Assembly: GCA_026982475.1 (NCBI GenBank)
Contig: JALSHB010000185.1
Location: forward strand, 1-46,444
Reading direction: 5' to 3'
Source of the DNA: Chromatiales bacterium
GTDB lineage: Bacteria; Pseudomonadota; Gammaproteobacteria; SZUA-152
DNA: 46,444 nucleotides
This document shows positions 1 to 46,444 of this stretch, piece by piece. Position 1 is the stretch's first letter, and each line of letters opens with the position of its first letter. Both the position numbers and the translations under genes were made by a program. The notes beneath the pieces were generated by a model. The model did no database searches and was not told the DNA's origin. It saw nothing but the letters and a program-made list of their open reading frames with translations.

Positions 1-3000
1 TTCGGTGGCGTCGGTGAGGGCCCGGGTGCTGCCGAGGCCGTCGTAGTGGTAGTAGTGTGTGGCGGCTCCTCGGTGCTGGCTGAGGAGGTCGTCGCCGTGG
101 GTGTAGGCGACGATGAGGGTGTTGGCGGCGTCGCGTTCTTCGAGGACCTGGGCGTAGGCGCGGTTGGGGTCGACGAGGTAGGCGGTGGTGGCGCCGTTGA
201 CGGTCTGGCTTTGGCGGATGCCGTCGGCGTCGTAGGTGTAGGTGATGGTGTCGCTGGCGGTGTGGACGCGGATGAGGCGGTTTTCGGCGTCGTAGGCGTA
301 GGTGGTGAGGCTGCCGTCGTCCTTGCCGAGGGTGTTGCCGTTGGCGTCGTAGCTGTAGGTGGTGCTGCCTTCGCTCTGCAGGCGGTCGTTGGCGTCGTAG
401 CTGTAGTTGACGGTGAGCAGGCTGTCGATGGTCTTGCTGAGGCGGTTGCCGACCCGGTCGTAGACGTAGTCGATCTGGCTGTTGCCGTGCAGGGGGTCGG
501 TGACGGTTTCGCGGGTGAGGCGGTAGAGGGCGTCGTAGGTGTAGTCGATGCGGCGGCCGTTTTCGTCGATGCGCAGGCGGTTGCCGGCGGCGCCGAGGGT
601 GTATTGGTAGCTGGTGATGAGGCTGCCGTCGCTTCTGCGGTTTTCGAGCCGGGTGAGGCGGTTGAGGGGGTCGTAGGTGTAGGTGGTGTTGGTGCCGTTG
701 GGGTGGCGGACGCTGGCGCGGTTGCCGTTGGCGTCGTAGCCGTAGGTGGTGGTGCCGCCGTCGCGGTCGGTGACGCTGGCGAGGCGGTTGAGGGCGTCAA
801 AGCCGTAGGTGGTGGCGCCGGCGGGGGTGGTGACGCGGGTGCGGTTGCCGGCGGCGTCGTAGGCGTAGGCGATGTAGCGGCCATCGGGGTAGTCGATGCG
901 GGTGAGGCGGTCTCGGTTGTCGTAGTGGTAGCGGGTGAGGCCGCGGCTGTCGGTGACGGTGTCGCGTTTGCCGGTGGCGGTGTAGGTGTAGCTGACGGTG
1001 CTGCCGTCGGGGTAGGTCTTGCGGATCAGGCGGTTGCGGCTGTCGTGGGCGTAGGTGGTGGTGTCGCCGTTGAAGTCGGTGTGGCTGAGCTTGTTGCCGT
1101 TGGCGTCCCAGGTGAAGGTTTCGCGCTGGCCCAGCGGGAGGGTGCGGCTGAGGACGTTGCCGGCGTTGTCGTAGGTCCAGCGTGTGGTGCGGCCTTCGGC
1201 GTCGGTCTGGGTGAGTTTGTTGCCGAGGGCGTCGTAGGTGTAGGTGGTCTGGCCGCCGAGGGCGTCGGTGACCTGGGTGAGGCGGCCGAGGGCGTCGTAG
1301 GCGTAGTGGGTGGTGACGCCGGCCTGATCGGTCTCGGCGGTCTTGCGGCCGAGGGCGTCGTAGGTGATGTTGATTTCGGTGCCGTCGGGGAAGACCGTTT
1401 TGATGCGGCGGTTGAGGGCGTCGAAGACGTATTGGGTGGTATTGCCGCGGGCGTCGGTGACGGCGGTCTGGTTGCCGTTGGCGTCATAGGTGTAGTCGGT
1501 CTGGTTGCCGAGGGGGTCGATGACGCGGGTGCGGCGGCCGGCGGCGTCGTATTGGTACTGGGTGGTGTTGCCGCGGGCGTCGGTGACGCTGATCAGGCGG
1601 CCGGCGGCGTCGTAGGCGTTGCTGAGCTGGCTGCCGTCGGCGTAGGTGGTCTGGATGAGGCGCTTGAGGGCGTCGTAGGCGTAGGTGGTGGTGTTGCCGG
1701 CCTGGTCGGTCTCGCTGACCTTGTTGCCTTCGGCGTCATAGCTGGCGCGGGTTTCGGTGCCGTCCGGGAAGCGGGTGCGGATGAGGTTGCCGCGCGCGTC
1801 GTAGTCGAATTCGGTGCGGTTGCCGCTCCTGTCGACCTGGGCGGAGACCTTGCCGAGGGCGTTGTATTCGGTGACGGCGGTGTGGCCTTCGCCGTCGGTC
1901 TCGGCGATGACGCGGTTGGCGGCGTCATAGGCCTTGCGGGTGGTGACGGTGACGGGGGTGCCGCCGTCGAGGCGGGTGCGGGTTTCTTCGAGGGGATTGC
2001 CGTTGGCGTCGTAGACGTAGCTGACGGTATTGCCGAGTGCGTCGGTTTCGGTCAGCTTGTTGCCGCTGGCGTCGTAGGTGAAGGTGGTGGCGGCGCCGCT
2101 CTCATCGACCATGCTGGTGATGTTGCCGCTGCCATCGAAGCCCATGCTGCGGCTGTTGCCGAGGGGGTCGGTGGTCTGGGTCAGGTTGCCGCGGCTGTCA
2201 TAGGTATTGGCGGTGACGTTGCCGTTCTTGTCGGTGGTCGTCAGCAGCTGGTTGCGGCTGTTGAAGCTGCGCGTGATGGTGTTGCCGAGGGGGTCGGTCT
2301 CGGTGAGCGGGTTGTCATTGACGTCGAAGGTCTTGGTGACGGTGTTGCCCAGCGGGTCGGTCTTCGACAGTTCGTTGCCGCGGCTGTCGTGGCTGTAGGT
2401 GGTGGTGTTGCCCTGGGCATCGGTCTGCGCCGTGACGTAGCCGTTGTCGTCATAGGCCACGATGGTGACGTTGCCGAGGCGGTCGCGGATCACTTCCTGG
2501 CGCCCCGCCACGTCGTGGGTCAGCTCGATGCGGTTGCCATCGGCGTCTTCGGTGGCGATGAGGCGGCCTTCATCGTTGTAGATGTTGCGCGCCGGGGTGA
2601 TGCCGCGGGGGTCGATGTATTCGGTGAGCGCATGATTGCGGTTGTAGCGGTGGCGGGTGACTTCACCCAGTTGGTTGGTGACGGACTCCAGGTCGCCATT
2701 GACGTTGTAGGCATAGTCGATGACATTGCCGTTGGGATCGGTGATGCGGGTGATGCGGCCCTGGCCGTCACGATCGAAGGTGACGCCCTTGCCCGAGGAG
2801 TGGGTGATGCCGCTGGACGAATAGGTCAGGGTATTGCCATTGGGGTCCGTGACGGTGCGGATACCGAAGTTCTGGTCCAGTTCGTAGACGTAGCCTTCGG
2901 CCGTGGTGAGGGTGTAGCGGCTTGGGTCATAGACGTCGAACAGGAAGGTTTCAAGCAATCTGCCGCCGTTGTACCAAAGCTGGCCAACACTTTGCGGCAC

Positions 3001-5538
3001 CAGGGTTGAGCTGGATCCCGCCTGGGCGGTAAACACGGGGGTGACATACTGCAAAGGAACCAGCAGCTGGCAACGAGGGCTGACCCCCATGTTGAATTTT
3101 TCCACCTTGCCACCCGGCAGGGTGACCGTCACCACATGGGCGCCAACCGGCTCGACACAGTAATTGGGGAAGAACCCGCCGCTGGCCGTCTGCGTCCAGT
3201 TGAGACCGAGCCTGATGTTTTCCTCTACCTTGACGTCCTGATAGTCGATGCTCCAGCCATAACCGAAGTCACTGCTGCCAAAGCGCTTGCGCGTGTCATA
3301 GGTGCGGTTGATGGTGATGGGAATGCCCGCTACGGGAATGGAAAGATCTTCCACGGTGAAGGAGAAATTGCCCACTTTCATGTCACCGCTGACCTGATAC
3401 TGGACAACCGTCGAACTCTGCAGGCCATTAACGTCGGTGACGATCAGGGCGACATCATAGATACCGTTTTCGAGCTGGGTGGGGTCGAAGACACCGAGCA
3501 CATCATCGATGACCGGCAAGGTGCCACGCGCAATCTCCGTGTATTGATTCTGGTCAGCGGGCGAAATCATCAGCTGGTACTGCGCGAGGTTCACGTCATT
3601 CGCCGTCCCGATGACATTCACTGGAGCCGTTATCTCGCTATCGGTCACCGGCGTCGAGATGATCGCCGTTGGCGCCGTGGTATCGGCGGGATCCCGCACG
3701 CTGAAATAGCTCTCCCGGTCAACCAGCTCCTCACTGTCGCTGGCCGTGGCGCGCAACTGATGCGAACCAATGGTGGTACCCGTCAGCGTGACCTGATTTG
3801 CTGCATCGAGCAGAACAGGGGCACCATCAACGAAGAGTTCAAGGCTCACCCCGCCGGCGCCACCGGTGCTGCTGACAGTAACCGTGGTCGTCCCACCGAC
3901 ATCAATGATTTGTGGTGATACGGAAATAAAGACATCAAGGGGAAGGCCTGAAGTGGCCGGGCCACTGGAGACCACCAAGTCCACGGCGCTGCCGGCGGCA
4001 ACGGAGGCGCCGGCGGCAGGATTCTGGCTGATCACATTGCCCGCCGGCACGGTGTCGCTGTTTTGGGTCGCGACGCCACCAACCGTCAGGCCGGCACCCG
4101 TGATGGCCGCTTCAGCGGCAGCTTGCGGCTGGCCAACGACACCCGGCACCAGCACCGGCGCAGGGCCGTCGGAGACCACCAGGTCCACAGCGCTTCCGGC
4201 GGCAACGGATATGCCCGCTGCCGGGTTCTGGCTGATGACCGTGCCGGCGGGCACAGTGTCGCTGTATTGATTGGTGACGCTACCAACTACCAATCCAGCG
4301 CCGGTGATGGCCGCTTCAGCCGCGGCCTGGGTCTGACCAACAACGCCCGGCACCAGCACCGGCGCGGGACCGTCGGAGACCACCAGGTCCACAGCGCTGC
4401 CGGCGGCAACGCTGGCGCCGGCCGCAGGACTCTGGCTGATCACATTGCCAGCAGGCACAGTGTCGCTGTTTTGGGTAGTAACGTTGCCAACAGTCAGGCT
4501 AGCGCCCGTGATGGCTGCTTCAGCCGCAGCCTGGGTCTGACCAACAACACCCGGCACCAAGACGGGTGCAGGACCATCGGAGACCACCAGATCCACAGCG
4601 CTGCCGACGGCAACGGATATGCCCGCTGCCGGGCTCTGGCTGATGACCGTGCCGGCGGGCACGGTGTCGCTGTATTGATTGGTGACGTTACCGACCGTCA
4701 GGCCGGCGCCGGTAATGGCCGCTTCAGCGGCAGCTTGCGGCTGGCCAACGACACCCGGCACCAGCACCGGCGCAGGGCCGTCGGAGACCACCAGGTCCAC
4801 GGCGCTGCCAGCGGCGACGGATACACCCGCAGCCGGGTTCTGGCTGATGACTGTGCCGGCGGGCACGGTGTCGCTGTATTGATTCGTGACGCTACCGACC
4901 GTCAGGCCGGCGCCAGTAATAGCCGCTTCAGCGGCAACTTGCGGTTGGCCAACAACATCCGGCACCGCAACAGGCGCCTCCGTGGCCGTAATGCTGACCG
5001 TGTCGGGCGTGCTATCTGCCTTACCATCATTGACAATCAGCTGGACAATGTAAGTGCCAGCCACATCGGCGACAAAGGACGGGCTGGCTGATTGGGCGTT
5101 TGCCAGCAGCGCTTCACTACCTGCCGGCCGGCTGAGCAGAGACCAGGAAAATGCCAGGGTGTCGCCGTCCGCATCGCTGGAGCCACTCCCGTCCAGACTT
5201 ACAAGATCACCCCTGAAAACACTCTGATCCAGGCCGGCATCGGCCACCGGCACTGTATTGGGGGTAACCGGAGCACAATTTGCCAGGGTGCATTGCGCAA
5301 CACATTGCCGCCCATCAGCGACCGTAATAAATCCGTCACCATCCGCATCCCGGGGATCCTCGGGGCTGCTGGCCGCCGTATTGCGAGCCGCAAAGATCTG
5401 GCCAATATCGATGCGATCAATATCGCCATCATCATCAACGTCGCAGATACGCGCCTGCGCCGACAGACTGCCAAAACTGCTTATCAGCAAGAGCAAAAAG
5501 GCAAAAACCCGGGGGGCTGTCAGATATTTTTTACTCAT
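1..5538 (-). CDS. Secreted dockerin-PKD-PASTA-RHS/YD-repeat protein (3' end outside window)
   Basis: One open frame of 1846 codons runs from ATG 5538 (AAGGAGAG ribosome site about 9 nt upstream) to the window edge; I checked the frame at several points and at position 1. Visible order: Sec signal peptide (about 1-29, ending LSAQA); two calcium-loop motifs, DVDDDGDIDRID and DADGDGFITVAD (about 32-75), as in dockerin type I, followed by clustered Cys; a PKD-like domain (about 95-187); five 68-residue PASTA-like repeats (about 189-527); Ig-like segments; an RHS-type start near M720 (GNFSFTVEDLSIPVAG); then about 900 residues of YD repeats (TYDA/GN). It stops at YYHYDGLGSTRALTDAT, the signature close to the end of RHS cores, so the variable C-terminal tip lies to the left. 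RHS proteins form shells around toxic or enzymatic tips. No PAAR or VgrG-like part is seen; the signal peptide suggests Sec export. Probably co-transcribed with the cohesin-like gene 137 bp upstream. Confidence 0.9.
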   Translation of the reverse strand, partial: MSKKYLTAPRVFAFLLLLISSFGSLSAQARICDVDDDGDIDRIDIGQIFAARNTAASSPEDPRDADGDGFITVADGRQCVAQCTLANCAPVTPNTVPVADAGLDQSVFRGDLVSLDGSGSSDADGDTLAFSWSLLSRPAGSEALLANAQSASPSFVADVAGTYIVQLIVNDGKADSTPDTVSITATEAPVAVPDVVGQPQVAAEAAITGAGLTVGSVTNQYSDTVPAGTVISQNPAAGVSVAAGSAVDLVVSDGPAPVLVPGVVGQPQAAAEAAITGAGLTVGNVTNQYSDTVPAGTVISQSPAAGISVAVGSAVDLVVSDGPAPVLVPGVVGQTQAAAEAAITGASLTVGNVTTQNSDTVPAGNVISQSPAAGASVAAGSAVDLVVSDGPAPVLVPGVVGQTQAAAEAAITGAGLVVGSVTNQYSDTVPAGTVISQNPAAGISVAAGSAVDLVVSDGPAPVLVPGVVGQPQAAAEAAITGAGLTVGGVATQNSDTVPAGNVISQNPAAGASVAAGSAVDLVVSSGPATSGLPLDVFISVSPQIIDVGGTTTVTVSSTGGAGGVSLELFVDGAPVLLDAANQVTLTGTTIGSHQLRATASDSEELVDRESYFSVRDPADTTAPTAIISTPVTDSEITAPVNVIGTANDVNLAQYQLMISPADQNQYTEIARGTLPVIDDVLGVFDPTQLENGIYDVALIVTDVNGLQSSTVVQYQVSGDMKVGNFSFTVEDLSIPVAGIPITINRTYDTRKRFGSSDFGYGWSIDYQDVKVEENIRLGLNWTQTASGGFFPNYCVEPVGAHVVTVTLPGGKVEKFNMGVSPRCQLLVPLQYVTPVFTAQAGSSSTLVPQSVGQLWYNGGRLLETFLFDVYDPSRYTLTTAEGYVYELDQNFGIRTVTDPNGNTLTYSSSGITHSSGKGVTFDRDGQGRITRITDPNGNVIDYAYNVNGDLESVTNQLGEVTRHRYNRNHALTEYIDPRGITPARNIYNDEGRLIATEDADGNRIELTHDVAGRQEVIRDRLGNVTIVAYDDNGYVTAQTDAQGNTTTYSHDSRGNELSKTDPLGNTVTKTFDVNDNPLTETDPLGNTITRSFNSRNQLLTTTDKNGNVTANTYDSRGNLTQTTDPLGNSRSMGFDGSGNITSMVDESGAATTFTYDASGNKLTETDALGNTVSYVYDANGNPLEETRTRLDGGTPVTVTTRKAYDAANRVIAETDGEGHTAVTEYNALGKVSAQVDRSGNRTEFDYDARGNLIRTRFPDGTETRASYDAEGNKVSETDQAGNTTTYAYDALKRLIQTTYADGSQLSNAYDAAGRLISVTDARGNTTQYQYDAAGRRTRVIDPLGNQTDYTYDANGNQTAVTDARGNTTQYVFDALNRRIKTVFPDGTEINITYDALGRKTAETDQAGVTTHYAYDALGRLTQVTDALGGQTTYTYDALGNKLTQTDAEGRTTRWTYDNAGNVLSRTLPLGQRETFTWDANGNKLSHTDFNGDTTTYAHDSRNRLIRKTYPDGSTVSYTYTATGKRDTVTDSRGLTRYHYDNRDRLTRIDYPDGRYIAYAYDAAGNRTRVTTPAGATTYGFDALNRLASVTDRDGGTTTYGYDANGNRASVRHPNGTNTTYTYDPLNRLTRLENRRSDGSLITSYQYTLGAAGNRLRIDENGRRIDYTYDALYRLTRETVTDPLHGNSQIDYVYDRVGNRLSKTIDSLLTVNYSYDANDRLQSEGSTTYSYDANGNTLGKDDGSLTTYAYDAENRLIRVHTASDTITYTYDADGIRQSQTVNGATTAYLVDPNRAYAQVLEERDAANTLIVAYTHGDDLLSQHRGAATHYYHYDGLGSTRALTDATE
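3955..4974 (-). repeat. Five 204-bp tandem repeats encoding PASTA-like domains
   Basis: The marker ggagaccacca recurs at 3967, 4171, 4375, 4579 and 4783, exactly 204 bp apart, inside the RHS gene. Each unit encodes 68 residues beginning VPGVVGQ and containing SDTVPAGTVISQNPAAG, which matches the PASTA pattern (VPDVVG...A...GL...S..VP.G.VI.Q.P..G). The units are very similar at DNA level, with the outermost ones more divergent, so copy number could change by recombination. PASTA domains are best known from Gram-positive Ser/Thr kinases and PBPs; here they more likely act as a stalk or adhesive spacer. Confidence 0.9.
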
Positions 5539-5675
5539 GACGACGGTCTCTCCTTATACCTCAACCTTACACCTCAGCATCTGTTGCTGACTCACAGAGT
5601 GGTTGTTTTTGCGGATTGTCTGCGCAACCGGAACAGGCAGCCCGGTCATTCGGCGTCCGACTATTCCTTCATGAT

Positions 5676-6326
5676 TTAAACCTGAATCCGTGGGTTCAGG
5701 TTAAATGAACTTTTACGGCGCATCAGCCCGGCAAGGCCTGCCGCCAGCAACAATATGCTGGCCGGCTCGGGCAACGCAACTGGCCCGGGAACGACGGTGA
5801 CATAACCACTTCCAGCGTTTACCGGCCCGACAGGCAAGCCAATTTCATCGGCCAGATAGCCACCGGCCATGCCCAGGATGTTTTCGCTGAAGCCCAGCGA
5901 ACTCATCCCGGCCGCCACCGTATCAAAGGTAAGAGAAAACAATAAAAAGTCGCTGACCCCATCCTGAAATGGACTCAGATCGAAAACAAATGCCAGCTCA
6001 GCAATATTTACCTGACCAGCGCTTGGTATCTGAACGTCTTGAAACGAACCCAGGGAGGCGCCCAAGCCAGAACCGAACGCCACGCTGTCCACTGACAACA
6101 CCGAGGAATCATATTCAACATTGAAGTCAAAGGCGCCAATTCTGCTCCCCGCCAGATCGCGCACATAGATATCGACCGTGGCCTGCTGGCCCAGCTCGAC
6201 GTTCTGGCCAGGCGGCTCAAAACTCAACATGACCGCGGAAGCCATGCCGGGACCAAGAACAAGGACAAGCCACGGGACCGAAGAAAGGAGCAAGCGCAAG
6301 GTTTTGGAACTCTGCTTTTTGGTCAC
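5676..6326 (-). CDS. Cohesin-like PEP-CTERM surface protein
   Basis: From GTG 6326 the protein has 216 residues. The N terminus (MTKKQSSKTLRLLL followed by a hydrophobic run ending GMASA) is a Sec signal peptide. The middle (VELGQQATVDIYVRDL, GAFDFNVEYDSSVLSVDSV, FLLFSLTFDT) has the beta-sandwich pattern of cohesin domains. The end (LPEPASILLLAAGLAGLMRRKSS) is a PEP-CTERM sorting signal, processed by exosortase in other bacteria; no exosortase gene is in the window. I chose GTG 6326 over ATG 6374 because the longer form puts 16 polar residues before the signal peptide and has no ribosome site, while GGGGTG precedes the GTG. The last eight residues (NLNPRIQV) are encoded by a dispersed palindrome. 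The next gene downstream carries a dockerin-like module, the usual partner of cohesins. Confidence 0.85.
   Translation of the reverse strand: MTKKQSSKTLRLLLSSVPWLVLVLGPGMASAVMLSFEPPGQNVELGQQATVDIYVRDLAGSRIGAFDFNVEYDSSVLSVDSVAFGSGLGASLGSFQDVQIPSAGQVNIAELAFVFDLSPFQDGVSDFLLFSLTFDTVAAGMSSLGFSENILGMAGGYLADEIGLPVGPVNAGSGYVTVVPGPVALPEPASILLLAAGLAGLMRRKSSFNLNPRIQV
5681..5700 (+). repeat. 20-nt hairpin repeat, copy 1
   Basis: CCTGAATCCGTGGGTTCAGG. It folds as an 8-bp stem (CCTGAATC/GGTTCAGG, one U-G pair) with a four-base loop, extended here by flanking TTTAAA-like arms. It overlaps the 3' end of the PEP-CTERM gene and may serve as its 3' hairpin. Five other copies are listed below. Confidence 0.8.
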
Positions 6327-6715
6327 TGTAAACACCCCGTTTTGATAGCTTTCCGCAGTCTGAAATCGACCCATGTAGAAACTACATCAAGTTGCGGTTA
6401 TGCACTTTTCATGCCTCGACGTGAATTCTGTTTTCACTCAACAGGTTGGCAGATATCGGGATAATATCTTTTCCCGTTATGTAAAAAATTCGACAGCCAC
6501 AGGCCACCACGGAACCCGTACGCCCAACCATAAAGTAGATGGATTTTTATACCATTGCGGCGTGATATCAACCAATAGCCACTAAAACAACCTTTTCATT
6601 TGAACTCCCCCTGGGTGTAAAAAATTTCGACGCCACCCGGCTTGCGGGCAGCGCCGGGGCCGCTTTCTGCTATCCTTGCGGCTCCGAACAAAAAGGCAAA
6701 GGCCCTGACTTTCCG
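6327..6715. other. Divergent intergenic region between the PEP-CTERM gene and ubiD
   Basis: About 390 bp that is clearly more AT-rich than the flanking genes. It holds a sigma-54-like element pointing left (6401-6415), a perfect 6-bp inverted repeat ATGTAG-aaa-CTACAT (6373-6387) near the predicted leftward transcript start, and GATAT/ATATC arms near 6452-6468. A small plus-strand ORF at 6400-6585 has no ribosome site or family resemblance. I see no convincing sigma-70 promoter for ubiD. Confidence 0.5.
6401..6415 (-). promoter_or_regulatory. Sigma-54 (-24/-12) promoter-like element for the PEP-CTERM/RHS pair
   Basis: Read on the minus strand the sequence is GGCATGAAAAGTGCA: GG, ten bases, GC, which is the exact spacing of RpoN promoters (consensus TGGCAC-N5-TTGCA), with about 4/6 and 4/5 matches to the two boxes. 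The start would fall near 6389, about 60 bp before the GTG. PEP-CTERM genes are commonly linked to PrsK/PrsR and sigma-54 control. No enhancer site was recognised. Confidence 0.4.
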
Positions 6716-8209
6716 ATGAAATACCAAGACCTGCGCGACTTCATGGCGCAACTGGAGGCCCGCGGCGAGCTGGTGCGCGTCAGCCATGAAGTCGATCCCA
6801 ATCTCGAAATGACCGAGATCTGCGACCGCACCCTGCGCGCCGGCGGCCCGGCGCTGTTGTTCGAGAACGTCAAGGACTCGGAGATCCCGGTGCTGGCCAA
6901 TCTGTTCGGCACTGCACACCGGGTGGCGCTGGGCATGGGCGAGGAGTCGGTCACCGCGTTGCGCGAGGTGGGCAAGCTGCTGGCCTTCCTCAAGGAGCCG
7001 GACCCACCTAAGGGCATGAAGGACGCCTGGGACAAGCTGCCGGTATTCAAGCAGGTGCTGAACATGGCGCCGAAGGTGGTCAAGCGCCCACCCTGTCAGG
7101 CGGTGGTGATGGAAGGCGAGGACGTGGACCTGTCGAAGCTGCCGATCCAGACCTGCTGGCCGGGCGACGCCGGCCCGCTGATCACCTGGGGGCTGGTGGT
7201 CACCAAGGGCCCCAATAAAGAGAGACAAAATCTGGGCATCTACCGCCAGCAGGTGATCGGCCGCAATCGCGTCATCATGCGCTGGCTGGCGCACCGCGGC
7301 GGCGCGCTGGATTTCCGCGACTGGTGCGAGGCCCATCCGGGCGAGCGCTTCCCCATCGCCGTGGCCCTGGGCGCCGACCCGGCCACCATCCTCGCCGCGG
7401 TGACGCCGGTGCCGGATGCCCTGTCGGAATATGCCTTCGCCGGCCTGCTGCGCGGCGCCAAGACCGAGGTGGCGCAATGCCTGGGCTCGGAGCTGCAGAT
7501 CCCCGCCTCCGCCGAGTTCGTGCTGGAAGGCTATCTGGAGGCCGGCGACGAGGCCGACGAAGGCCCCTTCGGCGATCACACCGGCTACTACAACGAGGTG
7601 GACCGCTTCCCCGTATTCACCATCGAGCGCATCACCCAGCGCCGCGAGCCCATCTACCACAGCACCTACACCGGCCGCCCGCCGGACGAGCCCGCCGTGC
7701 TTGGCGTGGCGCTGAACGAGGTGTTCGTGCCCATCCTGCAGAAGCAGTTCCCGGAGATCGTCGATTTCTACCTGCCGCCCGAGGGCTGTTCCTACCGCTG
7801 GGCCTGCGTGAGCATGAAGAAGCAGTATCCCGGCCACGCCAAGCGGGTGATGCTGGGGGTGTGGTCCTTCCTGCGCCAGTTCATGTACACCAAGTTCGTG
7901 GTGGTGTGCGACAACGACGTGGACATCCGCAACTGGCAGGACGTGATCTGGGCCATGACCACGCGCATGGACCCGGCGCGCGACACCACCATCGTCGAAA
8001 ACACCCCCATCGACTACCTGGACTTCGCCTCGCCGGTGTCCGGCCTGGGCTCGAAGATGGGCTTCGACGCCACCAACAAGTGGCCGGGCGAGACCAACCG
8101 CGAATGGGGCGAGCCGATTCAGATGACTGAAGAAATTCGCCAACGTGTCGATGACATCTGGGACGAACTGGGCATCGAGTTGCCCGAAATACCACGCGGA
8201 CCTCTATAA
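6716..8209 (+). CDS. ubiD: UbiD, 4-hydroxy-3-polyprenylbenzoate decarboxylase
   Basis: 497 residues, the same length as E. coli UbiD and similar end to end ([19 protein letters not shown]...). UbiD removes the ring carboxylate of 4-hydroxy-3-polyprenylbenzoate in ubiquinone synthesis, using prenylated FMN made by UbiX. The cofactor-binding NLGIYRQQV stretch starts at N172 with R177, and the acidic catalytic region reads [15 protein letters not shown] (E282 in the middle). No ubiX or other ubi gene is adjacent. Ubiquinone would feed the respiratory chain, but membership of a shared operon with the following ParA gene (29 bp gap) is only inferred from spacing. Confidence 0.95.
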
Positions 8210-8238
8210 TCACAGGTCACCGGCAGAAGGGAGCCACG

Positions 8239-8880
8239 ATGCGCACCATCATGTTGTTGAACGCCAAGGGCGGCTGCGGCAAGAGCACCCTGGCCAGCAA
8301 TCTCGCCAGCCACTACGCCACTCAGGGCAAGGCGGTATCGCTGGTGGACCACGACCCGCAGGCCTCCAGCCTGGAATGGCTGGCGGCGCGCCCGGATGAC
8401 GCCGCCCCCATCACCGGCGTCGACGCCACCGCCGAGGGGGCGCGCATCCCGCGCGGTACCGAAATCGCCATCCACGACGCCCCGGCCGGCATCAAGGGCC
8501 GCGAACTCACCGCCCTGGTGCGCCGCGCCGAGACCCTGATCATCCCCGTGTTGCCCTCGCCCATCGACATCCGCGCCGCCTCGCGCTTCATCGGCGAGCT
8601 GCTCACCGTGGGCAAGGTCTCCCGCAAGCAGACCAGGCTGGCGGTGGTGGCCAACCGGGTGCGCGAACACACCCTCGTCTATCAGCGCCTGGAAAAATTC
8701 CTCAACAGTCTCAAGATCCCCTTCGTCGCCAGCCTGCGCGACACCCAGAACTACATCCGCGCCGAGGAACGCGGCCTCGGCCTCTTCGAACTGCCACCCT
8801 CACTGGTGGCGCACGACCTCGAACAATGGGAAGCTCTGCTAAAATGGCTGCGCAGCAAACGCAGCCGGCCACAGACATAG
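8239..8880 (+). CDS. Orphan ParA/MinD-family ATPase
   Basis: 213 residues. A deviant Walker A, KGGCGKST (residues 10-17, with the signature Lys K10), the Walker A' LVDHDPQAS (about 35-43) and IHDAPAG identify the ParA/Soj/MinD family. The protein lacks the N-terminal DNA-binding extension of plasmid type Ia ParA, and no parB or cargo gene is nearby, so its cargo is unknown; small ParAs of this kind place chemoreceptor clusters, carboxysomes, pili or other complexes. GGGAG lies 7 nt before the ATG. It follows ubiD by 29 bp, suggesting shared transcription rather than a shared job. Confidence 0.88.
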   Translation: MRTIMLLNAKGGCGKSTLASNLASHYATQGKAVSLVDHDPQASSLEWLAARPDDAAPITGVDATAEGARIPRGTEIAIHDAPAGIKGRELTALVRRAETLIIPVLPSPIDIRAASRFIGELLTVGKVSRKQTRLAVVANRVREHTLVYQRLEKFLNSLKIPFVASLRDTQNYIRAEERGLGLFELPPSLVAHDLEQWEALLKWLRSKRSRPQT

Positions 8881-8907
8881 CGCCAAGCGCGACACCAGGG
8901 AACCCGC

Positions 8908-9825
8908 ATGCACAGCCAGCGACGGACGGCACACAGGCAACACCCAGCACGCCCCTGGCAATGGGTCGCCGGGCTCTCCCTTTGCCTGCTGGCAGGCGCC
9001 GCGCAGGCCCACCCCAGCCACGACGATCGCCTCGTCCACCCCTTCATCGTCAGCGGCGTGATCCTCAACAGCGACAACGCCGGGCGCATCGAGGCCTTCG
9101 CCAGGATCCTCGGCGAGGCCACCGGCTACCCCTTGCAGGTGCGCTTCGTCGACAGCTATGACGCCCTCTCGGCCGCCCTGCGCAAGGACCCGGACGCCCT
9201 CGGCTGGACCGGCGGCGCGCCCTATGTCGAAGACCGCGTCAAGGATGGCCAGCAGCTGGTCGGCATTCCCCTGTTGCGCGGCCAGCCACGCTACCACAGC
9301 CTGATCATCAGCCGCCGCGAACGCCCCGAAAAGACCCTGCAAGCCTTCCGCGGCCAGGTCTTCGCCTATTCCGACGGACGCTCCAACTCCGGTTATGTGG
9401 CGCCGGCCTACCGTCTGAAACAGGCGGGTTTCGAGATCCAGAACTACTTCCGCCTGCTGTTGCACGCCGGCAACCACGAACGCAGCATCGAGGCCGTGGC
9501 CAGCGGCCTGGCCGATGTCGCCGCCGTCGACGAGTACGTATGGCACGAATACCTCAGGATGCACCCCCAGACCCGCCGGCAACTGCACGAGATCGAACGC
9601 CTCGGCCCCTTTCCCTTTACCCCCATCGTGGCCGGCAAGGCGGTGGATCAAGGGACCATCAAGCGCCTGCAACAAACCCTGACCACACTCGACCAAAGGC
9701 CCGCCGGCAAGGAACTGCTGGAGGATTTCGGCCTCGACGGCTTCACCGCCAGGGACGACGACTTCTACCGCCCCATCGAAGACATGATGCGCGCGCTGGG
9801 ATGGCCGCGGGACGGCCCGCGGTGA
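8908..9825 (+). CDS. PhnD-like periplasmic substrate-binding protein
   Basis: 305 residues with a signal peptide (positively charged start, hydrophobic run, cleavage after AGAAQA near residue 34). The body resembles PhnD/SsuA/transferrin-like binding proteins of phosphate, phosphonate or phosphite type: VDSYDALSAALRKDPDALGWTGGAPYVED, FAYSDGRSNSGYVAPAYRL and SGLADVAAVDEYVWHEY. No permease or ATPase gene accompanies it. The stop codon overlaps the start of the histidine kinase, so it most likely works as a ligand-sensing partner of that kinase. The ligand cannot be read from the sequence. Confidence 0.85.
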   Translation: MHSQRRTAHRQHPARPWQWVAGLSLCLLAGAAQAHPSHDDRLVHPFIVSGVILNSDNAGRIEAFARILGEATGYPLQVRFVDSYDALSAALRKDPDALGWTGGAPYVEDRVKDGQQLVGIPLLRGQPRYHSLIISRRERPEKTLQAFRGQVFAYSDGRSNSGYVAPAYRLKQAGFEIQNYFRLLLHAGNHERSIEAVASGLADVAAVDEYVWHEYLRMHPQTRRQLHEIERLGPFPFTPIVAGKAVDQGTIKRLQQTLTTLDQRPAGKELLEDFGLDGFTARDDDFYRPIEDMMRALGWPRDGPR

Positions 9826-11330
9826 TCGACTGGATACGCCAATCGTTTTATCGCCAGATCATGGCCCTGCTGATCATCGGCGGCTTCAGCATCGCCACCA
9901 TCTACGGCCTGTTCGATTACCAGAAGGAACGCAGCCAGCTGCGCCACATCCTCGAGGCCGACGCCCGCCACCTCGCCGACACCCTGAGCCTGGTGATCGC
10001 CGACGACGTCTTCTACGGCAAGCATTTTGCGTTATGGAAACGGCTCGATGCCGTCTACCGGCGCCACCACGCCGACAACAGCACCGGCCTGCTGTACCAC
10101 ATCCGGGAAATCTCCGTGACCGACAACGACGGCCTGATCGTCGGTCACAGCCACCCGCGTGAACATCCCCTGTTGAAACCCGATCCCCACTCGGCCTTCG
10201 ACCGCGCGCAGCAGGCCGGCAACGGTCAGCGCCTCCTCTGGCGGCAACAACCCACCGTGATGCTGATGGTGCGCTATCCGATCCACTTCAGCGGCAAGAA
10301 GGTAGGCGACATCACCCTCGACCTCGACCCCCAGCCCATGCTCGCCCTGCAACACCAGCTGGCCGTCAACTACCTGCTCTACGAACTCGTGTTCCTGGGC
10401 ATCCTGCTGGTCTCGGCGCGCTTCCTGGCCCGCTGGCTGGCCCGCCCGCTGGAACAGGCCAGCAAGGTGCTGCCCCGGCTCGGCAGCGGCGAGGTGCGAC
10501 TACCCGGCTTGCAGACGCGCCAGGACGAGCTGAAACACCTCGCCTGCGCCATCGAGGCGGCCGACCAGCGCATCCATGCCGCGCAGCTCGCCGCCCAGGA
10601 TCGCGAGAGCGAGCTGGAGTCACGGGTCCGCGAACGCACCGAGGAAATCGAGTCCTTCACCTATTCCGTCTCCCACGACCTGCGCTCCCCCCTGCGCGCC
10701 CTGGACGGCTTCTCCCAGGCCCTGCAGGAAGACTGCGCCGACACCCTGAGCGACGACGGCAGACAGCACCTGCAACGGATACGCGGCGCGGCGGTGCGCA
10801 TGGGGCACATCATCGACGACCTGCTCATGCTGTCGCGCGTAAACCGCCAGAGCCTGGTTTTCTCCACCGTGGACCTGTCGGCGCTGGCCCGCGACATCAT
10901 CGATGAATTGCGCGAGCAATCGCCACAACGGCAGGTCGATGTGCGCATTGCCGCGCACATGCGGGCCGAAGGCGACGAGCGCCTGCTGCGCATCGCCCTC
11001 GGCAATCTCCTCGCCAACGCCTGGAAATACACCCGCAAGACCGCCCATGCCAGGATAGACTTCGACAGCCGCCTGCAAGATGGCGCGCGGATCTATCGGC
11101 TGCACGACAATGGAACCGGATTCGACATGAAATACGTTGATAAACTGTTCGAGGCCTTTCAACGCCTGCATGGCTGGGACGAATACGAAGGCACCGGCAT
11201 CGGACTGGCCATCGTGCAGCGCATCATCCATCGCCACCATGGCGAGGTATGGGCGGAAGGCGAACCCGGGCGGGGCGCCACCTTTTATTTTCGGCTCGGA
11301 AACGGCGACAATACGGCAACGGCTCAATGA
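9822..11330 (+). CDS. Membrane sensor histidine kinase coupled to the PhnD-like protein
   Basis: 502 residues from GTG 9822, which overlaps the upstream stop as GTGA; ATG 9801 is an alternative start. Two membrane segments (about 11-30 and 180-200) flank a periplasmic sensor domain; then HAMP-like linker, coiled coil ending at RERTEEIESF, a HisKA domain with SHDLRSPLRAL (phosphoacceptor H285) and an HATPase domain with NLLANAWKYT (N box), DNGTGFDM (G1) and GTGIGLAIV (G2). The catalytic half resembles phytochrome-like kinases. No response regulator gene is next to it, so the output partner is elsewhere. Translational coupling supports joint function with the binding protein. Confidence 0.9.
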   Translation: MIDWIRQSFYRQIMALLIIGGFSIATIYGLFDYQKERSQLRHILEADARHLADTLSLVIADDVFYGKHFALWKRLDAVYRRHHADNSTGLLYHIREISVTDNDGLIVGHSHPREHPLLKPDPHSAFDRAQQAGNGQRLLWRQQPTVMLMVRYPIHFSGKKVGDITLDLDPQPMLALQHQLAVNYLLYELVFLGILLVSARFLARWLARPLEQASKVLPRLGSGEVRLPGLQTRQDELKHLACAIEAADQRIHAAQLAAQDRESELESRVRERTEEIESFTYSVSHDLRSPLRALDGFSQALQEDCADTLSDDGRQHLQRIRGAAVRMGHIIDDLLMLSRVNRQSLVFSTVDLSALARDIIDELREQSPQRQVDVRIAAHMRAEGDERLLRIALGNLLANAWKYTRKTAHARIDFDSRLQDGARIYRLHDNGTGFDMKYVDKLFEAFQRLHGWDEYEGTGIGLAIVQRIIHRHHGEVWAEGEPGRGATFYFRLGNGDNTATAQ

Positions 11331-11417
11331 TTTATCGCCGCTGATAAAAAACAACTGGAATATCACACACATCGGCCGATAACCGATCAAGTCAATCTTT
11401 CAACGCGAGGGAAACCC

Positions 11418-12179
11418 ATGAAGAAGAAGCTCATCGTCGCCACCCTGGCGGCTCTCACCAGCGGTATCGCACAGGCCGACTTCCTGCGCATCGAGGCCGG
11501 CGCCGGCATCTGGCAAAGCGAACCCAGCGGAACCGTCACCGACAAGGCGTCCGGCAGCAGCTACATTCCCAGCCTCAGTGACGACCTGGGTTACCAGAAA
11601 GAAAACATTTCCTACCTGTGGCTCAACGTCAAACACCCGGTACCCGTGCTGCCCAATGTACGCATCGAATACACCACCCCCAGCTTCGAGGGCTACACGA
11701 AAAAGAGCTTCACCTGGGCGGGCAATACCTATGGCATCAATGCCTACAGCAAACTCGAGATGAAACAGACCGACATCGTGCTGTACTACAACCTGCTCGA
11801 CAACACCTTCTGGGCCACCCTGGATCTGGGCCTGGACCTGAAGCTGGTCGACTACAGCTACGAGCTGCGCAATCCGCTCAGCACCTACAGCGACTCCGGC
11901 AGCCTGCCCATCCCCATGCTGTACGTCCGCACCCGCGCACAGATTCCAACGACGAATATCGGCCTCGAAGCAGACATCAAATACATCGGCTACGGCGACA
12001 CCAAGCTCTATGACGCCCGCGCCAAGGTGGACTACACCTTTGATATCGTCCCCGTCATCCAGCCGGCCATCGAACTCGGCTATCGCACGCAGAAATTCAA
12101 GATCGATGAAGACAGCGTGGACACCAAAACCGACTTTGAGTTTTCCGGCATCTACGGCGGCGTGATGCTGCGCTTCTGA
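11418..12179 (+). CDS. TIGR04219-type outer membrane beta-barrel protein
   Basis: 253 residues. A signal peptide (MKKKLIVATLAALTSGIAQA) is followed by DFLRIEAGAGIWQSEPSGTV and alternating amphipathic strands, ending in the aromatic-terminated strand GIYGGVMLRF typical of outer-membrane barrels. The overall pattern fits the TIGR04219 outer-membrane family of gammaproteobacteria, whose function is not known. AGGGA lies a few bases before the ATG. A strong hairpin terminator follows the stop, so transcription probably ends here. Confidence 0.8.
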   Translation: MKKKLIVATLAALTSGIAQADFLRIEAGAGIWQSEPSGTVTDKASGSSYIPSLSDDLGYQKENISYLWLNVKHPVPVLPNVRIEYTTPSFEGYTKKSFTWAGNTYGINAYSKLEMKQTDIVLYYNLLDNTFWATLDLGLDLKLVDYSYELRNPLSTYSDSGSLPIPMLYVRTRAQIPTTNIGLEADIKYIGYGDTKLYDARAKVDYTFDIVPVIQPAIELGYRTQKFKIDEDSVDTKTDFEFSGIYGGVMLRF

Positions 12180-12197
12180 ATAAAAGCAAACATGAAA

Positions 12198-12232
12198 ACA
12201 GAACAGGGCGGATGGATTCCGCCCTGTTCTGT
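12198..12232 (+). terminator. Rho-independent-like hairpin after the outer-membrane gene
   Basis: A perfect 15-bp stem (ACAGAACAGGGCGGA / TCCGCCCTGTTCTGT) with a 5-base loop begins about 20 bp after the stop codon. The trailing T tract is poor, so termination may be factor-assisted or the hairpin may mainly protect the 3' end. Confidence 0.65.
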
Positions 12233-12262
12233 TCGTGTCCACAGCAATGAAAAAATGTAGCA

Positions 12263-12382
12263 GCGGGCCATGCCCGCGACAGCTCTTCCCGCCAACATGC
12301 AATCCATCCGCCTGTAGGAGCGCCTTCAGGCGCGATCACGTTTTTCACCTCTGGCTGTCGCGCCTGAAGGCGCTCCTACAGG
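12263..12382. repeat. REP/BIME-like palindromes between convergent genes
   Basis: A short palindrome GCGGGCCATGCCCGC (12263-12277) is followed by two 25-nt perfectly inverted arms at 12311-12335 and 12358-12382 (CTGTAGGAGCGCCTTCAGGC... and its complement) separated by 22 nt. The GTAGGAGC...TTCAGGC pattern is typical of REP elements of Pseudomonas and relatives, which are mobilised by RAYT (IS200-like) proteins. It sits between convergent genes and could act as a bidirectional 3' boundary. Confidence 0.8.
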
Positions 12383-12407
12383 TTGTTGTCAGCCGTTGCG
12401 ACGGGTG

Positions 12408-14585
12408 TCAGACCGGCTGCAGATTGGCATAGGCCATCATCAACCACTTGCCCCCCTGCGCATCGAAGTTGACGTGCACCCGCGCCTGCGCGCCCTGCCC
12501 TTCCACATCCAGCACCACCCCTTCGCCGAACTTGGCATGCTGCACGCGCTGACCTAACCGCAAACCGTTGCTTTCCTGCTGCACCGGGGTGGCGCCGAAG
12601 CCGTGATCGCTGGCCGGCATGGCGACGCTGCCGCCGAGGCGCACCTCCTCGATGAGTTCGGCGGGGATCTCGTCGAGAAAGCGCGAACGGTGAGGGAAGG
12701 TCTCCGACCCATACAGGCGTCGCGCCTCGGCGTGCGTCAGGTAAAGGCGCTGTCGCGCGCGGGTGATACCGACGTAGCAGAGGCGCCGCTCCTCTTCCAG
12801 CCGCCCCGGTTCCTCGATGGACATCTTGTGCGGGAACAGGCCTTCCTCCATGCCACACAAGAAGACTAACGGGAATTCGAGACCCTTGGCCGAATGCAGG
12901 GTCATCAGCTGGGCGCCATCCTCGCCACCGCTGGTCTGTTTTTCACCGGCCTCCAGCGCCGCGTGGGCGATGAAGGCGGAGATGTCGTCCAGCGGCTCCT
13001 CTCCCTCCGGGGTCTCGTCGCTGGGGTCGAAATAGCGCGCGGCGTTGACCAGTTCTTCGAGGTTTTCGATGCGCGCCTGGGCCTTCTCGCCACGCTCCTT
13101 CTCGTAGTGGGCGCGCAGGCCGCTATGATGAATCAGGTGCTCCATTTGCTCGTGCAGCGCCATGCTGGCGGTGGCCGCGCCCATTTCCTCGATCAGCTCG
13201 AGAAAGCCACGCAGGGCATTGGCGGCGCGCGCCGGCAGCAGCTTTTGTTCAACCATCGCGGTGGCGGCATCCCACAGGGCAAGATTGTGCTGACGGGCAT
13301 ATTCGCGCGCGGCGGATACGGTGCGTTCACCGATGCCACGCGTCGGCGTGTTGACCACGCGCTCGAAGCCGGCGTCGTCACGACGGTTGGCGAGCAGGCG
13401 CAGATAGGCCATGGCGTCCTTGATTTCCTGGCGCTCGAAGAAGCGCAGGCCGCCATAGACGCGATAGGGCACGCCGGCCTGGATCAGCGCCTCTTCCAGC
13501 ACCCGCGACTGGGCGTTGGAGCGGTACAGCACGGCGCAGTCGTGGTATCTGCCGCCATCGTCCACCCAGTCCTGCATGCGCTCGACGATGAAGCGCGCCT
13601 CGTCGCGCTCGTTGAACGCGGCATAACGACGAATAGGCTCACCGTCGGCATCGGCGGTCCACAGATTCTTGCCCAGGCGCTCGGCATTGTGCTCGATGAG
13701 GGCGTTGGCGGCCTTGAGGATGTTGCCGGTGGAGCGGTAGTTCTGTTCCAGACGCACGGTGTGCGCGCCACTGAAATCGCGGCTGAACTGCTGGATGTTC
13801 TCGATGCGCGCGCCGCGCCAGCCGTAGATGGACTGGTCGTCGTCGCCGACGGCGAAGACGTGAGAGCGCGTGCCGGCCAGCAGGCGTATCCACGCATACT
13901 GGATGGCGTTGGTGTCCTGGAATTCGTCCACCAGGATGTGCTGGAAGCGTTCGCGGTAGTGTTCGAGCAGGCGCGGGTTCTTCAACCACAGCTCGTGGGC
14001 GCGCAGCAGCAGCTCGGCGAAATCCACCAGCCCGGTGCGCTGGCAGAGGTCTTCGTAGGCGCGATAGATGCGGATCATCTGTTTCTGGAAGGGGTCGCCG
14101 AAGTCCTCGATGTGCTCGGGGCGCTGGCCTTCGTCCTTGCGCGAATTGATGAACCACTGCGCCTGGCGCGGCGGCCACTGCGCCTCGTCCAATTGCAGGT
14201 CGCGGAGGATGCGGCGGAGGGTGCGGTACTGGTCGTCGCTGTCGAGGATCTGGAAGGTCTGCGGCAGGCCGGCGTCCTTCCAGTGCATGCGCAGCAGGCG
14301 ATGGGCCAGGGAGTGAAAGGTGCCCACCCACATGCCGCCCACCGGCAGCGCCAGCAGGCCCTCGATGCGCCCGCGCATCTCGGCGGCGGCCTTGTTGGTG
14401 AAGGTGACGGCGAGGATGCTGTAGGGCGACACCGCCTCGGTGCGCACCAGCCAGGCGATGCGGTGCACCAGCACGCGGGTCTTGCCGCTGCCGGCGCCGG
14501 CCAGCACCAGGGCGTGACCGGGCGGGGCGCACACCGCCTCGCGCTGGGCCTCGTTGAGGTCTTCGATAATGTGGGATACGTCCAT
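12408..14585 (-). CDS. uvrD: UvrD/Rep-family DNA helicase II
   Basis: 725 residues, close to E. coli UvrD (720). It is an SF1A 3'-5' helicase of nucleotide-excision and mismatch repair. Walker A GAGSGKT (residues 30-36), LAVTFTNKAAAEM (Ia), DEFQDTNAIQY (II, near 219), GDDDQSIYGWRGA (III), RLEQNYRST (IV), LHSAKGLEFPLVFL (V) and VGITRARQRLYL (VI) are all present, with the C-terminal Tudor-like tail (GQRVQHAKFGEGVVLDVEG). The tail favours UvrD/PcrA over Rep. It is a single gene facing the outer-membrane gene across REP palindromes. Confidence 0.95.
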   Translation of the reverse strand: MDVSHIIEDLNEAQREAVCAPPGHALVLAGAGSGKTRVLVHRIAWLVRTEAVSPYSILAVTFTNKAAAEMRGRIEGLLALPVGGMWVGTFHSLAHRLLRMHWKDAGLPQTFQILDSDDQYRTLRRILRDLQLDEAQWPPRQAQWFINSRKDEGQRPEHIEDFGDPFQKQMIRIYRAYEDLCQRTGLVDFAELLLRAHELWLKNPRLLEHYRERFQHILVDEFQDTNAIQYAWIRLLAGTRSHVFAVGDDDQSIYGWRGARIENIQQFSRDFSGAHTVRLEQNYRSTGNILKAANALIEHNAERLGKNLWTADADGEPIRRYAAFNERDEARFIVERMQDWVDDGGRYHDCAVLYRSNAQSRVLEEALIQAGVPYRVYGGLRFFERQEIKDAMAYLRLLANRRDDAGFERVVNTPTRGIGERTVSAAREYARQHNLALWDAATAMVEQKLLPARAANALRGFLELIEEMGAATASMALHEQMEHLIHHSGLRAHYEKERGEKAQARIENLEELVNAARYFDPSDETPEGEEPLDDISAFIAHAALEAGEKQTSGGEDGAQLMTLHSAKGLEFPLVFLCGMEEGLFPHKMSIEEPGRLEEERRLCYVGITRARQRLYLTHAEARRLYGSETFPHRSRFLDEIPAELIEEVRLGGSVAMPASDHGFGATPVQQESNGLRLGQRVQHAKFGEGVVLDVEGQGAQARVHVNFDAQGGKWLMMAYANLQPV

Positions 14586-14939
14586 GGGACGGGGATTCTA
14601 ACAGATGGGCCCCGGCCCGGCCCGCCGGGGTGCGCCGCCTTGGGCCCGGCCCATCGCATGTTGCCGTTTTCCGTCGCCCCATGAAAAATCAGGTTTTTCA
14701 ACGCCCTGTGGGCAATTGCCATGAAAATGCTCCACCTTGCCCCCATTATCATCGAGGGCCAGGCGGGTGATTGCCTGGGTCATCTCGCAAAATTGACCAA
14801 AAACAAGGGCAAAAACAGTGCTTTTGTAGTAGATTCGGCCACGGTCCGCGAGACCGGCATGTACTGTTTTTCACCGTGATTGGCAGGTATGCTGTCACAG
14901 CCAAGACTCGATTTCCAAACCAACCAAGGGAACATCGTC
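14586..14939. other. Divergent intergenic region between uvrD and the lipoprotein gene
   Basis: About 350 bp. Just upstream of uvrD is a very GC-rich block (14604-14655) with arms GATGGGCC/GGCCCATC that could fold in the uvrD leader. Further right the region is AT-richer and contains TTGACC near 14795, but I do not see a matching -10 box at normal spacing. No LexA box (CTG-N10-CAG type) was recognised. No gene is supported here; the in-frame extension from 14880 upstream of the lipoprotein start has no signal sequence of its own. Confidence 0.5.
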
Positions 14940-15287
14940 ATGACTAAATATTTGACCATTGCCATCGGATTAAGCGCCCTCCTGCTGCTGGGTGGTTGCG
15001 CGACCACCTCGAAAGAAGACATCGACAAGATGGCAGCCGATATCGCCACGGCGCAGAAGACCGCGGACGAGGCGAAGACCATGGCGGCCAATGCGCAGAC
15101 TACCGCCATCCGCGCAGAGAAGATGGCCGAGGAGGCCAAGGCGGCGGCGGATCGCTCCGCGTCCGACATCGCCCGTGCCCAGGCCACCGCCGACCGCGCC
15201 CTGCGCGAGGCCGAGGCCGCCAAGACCGAGGCTCAGCGGGCCAGCGAGAAGGCCGACCGCATGTTCCAGAAGGCCATCGCGAAATAA
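14940..15287 (+). CDS. Lpp/OprI-like alanine-zipper outer-membrane lipoprotein
   Basis: 115 residues. MTKYLTIAIGLSALLLLGGC is a lipoprotein signal with lipobox LGGC (lipidated C20). The rest is a highly charged, Ala-rich coiled coil (AAANAQTTAIRAEKMAEEAKAAAD...) with heptad-like spacing, as in Pseudomonas OprI and the alanine-zipper lipoprotein family. The end is KAIAK: a terminal Lys, as in Lpp, which there is linked to peptidoglycan. AAGGGA precedes the ATG by about 7 nt. It likely ties the outer membrane to the wall; the L,D-transpeptidase encoded next door could be the linking enzyme, but that is inference. Confidence 0.85.
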   Translation: MTKYLTIAIGLSALLLLGGCATTSKEDIDKMAADIATAQKTADEAKTMAANAQTTAIRAEKMAEEAKAAADRSASDIARAQATADRALREAEAAKTEAQRASEKADRMFQKAIAK

Positions 15288-15335
15288 CCTTTCCTGTCCA
15301 CGCCTGGCGTAGCGGCCGGGCGGCCTTTACTTCAA

Positions 15336-15355
15336 CCTGAATCCGAAGGTTCATG
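15336..15355 (+). repeat. 20-nt hairpin repeat, copy 2
   Basis: CCTGAATCCGAAGGTTCATG, 49 nt after the lipoprotein stop; one stem base differs from the consensus. It probably marks the 3' end of the lipoprotein transcript. Between this copy and copy 3 lies a shorter imperfect inverted repeat (ATGAAAAATC near 15393 and GATTTTTCAT near 15430). Confidence 0.7.
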
Positions 15356-15476
15356 ACGGCGAATCGCACAACGCATTGATACGTCTCGCACTATGAAAAA
15401 TCTCGACAATAGTCCCCGCTATTCCCTCGATTTTTCATTACGCGATACGCATCAAGCCGTTACACGCTTCATCCGC

Positions 15477-15496
15477 CATAAACCTACGGATTCAGG
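15477..15496 (-). repeat. 20-nt hairpin repeat, copy 3 (inverted orientation)
   Basis: Reverse complement reads CCTGAATCCGTAGGTTTATG, 18 of 20 matching the consensus. It overlaps the 3' end of the L,D-transpeptidase gene: its AAT CCG TAG gives the last two codons and the stop. It faces copy 2 across 120 bp. Confidence 0.7.
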
Positions 15497-16788
15497 CTCA
15501 AGGGTTCATTGCCCGCGGTATCCTGCGGTGCCGCGACAATGAATCCCTCGACCCCGAACTCGTCCCTGATCACCTGCGCCGTTTGATACAGCGCCAGGCA
15601 GTCACTGAACGGCCCCACCATCACCCGGCACAGGCCATCACTGCCACAGGCGCGCACACTGGCCGAAGACACCGATGTCCGCAACCGCTTCGCCAGTCGC
15701 TCTGCCCGCGTCTCGTCTTCAAACGCCCCCAGTTGCAGCAGCCAGCCATTGCCGAATTCAGGCTGTGGACACTGCGCGACCACCGGCTCGGGCACCCCGC
15801 TGTGACGGTTGGCCACCGCCATGATGCGCTCCCAGTCCTTGTCCGCCAGCCGCCGATGGGAAACCTGCACCAGCTGCGACACCACCGGCGTCAGGCTGAC
15901 ACCCTGCTGGTTCTTCTCCTCTGACAGCGGCGCGTGGGCCTCCAGGAACAGCACGGCATCCTCGCGCCCGACCTTGTAGGCCTCGTTTTCAATACGCACC
16001 GACACCCCGCGCGGCACGCGGGAAAACAGCGCTTCGATGTCCTCCGGGTAGAGGCGGATGCAGCCATGGCTGACGCGCATGCCGATACTGAAGGGCCGGT
16101 TGGTGCCATGCAGCAGATAGCCGGGCTCACTGAGCATGAGGGCGTAGTCGCCCAGCGGGTTGTCGGGACCGGGGGGGATATGCCGTTGCGTGGCCAGTCC
16201 CTCGGCGGCCATTTCCGCGACGATGGAGGCGGGCGCGGTCCAGCTGGGATGCTCGATCTTCTCCACCACCGAGAATTCGCCCAGCGGCGTCGACCAGCCC
16301 TCGCGGCCGATGCCGACGGGATAGGTCACCACCATTCCCGGCTGGCCCGGCGCGGGTTCGGGGAAGTAGTACAGCCGCATCTCCACCAGGTTGATGACGA
16401 TGCCCCGCCAGGGGCGCGACGGCAGAACGAAACGGGTCGGCACCACCACCCGGGTTCCCGTATCCGGCAGCCAGGGATCGACCGCCGGGTTGGCGGACAC
16501 CAGCTCATTGAAACCCACATCGAAGCGGCGGGCGATGTCCATCAAGGTCTCGCCCTGGCGGATCATGGTGTATTGAATCTGCCCCACCAGGTTGTTGCCG
16601 GCCGCCGGCAGGGGGAAACTCAGTGCCTGCGCCCCCCCGCCCAGGCACATTGCCACGGCAAACAGCGCCAGCAACCCGGGCCGGCGACGGCGGAGCGCTG
16701 AAAGGACGAAACGGCCAGCCACTTGCAGCAAGGCTAGAAGTCTGTCGGACTTGGGAACAATCGACTGCGCTGGCGGGAGGGCGGCCAA
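15484..16788 (-). CDS. LysM-YkuD L,D-transpeptidase with C-terminal SPOR domain
   Basis: 434 residues from TTG 16788 (GGGA upstream); no internal ATG offers a better start, and GTG 16722 is possible. Order: hydrophobic anchor or signal (about 40-56), LysM (about 72-117, YTMIRQGETLMDIARRF), YkuD catalytic domain (about 128-265) with HGTN...SHGCIRLYPED (catalytic C243), then a SPOR domain (about 350-425, GNGWLLQLGAFEDETRAERLAKRL). The catalytic half matches ErfK/YbiS-type enzymes that make 3-3 crosslinks or attach Lpp to peptidoglycan. SPOR domains bind denuded septal glycan, so this protein may act at division sites. Gene ends inside a dispersed hairpin repeat that supplies the stop codon. Confidence 0.9.
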   Translation of the reverse strand: MAALPPAQSIVPKSDRLLALLQVAGRFVLSALRRRRPGLLALFAVAMCLGGGAQALSFPLPAAGNNLVGQIQYTMIRQGETLMDIARRFDVGFNELVSANPAVDPWLPDTGTRVVVPTRFVLPSRPWRGIVINLVEMRLYYFPEPAPGQPGMVVTYPVGIGREGWSTPLGEFSVVEKIEHPSWTAPASIVAEMAAEGLATQRHIPPGPDNPLGDYALMLSEPGYLLHGTNRPFSIGMRVSHGCIRLYPEDIEALFSRVPRGVSVRIENEAYKVGREDAVLFLEAHAPLSEEKNQQGVSLTPVVSQLVQVSHRRLADKDWERIMAVANRHSGVPEPVVAQCPQPEFGNGWLLQLGAFEDETRAERLAKRLRTSVSSASVRACGSDGLCRVMVGPFSDCLALYQTAQVIRDEFGVEGFIVAAPQDTAGNEPLSLNP

Positions 16789-16897
16789 AATGTTCCCGAT
16801 TTTTCGTTAAATAGAACCACTATTCGCCTCAAAATCGGTAACATTTTGACTCGCTCTCCCACCATGCTCGCTACGATTGCCCAAATCCGACAGACTC

Positions 16898-17173
16898 CTA
16901 GTCTTTTTTCTTCAGGCCGCGGGTATCGAGCTGCACCACCACCGTATCGCTCACCTCGTCGGTGAAATGTGGACGGTCATCGCCGCTCACGCCGCCCAAC
17001 TCGTGCTCGCGTGAGCTGATCAGCGTGAGACACTCGCGGATGTCGTTGATGGTCTCTTCCGACAGGGGGTGACGCATGCCGGGCGGGGTGTAGGTGTCCT
17101 TGGCCACATTGGTCAGGGTGCGACGCATGGCGCGCAGGATGCGCAGTTCGACAGAGGGCTGTTCTTCGCTCAT
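16898..17173 (-). CDS. Small conserved-looking protein of unknown function
   Basis: 91 residues from ATG 17173 (MSEEQPSVELRILRAMRRTLTNVAKDT). I do not recognise the family with certainty. The protein is hydrophilic, has a predicted helical N-terminal half, a PPGMRHPLS motif, and ends in GLKKKD; there is no signal peptide, membrane segment or Cys cluster. The open frame extends upstream to 17284, but that part is Arg-rich and looks non-coding. It lies alone between the transpeptidase and the TVP38-type gene; codon use is like its neighbours. Confidence 0.65.
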   Translation of the reverse strand: MSEEQPSVELRILRAMRRTLTNVAKDTYTPPGMRHPLSEETINDIRECLTLISSREHELGGVSGDDRPHFTDEVSDTVVVQLDTRGLKKKD

Positions 17174-17416
17174 GCTGTTTTCTCGTTGGTACGCTGCGGA
17201 GACCCTAGTTTGGCATATTTTGCGGAGATTTTTCCGCCGCCCCCCTCTCCGCAGGGGAATCGACCCAGCGTAACCACTCCCCACTTATCAACCCGGCGAC
17301 CATATAGATCATGTCCAGGGACGTGAGCAGATACCACCCAGACTGCTTTCCGGGCAACAAATCTTCACGCCCACTGTAACTGTGGCACTGTATTTGCGTC
17401 CGAGAACCCTTATCAT

Positions 17417-17436
17417 CCCGAGTCCGCAGGTTCAGG
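17417..17436 (+). repeat. 20-nt hairpin repeat, copy 4
   Basis: CCCGAGTCCGCAGGTTCAGG, 18 of 20 matching the consensus, embedded in TTATC...GATAA outer arms (17410-17439). It lies 34 nt upstream of the next start codon, so it would be in the 5' leader or promoter of the TVP38-flavoprotein gene. Confidence 0.65.
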
Positions 17437-17470
17437 ATAACGACAATCCGCAACAAACCAGGAACATTTC

Positions 17471-19597
17471 ATGAATTCCCGTCGTGTCGTTCTGCTTTTC
17501 GTCGCCGCACTGATTGCCGCCTTTTTCATCCTCGATCTCGGCCAGTATCTGACCCTCGACTTCCTCAAGGCACAACACCAGGCCTTCCTCGACTACTACG
17601 CCAGCCATCAGGCGCCGACCATCGCCATCTATTTTTTGTTATACGTGGTGGTCACCGCCCTGTCGCTGCCCGGCGCCGCCATCATGACCCTGGCGGGTGG
17701 TGCCATTTTCGGCCTGCTCTACGGCGTCGTGATCATTTCCTTCGCCAGCACCATCGGCGCCACCCTGGCCTTTCTCATCTCCCGTTTCCTGTTGCGCGAT
17801 TATGTGCAGAGGCGTTTCGGCGACAAGCTCAAGGCGGTCAACGACGGCATCGAGCGCGACGGTGATTTCTATCTGTTCACCCTGCGCCTGATCCCCATCT
17901 TTCCCTTTTTCATCATCAACCTGGTGATGGGCCTGACCCCCATGAAGGCGTGGCGCTTCTATGTGGTCAGCCAGATCGGCATGCTACCGGGCACCATCGT
18001 CTATGTGAATGCCGGCAGCCAGCTGGCCAAACTGGACTCCCTGTCCGGCATTCTGTCGCCCAGCCTGCTGCTGTCCTTCGCCCTGCTGGGCCTGTTTCCC
18101 CTGCTGGCGAAGAAGTTCGTCGAATGGCTCAAGCGGCGCAAGGCCCGGCAACACTATCCGCCGCCGAAGACATTCGATTACAACCTGGTGGTGATTGGCG
18201 GCGGTTCGGCGGGGCTGGTCTCGGCGTTGATCGCCGCCACCGTGAAGGCGCGGGTGGCACTGATCGAAAAACACAAGATGGGCGGCGACTGCCTCAACAC
18301 CGGCTGCGTGCCCAGCAAGGCGCTGATCCGTTCTGCGAAGATGCTCGGCTATGCCCGCCGTGCCCGCGACTTTGGCCTGCAAAAGACCGAGGTCAGCTTC
18401 GATTTCGCCGAGGTCATGGAACGCATCCAGCGGGTGATCGAGAAGATCGAACCACACGATTCGGTGGAGCGATTTACCCGCCTGGGCGTCGACGTCAAAC
18501 AGGGCCAGGCGCTGATCCGCTCGCCCTTCGAGGTGGAGGTCGATGGCGAGATCCTCACCACGCGCAACATCATCGTCGCCACCGGCGCGCGGCCGGCGGT
18601 GCCGAAGATTGCCGGCATCGAGGCGGTGGATTACCTGACCTCGGACACCCTCTGGGATCTGCGCCAGCAGCCCCGGCGCCTGCTGGTGCTCGGCGGCGGC
18701 CCCATCGGCTGCGAGCTGGCGCAGAGCTTTCAGCGCCTGGGCAGCGAGGTCACCCTGGTGCAGCGCGGCGAACGCATCCTGCCGCGCGAGGACGCGGAGA
18801 TCTCCGCCATGGTCGAGCAACGCTTCGTCGACGAGGGCATGCGTGTGCTCACCGGACACAGCGCCCGCCGTTTCGCGGACGCCAACACCCTGGTCTGCGC
18901 GCACGCCGGCGGAGACGTCGAGATCGGCTTCGACCGCGTACTCATCGCCCTCGGCCGGCGGGCCAACACCGAGGGCTTCGGCCTCGAGGCACTGGGGGTA
19001 CGCATCACCCGCGGCGGCACCATCGAGGCCGACCCCTTCCTGCGCACCAACTTCCCCAACATCTACGTCTGCGGCGACGTCACCGGCCCCTACCAATTCA
19101 CCCATACCGCCTCGCATCAGGCCTGGTACGCCGCGGTCAATGCCCTGTTCAGCCCCTTCAAGACCTTTCGCGTCGATTACGCCGTGATCCCCTGGGCCAC
19201 CTATACCGACCCGGAGGTGGCCCGCGTCGGCCTCAACGAACAAGAGGCGCGCGAAAAGGGCATCGCCTGCGAGGTCACCACCTATGGCCTCGACGACCTC
19301 GACCGCGCCATCGCCGACAGCGAGGACTACGGCCTGGTCAAGGTGCTGACGGTGCCCGGCAAGGACAGGATCCTCGGCGTCACCATCGTCGGCTCACACG
19401 CCGGCGACCTGATCGCCGAATTCGTCTTCGCCATGAAGCACGGCCTGGGACTGAACAAGATCCTCGCCACCATCCACATCTACCCCACCCTGGCCGAGGC
19501 CAACAAGTTCGTCGCCGGCAACTGGAAGAAGAACCACAAGCCGGAAAGGCTGCTCGACTGGGTGGCGCGCTTTCACGCCTGGCGGCGGGGCAACTGA
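17471..19597 (+). CDS. TVP38/DedA-like membrane domain fused to mercuric-reductase-like flavoprotein
   Basis: 708 residues. The first 225 or so form a TVP38/TMEM64 (SNARE-associated, VTT) domain with several membrane helices, including PGAAIMTLAGGAIFG and FPFFIINLVMGL. From about 235 on it is a class I pyridine-nucleotide disulfide oxidoreductase: FAD motif VIGGGSAGLVS, redox disulfide GGDCLNTGCVPSK (C274, C279), NAD(P) motif LGGGPIGCELAQ, ATYTDPEVARVG and a dimerisation domain with the HIYPTLAEA motif. It lacks the N-terminal HMA domain and C-terminal Cys pair of true MerA, so mercury reduction is unlikely. The fusion is known in other proteobacteria; its substrate is not. AGGAAC precedes the ATG. 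Confidence 0.92.
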   Translation: MNSRRVVLLFVAALIAAFFILDLGQYLTLDFLKAQHQAFLDYYASHQAPTIAIYFLLYVVVTALSLPGAAIMTLAGGAIFGLLYGVVIISFASTIGATLAFLISRFLLRDYVQRRFGDKLKAVNDGIERDGDFYLFTLRLIPIFPFFIINLVMGLTPMKAWRFYVVSQIGMLPGTIVYVNAGSQLAKLDSLSGILSPSLLLSFALLGLFPLLAKKFVEWLKRRKARQHYPPPKTFDYNLVVIGGGSAGLVSALIAATVKARVALIEKHKMGGDCLNTGCVPSKALIRSAKMLGYARRARDFGLQKTEVSFDFAEVMERIQRVIEKIEPHDSVERFTRLGVDVKQGQALIRSPFEVEVDGEILTTRNIIVATGARPAVPKIAGIEAVDYLTSDTLWDLRQQPRRLLVLGGGPIGCELAQSFQRLGSEVTLVQRGERILPREDAEISAMVEQRFVDEGMRVLTGHSARRFADANTLVCAHAGGDVEIGFDRVLIALGRRANTEGFGLEALGVRITRGGTIEADPFLRTNFPNIYVCGDVTGPYQFTHTASHQAWYAAVNALFSPFKTFRVDYAVIPWATYTDPEVARVGLNEQEAREKGIACEVTTYGLDDLDRAIADSEDYGLVKVLTVPGKDRILGVTIVGSHAGDLIAEFVFAMKHGLGLNKILATIHIYPTLAEANKFVAGNWKKNHKPERLLDWVARFHAWRRGN

Positions 19598-19611
19598 TAG
19601 AATAGCTGACA

Positions 19612-19631
19612 CCTGAATCCGTAGGTTCAGG
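19612..19631 (+). repeat. 20-nt hairpin repeat, copy 5
   Basis: CCTGAATCCGTAGGTTCAGG, the consensus unit, with A/T-C flanks extending the stem (CACCTGAA/TTCAGGTG). It lies 15 nt after the flavoprotein stop and 29 nt before the ATG of the YcgN-like gene. A GTG inside its right flank (19631) would give an alternative start for that gene, which I consider spurious. Confidence 0.8.
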
Positions 19632-19660
19632 TGACACCAAAGCCACTATCCGTACCCGCC

Positions 19661-20101
19661 ATGCCCGATGACAAACCCTTCTGGGAGACCAAGGCCCTCG
19701 CCGACATGAACCGCGAGGAATGGGAATCCCTGTGCGACCACTGCGGCAAGTGCTGCCTGCACAAGCTGGAGGACGAGGAAAGCGGCGAGGTCTACTACTG
19801 CAACGTCGTCTGCCACCTGTTCGACATGCAGCAGGGCACCTGTGGCGATTACGCCCACCGCGCCACCCGCGTACCCACCTGCGCGGTGCTGACGGTGGAA
19901 AACATCCCCCAGTTCGGCTGGATGCCCAAGACCTGCGCCTATCGCCTGCTCAGCGAGGGCAGACCGCTGCCCGCCTGGCATCCACTACGCAGCGGTGACC
20001 CCGAGTCCGTCTACCGCGCCGGCCACTCGGTGCGCGACCGCGTGGTGATCGAGGACGAGGACACCGATCTGCAGTTACACATCACCGACTGGGATCTGTA
20101 A
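19661..20101 (+). CDS. YcgN/UPF0260-family Cys-cluster protein
   Basis: 146 residues from ATG 19661. It has the CxxCxxCC cluster of the zinc/iron-chelating domain family: CDHCGKCC (C25, C28, C31, C32), then YYCNVVCHLFD, and CGDYAHRATRVPTC. Length and order match E. coli YcgN (about 150 residues), whose role is not settled. A GTG at 19631 would add ten residues encoded mostly after the hairpin repeat, without a ribosome site. It follows the flavoprotein gene by 63 bp on the same strand. Confidence 0.88.
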   Translation: MPDDKPFWETKALADMNREEWESLCDHCGKCCLHKLEDEESGEVYYCNVVCHLFDMQQGTCGDYAHRATRVPTCAVLTVENIPQFGWMPKTCAYRLLSEGRPLPAWHPLRSGDPESVYRAGHSVRDRVVIEDEDTDLQLHITDWDL

Positions 20102-20211
20102 GCGCACATACCCCGCTTTTTAATGGGCGAATCAAAATGTTTTGCGCGCGCCCCGGCGCAGGCCTGCTACTCTTTTCGCAGGTTTTGCAGTGCAACCGGG
20201 AGACAGCAGAC

Positions 20212-21309
20212 ATGGCCGACAAACCGTCCAGCCAGCAAGACATCGTGCGCGAAATCCGCATCAACCCCATCGTCCCGACACAGTCCGTACTGGTCGCCAC
20301 GGCGCGCAGCATGCGCCCCAAGCAGGCCGAACAGGCGGCGCCACGCGACACCCGCAAACATGTCGACACCTGCCCCTTCTGCAGCGGCAACGAACACATG
20401 ACGCCGCCGCAGATCGCCACCTATCCCGCAGGCGAAAACTGGCGGATCCGCATCGTCGAAAACCTCTACCCGGTGTTGGGCGACGACCGCCAGAACCCCA
20501 ATTTTTCCTTTGGCCTGCAGCAGACTATTGATGGTTATGGCCGCCACGAAGTCATCATCGACCACAACCATCATGGCATCGCCCTGCATGAAATGAGCGT
20601 CGAACACCTGGCGATGCTGTTCGGCGCCTACCGCGACCGCATGGTGGATCTGTACAGCAGCGACGAGCGCCTGCGCTACGTGCTGGTGTTCAAGAATTTT
20701 GGCCCCGCCGCCGGCGGCAGCATCCCGCACACCCATAGTCAGATCATCGCCATGCCGGTGGTGCCGGACAACGTGCAGGCCGAGGTAGACGCCAGCCAGC
20801 GCTTCTTCGACAAAAACCACCATTGTATTTTTTGCGCCTTGATCGACGAGGCCCTGACCTTCGAGGCCACCATCTACGACCGCGAATCCGGCCGGGTGCG
20901 ACGCAAGCTGGACGTGGGCCAGTACGTCATCGAGCGCGGCGAGCGTTTCATTGCCATCAAGCCCTTCGCCAGCCGCTACGAGTGGGAGATACATATCCTT
21001 CCCCTGCACCACCAGTCCGATTACCGCCCCGTCACCGCCGAGGACCTCAGCGACCTCGGCGGTGTACTGAAACGCACCATGGCGCGACTAGAGGCGGTTC
21101 TGGGTGGCGTGCAATACAACTATTTCCTCCACTCCCTGTCACCCGACAAGGCGGCCGGTGGCGGAAAGGAAAGTTTTCACTGGCACCTGGAAATCTGCCC
21201 CCGCACCAGCATCCCCACCGGCTTCGAACTGGGCGCGGGCCTGTTCGTGAACACCATCAGCCCCGAAGACGCCGCCGCCCAGCTGCGCAATGTCAGGCTG
21301 GACGAATAA
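20212..21309 (+). CDS. galT: GalT-like HIT-superfamily nucleotidyltransferase
   Basis: 365 residues from ATG 20212 (GGGAG about 8 nt upstream); the frame is open to 20137 but that part is not conserved-looking. Features of galactose-1-phosphate uridylyltransferase/ADP-sugar phosphorylase: metal-binding CPFCSGNE (C54, C57), the active-site HTHSQI in GGSIPHTHSQIIAMP, and a second half with YNYFLHSLSP and FHWHLEICPR. It would transfer a nucleotidyl group to a sugar 1-phosphate. No other Leloir gene is near, so a substrate other than galactose (for example an ADP-sugar) is possible. Last gene of the plus-strand run before a 650-bp gap. Confidence 0.82.
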   Translation: MADKPSSQQDIVREIRINPIVPTQSVLVATARSMRPKQAEQAAPRDTRKHVDTCPFCSGNEHMTPPQIATYPAGENWRIRIVENLYPVLGDDRQNPNFSFGLQQTIDGYGRHEVIIDHNHHGIALHEMSVEHLAMLFGAYRDRMVDLYSSDERLRYVLVFKNFGPAAGGSIPHTHSQIIAMPVVPDNVQAEVDASQRFFDKNHHCIFCALIDEALTFEATIYDRESGRVRRKLDVGQYVIERGERFIAIKPFASRYEWEIHILPLHHQSDYRPVTAEDLSDLGGVLKRTMARLEAVLGGVQYNYFLHSLSPDKAAGGGKESFHWHLEICPRTSIPTGFELGAGLFVNTISPEDAAAQLRNVRLDE

Positions 21310-21966
21310 TCCCCGCCCCTGCAATTTTTTTCACGCCGCAAACACATGCCCCAGCAAGGTGTGGACGACCAGCGCCGGATCGCAAGTCTTGGCCAAGCCC
21401 GAATGTTCAGCCAGCGTTCAGCTAGTCGCATACAATATCCCGCGCACAAAGTCATTAAATTGCAAGAAACAGCGGAAGGGTTCCAAGCGGAACCGAAACA
21501 ATATACGACCCGGCGCCGTTATTTTTCAGCTTGCCGGAGACATGAAATTGTCCGCACTTGTTGATCGTTTCTGGTTTTCAACTATCTTGACTACTGGAAC
21601 GCCGAGAACCTTTGTTCTCCATTAAGGTAATTAATGACGCGAGGGGTCTTGGGTCAGGACCGGGTTCACCACTGCCGAGAGTGTTTGCTTACCATGCACC
21701 ATAGCCGTATCACAGACCGCCCCCTCTCTCCCCTTTCCACGCCACGCCACGCCAAGTCAAACCACATAATATTTCGATTTTCCTGTCACGCGGCGCCACC
21801 CGCCCGCCAAACCATTTGGAGGGCCAAAAAATTCTTGACAAGATTCTGGAATGGGTAAAGTCTTGGACTTTCCTAAAGATGTATCCATAATGCATCAATG
21901 AATGACCGTATGATCTGCAAGTTTCGATAAAACCAAAACCACGCAAAAAGTCGGGAGGTGACAATC
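21310..21966. other. Long intergenic region upstream of the cbb3 oxidase operon
   Basis: About 650 bp, AT-richer than its surroundings. It holds two small perfect hairpins, GGTTCC-aagc-GGAACC (21479-21494) and GAGAAC-cttt-GTTCTC (21604-21619), and a promoter-like pair close to ccoN. I looked for an FNR/ANR box (TTGAT-N4-ATCAA), expected for a cco operon, and found only half-sites. Short frames here (21290-21625, 21634-21858) lack ribosome sites and family resemblance; a small RNA or a decayed gene cannot be excluded. Confidence 0.5.
21863..21891 (+). promoter_or_regulatory. Candidate sigma-70 promoter for ccoN
   Basis: TTGGAC (21863-21868), 17 nt, CATAAT (21886-21891; 5 of 6 to the -10 consensus). 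Start would fall near 21898, giving a leader of about 69 nt. A second candidate just upstream has a perfect TTGACA near 21836 with TAAAGT 15 nt later. Confidence 0.4.
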
Positions 21967-23385
21967 GTGGAAACAACAGAGAAGTACCATTTTGATGTAG
22001 TGAGGTGGTTCAGTGTAGCCGCCGTTATCTACTTGGTCGTCGGCACCCTGGTGGGCGTAGTGATTGCCTCGCAGCTGGCCTGGCCGGTGATGAATTTCGA
22101 CAACCCCTACCTGACCTTCGGGCGACTTCGTCCGTTGCACACCAACGCCGTAATCTTCGCCTTCGGCGGTTGCGTACTCATGGCCACGGCCTTCTACAGC
22201 GTACAGCGCACCTGTGGCGTCAAGCTGTGGAGCAACAAGCTGGCCTGGTTCACCTTCTGGGGCTGGAATCTGATCATCGTCTCCGCCGTCATCACCCTGC
22301 CGCTGGGTCTGACCTCCGGCAAGGAATATGCCGAGCTGGAATGGCCTATCGACATCGCCATCGCCGTGGTCTGGGTGGCCTTCACCGTCAACTTCGTGAT
22401 GACCATCGCCAACCGCAAGAGCTCGCACATCTACGTGTCGAACTGGTTCTTCCTCGGCATGATGATCATGATCACCTACCTGCACGTGGTGAACAGCCTC
22501 GCCATCCCGGTCGGCATGTTCAAGTCCTACTCCATCTTCTCCGGGGTGCAGGACGCCATGATCCAGTGGTGGTGGGGACACAACGCGGTGGGCTTCTACC
22601 TGACCGCCGGCTTCCTCGGCATCATGTACTACTTCGTGCCCAAGCAGGCCAACCGTCCGATGTTCTCCTACCGCCTGTCGGTGATCCACTTCTGGGCGCT
22701 GACCTTCGGTTACGTCTGGCTCGGCGCGCATCACCTCCAGTACACCGCCCTGCCTGACTGGACCGGTTCGCTGGGTGCCGCCATCTCCATCGCCATGATC
22801 ATCCCCTCCTGGGGTGGCGCCATCAACGGCATGATGACCCTGTCCGGCGCCTGGGACAAACTGCGCACCGACTACGTGCTGCGCTTCCTCATCGCCTCGC
22901 TGGCCTTCTACGCCATGTCGACCTTCGAAGGTCCGATCATGTCCATCAAGACCGTCAACGCCCTGTCTCACTACACGGACTGGACCGTCGGCCATGTGCA
23001 CTCCGGCGCCCTGGGCTGGGTCGGCATGGTCGCAGCCGGCGCGCTGTACCACATGGTGATGAAGCTGTGGAACACCGAGATGTACTCCAGCAAGCTGGTC
23101 AACACCCACTTCTGGCTGGCCACCATCGGCACCGTGATCTACATCGTTGCACTGTGGATTTCCGGCATCATGCAAGGCCTGATGTGGAGAGACTATGACG
23201 AATTCGGCACCCTGACCTACACCTTCGCCGAGTCCGTTGCCGCCATGCATCCCTTCTACGCCATGCGCACCATCGGTGGATTCATCTACATGCTGGGCGG
23301 CGTCGTGATGCTGTACAACGTGGTGATGACCATCCGCCAGGCCCGTACCAATCCGTCCATCACTGCCGAACCGGCTCGTGCCTAA
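21967..23385 (+). CDS. ccoN: cbb3-type cytochrome c oxidase subunit I
   Basis: 472 residues from GTG 21967; GGGAGG at 21953-21958 sits 8 nt before it, which rules out the earlier GTG 21958. CcoN is the catalytic heme-copper subunit that reduces oxygen with high affinity. Expected ligands are visible: RPLHTN (H58), [12 protein letters not shown] (CuB His), [21 protein letters not shown] (Tyr for the His-Tyr crosslink) and [10 protein letters not shown] (heme b/b3 His). About twelve membrane helices. First gene of ccoNOQP. Confidence 0.97.
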
Positions 23386-23397
23386 GGGAGACTAATC

Positions 23398-24111
23398 ATG
23401 GCTGACAAGATTCATTCAACCAAGCTGCAGGACAAGCTGGAGCGCAATATCTGGGCGATGATCCTGATGTCCGCGTTCGTCCTGTCCATCGGCGGTATCG
23501 TGGAAATCGTGCCCCTGTTCTATCTGAAGAACACCATGGAGCATAACAAGCATCCCGAAATCGTCTGGGACCGCAAAGAAGGCCAGAGCCTGGACGACTG
23601 GAAGCCAGGTGACGGCATCCGTCCCTACACCGCGCTGGAGCTGGCCGGGCGCGATGTCTACATCCGCGAGGGTTGCTACCTGTGCCACTCGCAGATGATC
23701 CGCCCGTTCCGAGACGAGAAGGAGCGCTACGGCCACTACTCGCTGGCCTCCGAGTCCATGTACGACCACCCCTTCCAGTGGGGCTCCAAGCGCACTGGTC
23801 CGGATCTGGCGCGCGTGGGCGGCAAATACTCCGACGAGTGGCACGTCAGGCATCTGATCGCGCCACGCTCCGTGGTGCCGGAGTCCGTCATGCCCAACTA
23901 TCCCTGGCTTGCTGAAAACATGGTCGATGGCGCCACCATCACGCGCAACATGAAGGGCCTGCAAACCATCGGCGTACCCTACACCGATGCCGACATCGCC
24001 GCCGCCGCCGCCAAAGTTGAAGGCAAGACCGAGATGGATGCCATGGTGGCCTACATGCAGGTGCTCGGCACCATGGCCAAACTCGACTATGGAGTGAGCT
24101 ATCGTGAATAG
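23398..24111 (+). CDS. ccoO: cbb3 oxidase subunit II, monoheme cytochrome c
   Basis: 237 residues. One N-terminal membrane anchor (about 19-43) followed by a periplasmic cytochrome c domain with CYLCH (C93, C96, H97) in [15 protein letters not shown] and a likely Met ligand in [10 protein letters not shown]. It passes electrons from CcoP to the CcoN active site. GGGAG precedes the ATG, 12 bp after ccoN. The ending overlaps the ccoQ start by 8 bp. Confidence 0.97.
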
Positions 24112-24310
24112 TCTGCAAGAGTATTTTCAAACCGACTGGGCAGCGATGACCTCGAGCGACTGGGTCGGGCTGATCATGACCGTGGTCGTGTTCTTCCTGA
24201 TGATCGCGCTCTATGTCTATGCACTGCACCCATCGAACCGTGAAAAACTGGAAGCGCAGCGCTTCATTCCGCTGGACGAAGACCGCCTTGATACGGAGGG
24301 CAGGAAATGA
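24104..24310 (+). CDS. ccoQ: cbb3 oxidase small subunit CcoQ
   Basis: 68 residues from GTG 24104. One membrane helix ([21 protein letters not shown], quoted in part: about residues 21-41) and a charged cytoplasmic tail, as in CcoQ/FixQ, which helps stabilise the complex. Overlaps ccoO by 8 bp and ccoP by 4 bp (ATGA), so the three are translationally coupled. Confidence 0.9.
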
Positions 24311-25164
24311 GTGACAAAAAAACAAATCAGGTCGGCGATACCGGCCACGTCTGGGATGACAACCTGCGGGAATTGCTCAACGACCCGCCACGCTGGTGGA
24401 TGATCAGCTTCTACGCCAGTATTGCCTGGGTGGTCGTGTATTTCATCCTCTATCCGGCGATCCCACTGGTGAACAGCCACACCAAGGGCATCATGGGTTG
24501 GACGCAGATCAAGGAGTACAAGGAGGATCTGCAGAAAATCGAGCAGGTGCGCGCGCCCTGGGAGAACAAGATCAGGGGCATGACGCCCGCCGCCATCCTC
24601 GCCGACAGCGAACTGACGACGTACACCGTCAATTCCGCCAAGGTGCTGTTTGGTGATCGTTGCGCCGCCTGTCACGGCGCCGGTGGCGCCGGCAACCCGG
24701 GCTACCCGGTGCTGGCCGACGATGACTGGCTCTACGGCGGCACCGTGGAAGCCATTCAGGAATCCATCGCAGCCGGTCGTCAAGGCATGATGCCCGGCTA
24801 TAAGGATCAGCTCTCCGAGCAGCAGATCGAACAGCTGACCGACTACGTCATGGCGCTGAGCCAGGGCAATGGCGACAGCCAGCCCGCCGGCAAGGCCCTG
24901 TTCGACGAAGCCGGCTGCAGCGGCTGCCACGGCGCCGATGGCAAGGGCATGCACATGATGGGCTCGGCCAACCTGACCGATGGTATCTGGCGTTTCGCTT
25001 CACAGGATCAGCGGGCCAGCGTCAAGTACACCATTGCCCATGGTGTCAATACGGGCGACGACGACTCTCGCAGCGCCGTGATGCCCAGCTTCGAGAATCA
25101 GCTGAACCAGACCGACATCGTCAGATTGACGGTCTATGTGCATGAACTGGGAGGCGGCCAGTAA
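24307..25164 (+). CDS. ccoP: cbb3 oxidase subunit III, diheme cytochrome c
   Basis: 285 residues. One membrane helix (about 33-54) after a GHVWDDNLREL..PPRWW segment typical of CcoP, then two cytochrome c domains with CAACH (C119, C122, H123) and CSGCH (C204, C207, H208). Met ligands are likely in MMPGY and VMPSF. It accepts electrons from soluble or membrane cytochromes c. A hairpin follows 22 bp after the stop. Confidence 0.96.
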   Translation: MSDKKTNQVGDTGHVWDDNLRELLNDPPRWWMISFYASIAWVVVYFILYPAIPLVNSHTKGIMGWTQIKEYKEDLQKIEQVRAPWENKIRGMTPAAILADSELTTYTVNSAKVLFGDRCAACHGAGGAGNPGYPVLADDDWLYGGTVEAIQESIAAGRQGMMPGYKDQLSEQQIEQLTDYVMALSQGNGDSQPAGKALFDEAGCSGCHGADGKGMHMMGSANLTDGIWRFASQDQRASVKYTIAHGVNTGDDDSRSAVMPSFENQLNQTDIVRLTVYVHELGGGQ

Positions 25165-25186
25165 GGTCGGCCCCAGCCACCAACCG

Positions 25187-25220
25187 AATGCTGCGCAGCA
25201 GAACACCGCTGCGCAGCATT
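25187..25220 (+). terminator. Hairpin after ccoP
   Basis: Perfect 12-bp arms AATGCTGCGCAG and CTGCGCAGCATT around a 10-nt loop, followed by TTCCTTCT. It could end or attenuate ccoNOQP transcription, or protect the structural-gene mRNA so that it outlasts the assembly-gene part. Confidence 0.6.
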
Positions 25221-25251
25221 TCCTTCTCAAAACGCTACAAGAGGAACTATC

Positions 25252-25365
25252 ATGGACGCAGTAGCCCTTGGCTCCATTGCCGCTGTGGTTGTCACCATTG
25301 GCATCATCGTCTTCCTGGCCATCCGTTTGAAGCGACTGATGGATACCACGCATTCCGAAGACTGA
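25252..25365 (+). CDS. 37-residue single-span membrane protein inside the cco locus
   Basis: Reads MDAVALGSIAAVVVTIGIIV (first 20 residues) then FLAIRLKRLMDTTHSED. AAGAGGA lies 7 nt before the ATG. One hydrophobic helix (about 4-24) and a short basic then acidic tail suggest a bitopic inner-membrane protein with the N terminus outside. It is bracketed by two hairpins, between ccoP and ccoG. By size, topology and place it resembles small accessory oxidase subunits such as CcoM of Pseudomonas stutzeri, though I see no clear sequence match. It is shorter than usual annotation cut-offs. Confidence 0.7.
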   Translation: MDAVALGSIAAVVVTIGIIVFLAIRLKRLMDTTHSED

Positions 25366-25375
25366 AGGACATTTC

Positions 25376-25408
25376 TAGTGGTTCAGCGCCTGCTGCGCTG
25401 AATCACTA
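25376..25408. terminator. Hairpin between the 37-residue ORF and ccoG
   Basis: 14-nt arms TAGTGGTTCAGCGC and GCGCTGAATCACTA with a 5-nt loop (one G-T pair), 10 nt after the small ORF stop, followed by AAAAG. No T tract follows on the plus strand. With the hairpin after ccoP it would isolate the small ORF as its own mRNA segment. Confidence 0.5.
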
Positions 25409-25554
25409 AAAGTGCCCTCTGAAACAGGCCTTGATAGAGCCCTGCTCGCCCTCCGGTCTGCCACGACACACCGCATTCTGCCGTTCCCCGAGACAGTTTC
25501 GCGGCATCCACTGGAAATATCGAAAGCGCCAGACCCGGCGCCATGGAAGCCCGC

Positions 25555-27015
25555 ATGAGTACAAACAGACAAGACCTCCCCGACACCCACCACAAGGAAG
25601 CCCTCCCGGACGATCACATCGAAGCACTCTATCACGAGGTACATATCAACACCGGCGGCGAGACCATTCACGCCAAGCGCGCCCCCGGGAAATTCCGCAC
25701 CATCAAGAACTACACCATGCTGGTCTGGCTGTTTCTGTTCCTTGGCCCCTACATGCGCTGGGACGGCAGGCAGGCGATCATGTTCGACATCCCCGGCCGC
25801 CAGTTTCACATCTTCGGCATCACCATCCTGCCGCAGGACGTGTGGATGCTGGCCCTGGTACTGCTGTTCTTCGCCCTGCTGCTGGCCGCCGTCACCTCCA
25901 TTGCCGGGCGTGTCTTCTGTGGCTATTTCTGTTTTCAGACCGTCTGGACCGATGTCTTCACCTGGCTGGATGAGAAGTTCGAGGGCCCGCCCCTGCAACG
26001 CCGCAAGCTAGACCACGCGCCGTGGACCTGGGAAAAGATCCGCATCAAGGTACCCAAGCACATCATCTGGATCCTCATCGGCGTCCTCACCGGCATCAGC
26101 TTCACCCTCTGGTTCGGCGATGCGCCAACCCTGTGGAAGGAATACCTGACCCTGCAGGCACCGATGTTCGCCTGGATAACCGTCGGCACCTTCACGTTCT
26201 TCACCTACGTCTTCGCCGGTTTCATGCGTGAACAGGTATGTTTCTGGCTATGTCCCTATGCGCGCCTGCAGGGCATGATGTACGACTGCGAGACCATCCT
26301 GCCCACCTATGACTATCACCGTGGCGAGCCGCGCGGCAAGCTGAAGAAGAAGACCGACGAGAGCGGTCACAGGCTTGGCGACTGCATCGACTGCAAGCAA
26401 TGCGTAACCGTCTGCCCCACCGGCATCGACATCCGCGACGGCCAGCAGGAGGGCTGTATCACCTGCGCCCTGTGCATCGATGCCTGCGACGCCATCATGG
26501 ACAAGGTCAAGCGCCCACGTGGCCTGATCCGCTATGCCTCGCTGGACGAGATGGAGGGCAAGCCCCAGCCACCGCTGCTCAGGCGGCCGCGGGTGCTGGT
26601 GTACTTCGGCATCATGCTGTTCTCCATTGCCGGCATCATCTATGGCCTGAGCACCCTGGGGGCACTGGAACTCAAGGTCCTGCATGATCGCCAGCCGCTG
26701 TTCGTGCTACAGACCGACGGCAGCATCCAGAACAAGTATGTATTGAAGATCCTCAACAAGACCGACAAGGAAATGCAGGTCTCGGTCAGCGCCAGCGGGC
26801 ACCCCGACCTGAAGCTGGTGGGCGCCGAGGAGCCCCTCAGCCTGCCCAACGGCCGGGTTTCACCCCACACCGTGTACGTTCGCATTCCGAGTGCTAAACT
26901 GACCGCAGACACCCTGCCGATCTACTTCCGCGTGCAGGACATCGAGACGCCGGAACATGTGGTGGAATACAAGAGCATGTTCTTCGGACCGAAGAAACAG
27001 GCAAGACAGGAGTAA
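25555..27015 (+). CDS. ccoG: CcoG, iron-sulfur cupric reductase for cbb3 assembly
   Basis: 486 residues from ATG 25555 (GGAAG about 6 nt upstream); ATG 25543 is the alternative. CcoG/RdxA/FixG family: about five membrane helices, FCGYFCFQTVWTD and CFWLCPYARLQG Cys pairs near the membrane, two ferredoxin clusters CIDCKQCVTVCPTG and CITCALCIDACD, and a C-terminal Ig-like domain. The family reduces Cu(II) to Cu(I) for delivery to the CuB site. It starts the assembly block ccoGHIS. Confidence 0.95.
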   Translation: MSTNRQDLPDTHHKEALPDDHIEALYHEVHINTGGETIHAKRAPGKFRTIKNYTMLVWLFLFLGPYMRWDGRQAIMFDIPGRQFHIFGITILPQDVWMLALVLLFFALLLAAVTSIAGRVFCGYFCFQTVWTDVFTWLDEKFEGPPLQRRKLDHAPWTWEKIRIKVPKHIIWILIGVLTGISFTLWFGDAPTLWKEYLTLQAPMFAWITVGTFTFFTYVFAGFMREQVCFWLCPYARLQGMMYDCETILPTYDYHRGEPRGKLKKKTDESGHRLGDCIDCKQCVTVCPTGIDIRDGQQEGCITCALCIDACDAIMDKVKRPRGLIRYASLDEMEGKPQPPLLRRPRVLVYFGIMLFSIAGIIYGLSTLGALELKVLHDRQPLFVLQTDGSIQNKYVLKILNKTDKEMQVSVSASGHPDLKLVGAEEPLSLPNGRVSPHTVYVRIPSAKLTADTLPIYFRVQDIETPEHVVEYKSMFFGPKKQARQE

Positions 27016-27020
27016 CTACC

Positions 27021-27563
27021 GTGGCCATCTCACATACCCTATCCAATCTTCGCAAACGCTATTCACAAGACAATCCGGAAGCGATGCGCAACCCCTGGAT
27101 TCTCGGCGGCATCGGGCTCATCGCCACGTTCTTCACGGTCAATGCCGTGTTCATCTATCTTGCCATCACCACCAGCCCCGGCCTGGTCACGAAAGACTAT
27201 TACGACAAGGGCCGTGAATACGAAGAAAACGTCCTCAAGATCATGGCCGCGCAGAATGCCCTCAACTGGGACACCAAGCTGGCCCTGCCCGCACAGATCA
27301 TTACCCGGCAGCCCGACACCTTCCGCTTCAGCGCCGTCGATTCCCGCGGCATTCCCATCATGGACGCCGATGTATCCGTGGTGGCCTACCGACCCTCCGA
27401 TGCCGATGCCGACTTCAAGGTGCGCCTGAATCAGGCCGCCCCCGGACAATACCAGGCGCTGATCGCCTTTCCCCTGCCCGGCATCTGGGATCTGAACATC
27501 ACCGTCAAGAACGGCGAGGAGACCTTTGTCATGAGCCATCGCATCTCGGCCCAACTGCCGTAA
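27021..27563 (+). CDS. ccoH: CcoH/FixH-like cbb3 assembly protein
   Basis: 180 residues from GTG 27021, 5 bp after ccoG. One membrane helix (about 26-50), the FixH-typical [19 protein letters not shown] just after it, then a beta-rich periplasmic domain with [16 protein letters not shown]. CcoH binds the assembling oxidase and is needed for its stability in Rhodobacter and rhizobia. Confidence 0.92.
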
Positions 27564-27594
27564 GCGCGACAACCTTCGCCGCTCCGATTCTCCC

Positions 27595-30122
<2,528 letters not shown>

Positions 30123-30123
<1 letters not shown>

Positions 30124-30356
30124 TGGACGTCATCTACGCCCTGATTCCCGGCATGATCTTCCTCGGCCTGATCATGGTCGGCGTACTGATCTGGGCCGTG
30201 AAGAGCGGCCAGTACGACGACCTGGAGGGCGACGCCCAGCGGCTGCTGATGGACGAGGATGGCAAGCGGAAAAAGCGCGGCAGAAGACGCCGCAAGCCGG
30301 CCGACGGGCAGGCGGCGAAGAAGGATCCGGGGAAGAACTGGCCGGATGCGGATTGA
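30123..30356 (+). CDS. ccoS: CcoS, cbb3 oxidase maturation protein
   Basis: 77 residues from GTG 30123, whose G is the last base of the ccoI stop. One membrane helix (about 7-26), then the CcoS-typical WAVKSGQYDDLEGDAQRLLMDED, then a very basic tail (KRKKRGRRRRK). CcoS is needed for heme and copper insertion in cbb3 oxidase. Last gene of the cco block; a REP-like palindrome follows at once. Confidence 0.93.
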
Positions 30357-30357
30357 G

Positions 30358-30406
30358 GGCCTCAGCCGCGAAGACTAAAATCCGCCTTTCCTCGCGGCTG
30401 AAGCCC
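30358..30406. repeat. REP-like palindrome after ccoS
   Basis: Arms GGCCTCAGCCGCGA and TCGCGGCTGAAGCCC (one bulge) around 20 nt, followed by AAAAATATTA. The TTCAGCCGCGA core is shared with the palindrome at 39567-39633. It lies between the convergent ccoS and the next minus-strand gene and probably marks both 3' ends. Confidence 0.65.
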
Positions 30407-30417
30407 CCACAAAAATA

Positions 30418-31107
30418 TTACTCGCCTTGATTGGCCTCATCGGCCGGACGCATCTCCCGCAGCGGCTTCACCAGGGCCTCGAAATCCTCCCGCAGGACAT
30501 ACTGCAACACCGCCTTGCCCTTGCGGTCCCGCGCAATGTCCAGACCCAGCTCGGGATACAGCCAGTGCACCGTCTCGTTTTCCAGCTCGGTCACACGCGC
30601 GGAGGGTTCGCCAAAGCGCTTCAGCAACAGCTCGTCATCCAGCGAGGTGCGCGTCAGATAGGCCAGGCTGGCAATGGGCGTCGCATAGACCCGCCGCACG
30701 TCCTCGGAGGCGAGGGTCACCTTGTTGGTACCGCTGCCCAAGGTGCTGATGCGCACGCCGCGGTCATACATCACCGCCGCTTCATCCTGTGTTACCCGCA
30801 TCACCATCACCATCTTGGCCGAAAAACCGCCCAGCACCACCTTGTCGAAATAGGCCTCCACCCGGTAGCGACCATCCGGGGTGGCGAACAGGGTCACCTC
30901 AGCCGCGCCATTCAGGTGCTGTTCCGCCTCGGCCAGTGTCGTCTCGCCCAGCGTGATGCCAAACACTCGCGTCGCCCCGTCCGCCGTATGCTCGATCTGC
31001 CAGGGCAGGAACTGGCCCCGATCGACGTCCGGGGCCGGCAACATGACGCCGATCAGGACCAGCAACAGACTGCCCAGCAGGACACTCAGAAAGACTCTGT
31101 TTTTCAT
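30418..31107 (-). CDS. Membrane-anchored protein of unknown function
   Basis: 229 residues from ATG 31107 (MKNRVFLSVLLGSLLLVLIG). One N-terminal membrane segment or uncleaved signal, then a soluble part with RVFGITLGETTLAEAEQHL, which looks like a SmpA/BamE-like or SH3-like periplasmic domain, and LDIARDRKGKAVLQYV. I do not recognise a named family. ATG 31149 is possible but would place extra polar residues before the helix. The open frame further upstream to 31818 is antisense to the UreH-like gene. It converges on ccoS and diverges from the UreH-like gene. Confidence 0.7.
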   Translation of the reverse strand: MKNRVFLSVLLGSLLLVLIGVMLPAPDVDRGQFLPWQIEHTADGATRVFGITLGETTLAEAEQHLNGAAEVTLFATPDGRYRVEAYFDKVVLGGFSAKMVMVMRVTQDEAAVMYDRGVRISTLGSGTNKVTLASEDVRRVYATPIASLAYLTRTSLDDELLLKRFGEPSARVTELENETVHWLYPELGLDIARDRKGKAVLQYVLREDFEALVKPLREMRPADEANQGE

Positions 31108-31239
31108 TTCAGCAATTACCGCGAGAGGTGAGTAAAATGCGACACGCATGAACCATGCACATACCCATTTTACCGGTAGTCGGACGCGCCGTCGCGGATT
31201 CCCGGAAATTAACCCAGCTTCAAAGGCCACGACCCCACC

Positions 31240-31989
31240 ATGAACGACCCCGCCATCACCCTCGCCTCCGCCTTCATCATCGGCCTGCTTGGCGGCGCCC
31301 ACTGCATCGGCATGTGCGGCGGCATCATGAACGCCCTCAGCTTCGCCCTGCCGGAACAAAGCCGCAAACCGCGCAGCGCCCTGCCCACCCTGCTGCTCTA
31401 CAATGCCGGACGCATCTTCAGCTATGCCGTCGCCGGCGCCCTGGTGGGCGGCCTGGGCATGCTGCTGCAAGGCCCCGTCGGCATCCTCGGCCCCGGCCTG
31501 CGCATCTTCGCCGGCCTGATGCTGATCGCCATGGGCCTCTACCTGGCTGGCTGGTGGCGCGGCCTGGTGCACCTGGAAAGGCTCGGCGGCCATGTGTGGA
31601 AATACCTGCAACCCCTGGGCAAGCGCCTGATGCCCGTCACCCGACCCTGGCAGGCCCTGTTGCTCGGCGCCCTGTGGGGCTGGCTGCCCTGCGGCCTGAC
31701 CTACAGCACCCTGACCCTCGCCGTCTCCACCGGCAGCGCCCACCAGGCCGCCCTGGTAATGGCCAGCTTCGGCCTCGGCACCCTGCCGGTGATGCTGGCC
31801 AGCGGCGTGTTTGCCCACCAGCTCAAGGCCTTCATCCAGCAGAAGGCGGTGCGCAGCATCGCCGCCCTGATGGTGATCGGCTTCGGCGTGTGGACCCTCT
31901 ATTCACCCCTCAGCCACATGACGGCCAATCACGCGGCACACACATCCGCCATGCCGCATGATGCCGGGCAGCACCATGAACGGCACTGA
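31240..31989 (+). CDS. UreH/TauE-SafE-like membrane protein with His-rich tail
   Basis: 249 residues, about six membrane helices. GGAHCIGMCGGIMNALSFAL and LPCGLTYSTLTLAV are the Cys-bearing motifs of the UreH-like/DsbD-related transmembrane family often found next to cco genes. The C terminus (about 227-249) is rich in His and Met (HMTANHAAHTSAMPHD, QHHERH), suggesting metal, probably copper or nickel, binding. Location just beyond ccoGHIS suggests a role in metal supply for the oxidase. It overlaps the next gene by 14 bp. Confidence 0.82.
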   Translation: MNDPAITLASAFIIGLLGGAHCIGMCGGIMNALSFALPEQSRKPRSALPTLLLYNAGRIFSYAVAGALVGGLGMLLQGPVGILGPGLRIFAGLMLIAMGLYLAGWWRGLVHLERLGGHVWKYLQPLGKRLMPVTRPWQALLLGALWGWLPCGLTYSTLTLAVSTGSAHQAALVMASFGLGTLPVMLASGVFAHQLKAFIQQKAVRSIAALMVIGFGVWTLYSPLSHMTANHAAHTSAMPHDAGQHHERH

Positions 31990-32614
31990 GACCATCGAAA
32001 GCAGGGCATTGACCGGCGCATGGCTGGCGGTGTTCCTTGCCGTGTTGATCTGGTCCGGCATCGACCCCAAGGACCGGCTCACCTGGTTCCTCGAGGTCTT
32101 TCCCGCCCTCATCGCGCTGGTGGTGCTGGCCATCACCCGCAAGCGCTTCCCGCTCACCCCTCTCGTCTACGGCCTGATCCTGATCCACGCCATCATCCTC
32201 ATGGTCGGCGGGCATTACACCTACGCCGAGGTTCCGCTGGGTGACTGGCTGAAAGACATCGCCGGCCTGGCGCGTAACAATTACGACAAGCTGGGCCATT
32301 TCGCCCAGGGCTTCGTCCCCGCCATGGTCGCGCGTGAAATCCTCATCCGCAAACGGATCATCAATGGCGCCGCCTGGCGCGACTTCTTCATCGTCAGTTT
32401 CTGTCTCGGCTTCAGCGCCTTCTACGAACTCATCGAATGGTGGGTAGCCCTGCTCAGCGACGAGGCCGCCGAGGCCTTTCTCGGCACCCAGGGCTATGTA
32501 TGGGACACCCAGTCAGACATGGCCTGGGCGCTGACGGGGGCCATTGCCGCGCTGGCGTTGTTGGGGCGCTATCACGACCGGCAGTTGAACATGCTGACGC
32601 AAGGCCCTAACTAA
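31976..32614 (+). CDS. YjdF-like (DUF2238) inner-membrane protein
   Basis: 212 residues from ATG 31976. Five or six membrane helices with HYTYAEVPLGDWLKD, NNYDKLGHFAQGFVPA and FYELIEWWVAL, the conserved elements of the YjdF/DUF2238 family. Function unknown. It overlaps the UreH-like gene by 14 bp, so they are translationally coupled. The stretch GYVWDTQSDMAWALTGA is also typical of the family. Confidence 0.85.
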   Translation: MNGTETIESRALTGAWLAVFLAVLIWSGIDPKDRLTWFLEVFPALIALVVLAITRKRFPLTPLVYGLILIHAIILMVGGHYTYAEVPLGDWLKDIAGLARNNYDKLGHFAQGFVPAMVAREILIRKRIINGAAWRDFFIVSFCLGFSAFYELIEWWVALLSDEAAEAFLGTQGYVWDTQSDMAWALTGAIAALALLGRYHDRQLNMLTQGPN

Positions 32615-32647
32615 CCCTGCGTCTGTTGGCATTGTTGCCCAGGGAGC

Positions 32648-33475
32648 TCACCGTTCTTTTTGCAACAGTAACTTCAAGGCATTGATGTCCTGCTTCAGGT
32701 CACGGATTTCTTCGCTCAAATGCCGATGTTCATCATGCACGACTTCTTCGATGACCTCCTTGTCCTGCGCCATCTTGCTCGCCTGCACGCTCTGCATGGC
32801 ATCGACGATAATGGCGATGAACAGATTCAGCATGGTAAATGTGGCTATCAGGATAAAAGGAATAAAGAACGCCCAGGCATAGGCATGGGTCTCCATCACC
32901 GGCCTGACAATGCCCATCGACCAGCTTTCCAGGGTCATTATCTGGAACAGGGTATACATGGAGTCACCCAGTGAGCCAAACCACTGCGGGTGGGCCTCGC
33001 CGAACAGCTCCGTCGCCATCACCGAGAACACATAGAAGATGATCGACATCAGGCCCGCCACCGAGACGATGCCAGGAATCGCCCCCAGCAGCGCCTCGGC
33101 CACCACCCGCAACTGCGGAATCAGTGAAATGAGACGCAACACACGCAGGACGCGCAACACGCGCAACACCTCGAGCGGCCCGCTGGTGGGAATCAAGGCT
33201 ATCGCCACGATCAGGAAATCAAACACGTTCCATGCGCTGCGGAAGAAGTGGCCGCGGAAGGCAAACAGTTTCACCCCGATCTCGATCACGAACACCACCA
33301 GCACGGCGGCATCGACAAGGCTCAGCCAATAACCATATTGCGCCTCAAGGGTATCCGAAGTAGCCATGCCCAGGCTGACGGCATTCAACAGGATCAGGCC
33401 GATTATCAAAAACTGGATCGGCCTGGACTCGACCCACTCACCGGCACGAACACGTAAGGATGTTTCAGATTTCAT
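32648..33475 (-). CDS. Bacterial voltage-gated sodium channel (NaChBac/NavMs type)
   Basis: 275 residues from ATG 33475 (GAGGAACGC before it), about the length of NavMs (274). Six-helix single-domain channel that would form tetramers. The S4 sensor has R105, R108, R111 and R114 at every third position, pore filter TLESWSMG (181-188) is identical to the bacterial sodium-channel signature, S6 holds FTMLNLFIAIIVDAM, and the tail after about 225 is a charged neck and coiled coil (HLSEEIRDLKQDINALKLLL, 252-271). Sodium selectivity is expected from the single Glu E183. It lies alone, convergent with the YjdF-like gene. Confidence 0.95.
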   Translation of the reverse strand: MKSETSLRVRAGEWVESRPIQFLIIGLILLNAVSLGMATSDTLEAQYGYWLSLVDAAVLVVFVIEIGVKLFAFRGHFFRSAWNVFDFLIVAIALIPTSGPLEVLRVLRVLRVLRLISLIPQLRVVAEALLGAIPGIVSVAGLMSIIFYVFSVMATELFGEAHPQWFGSLGDSMYTLFQIMTLESWSMGIVRPVMETHAYAWAFFIPFILIATFTMLNLFIAIIVDAMQSVQASKMAQDKEVIEEVVHDEHRHLSEEIRDLKQDINALKLLLQKER

Positions 33476-33741
33476 GCGTTCCTCATTGTCACCAAAAGGC
33501 CCCCGGCAGCGCCCTGCACGCAGGGTGCAAAACGTTGCCGGAGGCCCAAAAATGTCTGACGGAAATACCAGAGGAGGGCTCCCCCCTGGCACCACGCGGC
33601 GCGGACGCGCAATTATAGGGCATTGCCACACAAATCACGCGTCACTGATGCAAACCGAAGCAATTTGACCCCGCCCCAATTGCCGGGTTCAATCGAAAGA
33701 CGGCACGCCTCTGGCCGTCCACTGCCGCGGGACAAGAGGCC

Positions 33742-34137
33742 TCAACGTGATGGTGACACGACCTCCGGGCGACCCTTTTTGTCCAGGGCCACATAAGTCA
33801 GCGTGGCCTCGGTGACCCTGACCACCTCGATGCCTTCCCGATATCGTTCGACATAGACCTCGACGGAAACCGTGATGGAGGTGCGGCCGATACGCTCGAC
33901 CCGCGCATAGCAACTCAGCAGGTCGCCGACGTAGACAGGCTTCTTGAAGTGCAATGCATTGACCGCCACCGTCACCACCCGCTTGCCGGCGTGGCGGATG
34001 GCGGCGATGGAACCGGCGATATCCACCTGCGACATGATCCAGCCACCGAAGATGTCGCCGCCGGCATTGGTGTCGGTGGGCATGGCAGGGACGCGGGTGG
34101 TGGGTTCGCCCTCGGGCAGTCGGCATTCGTTGGCCAT
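33742..34137 (-). CDS. YciA-like acyl-CoA thioesterase
   Basis: 131 residues from ATG 34137, one base after the synthetase stop. Single hotdog fold of the YciA/BACH type: TRVPAMPTDTNAGGDIFGG (with the catalytic Asp in GGDIFGGW), NALHFKKPVYVGDLLSCYA and VTEATLTYVALD. It hydrolyses acyl-CoA to fatty acid and CoA. Tight linkage to an acyl-CoA synthetase suggests a pair controlling the acyl-CoA pool. Confidence 0.88.
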   Translation of the reverse strand: MANECRLPEGEPTTRVPAMPTDTNAGGDIFGGWIMSQVDIAGSIAAIRHAGKRVVTVAVNALHFKKPVYVGDLLSCYARVERIGRTSITVSVEVYVERYREGIEVVRVTEATLTYVALDKKGRPEVVSPSR

Positions 34138-34138
34138 C

Positions 34139-35947
34139 TCAGTGTCCCGCATAGAGTTGTTCGATGAGGTCGGCATTGTGTTCGAGGATCACCGAGCGGC
34201 GCAGCTTGAGGGTCGGCGTCAGCATCTCGTTGTCGATGGTCCAGGGCTCCAGGGTCAGCGCCACGGCGCGGATCTCCGCATAGCCCGGGAAATCATGCAG
34301 GCGCTGCTTGATGTGTTCGCAGACCATCTGCCGCGCCGCTTCGCTGTGCAGCGCCGCCGGATCTTCGGGATCGAGATCCAGCTTGCAGGCCTCGATGGTC
34401 CAGTGCTTCGGGTCCAGCACCACCAGCGCCGTCAGATAGGGACGACCCTCGCCGATCACCAGCACCTGCTCGATGAGCGGATCCATGGCGATCGCCATCT
34501 CCATGTCTGCCGGGGGCACCTTTTCCCCGTTGGACAGGACGATGATGTCCTTCAGTCGGCCGGTGATATAGATGTGGTTGTTCTCGATACGCGCCTTGTC
34601 GCCGGTATGCAGCCAGCCATCTTCATCGATGATCTCGCGGGTGGCCTCGGGCCTGTGCCAATAACCCAGCATCACCAGTTCGCCACGCACCAGCAGTTCA
34701 TCACCCTCGCCGATACGCACCTCCACGCCCTCGAAGGGGATGCCAACACTGGTCGGATCATTGTCCTCGACGGGGTTGCCCGACACCATGGGGCTGGTTT
34801 CGGTCAGCCCGTAGCCCTGGATCAGGTTGAGCCCCAGGCCGAGAAAGGTCTTCGCCACCTCCAGGGAGATGGGCGCGCCGCCACAGATGGCCAGCCGCAG
34901 GCGCCCGCCCAGCTTGGCCATCACCTTGTCCGCCACCAGGCGTTTCAGGATCGGCCAGGCCAGCCCGCCACTGCCGCCCTGGAAGCGCCGCCAACCGGCC
35001 TCCACGGTGGCGTGAAACAGCTTGCGCGCCAGCGGCGGCTTTTCTTCCAGCCCGGCCATGATCTTGTTATAGACCCGCTCGTAGATACGCGGCACGGAAA
35101 TCAGGATGGTCGGTCTCTGCGTCAACAGATCTTCCCCCAGATCCTGCACCGAGCGGGCGAAGGCCACCGTCGAGCCACACATCACCGGAATGTAATAGCC
35201 CAGGGTTCGCTCCAGCATGTGCGACAGGGGCAGGAAGGATAGCAGCACGTCTTCGCGATAGATGGGAAAGGAGGGCAGCGCCGAATGGGCATTGGAAAGG
35301 ATGTTGCGATGACTCAGCATCACCCCCTTGGGCCGACCGGTCGTGCCGGAGGTATAGACGATGGTGGCGAGATCGCCGGACTGCGGACGGGCTAACTTCA
35401 AGTTGCCATCCTTCTTCTGTTCCCCGGTCACCTCCCACGCGTGCAGACTCGTCATGCGCGGATAGATCACATTTGGCTCGCATTCCTGCAAGGTCACCAG
35501 GCGCACCAGGCCCTGCAGTTGCGGCGAGATGGGCTCGAGGTTGTCCAGCGTCTCCTGTCCCTCCACCAGCAGCACCTTGACCCCCGCGTCCTGCAACACA
35601 TAGGCGACATTCTCCGCGCGATCATTGGTGTACAGAGGCACCACCACCAGTCCCAGACTCAGCGCCGCCTGTTCGAACATCACCCACTGCGGACAGTTGC
35701 GCAGCATGATGCCGACACGGTCGCCGGCGTCGATCTCCTCCCGCTGCAACGCGGCCTGTATTTTTTCGATGTGGGCGTAGGTCTGCTCCCAGCTCAGCTC
35801 CATCCACTGCTGGGCGGTGTGGTCGAAATAACGATAGGCAATCGCCTTGGGCGTGCGTGCGACACGCTCACGAAACAGGCCGTGCAGGCTGACCGCCGTA
35901 TCGGGTGAAACAATATCCAGCGTTCCTTGTTGCATGACATCCACCAC
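34139..35947 (-). CDS. Long-chain acyl-CoA synthetase (AMP-forming)
   Basis: 602 residues; ATG 35935 (MQQGTLD) is an equally good start. ANL-superfamily adenylating enzyme of the FadD15/FAA type: P-loop YTSGTTGRPKGVMLSHRN, LSFLPLSHMLERT, QGYGLTETSPMVSGNP, GWLHTGDKARIE and ITGRLKDIIVLSNGEKVPP. It activates long-chain fatty acids to acyl-CoA at the membrane, the entry step for the beta-oxidation genes next to it. The FAA-type architecture differs from E. coli FadD. Confidence 0.92.
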   Translation of the reverse strand: MVDVMQQGTLDIVSPDTAVSLHGLFRERVARTPKAIAYRYFDHTAQQWMELSWEQTYAHIEKIQAALQREEIDAGDRVGIMLRNCPQWVMFEQAALSLGLVVVPLYTNDRAENVAYVLQDAGVKVLLVEGQETLDNLEPISPQLQGLVRLVTLQECEPNVIYPRMTSLHAWEVTGEQKKDGNLKLARPQSGDLATIVYTSGTTGRPKGVMLSHRNILSNAHSALPSFPIYREDVLLSFLPLSHMLERTLGYYIPVMCGSTVAFARSVQDLGEDLLTQRPTILISVPRIYERVYNKIMAGLEEKPPLARKLFHATVEAGWRRFQGGSGGLAWPILKRLVADKVMAKLGGRLRLAICGGAPISLEVAKTFLGLGLNLIQGYGLTETSPMVSGNPVEDNDPTSVGIPFEGVEVRIGEGDELLVRGELVMLGYWHRPEATREIIDEDGWLHTGDKARIENNHIYITGRLKDIIVLSNGEKVPPADMEMAIAMDPLIEQVLVIGEGRPYLTALVVLDPKHWTIEACKLDLDPEDPAALHSEAARQMVCEHIKQRLHDFPGYAEIRAVALTLEPWTIDNEMLTPTLKLRRSVILEHNADLIEQLYAGH

Positions 35948-36054
35948 TCTTGGTTATGTTGATACGACACTCCAACAGAAGCGACCACCCAGACTGCAAC
36001 GAGACCACGATCGCAGCCTGAGGGCAACACCTGTCGGCAGTGAGGACTGACGGG

Positions 36055-38097
36055 TCACTCGGCCCGCCCTGGTGCTGGCAACCAGCTTTCATCTGCCTGA
36101 AAGCGGTCGCCATATTTCTTGTGCAGTTCGGCCATTTTCGCCGCCAGTTTTTCACGCCCGGTCTGCTCGATATATTTCATCGGCCCGCCGCGGAAAGGCG
36201 CAAAGCCGGTGCCGAAGATGATTCCCGCATCGAGCAGATCCGCATCAGCGACCACGCCCTCCCGCAGGCAGGCAAGGGCCTCGTTGAGCAGACGGGAGAT
36301 CAGCCGGTCCTGGGTGTCGGGCGGGCAATATTCGCCACGACCCGGCTTGGCGCCCAGGGGCTTGCCCTGCTTGTCGTAGCGATAAAAGCCGTGCCCGCTC
36401 TTTTTGCCCAGGCGTCCCGCCTTCACCAGCTCGCGCAGGCGGGCGGGCACCTCCACGCCCAGCTCCTTCGACAGGATCTCCGCCACCGACAGGCAGATAT
36501 CCAGCCCCACCGTGTCCGCCAGCAGGATCGGCCCCATGGGCATGCCGAACCTCAGCGCCTCGGCGTCGATCACCTTGGGCGCAAGGCCCTCCGCTTCCAG
36601 GGTCACCGCCTCCAGCAAATAGGGCATCAGCACGCGGTTGACGAGGAAGCCGGGGCTGGAGTTGACCGGCAGCGGCAGGCGGTCGATGTGGCGGGTGAAG
36701 GCCGCCGCCTGGGTGGCCGCCTCGGCGTTGGTGTCCGCGGTGGTGACGATTTCCACCAGCTGCATCTTCGCCACCGGGTTGAAGAAGTGCAGGCCCACCA
36801 GGCGCTTCGGGTCGCTCAATGCCTCGCCCAGCACCTGCAGTGGAATGCTGGAGGTATTGGTGGCCAACAACGCGCCCGGCTTCATGCGGGGCTCTATTTC
36901 CCGATAGAGGTTCTGCTTCGCCTCGACGTTTTCGAAGATGGCCTCGATCACCACATCGGCCTGCGCCAGGCCCTCTCCACGCCGGTCCGGCATCAGCCGG
37001 TCCAGCGCCTGCTGGATCAGGCGCGGTTTCCTGAGCTTCTTCCTGAACAGTTTCGCGGCGCGCTCCATGACCCGCGCCAGGTGGACGTCGCTGCGATCCT
37101 GCACCGTCACCTGCAGGCCGCGCAGGGCACACCAGGCGGCGATGTCGCCACCCATCACGCCGCCGCCGATGACGTGAATGCGGCGCGGCGTGAAGGCCTT
37201 CTTGTCGCCCAGCGATTTGAGTCTTTCCTGCAAAAAGAACACCCGCACCAGGTTGCGCGCCGTGTCGCCCACGATCAGACGGGCCACGGACTGCTCCTCG
37301 GCCTCCAGCACGGCCGGCTTGTCGGTGCCGTATTCGCTCCAGATGTCGATCAGCGCATAGGGCGCGGGATAGTGTTCCGGGCGCGCCCGGGCGGCGACCT
37401 TTTTGCGCAACACCCGCGCCAGCAGCGGCCGCAGCAGGGCGGTGTCACCCAGTGTCGACAAACGGCCGGCGCGCCGTTTGGGCGGCTGGGTCTTGATCAG
37501 TTGGCGCGCGGCGCGTTGCAGGTGGCGGCGCGGCACGGCGTAATCCACCAGGCCGATCTTGCTTGCCGCGCGGGCGCTGAGGCTGCGGCCGGTGAGCATC
37601 ATGTCCATGGCCGCGGTGGCGCCCACCAGCCGCGGCAGGCGCGCCACGCCGCCAAAGCCCGGATGGATGCCGAGCCGCACCTCGGGCAGGCCAAGGCGCG
37701 TGTCCTGATCATCGTCGGCGACGCGGTAGTCGCAGCCCAGGGCCAGCTCCAGGCCGCCACCGAGGCAGAAGCCATGGATCAACGCCACCGTCGGGCAGCG
37801 CAGGTTTTCGAGTCGATTGACCACCGCCTGACCACGGTGGATCAGCTCGCGCGCCTGTTCCATGGTTTCGATGCGGGTGAATTCCTTGATGTCCGCGCCG
37901 ACGATGAAGTTCGACTTCGCCGACTGGATCACCAGCCCCGTCGGCCGCTGGGCCTCCAGTTCGGCGAGGATGCCGTCCAGTTCTTCCAGCACCTCACGGT
38001 TCAGGGTATTGGTGCTGCTGCCGGGCAGATCGATGGTCAACCAGACGATGCCCTCGGCATCCGTTTCGCGCTGCCAATTGTTGTTTTTCGTCGTCAT
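36055..38097 (-). CDS. fadJ: FadJ/FadB-like bifunctional beta-oxidation enzyme
   Basis: 680 residues from ATG 38097. N-terminal enoyl-CoA hydratase half (about 10-280) with SNFIVGADIKEFTRIE, IHGFCLGGGLELALGCDYRVA and LGLPEVRLGIHPGFGG carrying the two catalytic Glu; then 3-hydroxyacyl-CoA dehydrogenase (about 310-680) with the NAD motif IHVIGGGVMGGDIAAW, LHFFNPVAKMQLVEIV and the second C-terminal domain. Four bases separate its start from the thiolase stop, so they form one transcription unit. Length (680) is nearer FadJ (714) than FadB (729). fadJ rather than fadB is chosen because the thiolase is FadI-like. Confidence 0.9.
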   Translation of the reverse strand: MTTKNNNWQRETDAEGIVWLTIDLPGSSTNTLNREVLEELDGILAELEAQRPTGLVIQSAKSNFIVGADIKEFTRIETMEQARELIHRGQAVVNRLENLRCPTVALIHGFCLGGGLELALGCDYRVADDDQDTRLGLPEVRLGIHPGFGGVARLPRLVGATAAMDMMLTGRSLSARAASKIGLVDYAVPRRHLQRAARQLIKTQPPKRRAGRLSTLGDTALLRPLLARVLRKKVAARARPEHYPAPYALIDIWSEYGTDKPAVLEAEEQSVARLIVGDTARNLVRVFFLQERLKSLGDKKAFTPRRIHVIGGGVMGGDIAAWCALRGLQVTVQDRSDVHLARVMERAAKLFRKKLRKPRLIQQALDRLMPDRRGEGLAQADVVIEAIFENVEAKQNLYREIEPRMKPGALLATNTSSIPLQVLGEALSDPKRLVGLHFFNPVAKMQLVEIVTTADTNAEAATQAAAFTRHIDRLPLPVNSSPGFLVNRVLMPYLLEAVTLEAEGLAPKVIDAEALRFGMPMGPILLADTVGLDICLSVAEILSKELGVEVPARLRELVKAGRLGKKSGHGFYRYDKQGKPLGAKPGRGEYCPPDTQDRLISRLLNEALACLREGVVADADLLDAGIIFGTGFAPFRGGPMKYIEQTGREKLAAKMAELHKKYGDRFQADESWLPAPGRAE

Positions 38098-38101
38098 CGC
38101 A

Positions 38102-39436
38102 TTACTCCCGTTCCAGCAGCATCGCGCCGCCCTGGCCACCACCAATACACAGGCTGGCCATGCCGCGCCGTGCCCCCATGCGCTCCAGTACATGCAACAG
38201 ATGCAAGACGATGCGCGCGCCGCTGGCGCCCACCGGGTGGCCCAGGCTCACGCCGCCGCCATCCACGTTGAGGCGCGCCTGATCCAACTCGCCCATCGCC
38301 GCCGCCGTGTGCAGCTCCTTGCGGCAATAGTGGTAGTCCTTCCAGGCCTCGATATTGGCCAGCACCTGCGCGGCGAAGGCCTCGTTGATCTCCCAGGCGT
38401 CGATGCCGTCGAGCTTGAGCTTGTGACGCTTCATCAGCGGCGTCATGGCGTGCACCGGGCCGAGGCCCATCTGCGCCGGGTCCAGCCCCGCCCACTGGCT
38501 GTCGACGATGCGCCCCAGCACCGGCAGATCCCATTTCTTCACCGCCTGTTCGGAGGCCAGCAGCAGCATCGCCGCACCGTCGGTGACCTGGGCGCTGTTG
38601 CCGGCGGTGACATTGCCGAAGGGGCGGTCGAAGACCGGCTTCAGCTTGCTCAGGCTGGCCATGCTGGTATCACGGCGCAGGCCGTCGTCGGCGTCGAAAT
38701 AGTGGCCGGTGGTGTCGAACAGGGTTTCGATTTCCTGCAGATAGCCGGCATCCTGCGCCTGCGCGAGCCGCTGGTGAGAGCGCATCGCGTAGGCGTCCAT
38801 CTGCTCGCGCGTGATGCCGAAACGGTGGGCGAGGATCTCCGCCGTCTGTCCCATGGACAGGCCCACCACCGGGTCGGTGAGACCGCGCAGCAGGGCGATG
38901 ACCGGCTTCAGATAGGCGGGGCGCAGGCCGGCCAGGGCCCTGGCCCGGGCGCCCAGGCCCTTTGCCTTGTACCACTCGCCCAACCACGCCACCATCGGCT
39001 CCGCCAGCAGCACCGGGGCGTGGCTCATGGCCTCCACGCCGCCCGCCAGTACCAGGTTGGCGCGGCCATGGGCAATGCTCTGCGCGGCGCTGTCCAGGGC
39101 CTGCATGCCGGAGGCGCAGTTGCGCTGCACGGTCCAGGCCGGCGTTTCCTGGCTGATGCCGAGGCGCAAGGCGCTGACGCGGGCGATGTTGGCCTCGTCC
39201 GGGCCGGGCATCACGCAGCCGAGGATCACCTCATCGATATCACCCGGCTCGAAGGGCTGCCGCACCAGCAGGCTGCGTCCCGCGGCCACCGCCAGGTTGG
39301 CGGCATTGAAGGGGCCGGGCTTGCCGCGCGCCTTGAGAAACGGCGAGCGCGCGCCATCCACCACATACACCGTGTGCACCACCCGACGCGGCTGGGTGGT
39401 TCGCCGGTTGTTCGTGCCTTTGTCCTCATCCGTCAT
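38102..39436 (-). CDS. fadI: FadI-like acetyl-CoA acyltransferase (3-ketoacyl-CoA thiolase)
   Basis: 444 residues from ATG 39436, preceded by GAGAGGAAAC; ATG 39457 lies upstream of that site and is unlikely. Thiolase signatures: nucleophile Cys in QRNCASGMQALDSA, WEINEAFAAQVLAN, SLGHPVGASGAR and SLCIGGGQGGAMLLE. It cleaves 3-ketoacyl-CoA to acetyl-CoA and a shortened acyl-CoA. Length (FadI 436, FadA 387) and the long insertion around 150-220 favour the FadI type. Confidence 0.92.
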   Translation of the reverse strand: MTDEDKGTNNRRTTQPRRVVHTVYVVDGARSPFLKARGKPGPFNAANLAVAAGRSLLVRQPFEPGDIDEVILGCVMPGPDEANIARVSALRLGISQETPAWTVQRNCASGMQALDSAAQSIAHGRANLVLAGGVEAMSHAPVLLAEPMVAWLGEWYKAKGLGARARALAGLRPAYLKPVIALLRGLTDPVVGLSMGQTAEILAHRFGITREQMDAYAMRSHQRLAQAQDAGYLQEIETLFDTTGHYFDADDGLRRDTSMASLSKLKPVFDRPFGNVTAGNSAQVTDGAAMLLLASEQAVKKWDLPVLGRIVDSQWAGLDPAQMGLGPVHAMTPLMKRHKLKLDGIDAWEINEAFAAQVLANIEAWKDYHYCRKELHTAAAMGELDQARLNVDGGGVSLGHPVGASGARIVLHLLHVLERMGARRGMASLCIGGGQGGAMLLERE

Positions 39437-39511
39437 GCCTGTTTCCTCTCTCTGCAAAAGCGGTTGTTGATTTTCTTCCTCGCCACGCGTTGCGAAATAT
39501 CAGACGGCTGG

Positions 39512-39687
39512 CGCGGGCCATGCCCGCGATGGGTTTGATAATGACCACACAGGGTGTTGCCTCAACATTGTGGGAGCGGCTTCAGCCGCGAATAATGGCT
39601 GGCCCCATTCGCGGCTGAAGCCGCTCCCACAATTTCCAGAACAGCAATCTCTGTGGTGTAAAAAAACCCATCACGGGCATGGCCGGC
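39512..39687. repeat. Nested REP/BIME-like array between the thiolase and fadE
   Basis: Central palindrome with perfect 27-nt arms at 39567-39593 and 39607-39633 (core GTGGGAGCGGCTTCAGCCGC) and a 13-nt loop. It is flanked by a short palindrome CGCGGGCCATGCCCGCG (39512-39528) and an inverted relative CACGGGCATGGCCGG (39672-39686), giving an X-Y-Y'-X' layout. The right unit touches the fadE stop codon. It probably stabilises the upstream fadE 3' end. Confidence 0.8.
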
Positions 39688-39689
39688 TG

Positions 39690-42146
39690 CTACGATTCCT
39701 CCGTGCGGCACACCAGCGCCTCCTTCTTGAACTCGTCCACGGCGATGGCCTCGCGACGCGCGCTGTCGGCAGCCTGCCACTGTTCGTACTCCACATCATT
39801 GATCACGCGCAAGCGATGCGCATCGGCCATCAGCTCGGCCTCGGGGGCGCTGGCCAACTCGCCGTTGCGCACCGCGGTGCGCACCCGCTTCTCCACGTTC
39901 GCCACCGCCACGATGGCCTCCAGGGCATGCTCCAGCACGCCGATGGCGTGGCCGCTGTCCTGTGGCGCAAACAGGCCGCGGGTGAGGCGGTCGCGCGCCT
40001 CCGAGGGCGCCAGCAGCAGGTCGGCGCACTGGTGGCCGAGGCGGTCCGAGGGTCCGGGGAAGGGGCGCCCCAGGGGAAACACCACGGCACGCATCAACCA
40101 GGCCGCCGGGCGGCTGGGGAAGTTCCTGAACAGGCCGTCGAAGCCGCGCTGGATCTCGTGCAGGGCGTGCTCGCAGACCCATTGCAGCAGCGGCAGATCC
40201 TGCGGCGGACGGCCCTGGTCCTCATAGCGCTTCAGCGCCGCGGAGGCCAGGTAGAGCCAGCTGAGGATGTCCGCCAGGCGGCCGGAGAGTTTCTCGCGCC
40301 GCTTGAGGCTGCCGCCCAGCACCAGCATGGAGACATCGGCGGCGAAGGCGAAGGCGGCGCTCATGCGCGTCAGCTGCTGGAAATAGCGCCGCGCCGGGTT
40401 ACCCAGGGCACCATGCAGCGGCGTGCGGGCCAGCCGCGCCCCCGTGAGGCCGAGAAACAGGCTGCGCACGGCGTTGGAAAGGGCGAAGCCGACGTGGCCG
40501 GTGAAGGCGGGATCGAAGGCCGCGGCATCCTCGGCCGCCACCGCCTGCATCTCGCGCAGCACGAAGGGATGGCAGCGCACCGCGCCCTGGCCGAAGATGA
40601 TCAGGCTGCGGGTGAGGATGTTGGCCCCCTCCACGGTGATGCTGATGGGGATGGCCTGGTAGACGCGCCCGGCGAAGTTGCGCGGGCCCATGCAGATGCC
40701 CTTGCCGCCCTGCACGTCCATGGCGTCGTTGACTACGCTGCGCATGGCCTCGGTGAGTTCATATTTCACCACCGCCGAGATCACCGAGGGGCTCTCGCCC
40801 TGGTCCACGGCGCTGGCGGTGAGGGTGCGGGCGGCGTCCATCATGTAGGTCAGTCCGGCGATGCGCGCCAGCGCCTCCTCCACACCCTCGAAGCGGCCGA
40901 TGGGGGTCTTGAACTGCTTGCGCACGCGGGCGTAGGCGCCGGTGGCGCGGCTCATGAGCTTGCCGGCGCCGGTGGACAGGGCCGGCAGGGAGATGGAGCG
41001 CCCGGCGGCCAGGCATTCCATCAACATGCGCCAGCCCTGCCCGGCGCGCGCCTGGCCGCCGATGATCCAGTCCATGGGAATGAACACGTCGCGGCCGCGG
41101 GTCGGGCCGTTCATGAAGGCCTGATTGAGGGGGAAGTGGCGGTGACCGACCTCCACGCCCGGGGTATCGGTGGGGATCAGGGCGCAGGTGATGCCAAGCG
41201 CTTGCCGGCCGCCGAATTCATCACCCAGCAGGCCGTCGGGGTCGTAAAGCTTGAAGGCCAGGCCCAGCACCGTGGCCACCGGGGCGAGGGTGATGTAGCG
41301 CTTGTCCCAGTTGAGGCGGATGCCCAGCACGTCGGACTGGCCATTGAAATCGGCGCGGCAGACCACGCCGCTGTCGGTCATGGCGGCGGCATCGGAACCG
41401 GCCTCGGGCGAAGTGAGGGCGAAGCAGGGGATCTCCTCGCCCCTGGCCAGGCGCGGCAGGTAATAATCCTTCTGTTCATCGGTGCCGTAGCGCAACAGCA
41501 GTTCGGCGGGACCGAGGGAGTTGGGCACCATCACCGTCACCGCGGCGGTAATGGAGCGGCTGGCCACCTTCATCACCACCGCCGAATGGGCCAGGGCGGA
41601 AAACTCCAGGCCGCCGTAGTGGCGCGGGATGATCATGCCGAAGAAGCCCTCGGCCTTGAGGTAGTCCCACACCTCGGGCGGCAGGTCGCGCTCGGTCTGG
41701 GTGATGTGCCAGTCGTCGATCATGGCGCACAGGGTCTCCACCGGGCCGTCGAGAAAGGCGCGTTCCTCGGGGCTCAGCTTGGGCGGCGGCGTCTCCATCA
41801 GCTTCGACCATTTCGGCATGCCGGAAAACAGCTCGCCGTCCCACCACACGCTGCCGGCCTCCAGCGCCTCGCGTTCGGTGTCGGACATGGCAGGCATGAT
41901 CTTGCAGAAGCGCTTGAACAGCAGGTCCGTGAGCCAGGCGCGGCGCAGGGAGGGCACGTTGAGCGGCACCGCGAAGGCGAGGAACACCAGCCACGCCAGC
42001 GCCTGCGGCCCGGCGCCGGCACCGCCCCACAGGCCCCAGGCGATCAGCAGCGCCGCCAGCAACAGGGAGCCCGCCAGCAACGACCAGCGCAGATAAAACG
42101 CCAGGCCCAGGGTAAAAACGAACAGACCAAACCAGACCATGCCCAT
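39690..42146 (-). CDS. fadE: FadE, acyl-CoA dehydrogenase
   Basis: 818 residues, like E. coli FadE (814). The N terminus has two membrane segments (about 1-62), then an acyl-CoA dehydrogenase core with CFALTSPEAGSDAAAMTDSG, the region GNVL-like ITVEGANILTRSLIIFGQGAVR and the FAD-interacting KQFKTPIGRFEGVEE, then the C-terminal DUF1974-like extension (LSWLYLASAALKRYEDQG). It makes trans-2-enoyl-CoA, feeding electrons through ETF to quinone. The gene is separated from the thiolase by a REP array and follows the YiiX-like gene by 12 bp. Confidence 0.95.
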   Translation of the reverse strand: MGMVWFGLFVFTLGLAFYLRWSLLAGSLLLAALLIAWGLWGGAGAGPQALAWLVFLAFAVPLNVPSLRRAWLTDLLFKRFCKIMPAMSDTEREALEAGSVWWDGELFSGMPKWSKLMETPPPKLSPEERAFLDGPVETLCAMIDDWHITQTERDLPPEVWDYLKAEGFFGMIIPRHYGGLEFSALAHSAVVMKVASRSITAAVTVMVPNSLGPAELLLRYGTDEQKDYYLPRLARGEEIPCFALTSPEAGSDAAAMTDSGVVCRADFNGQSDVLGIRLNWDKRYITLAPVATVLGLAFKLYDPDGLLGDEFGGRQALGITCALIPTDTPGVEVGHRHFPLNQAFMNGPTRGRDVFIPMDWIIGGQARAGQGWRMLMECLAAGRSISLPALSTGAGKLMSRATGAYARVRKQFKTPIGRFEGVEEALARIAGLTYMMDAARTLTASAVDQGESPSVISAVVKYELTEAMRSVVNDAMDVQGGKGICMGPRNFAGRVYQAIPISITVEGANILTRSLIIFGQGAVRCHPFVLREMQAVAAEDAAAFDPAFTGHVGFALSNAVRSLFLGLTGARLARTPLHGALGNPARRYFQQLTRMSAAFAFAADVSMLVLGGSLKRREKLSGRLADILSWLYLASAALKRYEDQGRPPQDLPLLQWVCEHALHEIQRGFDGLFRNFPSRPAAWLMRAVVFPLGRPFPGPSDRLGHQCADLLLAPSEARDRLTRGLFAPQDSGHAIGVLEHALEAIVAVANVEKRVRTAVRNGELASAPEAELMADAHRLRVINDVEYEQWQAADSARREAIAVDEFKKEALVCRTEES

Positions 42147-42158
42147 ATGCTCTCCTGT

Positions 42159-43082
42159 CTATCTCGTGATCGACGGCTGTTCCGCCGCCTCCGTCTCCGG
42201 CAACGGCTCCTCATCTTTCTTCATACTCGGCGTCTCACCGACCTGCACCGGAATCATGCCATCCGCGCCGGGAATGAAGCATTCGTTTTCGTCATTGCAA
42301 ACCACGCCATCCGTGTCCCAGGGCAGCTGGCGATAGACCGCCAGGTCATTCAGTCCCAGCAGCGGATACTTGATGATCTCGAAATAGGGGGAGGTATCGA
42401 AGTCGCGCGGCACGTAGAGGCGGGTATTGCGCTTGTAGAGCTTGATGGCGCCGTTTTCCTCACGGTGGATCACCGGCAGGATGGGAAAGTGCACCGAGGA
42501 AAAGGCCGAGGCGATGAGGGTCGAGCACACGGTGCGGGTCTGCTCGCCGATGTTGTGTTCGAACAGGCTGGAGCGCCAGCGGCGCGGGATGACGCCGTAG
42601 GGAAACAGGAAGCGCGCCAGATCCAACAGCTGGCGCACGTCGTACTCTCGCCCCAGATGCTTCACCGCAAAGGCCAGCACGCGTCCCGCGTCCGCGCGCG
42701 ACAGGCCCGCCGGACGGCAGATGCGCACATGCTCGCCGGCGTATTTCTTCAGCGGCGAGACCACCGTGCCCTCGCCCAGCAGCGGCTCGATGATGAGCTG
42801 GTCCGAGGGATCGCCGTCGTACAGCCAGCTCACGTGCTCGCGCACATTCTCGTCCTCGATGTCGTGCAGGCGGCCCAGATACAGCGCCGAGTGCGTCCAC
42901 TGGCTCTGGGTGATGGTCTTGATCACCTCGCTGACCCGCGCCCGGCCCTCCACCAGCAGCACGTCGCAGGGGCGGATCTCGAAGCTCAGGCGCTCAAAAT
43001 CACATTGCGGCACGCCGGACGGCTCATCCTCGCGGACGAGCCAATCGATCACCTTCCTGCCAAGCCAGCTAAACGGGTTCAC
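42159..43082 (-). CDS. YiiX/YebB-like permuted NlpC/P60 hydrolase
   Basis: 307 residues. PF05708-type circularly permuted papain-like fold: the His comes first in SQWTHSALYLG (H64) and the nucleophile later in RTVCSTLIASAF (C186). RPCDVLLVEGRARVSEVIKTIT at the start of the domain is also family-typical. The tail (about 260-307) is acidic and low complexity. Family members act on lipids or peptidoglycan amide bonds. It is 12 bp upstream of fadE on the same strand, so a role in lipid or N-acyl substrate release is an attractive but unproved idea. Alternatively a bystander in the operon. Confidence 0.82.
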   Translation of the reverse strand: MNPFSWLGRKVIDWLVREDEPSGVPQCDFERLSFEIRPCDVLLVEGRARVSEVIKTITQSQWTHSALYLGRLHDIEDENVREHVSWLYDGDPSDQLIIEPLLGEGTVVSPLKKYAGEHVRICRPAGLSRADAGRVLAFAVKHLGREYDVRQLLDLARFLFPYGVIPRRWRSSLFEHNIGEQTRTVCSTLIASAFSSVHFPILPVIHREENGAIKLYKRNTRLYVPRDFDTSPYFEIIKYPLLGLNDLAVYRQLPWDTDGVVCNDENECFIPGADGMIPVQVGETPSMKKDEEPLPETEAAEQPSITR

Positions 43083-43225
43083 GCCGGTATTCAGTCTCCG
43101 CCATCAGCGTTGTTTATTCCTATATAACAGTAATCGCGCCACCGATTAAGCATAGTTTGTCAAACAGGTGTTTTCACACCGAGCCCCCCCAATCTCTGCA
43201 ACGGCCCATTCGCCCCAACCATTAG

Positions 43226-43245
43226 CCTGAATCCGCAGGTTCAGG
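43226..43245 (+). repeat. 20-nt hairpin repeat, copy 6
   Basis: CCTGAATCCGCAGGTTCAGG, full 8-bp stem with CGCA loop. It lies in the divergent region between the YiiX-like gene and the AEC transporter gene, 7 nt before a TATAAT (43253-43258) that may be the -10 box of the transporter gene. The -35 position would then fall inside the repeat. Confidence 0.8.
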
Positions 43246-43286
43246 ATTAGGCTATAATCCCCGCCCACCCCAGCCCCGAACGCCCC

Positions 43287-44201
43287 ATGACCGACATCCT
43301 CACCCAGGCCGCCCTGCTGATCCTCGCCGGCACCCTGTGGAACGCCTTCCGCATCGGTGGGCAGGAGCCACACCTGGTGCGCCGCGCCATCGGCGACCTG
43401 GTCTACTTCCTGCTGCTGCCGGCGCTGGTGCTGTCGGTGCTGTGGTCGGCGCCGCTGGGGCTGGACAGCCTGCGCATCGCCGGCGCCGCCGCCACCGGCG
43501 TCATCGCCGGCCTGCTGCTGGCCGCCCTGTGGTACGCCTGGCGCAGCACCCCGCGACATCGCGCCGGGGCGCTGATCCTCGCCGCCGGCTTCCCCAACGC
43601 CACCTACCTCGGCCTGCCCGTGCTGGAACACACCTTCGGCCCCTGGGCGCGCAGCATCGCCATCCAGTACGACCTGTTCGCCTGCACCCCCCTGCTGCTC
43701 AGCGCCGGCATCCTGCTGGCGCGCAACTATGGCAACCACGAAGAAACCGAACCCGTCTGGCAGACCCTGCTGAAGGTTCCGCCGCTGTGGGCGGCGCTGG
43801 TGGCCGTCGCCCTCAACCTTGGCGACGTGCCGCGCCCCGAGTGGCTGGGCGGGCTGCTGGAGATGACCGGCAGCGCGGTGATCCCGCTGATGCTGTTCGC
43901 CCTCGGCCTCAGCCTTCGCTGGGATCCCGAAGCGGCGCGACGCCTGCCGACCGTGGCGCCGGTGCTGCTGATCCAGTTGGCCCTCATGCCACTGCTGGTA
44001 TGGGGGTTGGGCGACGCCATGGGTCTGGGCGGCGACACCCTCGCCGGCGTGGTGCTGGAGGCCGCCATGCCCAGCATGGTGCTGGGGCTGGTGCTGTGCG
44101 ACCGCTTCGGCCTCGACACCGGCCTCTACGCCGTCACCGTCACCCTCGGCACCGCCCTCAGCCTGCTCACCCTGCCGCTGTGGTCCGGCCTGCTGCTGTA
44201 A
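43287..44201 (+). CDS. AEC-family transporter (auxin efflux carrier-like)
   Basis: 304 residues with about ten membrane helices in two five-helix halves. AGFPNATYLGLPVLEHTFG matches the GNxxFLGxPL element of the AEC family and AMPSMVLGLVLCDRFGLD its second-half counterpart. Bacterial members export organic acids or act as permeases for malate, malonate or auxin-like compounds; the substrate here is unknown. Single gene after a divergent promoter region; the next gene starts 54 bp after its stop. Confidence 0.88.
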   Translation: MTDILTQAALLILAGTLWNAFRIGGQEPHLVRRAIGDLVYFLLLPALVLSVLWSAPLGLDSLRIAGAAATGVIAGLLLAALWYAWRSTPRHRAGALILAAGFPNATYLGLPVLEHTFGPWARSIAIQYDLFACTPLLLSAGILLARNYGNHEETEPVWQTLLKVPPLWAALVAVALNLGDVPRPEWLGGLLEMTGSAVIPLMLFALGLSLRWDPEAARRLPTVAPVLLIQLALMPLLVWGLGDAMGLGGDTLAGVVLEAAMPSMVLGLVLCDRFGLDTGLYAVTVTLGTALSLLTLPLWSGLLL

Positions 44202-44255
44202 ACGCGCGAAAACAGGGTAAACTACCCGACCACCCGGCAACATACAGAGAGCGGA

Positions 44256-45200
44256 ATGCGTATTGACCCCAGCGCCCTGAGCGGCTTCGGCCCAAACATC
44301 CTCATCGTGCTGTTCATCATCGGCATCAGCGCCCCCAGCCTGCCAGCCCGAGCGCAAACACCGTTTCACACCGAAAGCGAAACCCTGCAACCCCTCAACG
44401 CCACCAGCGCCGCCGAACTGGAAGAACTCTTCGACCGACTGGGCTACCGCTGGCCGCCCGGCGACCAGGTCCCCGCCATCGCCCTGCAGCGCCTGCCGCC
44501 GGACTTCGCCACCATCCCCAGCAGCACCGACCGCAAGCACCTGTTCCTGCGCGTCCTGCTGCCCATCGTACTGGCGGAAAACCGCCGCCTGCGCGAACAG
44601 CGCCAGCTGGTGCAGCTGCTGCTGGACAACCCGCCACTGGCGGGCGGCAGGCTGGCAAAATGGCTGGCAGAAACCGCCCGCAACTACCGCGTCAGCGGCG
44701 ACCTGGGCGAGGCGGAAAACCGCGTCGAACTGCTGAAGCGACTGGATGAAATCCCCACCGCCCTGGTGCTCGCCCAGGCCGCCCTCGAATCCGGCTGGGG
44801 CACCTCCCGCTTCGCCCTCGAAGGCAACAGCCTGTTCGGCCAGTGGACCTACAAAAAGACCGGTGGTCTGACCCCGGAAAACCGCGACGAAGACGCCACC
44901 CACTCGGTCAAGGCCTTCCCCAACCTGCAGGCCTCGGTGCGCGCCTACCTGCACAACCTCAACATCGGCCACGCCTACCAAGACCTGCGCGACACCCGCG
45001 CCCGCCTGCGCGCCGCCGGCCGTCCGCTCGACCCCCTCGAACTCGCCGCCCACCTGCAACGCTACTCCCAGCGCGGCCAAGCCTACGTGCGCGAAGTGCA
45101 GCGCATGATCACCAGCCGCGACCTCGCCGCCCTGCACCTCGACGGCGTCCGCAAACCGCGCCTGGTGGCGCTGAATCCGCCGCAAGAACAGGAATCGTAA
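44256..45200 (+). CDS. Bax-like glucosaminidase-domain protein
   Basis: 314 residues. N-terminal membrane anchor or signal (about 12-33, ending SLPARAQ), a helical linker, then a glucosaminidase domain (about 165-290) with the catalytic Glu in AQAALESGWGTSRFALEGNSLFGQW and VRAYLHNLNIGHAYQDLR. Closest in layout to E. coli Bax, a family of unproved enzymes assumed to cut peptidoglycan at GlcNAc. It follows the AEC gene closely and is probably co-transcribed with it. Not related to eukaryotic Bax. Confidence 0.9.
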   Translation: MRIDPSALSGFGPNILIVLFIIGISAPSLPARAQTPFHTESETLQPLNATSAAELEELFDRLGYRWPPGDQVPAIALQRLPPDFATIPSSTDRKHLFLRVLLPIVLAENRRLREQRQLVQLLLDNPPLAGGRLAKWLAETARNYRVSGDLGEAENRVELLKRLDEIPTALVLAQAALESGWGTSRFALEGNSLFGQWTYKKTGGLTPENRDEDATHSVKAFPNLQASVRAYLHNLNIGHAYQDLRDTRARLRAAGRPLDPLELAAHLQRYSQRGQAYVREVQRMITSRDLAALHLDGVRKPRLVALNPPQEQES

Positions 45201-45495
45201 GGACAGCCAAATGCCACAGGATTGGGCAATGAACCACCTAGCAACAAGCTGACAGGGTAACGTTGGTGCAGGAGCGGGGAATCCAACCCGGCGAGCTTGG
45301 CGGAATATCGCGTGCGGCGGCATTGCCGCATCTGCCACAATTGTCCCACCACCAGGCTTTACCGGCATTCAGGCGATCACTGAAACTTCCGATGCACCAG
45401 GCCCTCGAACAGCTGATTTCAGTGTTCTCCAGGCGAGTGGCATCACGTGCGCTTATCGGCTTGAATTTTCATGAAAAACAAAGAAAGGGTAGTAA
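45201..45495. other. Intergenic region before the beta-barrel candidate
   Basis: About 295 bp. No strong hairpin, repeat or promoter pair was recognised. A 78-codon frame from 45263 overlaps the next start and looks like chance. AAAGGG just before 45496 is the ribosome site of the next gene. Confidence 0.45.
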
Positions 45496-46023
45496 ATGAA
45501 CCGGGAAACCTGCACAGCAGTCAAGGCCGCGACGGCAATAGCAATAGGCTTGAGCGCTTCAAGCACAGCGGCCTATTGCCAGCAACAACACATTGACGAA
45601 CACGAACATCACGCACCGGGCGGGATGGAAATGGGCCTGTCGCTGGGATATGCCTATTTGAAGGAAGAAAAGACCCGCGGCCTGAATCTTCATGTGCACG
45701 TCATGAAGCGACTGCCGGGCGAAGGGCTTGGTCAGTATTTTTCTGTGGGCCTTGGCGTGGAAACGATACTTTCCAGCGAGAAGCACTACACGGCCATGGT
45801 CTCGCTGGCATTTCATCCGTTGCAGAATCTGGTCTTATCCCTTTCCCCCGGCGTGGCCTGGGCAAGACATGAGGGGGCGTGGGAATCGGAATATGCCACC
45901 CACCTGGAGGCAACCTATGTGTTCGAAGGCGCGGATTTTCACTACGGGCCGGTGCTGGGCTACTCGAGAACCCGGGATGAACAGCATTACAACATCGGCG
46001 TGCATGTCGGCATGCCATTCTGA
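45496..46023 (+). CDS. Small outer-membrane beta-barrel candidate with His-rich N terminus
   Basis: 175 residues. A signal-like start (MNRETCTAVKAATAIAIGLS, cleavage probably after STAA or AYC) is followed by QQQHIDEHEHHAPGGMEM and then alternating strands (GLSLGYAYL, QYFSVGLGVETIL, LVLSLSPGVAWAR, HYNIGVHVGMPF) ending in Phe, as in outer-membrane barrels of eight strands. The His cluster near the mature N terminus could bind metal. I recognise no named family. AAAGGG lies 8 nt before the ATG. Confidence 0.68.
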   Translation: MNRETCTAVKAATAIAIGLSASSTAAYCQQQHIDEHEHHAPGGMEMGLSLGYAYLKEEKTRGLNLHVHVMKRLPGEGLGQYFSVGLGVETILSSEKHYTAMVSLAFHPLQNLVLSLSPGVAWARHEGAWESEYATHLEATYVFEGADFHYGPVLGYSRTRDEQHYNIGVHVGMPF

Positions 46024-46154
46024 GGCTGGGCCCGGGGGACGTTCCCCCGCCGCCATACTACCTGTGACGCGATGCACAGGGCACACGGAGAAAAGCGCTT
46101 TTGACGTCTCTTTGCGTCCTGTGATGTGCTTCGCGGTGAAACGGGTCTTCCATC

Positions 46155-46169
46155 GCGGGCAAGGCCCGC
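46155..46169. repeat. Short REP-like palindrome before yggX 3' end
   Basis: GCGGGCAAGGCCCGC flanked by CCAT/ATGG, related to the short palindromes at 12263 and 39512. It lies between the convergent beta-barrel candidate and yggX, 11 nt beyond the yggX stop. Confidence 0.55.
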
Positions 46170-46179
46170 TCCCATGGAT

Positions 46180-46444
46180 TCACCTCGGCGAGCCCGGGGC
46201 CTGGTAGCCGTCGGGGGTGCCACCCATGTTGCCTTCACCGAAGAAGAAGCCGCGCATGTGGCTTTCGATGATTTCGATGCTGGCCGGGTCGGCCGTGCTG
46301 AGGCCGTTTTCGTTGATGATCATGGCCAGGCGTTGCAGCCATTGCTGCCAGCCTTCCTGCGAGACGTTCTCGTAGATGCGCTGACCCAGCTCGCCGGGGT
46401 GCGGCACGCTTTCCAGACCTTCGGCCTTGCGCTTCAACACCACA
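46180..46444 (-). CDS. yggX: YggX, Fe(II)-trafficking/oxidative damage protection protein (5' end outside window)
   Basis: 87 codons are visible; the start lies beyond the right edge, and only about six or seven residues (including the family Cys) are missing. VVLKRKAEGLESVPHPGELG, ENVSQEGWQQWLQRLAMIIN and the FFFGEG near the end match YggX. The family protects iron-sulfur proteins from oxidative damage and affects iron trafficking. After FFFGEG there is a Gly/Pro-rich tail (about 18 residues) longer than in E. coli. Confidence 0.93.
   Translation of the reverse strand, partial: VVLKRKAEGLESVPHPGELGQRIYENVSQEGWQQWLQRLAMIINENGLSTADPASIEIIESHMRGFFFGEGNMGGTPDGYQAPGSPR

What the first reader, a model, noticed from the sequence alone, without database searches (positions are those of the whole stretch)
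1..5538. RHS cage with a Sec signal peptide whose variable tip lies just off the left edge
The core ends in the HYDGLGSTRALTDAT signature typical of the last part of RHS cores, so the tip, and any immunity gene, start within roughly the next few hundred bases. The protein has a Sec signal and no PAAR domain, so export is not via type VI secretion in the usual way.
Basis: partly seen in the sequence, partly recalled or inferred. Interest (0 to 1): 0.7.

Follow-up and report, generated by a model that had tools for sequence, protein, structure and literature searches.

The report
Surface RHS toxin with dockerin tether
The sequence encodes most of a large secreted RHS protein whose missing end, found on another contig of the same genome, carries a foreign-looking toxin-like tip and a likely immunity gene; the protein also carries a dockerin-like plug next to a gene for a matching cohesin-type socket with a surface-sorting tail, which suggests an undescribed way of holding such toxins on the cell.

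Summary
Confirmed and completed. The ORF at 5538..1 (minus) is a Sec-exported RHS protein that runs off a contig end. The continuation is on contig C139, which shares an exact 127-bp end overlap with the window; no other contig does. There the RHS core ends at NIDPSGE, about 260 bp past the edge. A 156-residue tip follows (GC 42% against 64% for the core), then a 293-codon candidate immunity gene 14 bp downstream (GC 37%), an IS element and a decayed RHS core fragment. A relative in Candidatus Thiodiazotropha has the same core (74-76% identical), a different tip, a different downstream gene and a different N-terminus. PAAR is absent and the genome has no T6SS sheath gene (VipB), but it has T2SS GspD and an exosortase.

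The gene directly upstream encodes a cohesin domain with a PEP-CTERM sorting tail. This dockerin/cohesin pair is an old two-gene unit, present in all 14 of 96 searched genomes that have the dockerin. Best reading: an RHS polymorphic toxin held on the producer's surface by an exosortase-sorted cohesin. Binding, toxicity and tip activity are inferred. New variant of a known kind.

The parts
1..5538 (-). RHS protein, first 1846 codons; continues on contig C139 (L009:11154-12005, minus)
5452..5538 (-). Sec-type signal peptide, cleavage likely after SAQA (aa 1-29)
   Evidence: sequence read directly; no predictor run
5269..5445 (-). dockerin-like module (aa 32-90): two Ca-loop motifs DVDDDGDIDRID and DADGDGFITVAD, flanked by conserved cysteines
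   Evidence: Dockerin_1 below cut-off; 9 of 11 family members match
4987..5238 (-). PKD domain (aa 101-184)
3967..4971 (-). five PASTA domains; a 204-bp tandem array with a 408-bp super-unit
2359..3420 (-). conserved entry module of the RHS core (contains MKVGNFSFTVEDLSIP...FGYGWS)
202..2769 (-). RHS/YD repeats
1..127 (-). exact end overlap with contig C139:15879-16005; contains the HYDGLGSTRALTDAT motif
5676..6374 (-). upstream gene: signal peptide, cohesin domain, C-terminal PEP-CTERM sorting signal

Best explanation
The locus encodes an RHS-type polymorphic toxin of the Sec-exported, non-T6SS kind. Steps shown by sequence: signal peptide; dockerin-PKD-PASTA stalk; RHS core closed by the Rhs-associated core and a DPSG boundary; a low-GC, unrelated tip; and an adjacent low-GC ORF placed where an immunity gene would be. 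Steps inferred: the protein crosses the inner membrane by Sec and the outer membrane probably by the T2SS present in the genome. The upstream cohesin protein is processed by exosortase and held at the surface, and the dockerin plugs into that cohesin, so the toxin cage is displayed on the producer. The tip is cut at DPSG and released into a neighbouring cell on contact, while the downstream protein protects siblings. The tip may be a metal-dependent nuclease of the HNH type (HH...N...H pattern), a weak inference. Confidence is about 0.93 for the toxin-tip-immunity reading alone and about 0.6 for the cohesin tether.
For: Core, tip and immunity layout. Join of the two contigs: exact 127-bp overlap found nowhere else in the genome, equal identity to L089 on both sides of the join (74% and 76%), and the S8 protease plus 174-aa gene that lie beside the tip on C139 lie beside the cohesin-dockerin pair in same-genus G004. 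Foreign tip: GC 64 to 42 to 37%. Tip polymorphism: L089 matches up to NIDP/NTDP and then not at all. Tether: cohesin above the Pfam cut-off (31.3 against 24.1 bits) and PEP-CTERM; the cohesin family profile finds four scaffoldin cohesins of the PDB first; the cohesin/dockerin pair is adjacent in 14 of 14 dockerin genomes; G000 has just one of each; exosortase present. Export: GspD present, VipB absent.
Against: The dockerin stays below the Pfam cut-off (15.1 against 22.9 bits) and its profile finds calmodulins best in the PDB, so only a double Ca-loop is certain. Binding to the cohesin is untested. Close RHS relatives (L089, G013) lack the dockerin and carry a VWA-like N-terminus. In the genera around, the pair also occurs without RHS, so it did not arise for toxin display. 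The tip has no detectable homologue, so toxicity itself is inferred. Structure models of tip and cohesin failed (mean pLDDT 42).
Confidence: 0.6

Rival explanations
1. Same RHS toxin, but the dockerin-like module does not bind the cohesin: it is a Ca-stabilised spacer, the PASTA domains (peptidoglycan) or the RHS shell hold the protein, and the cohesin-PEP-CTERM protein has its own role.
For: Dockerin below the Pfam cut-off, with extra invariant cysteines; relatives L089 and G013 use other N-termini behind non-cohesin upstream genes; PASTA domains are strong.
Against: The pair is adjacent in every dockerin-bearing genome found, in several gene orders and with otherwise unrelated dockerin proteins, which is what a binding pair would show.
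Confidence: 0.28
2. The contig join is false: C139's tip belongs to another RHS copy sharing the 127-bp end, and the window gene has a different, unassembled tip.
For: A contig break at a shared 127-mer implies a branch in the assembly graph, so another edge, possibly an alternative tip, may exist. C139 also holds a second RHS fragment.
Against: No other contig carries the 127-mer; identity to L089 is the same on both sides; the S8-protease neighbourhood is shared with G004.
Confidence: 0.08
3. The protein is an adhesin or a decayed RHS element and not a working antibacterial toxin.
For: Adhesion-type stalk; IS element and decayed core fragment next door; no family for tip or ORF.
Against: Open frame of 1846 codons plus 283 on C139 without a stop; the tip and second gene form a compact low-GC cassette exactly at the DPSG boundary.
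Confidence: 0.12

Closest known systems
RHS protein of Candidatus Thiodiazotropha sp. (ex Epidulcina cf. delphinae), JAHXHS010000023.1 (L089)
   Same: RHS core 74-76% identical over about 1400 residues; DPSG boundary; tip followed at once by a small ORF; a gene ending in a PEP-CTERM-like tail just upstream
   Different: VWA/PKD/Ig N-terminus instead of dockerin-PKD-PASTA; unrelated tip and downstream ORF; the upstream gene has no Pfam cohesin
Signal-peptide (T2SS class) RHS polymorphic toxins, Zhang et al. 2012 (PMC3482391)
   Same: signal peptide, RHS filament, C-terminal tip, immunity ORF; N-terminal domains proposed there to anchor the toxin to the producer
   Different: that survey does not mention dockerin, cohesin, PEP-CTERM or PASTA in the text held
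Bacterial teneurin-like proteins (PMC13018210)
   Same: surface-exposed YD-shell toxins with variable adhesion modules and immunity genes
   Different: the window protein lacks the teneurin TTR, FN-plug and NHL domains; TEN_YD-shell only 15 bits against a cut-off of 50
Non-cellulosomal cohesin/dockerin modules (Peer et al. 2009, not held; cited in PMC6030884)
   Same: cohesin and dockerin-like modules outside cellulosomes
   Different: here the dockerin sits on an RHS toxin and the cohesin has a PEP-CTERM tail; no paper in the library joins these terms
Dockerin_1-bearing RHS protein of a Pirellulaceae MAG (L120)
   Same: N-terminal Pfam dockerin on an RHS protein (31.7 bits)
   Different: different phylum and dockerin; no cohesin neighbour seen in the fetched stretch

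Membership tests
RHS polymorphic toxin | RHS/YD repeats | tested here: met
   27 stretches, E 7e-149
RHS polymorphic toxin | Rhs-associated core with DPxG boundary | tested here: met
   TIGR03696, 70.4 against 32.5 bits, ending at NIDPSGE on C139
RHS polymorphic toxin | variable C-terminal tip | tested here: met
   core shared with L089, tips unrelated; GC drop from 64 to 42%
RHS polymorphic toxin | adjacent immunity gene | tested here: inconclusive
   293-codon ORF 14 bp downstream, GC 37%, no known family; neutralisation not testable
RHS polymorphic toxin | toxic activity of the tip | not testable with these tools
   no family in Pfam, NCBIfam, PHROGs or PADLOC
T6SS Rhs effector | PAAR or other T6SS N-terminus, and a T6SS in the genome | tested here: not met
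   no PAAR; VipB absent from a genome rated 100% complete
Cohesin-dockerin pair | cohesin domain | tested here: met
   Pfam 31.3 against 24.1 bits; family profile finds scaffoldins first in the PDB
Cohesin-dockerin pair | type I dockerin domain | tested here: inconclusive
   two Ca-loops; Dockerin_1 in 9 of 11 members but best E 0.003, window copy 15.1 against 22.9 bits
Cohesin-dockerin pair | Ca-dependent binding | not testable with these tools
   only conserved adjacency, 14 of 14 genomes
PEP-CTERM/exosortase substrate (cohesin gene) | signal peptide, PEP-CTERM tail and an exosortase in the genome | tested here: met
   PF07589 22.0 against 20.7 bits; TIGR02595 18.8 against 16; exosortase 248.8 bits; signal peptide read by eye
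HNH/EndoVII nuclease toxin (tip) | match to an HNH toxin family | tested here: not met
   no family match; only an HH...N...H spacing resemblance
Teneurin-like protein | TTR, FN-plug, NHL and YD-shell | tested here: not met

The most novel reading that the evidence does not exclude
A polymorphic toxin is displayed by a cellulosome-type plug and socket: the dockerin of the RHS protein locks into a cohesin that exosortase has fixed to the cell surface, so that toxins with different tips, or other dockerin proteins, can be exchanged on one anchor.
Probability: 0.5. Interest if true: 0.7.

Novelty: new variant of a known kind. Interest (0 to 1): 0.5.

Why it matters
How Sec-exported RHS toxins without a T6SS stay on Gram-negative producers until contact is poorly known. 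A cohesin-dockerin pair with an exosortase signal gives a concrete hypothesis that can be tested in vitro, and would join three systems studied separately: polymorphic toxins, cohesin/dockerin modules and PEP-CTERM sorting. The tip and its neighbour are also a candidate toxin-immunity pair without known relatives.

Tried and rejected
Contig C101 as a source of the tip: its RHS fragment has no end overlap with the window. Tip homologues: none in 95 relatives, 368 class genomes, plasmids at E 0.01, or viral contigs; the weak phylum-wide and plasmid hits are in unrelated genes and were taken as chance. Structures of tip and cohesin: single-sequence models, mean pLDDT 42, not used for a fold search. 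Dockerin profile against the PDB: swamped by calmodulins. T6SS delivery: rejected. Teneurin and TcdB/SpvB membership: no matching domains. Whether G004 and G009 dockerins also run into an RHS core: undecided, both contigs end inside or just after the PASTA start. Long plus-strand ORFs opposite the RHS gene are taken as shadow ORFs.

Full report
Observation. The minus-strand ORF 5538..1 is open at the left end and the window is the complete contig C185 of a 3.0-Mb, 224-contig genome. Pfam finds 27 RHS repeats, five PASTA domains and one PKD domain; no PAAR. The signal peptide MSKKYLTAPRVFAFLLLLISSFGSLSAQA is plain by eye. The HYDGLGSTRALTDAT motif is the last sequence before the edge.

The missing end. 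The first 127 bases of the window occur once more in the genome, exactly, at the right end of contig C139. An exact end overlap of this length is what a de Bruijn assembler leaves at a branch (inference). Read there in the same frame, the protein continues for 241 residues: the Rhs-associated core (TIGR03696) ends at NPISNIDPSGE about 260 bp past the edge, and a 156-residue tip follows. The two halves were studied apart and not joined. GC falls from 64% in the core to 42% in the tip and 37% in the next ORF, which starts 14 bp after the tip's stop and has 293 codons. Neither has a known family. Beyond them lies an IS element with a transposase read as IS3-type and imperfect terminal repeats CGGACACCyCAGTTAAG, and then a decayed RHS core fragment 53% identical to the window core.

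Is the join real? Three lines say yes. Only C139 carries the overlap. A Candidatus Thiodiazotropha relative (L089) is 74% identical to the window part of the core and 76% to the C139 part. In G004, of the same genus, an S8 protease and a 174-aa gene lie directly before the cohesin-dockerin pair, and their counterparts lie on C139 beside the RHS tip. A branch in the assembly remains unexplained and could hide an alternative tip.

Tip exchange. L089 shares the core up to DPSG and nothing after it; its tip is followed at once by a different ORF. Its N-terminus is also unrelated: the match to the window starts at residue 532, after the PASTA array. The RHS core thus appears with different modules at both ends. 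This is usual for polymorphic toxins at the tip, and here also holds for the anchor end.

The anchor end. Residues 32-90 hold two calcium-loop motifs in dockerin spacing. Related modules occur in 14 of 96 genomes searched, window genome included. Dockerin_1 matches 9 of 11 of them, all under the cut-off. The gene upstream of the RHS gene has a Pfam cohesin above cut-off and a PEP-CTERM tail, and a profile of ten such proteins finds the scaffoldin cohesins 5lxv, 4ums, 2vn5 and 1g1k as the first four hits in the PDB. In 11 of the 14 dockerin genomes a cohesin is detected on the same contig, ten within 540 bp and one at 2.6 kb; in the other three the adjacent PEP-CTERM gene has a weaker cohesin match (E 1.6e-4 to 7e-3). 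The partner dockerin proteins are otherwise diverse and the gene order varies. G000 has exactly one of each. This is strong evidence for a functional pair, not for binding as such.

Export. The genome has an exosortase and GspD of type II secretion, and no VipB. Sec plus T2SS export is the route assigned to signal-peptide RHS toxins by Zhang et al. 2012 (PMC3482391), who also proposed that N-terminal domains of such toxins anchor them to the producer. Their text does not mention dockerin, cohesin, PEP-CTERM or PASTA. PEP-CTERM/EpsH as a sortase-like surface system is from Haft et al. 2006 (PMC1569441).

Mechanism, shown and inferred. Shown: architecture, boundary, composition, neighbours, conservation of the pair. 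Inferred: export route, cohesin-dockerin binding, surface display, cleavage at DPSG, toxicity, neutralisation. The tip pattern EEVHHII...N...AH resembles HNH nuclease toxins in layout only; no family was met.

Novelty. The toxin is a new member of the RHS class. The dockerin tether beside an exosortase-sorted cohesin is, within the library searched, undescribed for polymorphic toxins, so 'new variant of a known kind'. A Pirellulaceae RHS protein with a clear Dockerin_1 (L120) hints that dockerin-RHS fusions arose more than once.

Noticed in passing
L086:2010-7379 (G002, same genus): A 1789-aa protein with an N-terminal PASTA domain followed by the teneurin set TTR, FN-plug, NHL and YD-shell: a bacterial teneurin-like protein in the window's genus.
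   Followed up: partly
L009:8606-8971 and about 8970-10190: Decayed RHS core fragment without a tip, separated from the toxin-immunity cassette by an IS element with a transposase read as IS3-type.
   Followed up: partly
window 3967-4966: PASTA array is a 204-bp tandem repeat with a 408-bp super-unit; relatives' contigs G004:C46 and G009:C44 end at or near it, so copy number may vary.
   Followed up: no
L089:3978-4934, L091:5114-5821, L114:1100-1714: Other RHS genes of this type also have a gene ending in a PEP-CTERM-like tail directly upstream, without a Pfam cohesin in the two scanned (L089, L091), so an exosortase-sorted partner may be a wider theme.
   Followed up: partly
L009:5684-8407: S8-type protease with a surface-type N-terminus beside the toxin locus; counterpart beside the cohesin-dockerin pair in G004.
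   Followed up: partly
window 8908-11330: A periplasmic binding protein-like ORF followed by a sensor histidine kinase-like ORF, judged from the sequence only.
   Followed up: no

What the first reader, a model, noticed from the sequence alone, without database searches (positions are those of the whole stretch)
5285..6326. Adjacent cohesin-like PEP-CTERM protein and dockerin-bearing RHS protein
The sequence shows a cohesin-like domain on an exosortase-type anchored protein and, in the next gene on the same strand, a duplicated calcium-loop dockerin module at the N terminus of a giant RHS protein. Cohesin and dockerin bind each other in cellulosomes. The inference is a two-gene surface display system in which the RHS cage docks on a PEP-CTERM scaffold. 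Such a link between RHS cages and exosortase sorting would be new to me.
Basis: partly seen in the sequence, partly recalled or inferred. Interest (0 to 1): 0.88.

Follow-up and report, generated by a model that had tools for sequence, protein, structure and literature searches.

The report
Exosortase-anchored cohesin–dockerin surface display pair
Many Gram-negative environmental bacteria carry a two-gene kit in which a small protein destined for the cell envelope carries the socket (cohesin) and a large neighbouring surface protein, here a giant RHS protein, carries the matching plug (dockerin), which points to a calcium-dependent way of holding big proteins at the cell surface outside the cellulose-degrading systems where this plug and socket are known.

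Summary
On the minus strand, a cohesin protein with a PEP-CTERM tail (5676-6374) is followed 137 bp later by an RHS protein that begins, right after its signal peptide, with a two-loop dockerin (5266-5448). The cohesin passes Pfam's cut-off. The dockerin does not (13.7 against 22.9 bits), but its predicted structure matches solved dockerins, not calmodulin-like EF-hands. The pairing is no accident. A contig scan with the dockerin alone found 32 loci; 24 have a cohesin gene, nearly always PEP-CTERM-tailed, next door. In 369 genomes of the class, 13 have the dockerin, 16 the cohesin and 11 both, always as close neighbours (p = 9e-16). The partner proteins differ widely (PKD/cadherin-like giants, IgGFc-binding, VWA, FG-GAP and, twice, RHS/YD-shell), while the dockerin stays terminal and conserved. 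The operon carries the known PEP-CTERM regulatory motif with a sigma-54-like site at the published spacing, and the genome holds XrtA, PrsK, PrsR and PrsT. I conclude that this is a general exosortase-regulated cohesin-dockerin display system, of which RHS is one cargo. Binding itself was not tested: the model gave no coordinates or PAE. No paper in the library searched describes it. New variant of a known kind.

The parts
5676..6374 (-). Gene for a secreted single-cohesin protein with a PEP-CTERM tail (P0001, 232 aa)
   Evidence: PF00963 31.3 bits and PF07589 22.0 bits, both over cut-off; TIGR02595 18.8 bits, over cut-off 16
6234..6305 (-). Hydrophobic signal-peptide-like segment (KTLRLLLSSVPWLVLVLGPGMASA)
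   Evidence: read directly from the translation; cleavage site inferred
5793..6233 (-). Cohesin domain
   Evidence: profile A4, 176.5 bits (the window is a row of A4); the same-genus relative L017 (76% identical) folds as a cohesin, and the 50 best-listed Foldseek matches are cohesin or cohesin-dockerin entries
5706..5774 (-). PEP-CTERM sorting signal (LPEP motif, hydrophobic helix, basic end)
   Evidence: PF07589 and TIGR02595 over cut-off; coordinates
1..5538 (-). Gene for the dockerin-PKD-5xPASTA-RHS protein (P0002; 3' end beyond the contig end)
   Evidence: RHS_repeat 482.5 bits, PASTA 268.6 bits, K319L-like PKD 48.5 bits; YD_repeat 382.5 bits
5452..5538 (-). Signal-peptide-like segment of the RHS protein
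   Evidence: read directly from the translation; the dockerin begins right after it
5266..5448 (-). Dockerin module: two Asp-12 calcium loops and four cysteines
   Evidence: A2 profile 107.8 bits; pLDDT 95.7 and best PDB matches dockerins; PF00404 below cut-off at 13.7 bits
4987..5238 (-). PKD domain of the RHS protein
   Evidence: PF22352 residues 101-184
3964..4971 (-). Five tandem PASTA domains
   Evidence: PF03793, 5 stretches; end coordinate approximate
6616..6632 (-). Upstream copy of PEP-CTERM regulatory motif 1 (CGTCGAAATTTTTTACA)
   Evidence: motif described in PMC1569441
6480..6496 (-). Promoter-proximal copy of motif 1 (CTGTCGAATTTTTTACA)
6402..6416 (-). Sigma-54-like -24/-12 site AGGCATGAAAAGTGC, 63 nt after motif 1
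   Evidence: published mean spacer 62.8 nt

Best explanation
The two genes form one operon of the XrtA/PEP-CTERM regulon and make a matched docking pair. Steps: (1) PrsK/PrsR and sigma-54 switch on the operon. (2) Both proteins leave the cytoplasm by Sec signal peptides. (3) XrtA processes the PEP-CTERM tail of the small cohesin protein and delivers it to the outer envelope or exopolysaccharide matrix. (4) The dockerin at the tip of the RHS protein loads two calcium ions, is probably braced by disulfides C2-C49 and C53-C58 (numbered within the 61-residue module), and plugs into the cohesin, so that the giant protein, which carries no sorting tail of its own as far as seen, is held at the surface. 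The same plug and socket serve many other large surface proteins in other species. Shown here: the domains, the conserved pairing and adjacency, the exchange of cargo, the placement of the module at the end facing the cohesin gene, the regulatory motif, and the sorting system in the same genome. Inferred: transcription as an operon, binding, calcium dependence, disulfides, surface location, and how the cargo crosses the outer membrane.
For: Cohesin over Pfam cut-off and cohesin fold for a 76%-identical relative. Dockerin fold with Asp at loop position 12 in all 33 aligned sequences. Of 32 loci found with the dockerin alone, 24 have a cohesin gene within 2.5 kb on the same strand and one more lies 5.7 kb away. 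Class sample of 369 genomes: 11 both, 2 dockerin only, 5 cohesin only, p = 8.9e-16; own family left out, p = 1.7e-10. In the 24-genome family the same 13 genomes have strong hits to both. Cargo architectures are unrelated. The dockerin faces the cohesin gene in 24 of 28 de-redundified loci (two-sided p = 7e-5), and the cargo tails examined lack a hydrophobic anchor. Divergence of the two modules is correlated, r = 0.60, 0 of 5000 permutations (shared ancestry alone could give this). Motif 1 lies upstream of 12 of 31 pair operons against 0.13 expected, 8 of them in front of a dockerin cargo gene that has no PEP-CTERM tail; in the window it sits at the published spacing from a sigma-54-like site. 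XrtA, PrsK, PrsR and two PrsT genes are in the genome. An EpsH-type exosortase occurs in 10 of 11 pair genomes against 115 of 358 others.
Against: No binding datum, no coordinates and no PAE: the single-chain model (pTM 0.56) neither proves nor excludes docking. The dockerin is below Pfam's cut-off, and its Foldseek E-values are not significant (best 0.11), as is common for 60 residues, although the match probability is 0.99. One pair genome (G015) gave no exosortase hit. Several related dockerins have no cohesin found nearby (L028, L032, L035, L044, L046-L048). 19 of the 31 upstream regions lacked the motif in the strict form searched, and the motif pattern was derived partly from the window itself. 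Only a minority of genomes in the class carry the pair.
Confidence: 0.75

Rival explanations
1. The two genes are merely co-regulated members of the exosortase regulon. The cohesin binds something else (glycan or another protein), and the 'dockerin' is only a calcium-stabilised cap at the end of a large extracellular protein.
For: Non-cellulosomal cohesins and dockerins exist whose function is unknown (review PMC5244752, citing Peer 2009). The shared regulatory motif alone could explain co-location. Orphan dockerins exist.
Against: The dockerin is far better conserved than the cargo it sits on and moves between N- and C-terminus to face the cohesin gene. Dockerin and cohesin are present together almost one to one. 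Both have the fold of known binding partners.
Confidence: 0.15
2. A miniature cellulosome-like enzyme complex: the cohesin recruits secreted carbohydrate-active enzymes.
For: Cohesin-dockerin architecture; a CBM96 hit in L041 and a Big_6/Big_5-rich cargo group.
Against: One cohesin per scaffold, no cellulose-binding scaffold, and no glycoside hydrolase catalytic domain among the cargos scanned.
Confidence: 0.03
3. The RHS protein is a surface-held polymorphic toxin delivery device that uses cohesin docking to stay on the producer cell until contact with a competitor.
For: The RHS core ends in a variable ~150-residue tip on contig C139, whose end repeats the last residues of the window protein. 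L088 also ends with an Rhs core domain followed by a tip. The N-terminal dockerin would leave the C-terminal tip free.
Against: The tip matches no Pfam or NCBIfam family. No immunity gene was identified. Most cargos of the system are not RHS proteins. This is a special case of the best explanation, not an alternative to it.
Confidence: 0.3

Closest known systems
Cellulosomal cohesin-dockerin pairs (type I/II, Clostridium and Ruminococcus)
   Same: Same folds and calcium-loop architecture. Best structural matches: 6kgf CaCohA2 and 5lxv ScaC for the cohesin, 5lxv chain B for the dockerin.
   Different: Single cohesin on a PEP-CTERM protein, no scaffoldin, no cellulases; four-cysteine dockerin with non-identical loops; Gram-negative hosts.
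Non-cellulosomal cohesin-dockerin modules (e.g. Clostridium perfringens NagJ-NagH, PDB 2ozn; Archaeoglobus 2xdh; modules surveyed by Peer et al. 2009)
   Same: Cohesins and dockerins outside cellulosomes. 2ozn, 2jh2 and 2xdh appear among the structural matches.
   Different: Here the two modules are always on separate neighbouring genes, with exosortase sorting, a dedicated regulatory motif and swappable giant cargos.
XrtA/PEP-CTERM (exosortase) system, Haft 2006 (PMC1569441)
   Same: PEP-CTERM tail, XrtA, PrsK/PrsR/PrsT and motif 1 plus sigma-54 site all present.
   Different: Haft 2006 mentions neither cohesin nor dockerin. Here the system would hold proteins that have no sorting tail of their own.
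RHS/YD-repeat and teneurin-like proteins
   Same: RHS repeats, Rhs-associated core domain and variable C-terminal tip.
   Different: N-terminal dockerin, PKD and PASTA modules after a signal peptide, paired with a cohesin gene.

Membership tests
Cohesin (PF00963) | Sequence match over the curated cut-off | tested here: met
   31.3 bits against 24.1
Cohesin (PF00963) | Nine-stranded cohesin fold | tested here: met
   Model of the 76%-identical relative L017: listed Foldseek matches are cohesin or cohesin-dockerin entries, best E 2.8e-10
Dockerin type I (PF00404) | Sequence match over the curated cut-off | tested here: not met
   13.7 bits against 22.9. I therefore call it a divergent dockerin-fold subfamily, not a member of PF00404.
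Dockerin (fold class) | Two F-hand calcium loops with Asp at position 12 | tested here: met
   Asp at position 12 in both loops in 33 of 33 sequences
Dockerin (fold class) | Dockerin fold rather than EF-hand pair | tested here: met
   Top 11 Foldseek matches are dockerins, probability 0.80-0.99; calmodulin-like matches 0.06-0.18; E-values not significant at this length
Dockerin (fold class) | Binds a cohesin | not testable with these tools
   No coordinates or PAE for the joint model
XrtA/PEP-CTERM system | PEP-CTERM tail, exosortase, regulators, upstream motif | tested here: met
RHS proteins | RHS/YD repeats | tested here: met
   482.5 bits
RHS proteins | Rhs-associated core domain and C-terminal tip on the same gene | tested here: inconclusive
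   Found on contig C139, whose end repeats the last window residues; contigs not joined
Cellulosome | Multi-cohesin scaffoldin and dockerin-bearing glycosidases | tested here: not met
   Single cohesin; no glycosidase domain among the cargos scanned

The most novel reading that the evidence does not exclude
A regulon-controlled plug-and-socket system, widespread in exopolysaccharide-forming Gram-negative bacteria, in which exosortase anchors single cohesins and any giant surface protein that acquires the matching four-cysteine dockerin, RHS proteins among them, is displayed through it. This would give a function to Gram-negative non-cellulosomal cohesins and a way for exosortase to display proteins that lack its signal.
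Probability: 0.55. Interest if true: 0.85.

Novelty: new variant of a known kind. Interest (0 to 1): 0.75.

Why it matters
Cohesins and dockerins outside cellulosomes have been reported in all domains of life with no known function (PMC5244752), and a 2008 genome paper left cohesin- and dockerin-like modules of a marine gammaproteobacterium as a question for future work (PMC2386152). This pair gives a concrete, testable case: named gene pairs, one plug per socket in the window genome, a regulatory motif, and cultured strains (Marinobacter sp. CHS3-4, Methylocaldum sp. 14B, Pelomonas sp. Root1444). It would extend the exosortase system from its own substrates to docked cargo and explain how proteins of 500-2800 residues are held on Gram-negative cells or matrix. 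The matched modules could also serve as an aerobic Gram-negative display tool.

Tried and rejected
Pfam Dockerin_1 as the test of the plug: too weak, replaced by family alignment and fold. Sequence search against the PDB with the dockerin profile: dominated by calmodulin EF-hands, resolved by the fold search. A joint fold of cohesin and dockerin, using a relative in which the two genes are in frame with a single stop read through (L017), gave high confidence for both domains but no interface information. A first sigma-54 scan with the strict consensus found nothing upstream of the cohesin; the site was recognised only after the TTTACA motif of Haft 2006 was read. Plasmid search with a dockerin consensus: no match. 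A cellulosome reading was rejected for lack of enzymes. In the phylum-level sample (398 genomes) all matches shown were in the same class. Literature searches for cohesin, dockerin and PEP-CTERM together found no paper; exosortase with dockerin found one, on methanotrophic archaea. The library holds open-licence papers only; Peer 2009 was not held.

Full report
The observation. On the minus strand of the window lies a 232-residue protein with a signal-peptide-like start, a cohesin domain over Pfam's cut-off (31.3 bits against 24.1) and a PEP-CTERM tail over the cut-offs of Pfam and NCBIfam. After 137 bp, on the same strand, starts a protein of at least 1846 residues: signal-peptide-like segment, dockerin-like module, PKD domain, five PASTA domains and RHS repeats. 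It runs off the contig end.

Is the module a dockerin? Its two loops, DVDDDGDIDRID and DADGDGFITVAD, start 32 residues apart. Position 12 is Asp in both loops in all 33 sequences aligned, as expected for dockerins and unlike the Glu usual in EF-hands (the general rule is from my own knowledge). AlphaFold2 folds the window module alone with pLDDT 95.7. The eleven best matches in the PDB are all dockerins (probability 0.80-0.99), headed by 5lxv chain B; calmodulin-type structures follow at 0.06-0.18. E-values are not significant (best 0.11), as expected for 60 residues. The cohesin's best PDB sequence hit is the partner chain of the same complex, 5lxv chain A, at a weak E of 0.11. For the same-genus relative L017 (cohesin 76% identical) the fold search lists cohesin or cohesin-dockerin entries throughout, best E 2.8e-10. 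Four cysteines are conserved. Where two are lost they are lost in pairs: 29 sequences have all four, three lack C2 and C49, one lacks C53 and C58. This suggests disulfides C2-C49 and C53-C58.

Does the pair recur? A scan of 84,980 species genomes with the dockerin alone gave 32 loci, mostly Gammaproteobacteria, with two Nitrospirae and one Deltaproteobacteria record. Twenty-four have a cohesin gene within 2.5 kb on the same strand and one more lies 5.7 kb away; the cohesins nearly all end in a PEP-CTERM-like tail. In an even sample of 369 genomes of the class, 13 have the dockerin and 16 the cohesin; 11 have both, always close together: Fisher p = 8.9e-16, or 1.7e-10 with the window's own family left out. 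In the 24 genomes of the family, strong hits to both fall in the same 13 genomes. Within the window's genus only two of seven genomes have the pair, so it is patchy. One genome, G019, has four dockerins and two cohesins, which suggests use in trans. In L088 one cohesin gene is flanked by two dockerin genes, an IgGFc-binding protein upstream and a teneurin-like YD-shell RHS protein downstream.

What changes and what stays? The cargos share no architecture: RHS (window), teneurin-like YD-shell (L088), PKD/cadherin-like giants, HYDIN/Big_5/kelch proteins, IgGFc-binding proteins, VWA7-like, FG-GAP, thrombospondin type 3. The dockerin sits at one end of the protein in nearly every case, and at the end that faces the cohesin gene in 24 of 28 de-redundified loci (p = 7e-5). 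The cargo tails examined have no hydrophobic anchor, while the cohesin proteins do (several cargos are cut by contig ends). Module divergence is correlated across 32 pairs (r = 0.60, 0 of 5000 permutations reach it), which shared descent of the cassette could also produce.

Link to exosortase. The genome has an XrtA exosortase over its cut-off, PrsK, PrsR, two PrsT genes and the associated glycosyltransferases in one cluster. Haft et al. 2006 described a 17-nt motif ending in TTTACA, sometimes repeated, followed after 62.8 nt on average by a sigma-54 site, upstream of PEP-CTERM genes (PMC1569441). Upstream of the window cohesin there are two copies, and 63 nt after the second lies AGGCATGAAAAGTGC with GG and GC at the sigma-54 spacing. 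A pattern drawn from these copies occurs upstream of the first gene of 12 of 31 pair operons against 0.13 expected from the rest of the same loci. In eight of these the first gene is a dockerin cargo with no PEP-CTERM tail. RpoN dependence of a PEP-CTERM gene has been shown in Aquincola (PMC9850573). An EpsH-type exosortase is found in 10 of 11 genomes with the pair and in 115 of 358 others (p = 1.2e-4); G015 is the exception.

Mechanism. The simplest account is docking: XrtA places the cohesin at the envelope or in the matrix, and the dockerin holds the large partner there with calcium. Binding was not tested. The joint model of L017, made possible because its two genes are in frame with one stop between them, has both domains at high confidence and pTM 0.56, but no coordinates or PAE were returned. 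How the large cargos cross the outer membrane is unknown.

RHS in particular. The window RHS gene breaks at the contig end. Contig C139 ends with the same residues and carries an Rhs-associated core domain (70.4 bits) followed by about 150 residues without a family match. The two contigs were not joined. The tip contains a histidine-containing stretch that by eye recalls HNH-type nucleases; this is a lead, not a test. L017 and L018 share the dockerin-PKD-PASTA start but are cut before any RHS repeat.

Novelty. Cohesin-dockerin binding, non-cellulosomal modules and the PEP-CTERM regulon are each known. Their combination into a recurrent, regulated, cargo-swapping display pair was not found in the library searched, which holds open-licence papers only.

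Noticed in passing
window 1-60 and L100:5157-6005 (G000:C139 end, minus strand): The ends of contigs C185 and C139 encode the same RHS residues; C139 continues into an Rhs-associated core domain and a ~150-residue variable tip with no family match. The contigs were not joined.
   Followed up: partly
L100:2609-2983 (minus strand): A short orphan RHS fragment beyond the RHS tip on contig C139, as often seen at RHS loci.
   Followed up: no
window 3964-4971: Five very similar PASTA domains in a secreted Gram-negative protein; PASTA is best known from Gram-positive kinases.
   Followed up: no
window 5680-5706: A perfect short inverted repeat (AACCTGAA...TTCAGGTT) spans the 3' end of the cohesin gene without a clear T run; possibly an RNA element between the two genes.
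   Followed up: no
L046-L048 and family f139: Methylomonas and relatives have dockerins of this kind for which no cohesin was detected nearby; their cohesin may be too divergent for the profile. G498 of the same family does have both, adjacent.
   Followed up: partly
G015: A 99%-complete genome with the pair and PEP-CTERM-like tails but no EpsH-type exosortase hit at E 1e-5.
   Followed up: no
L044:1-8925: A deltaproteobacterial contig with three consecutive dockerin-ended proteins (one with an endonuclease/phosphatase domain) and no cohesin found.
   Followed up: no
L037:9854-10291 (same contig as L090): The dockerin cargo frame ends after 146 residues; probably a broken or frameshifted gene.
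   Followed up: no
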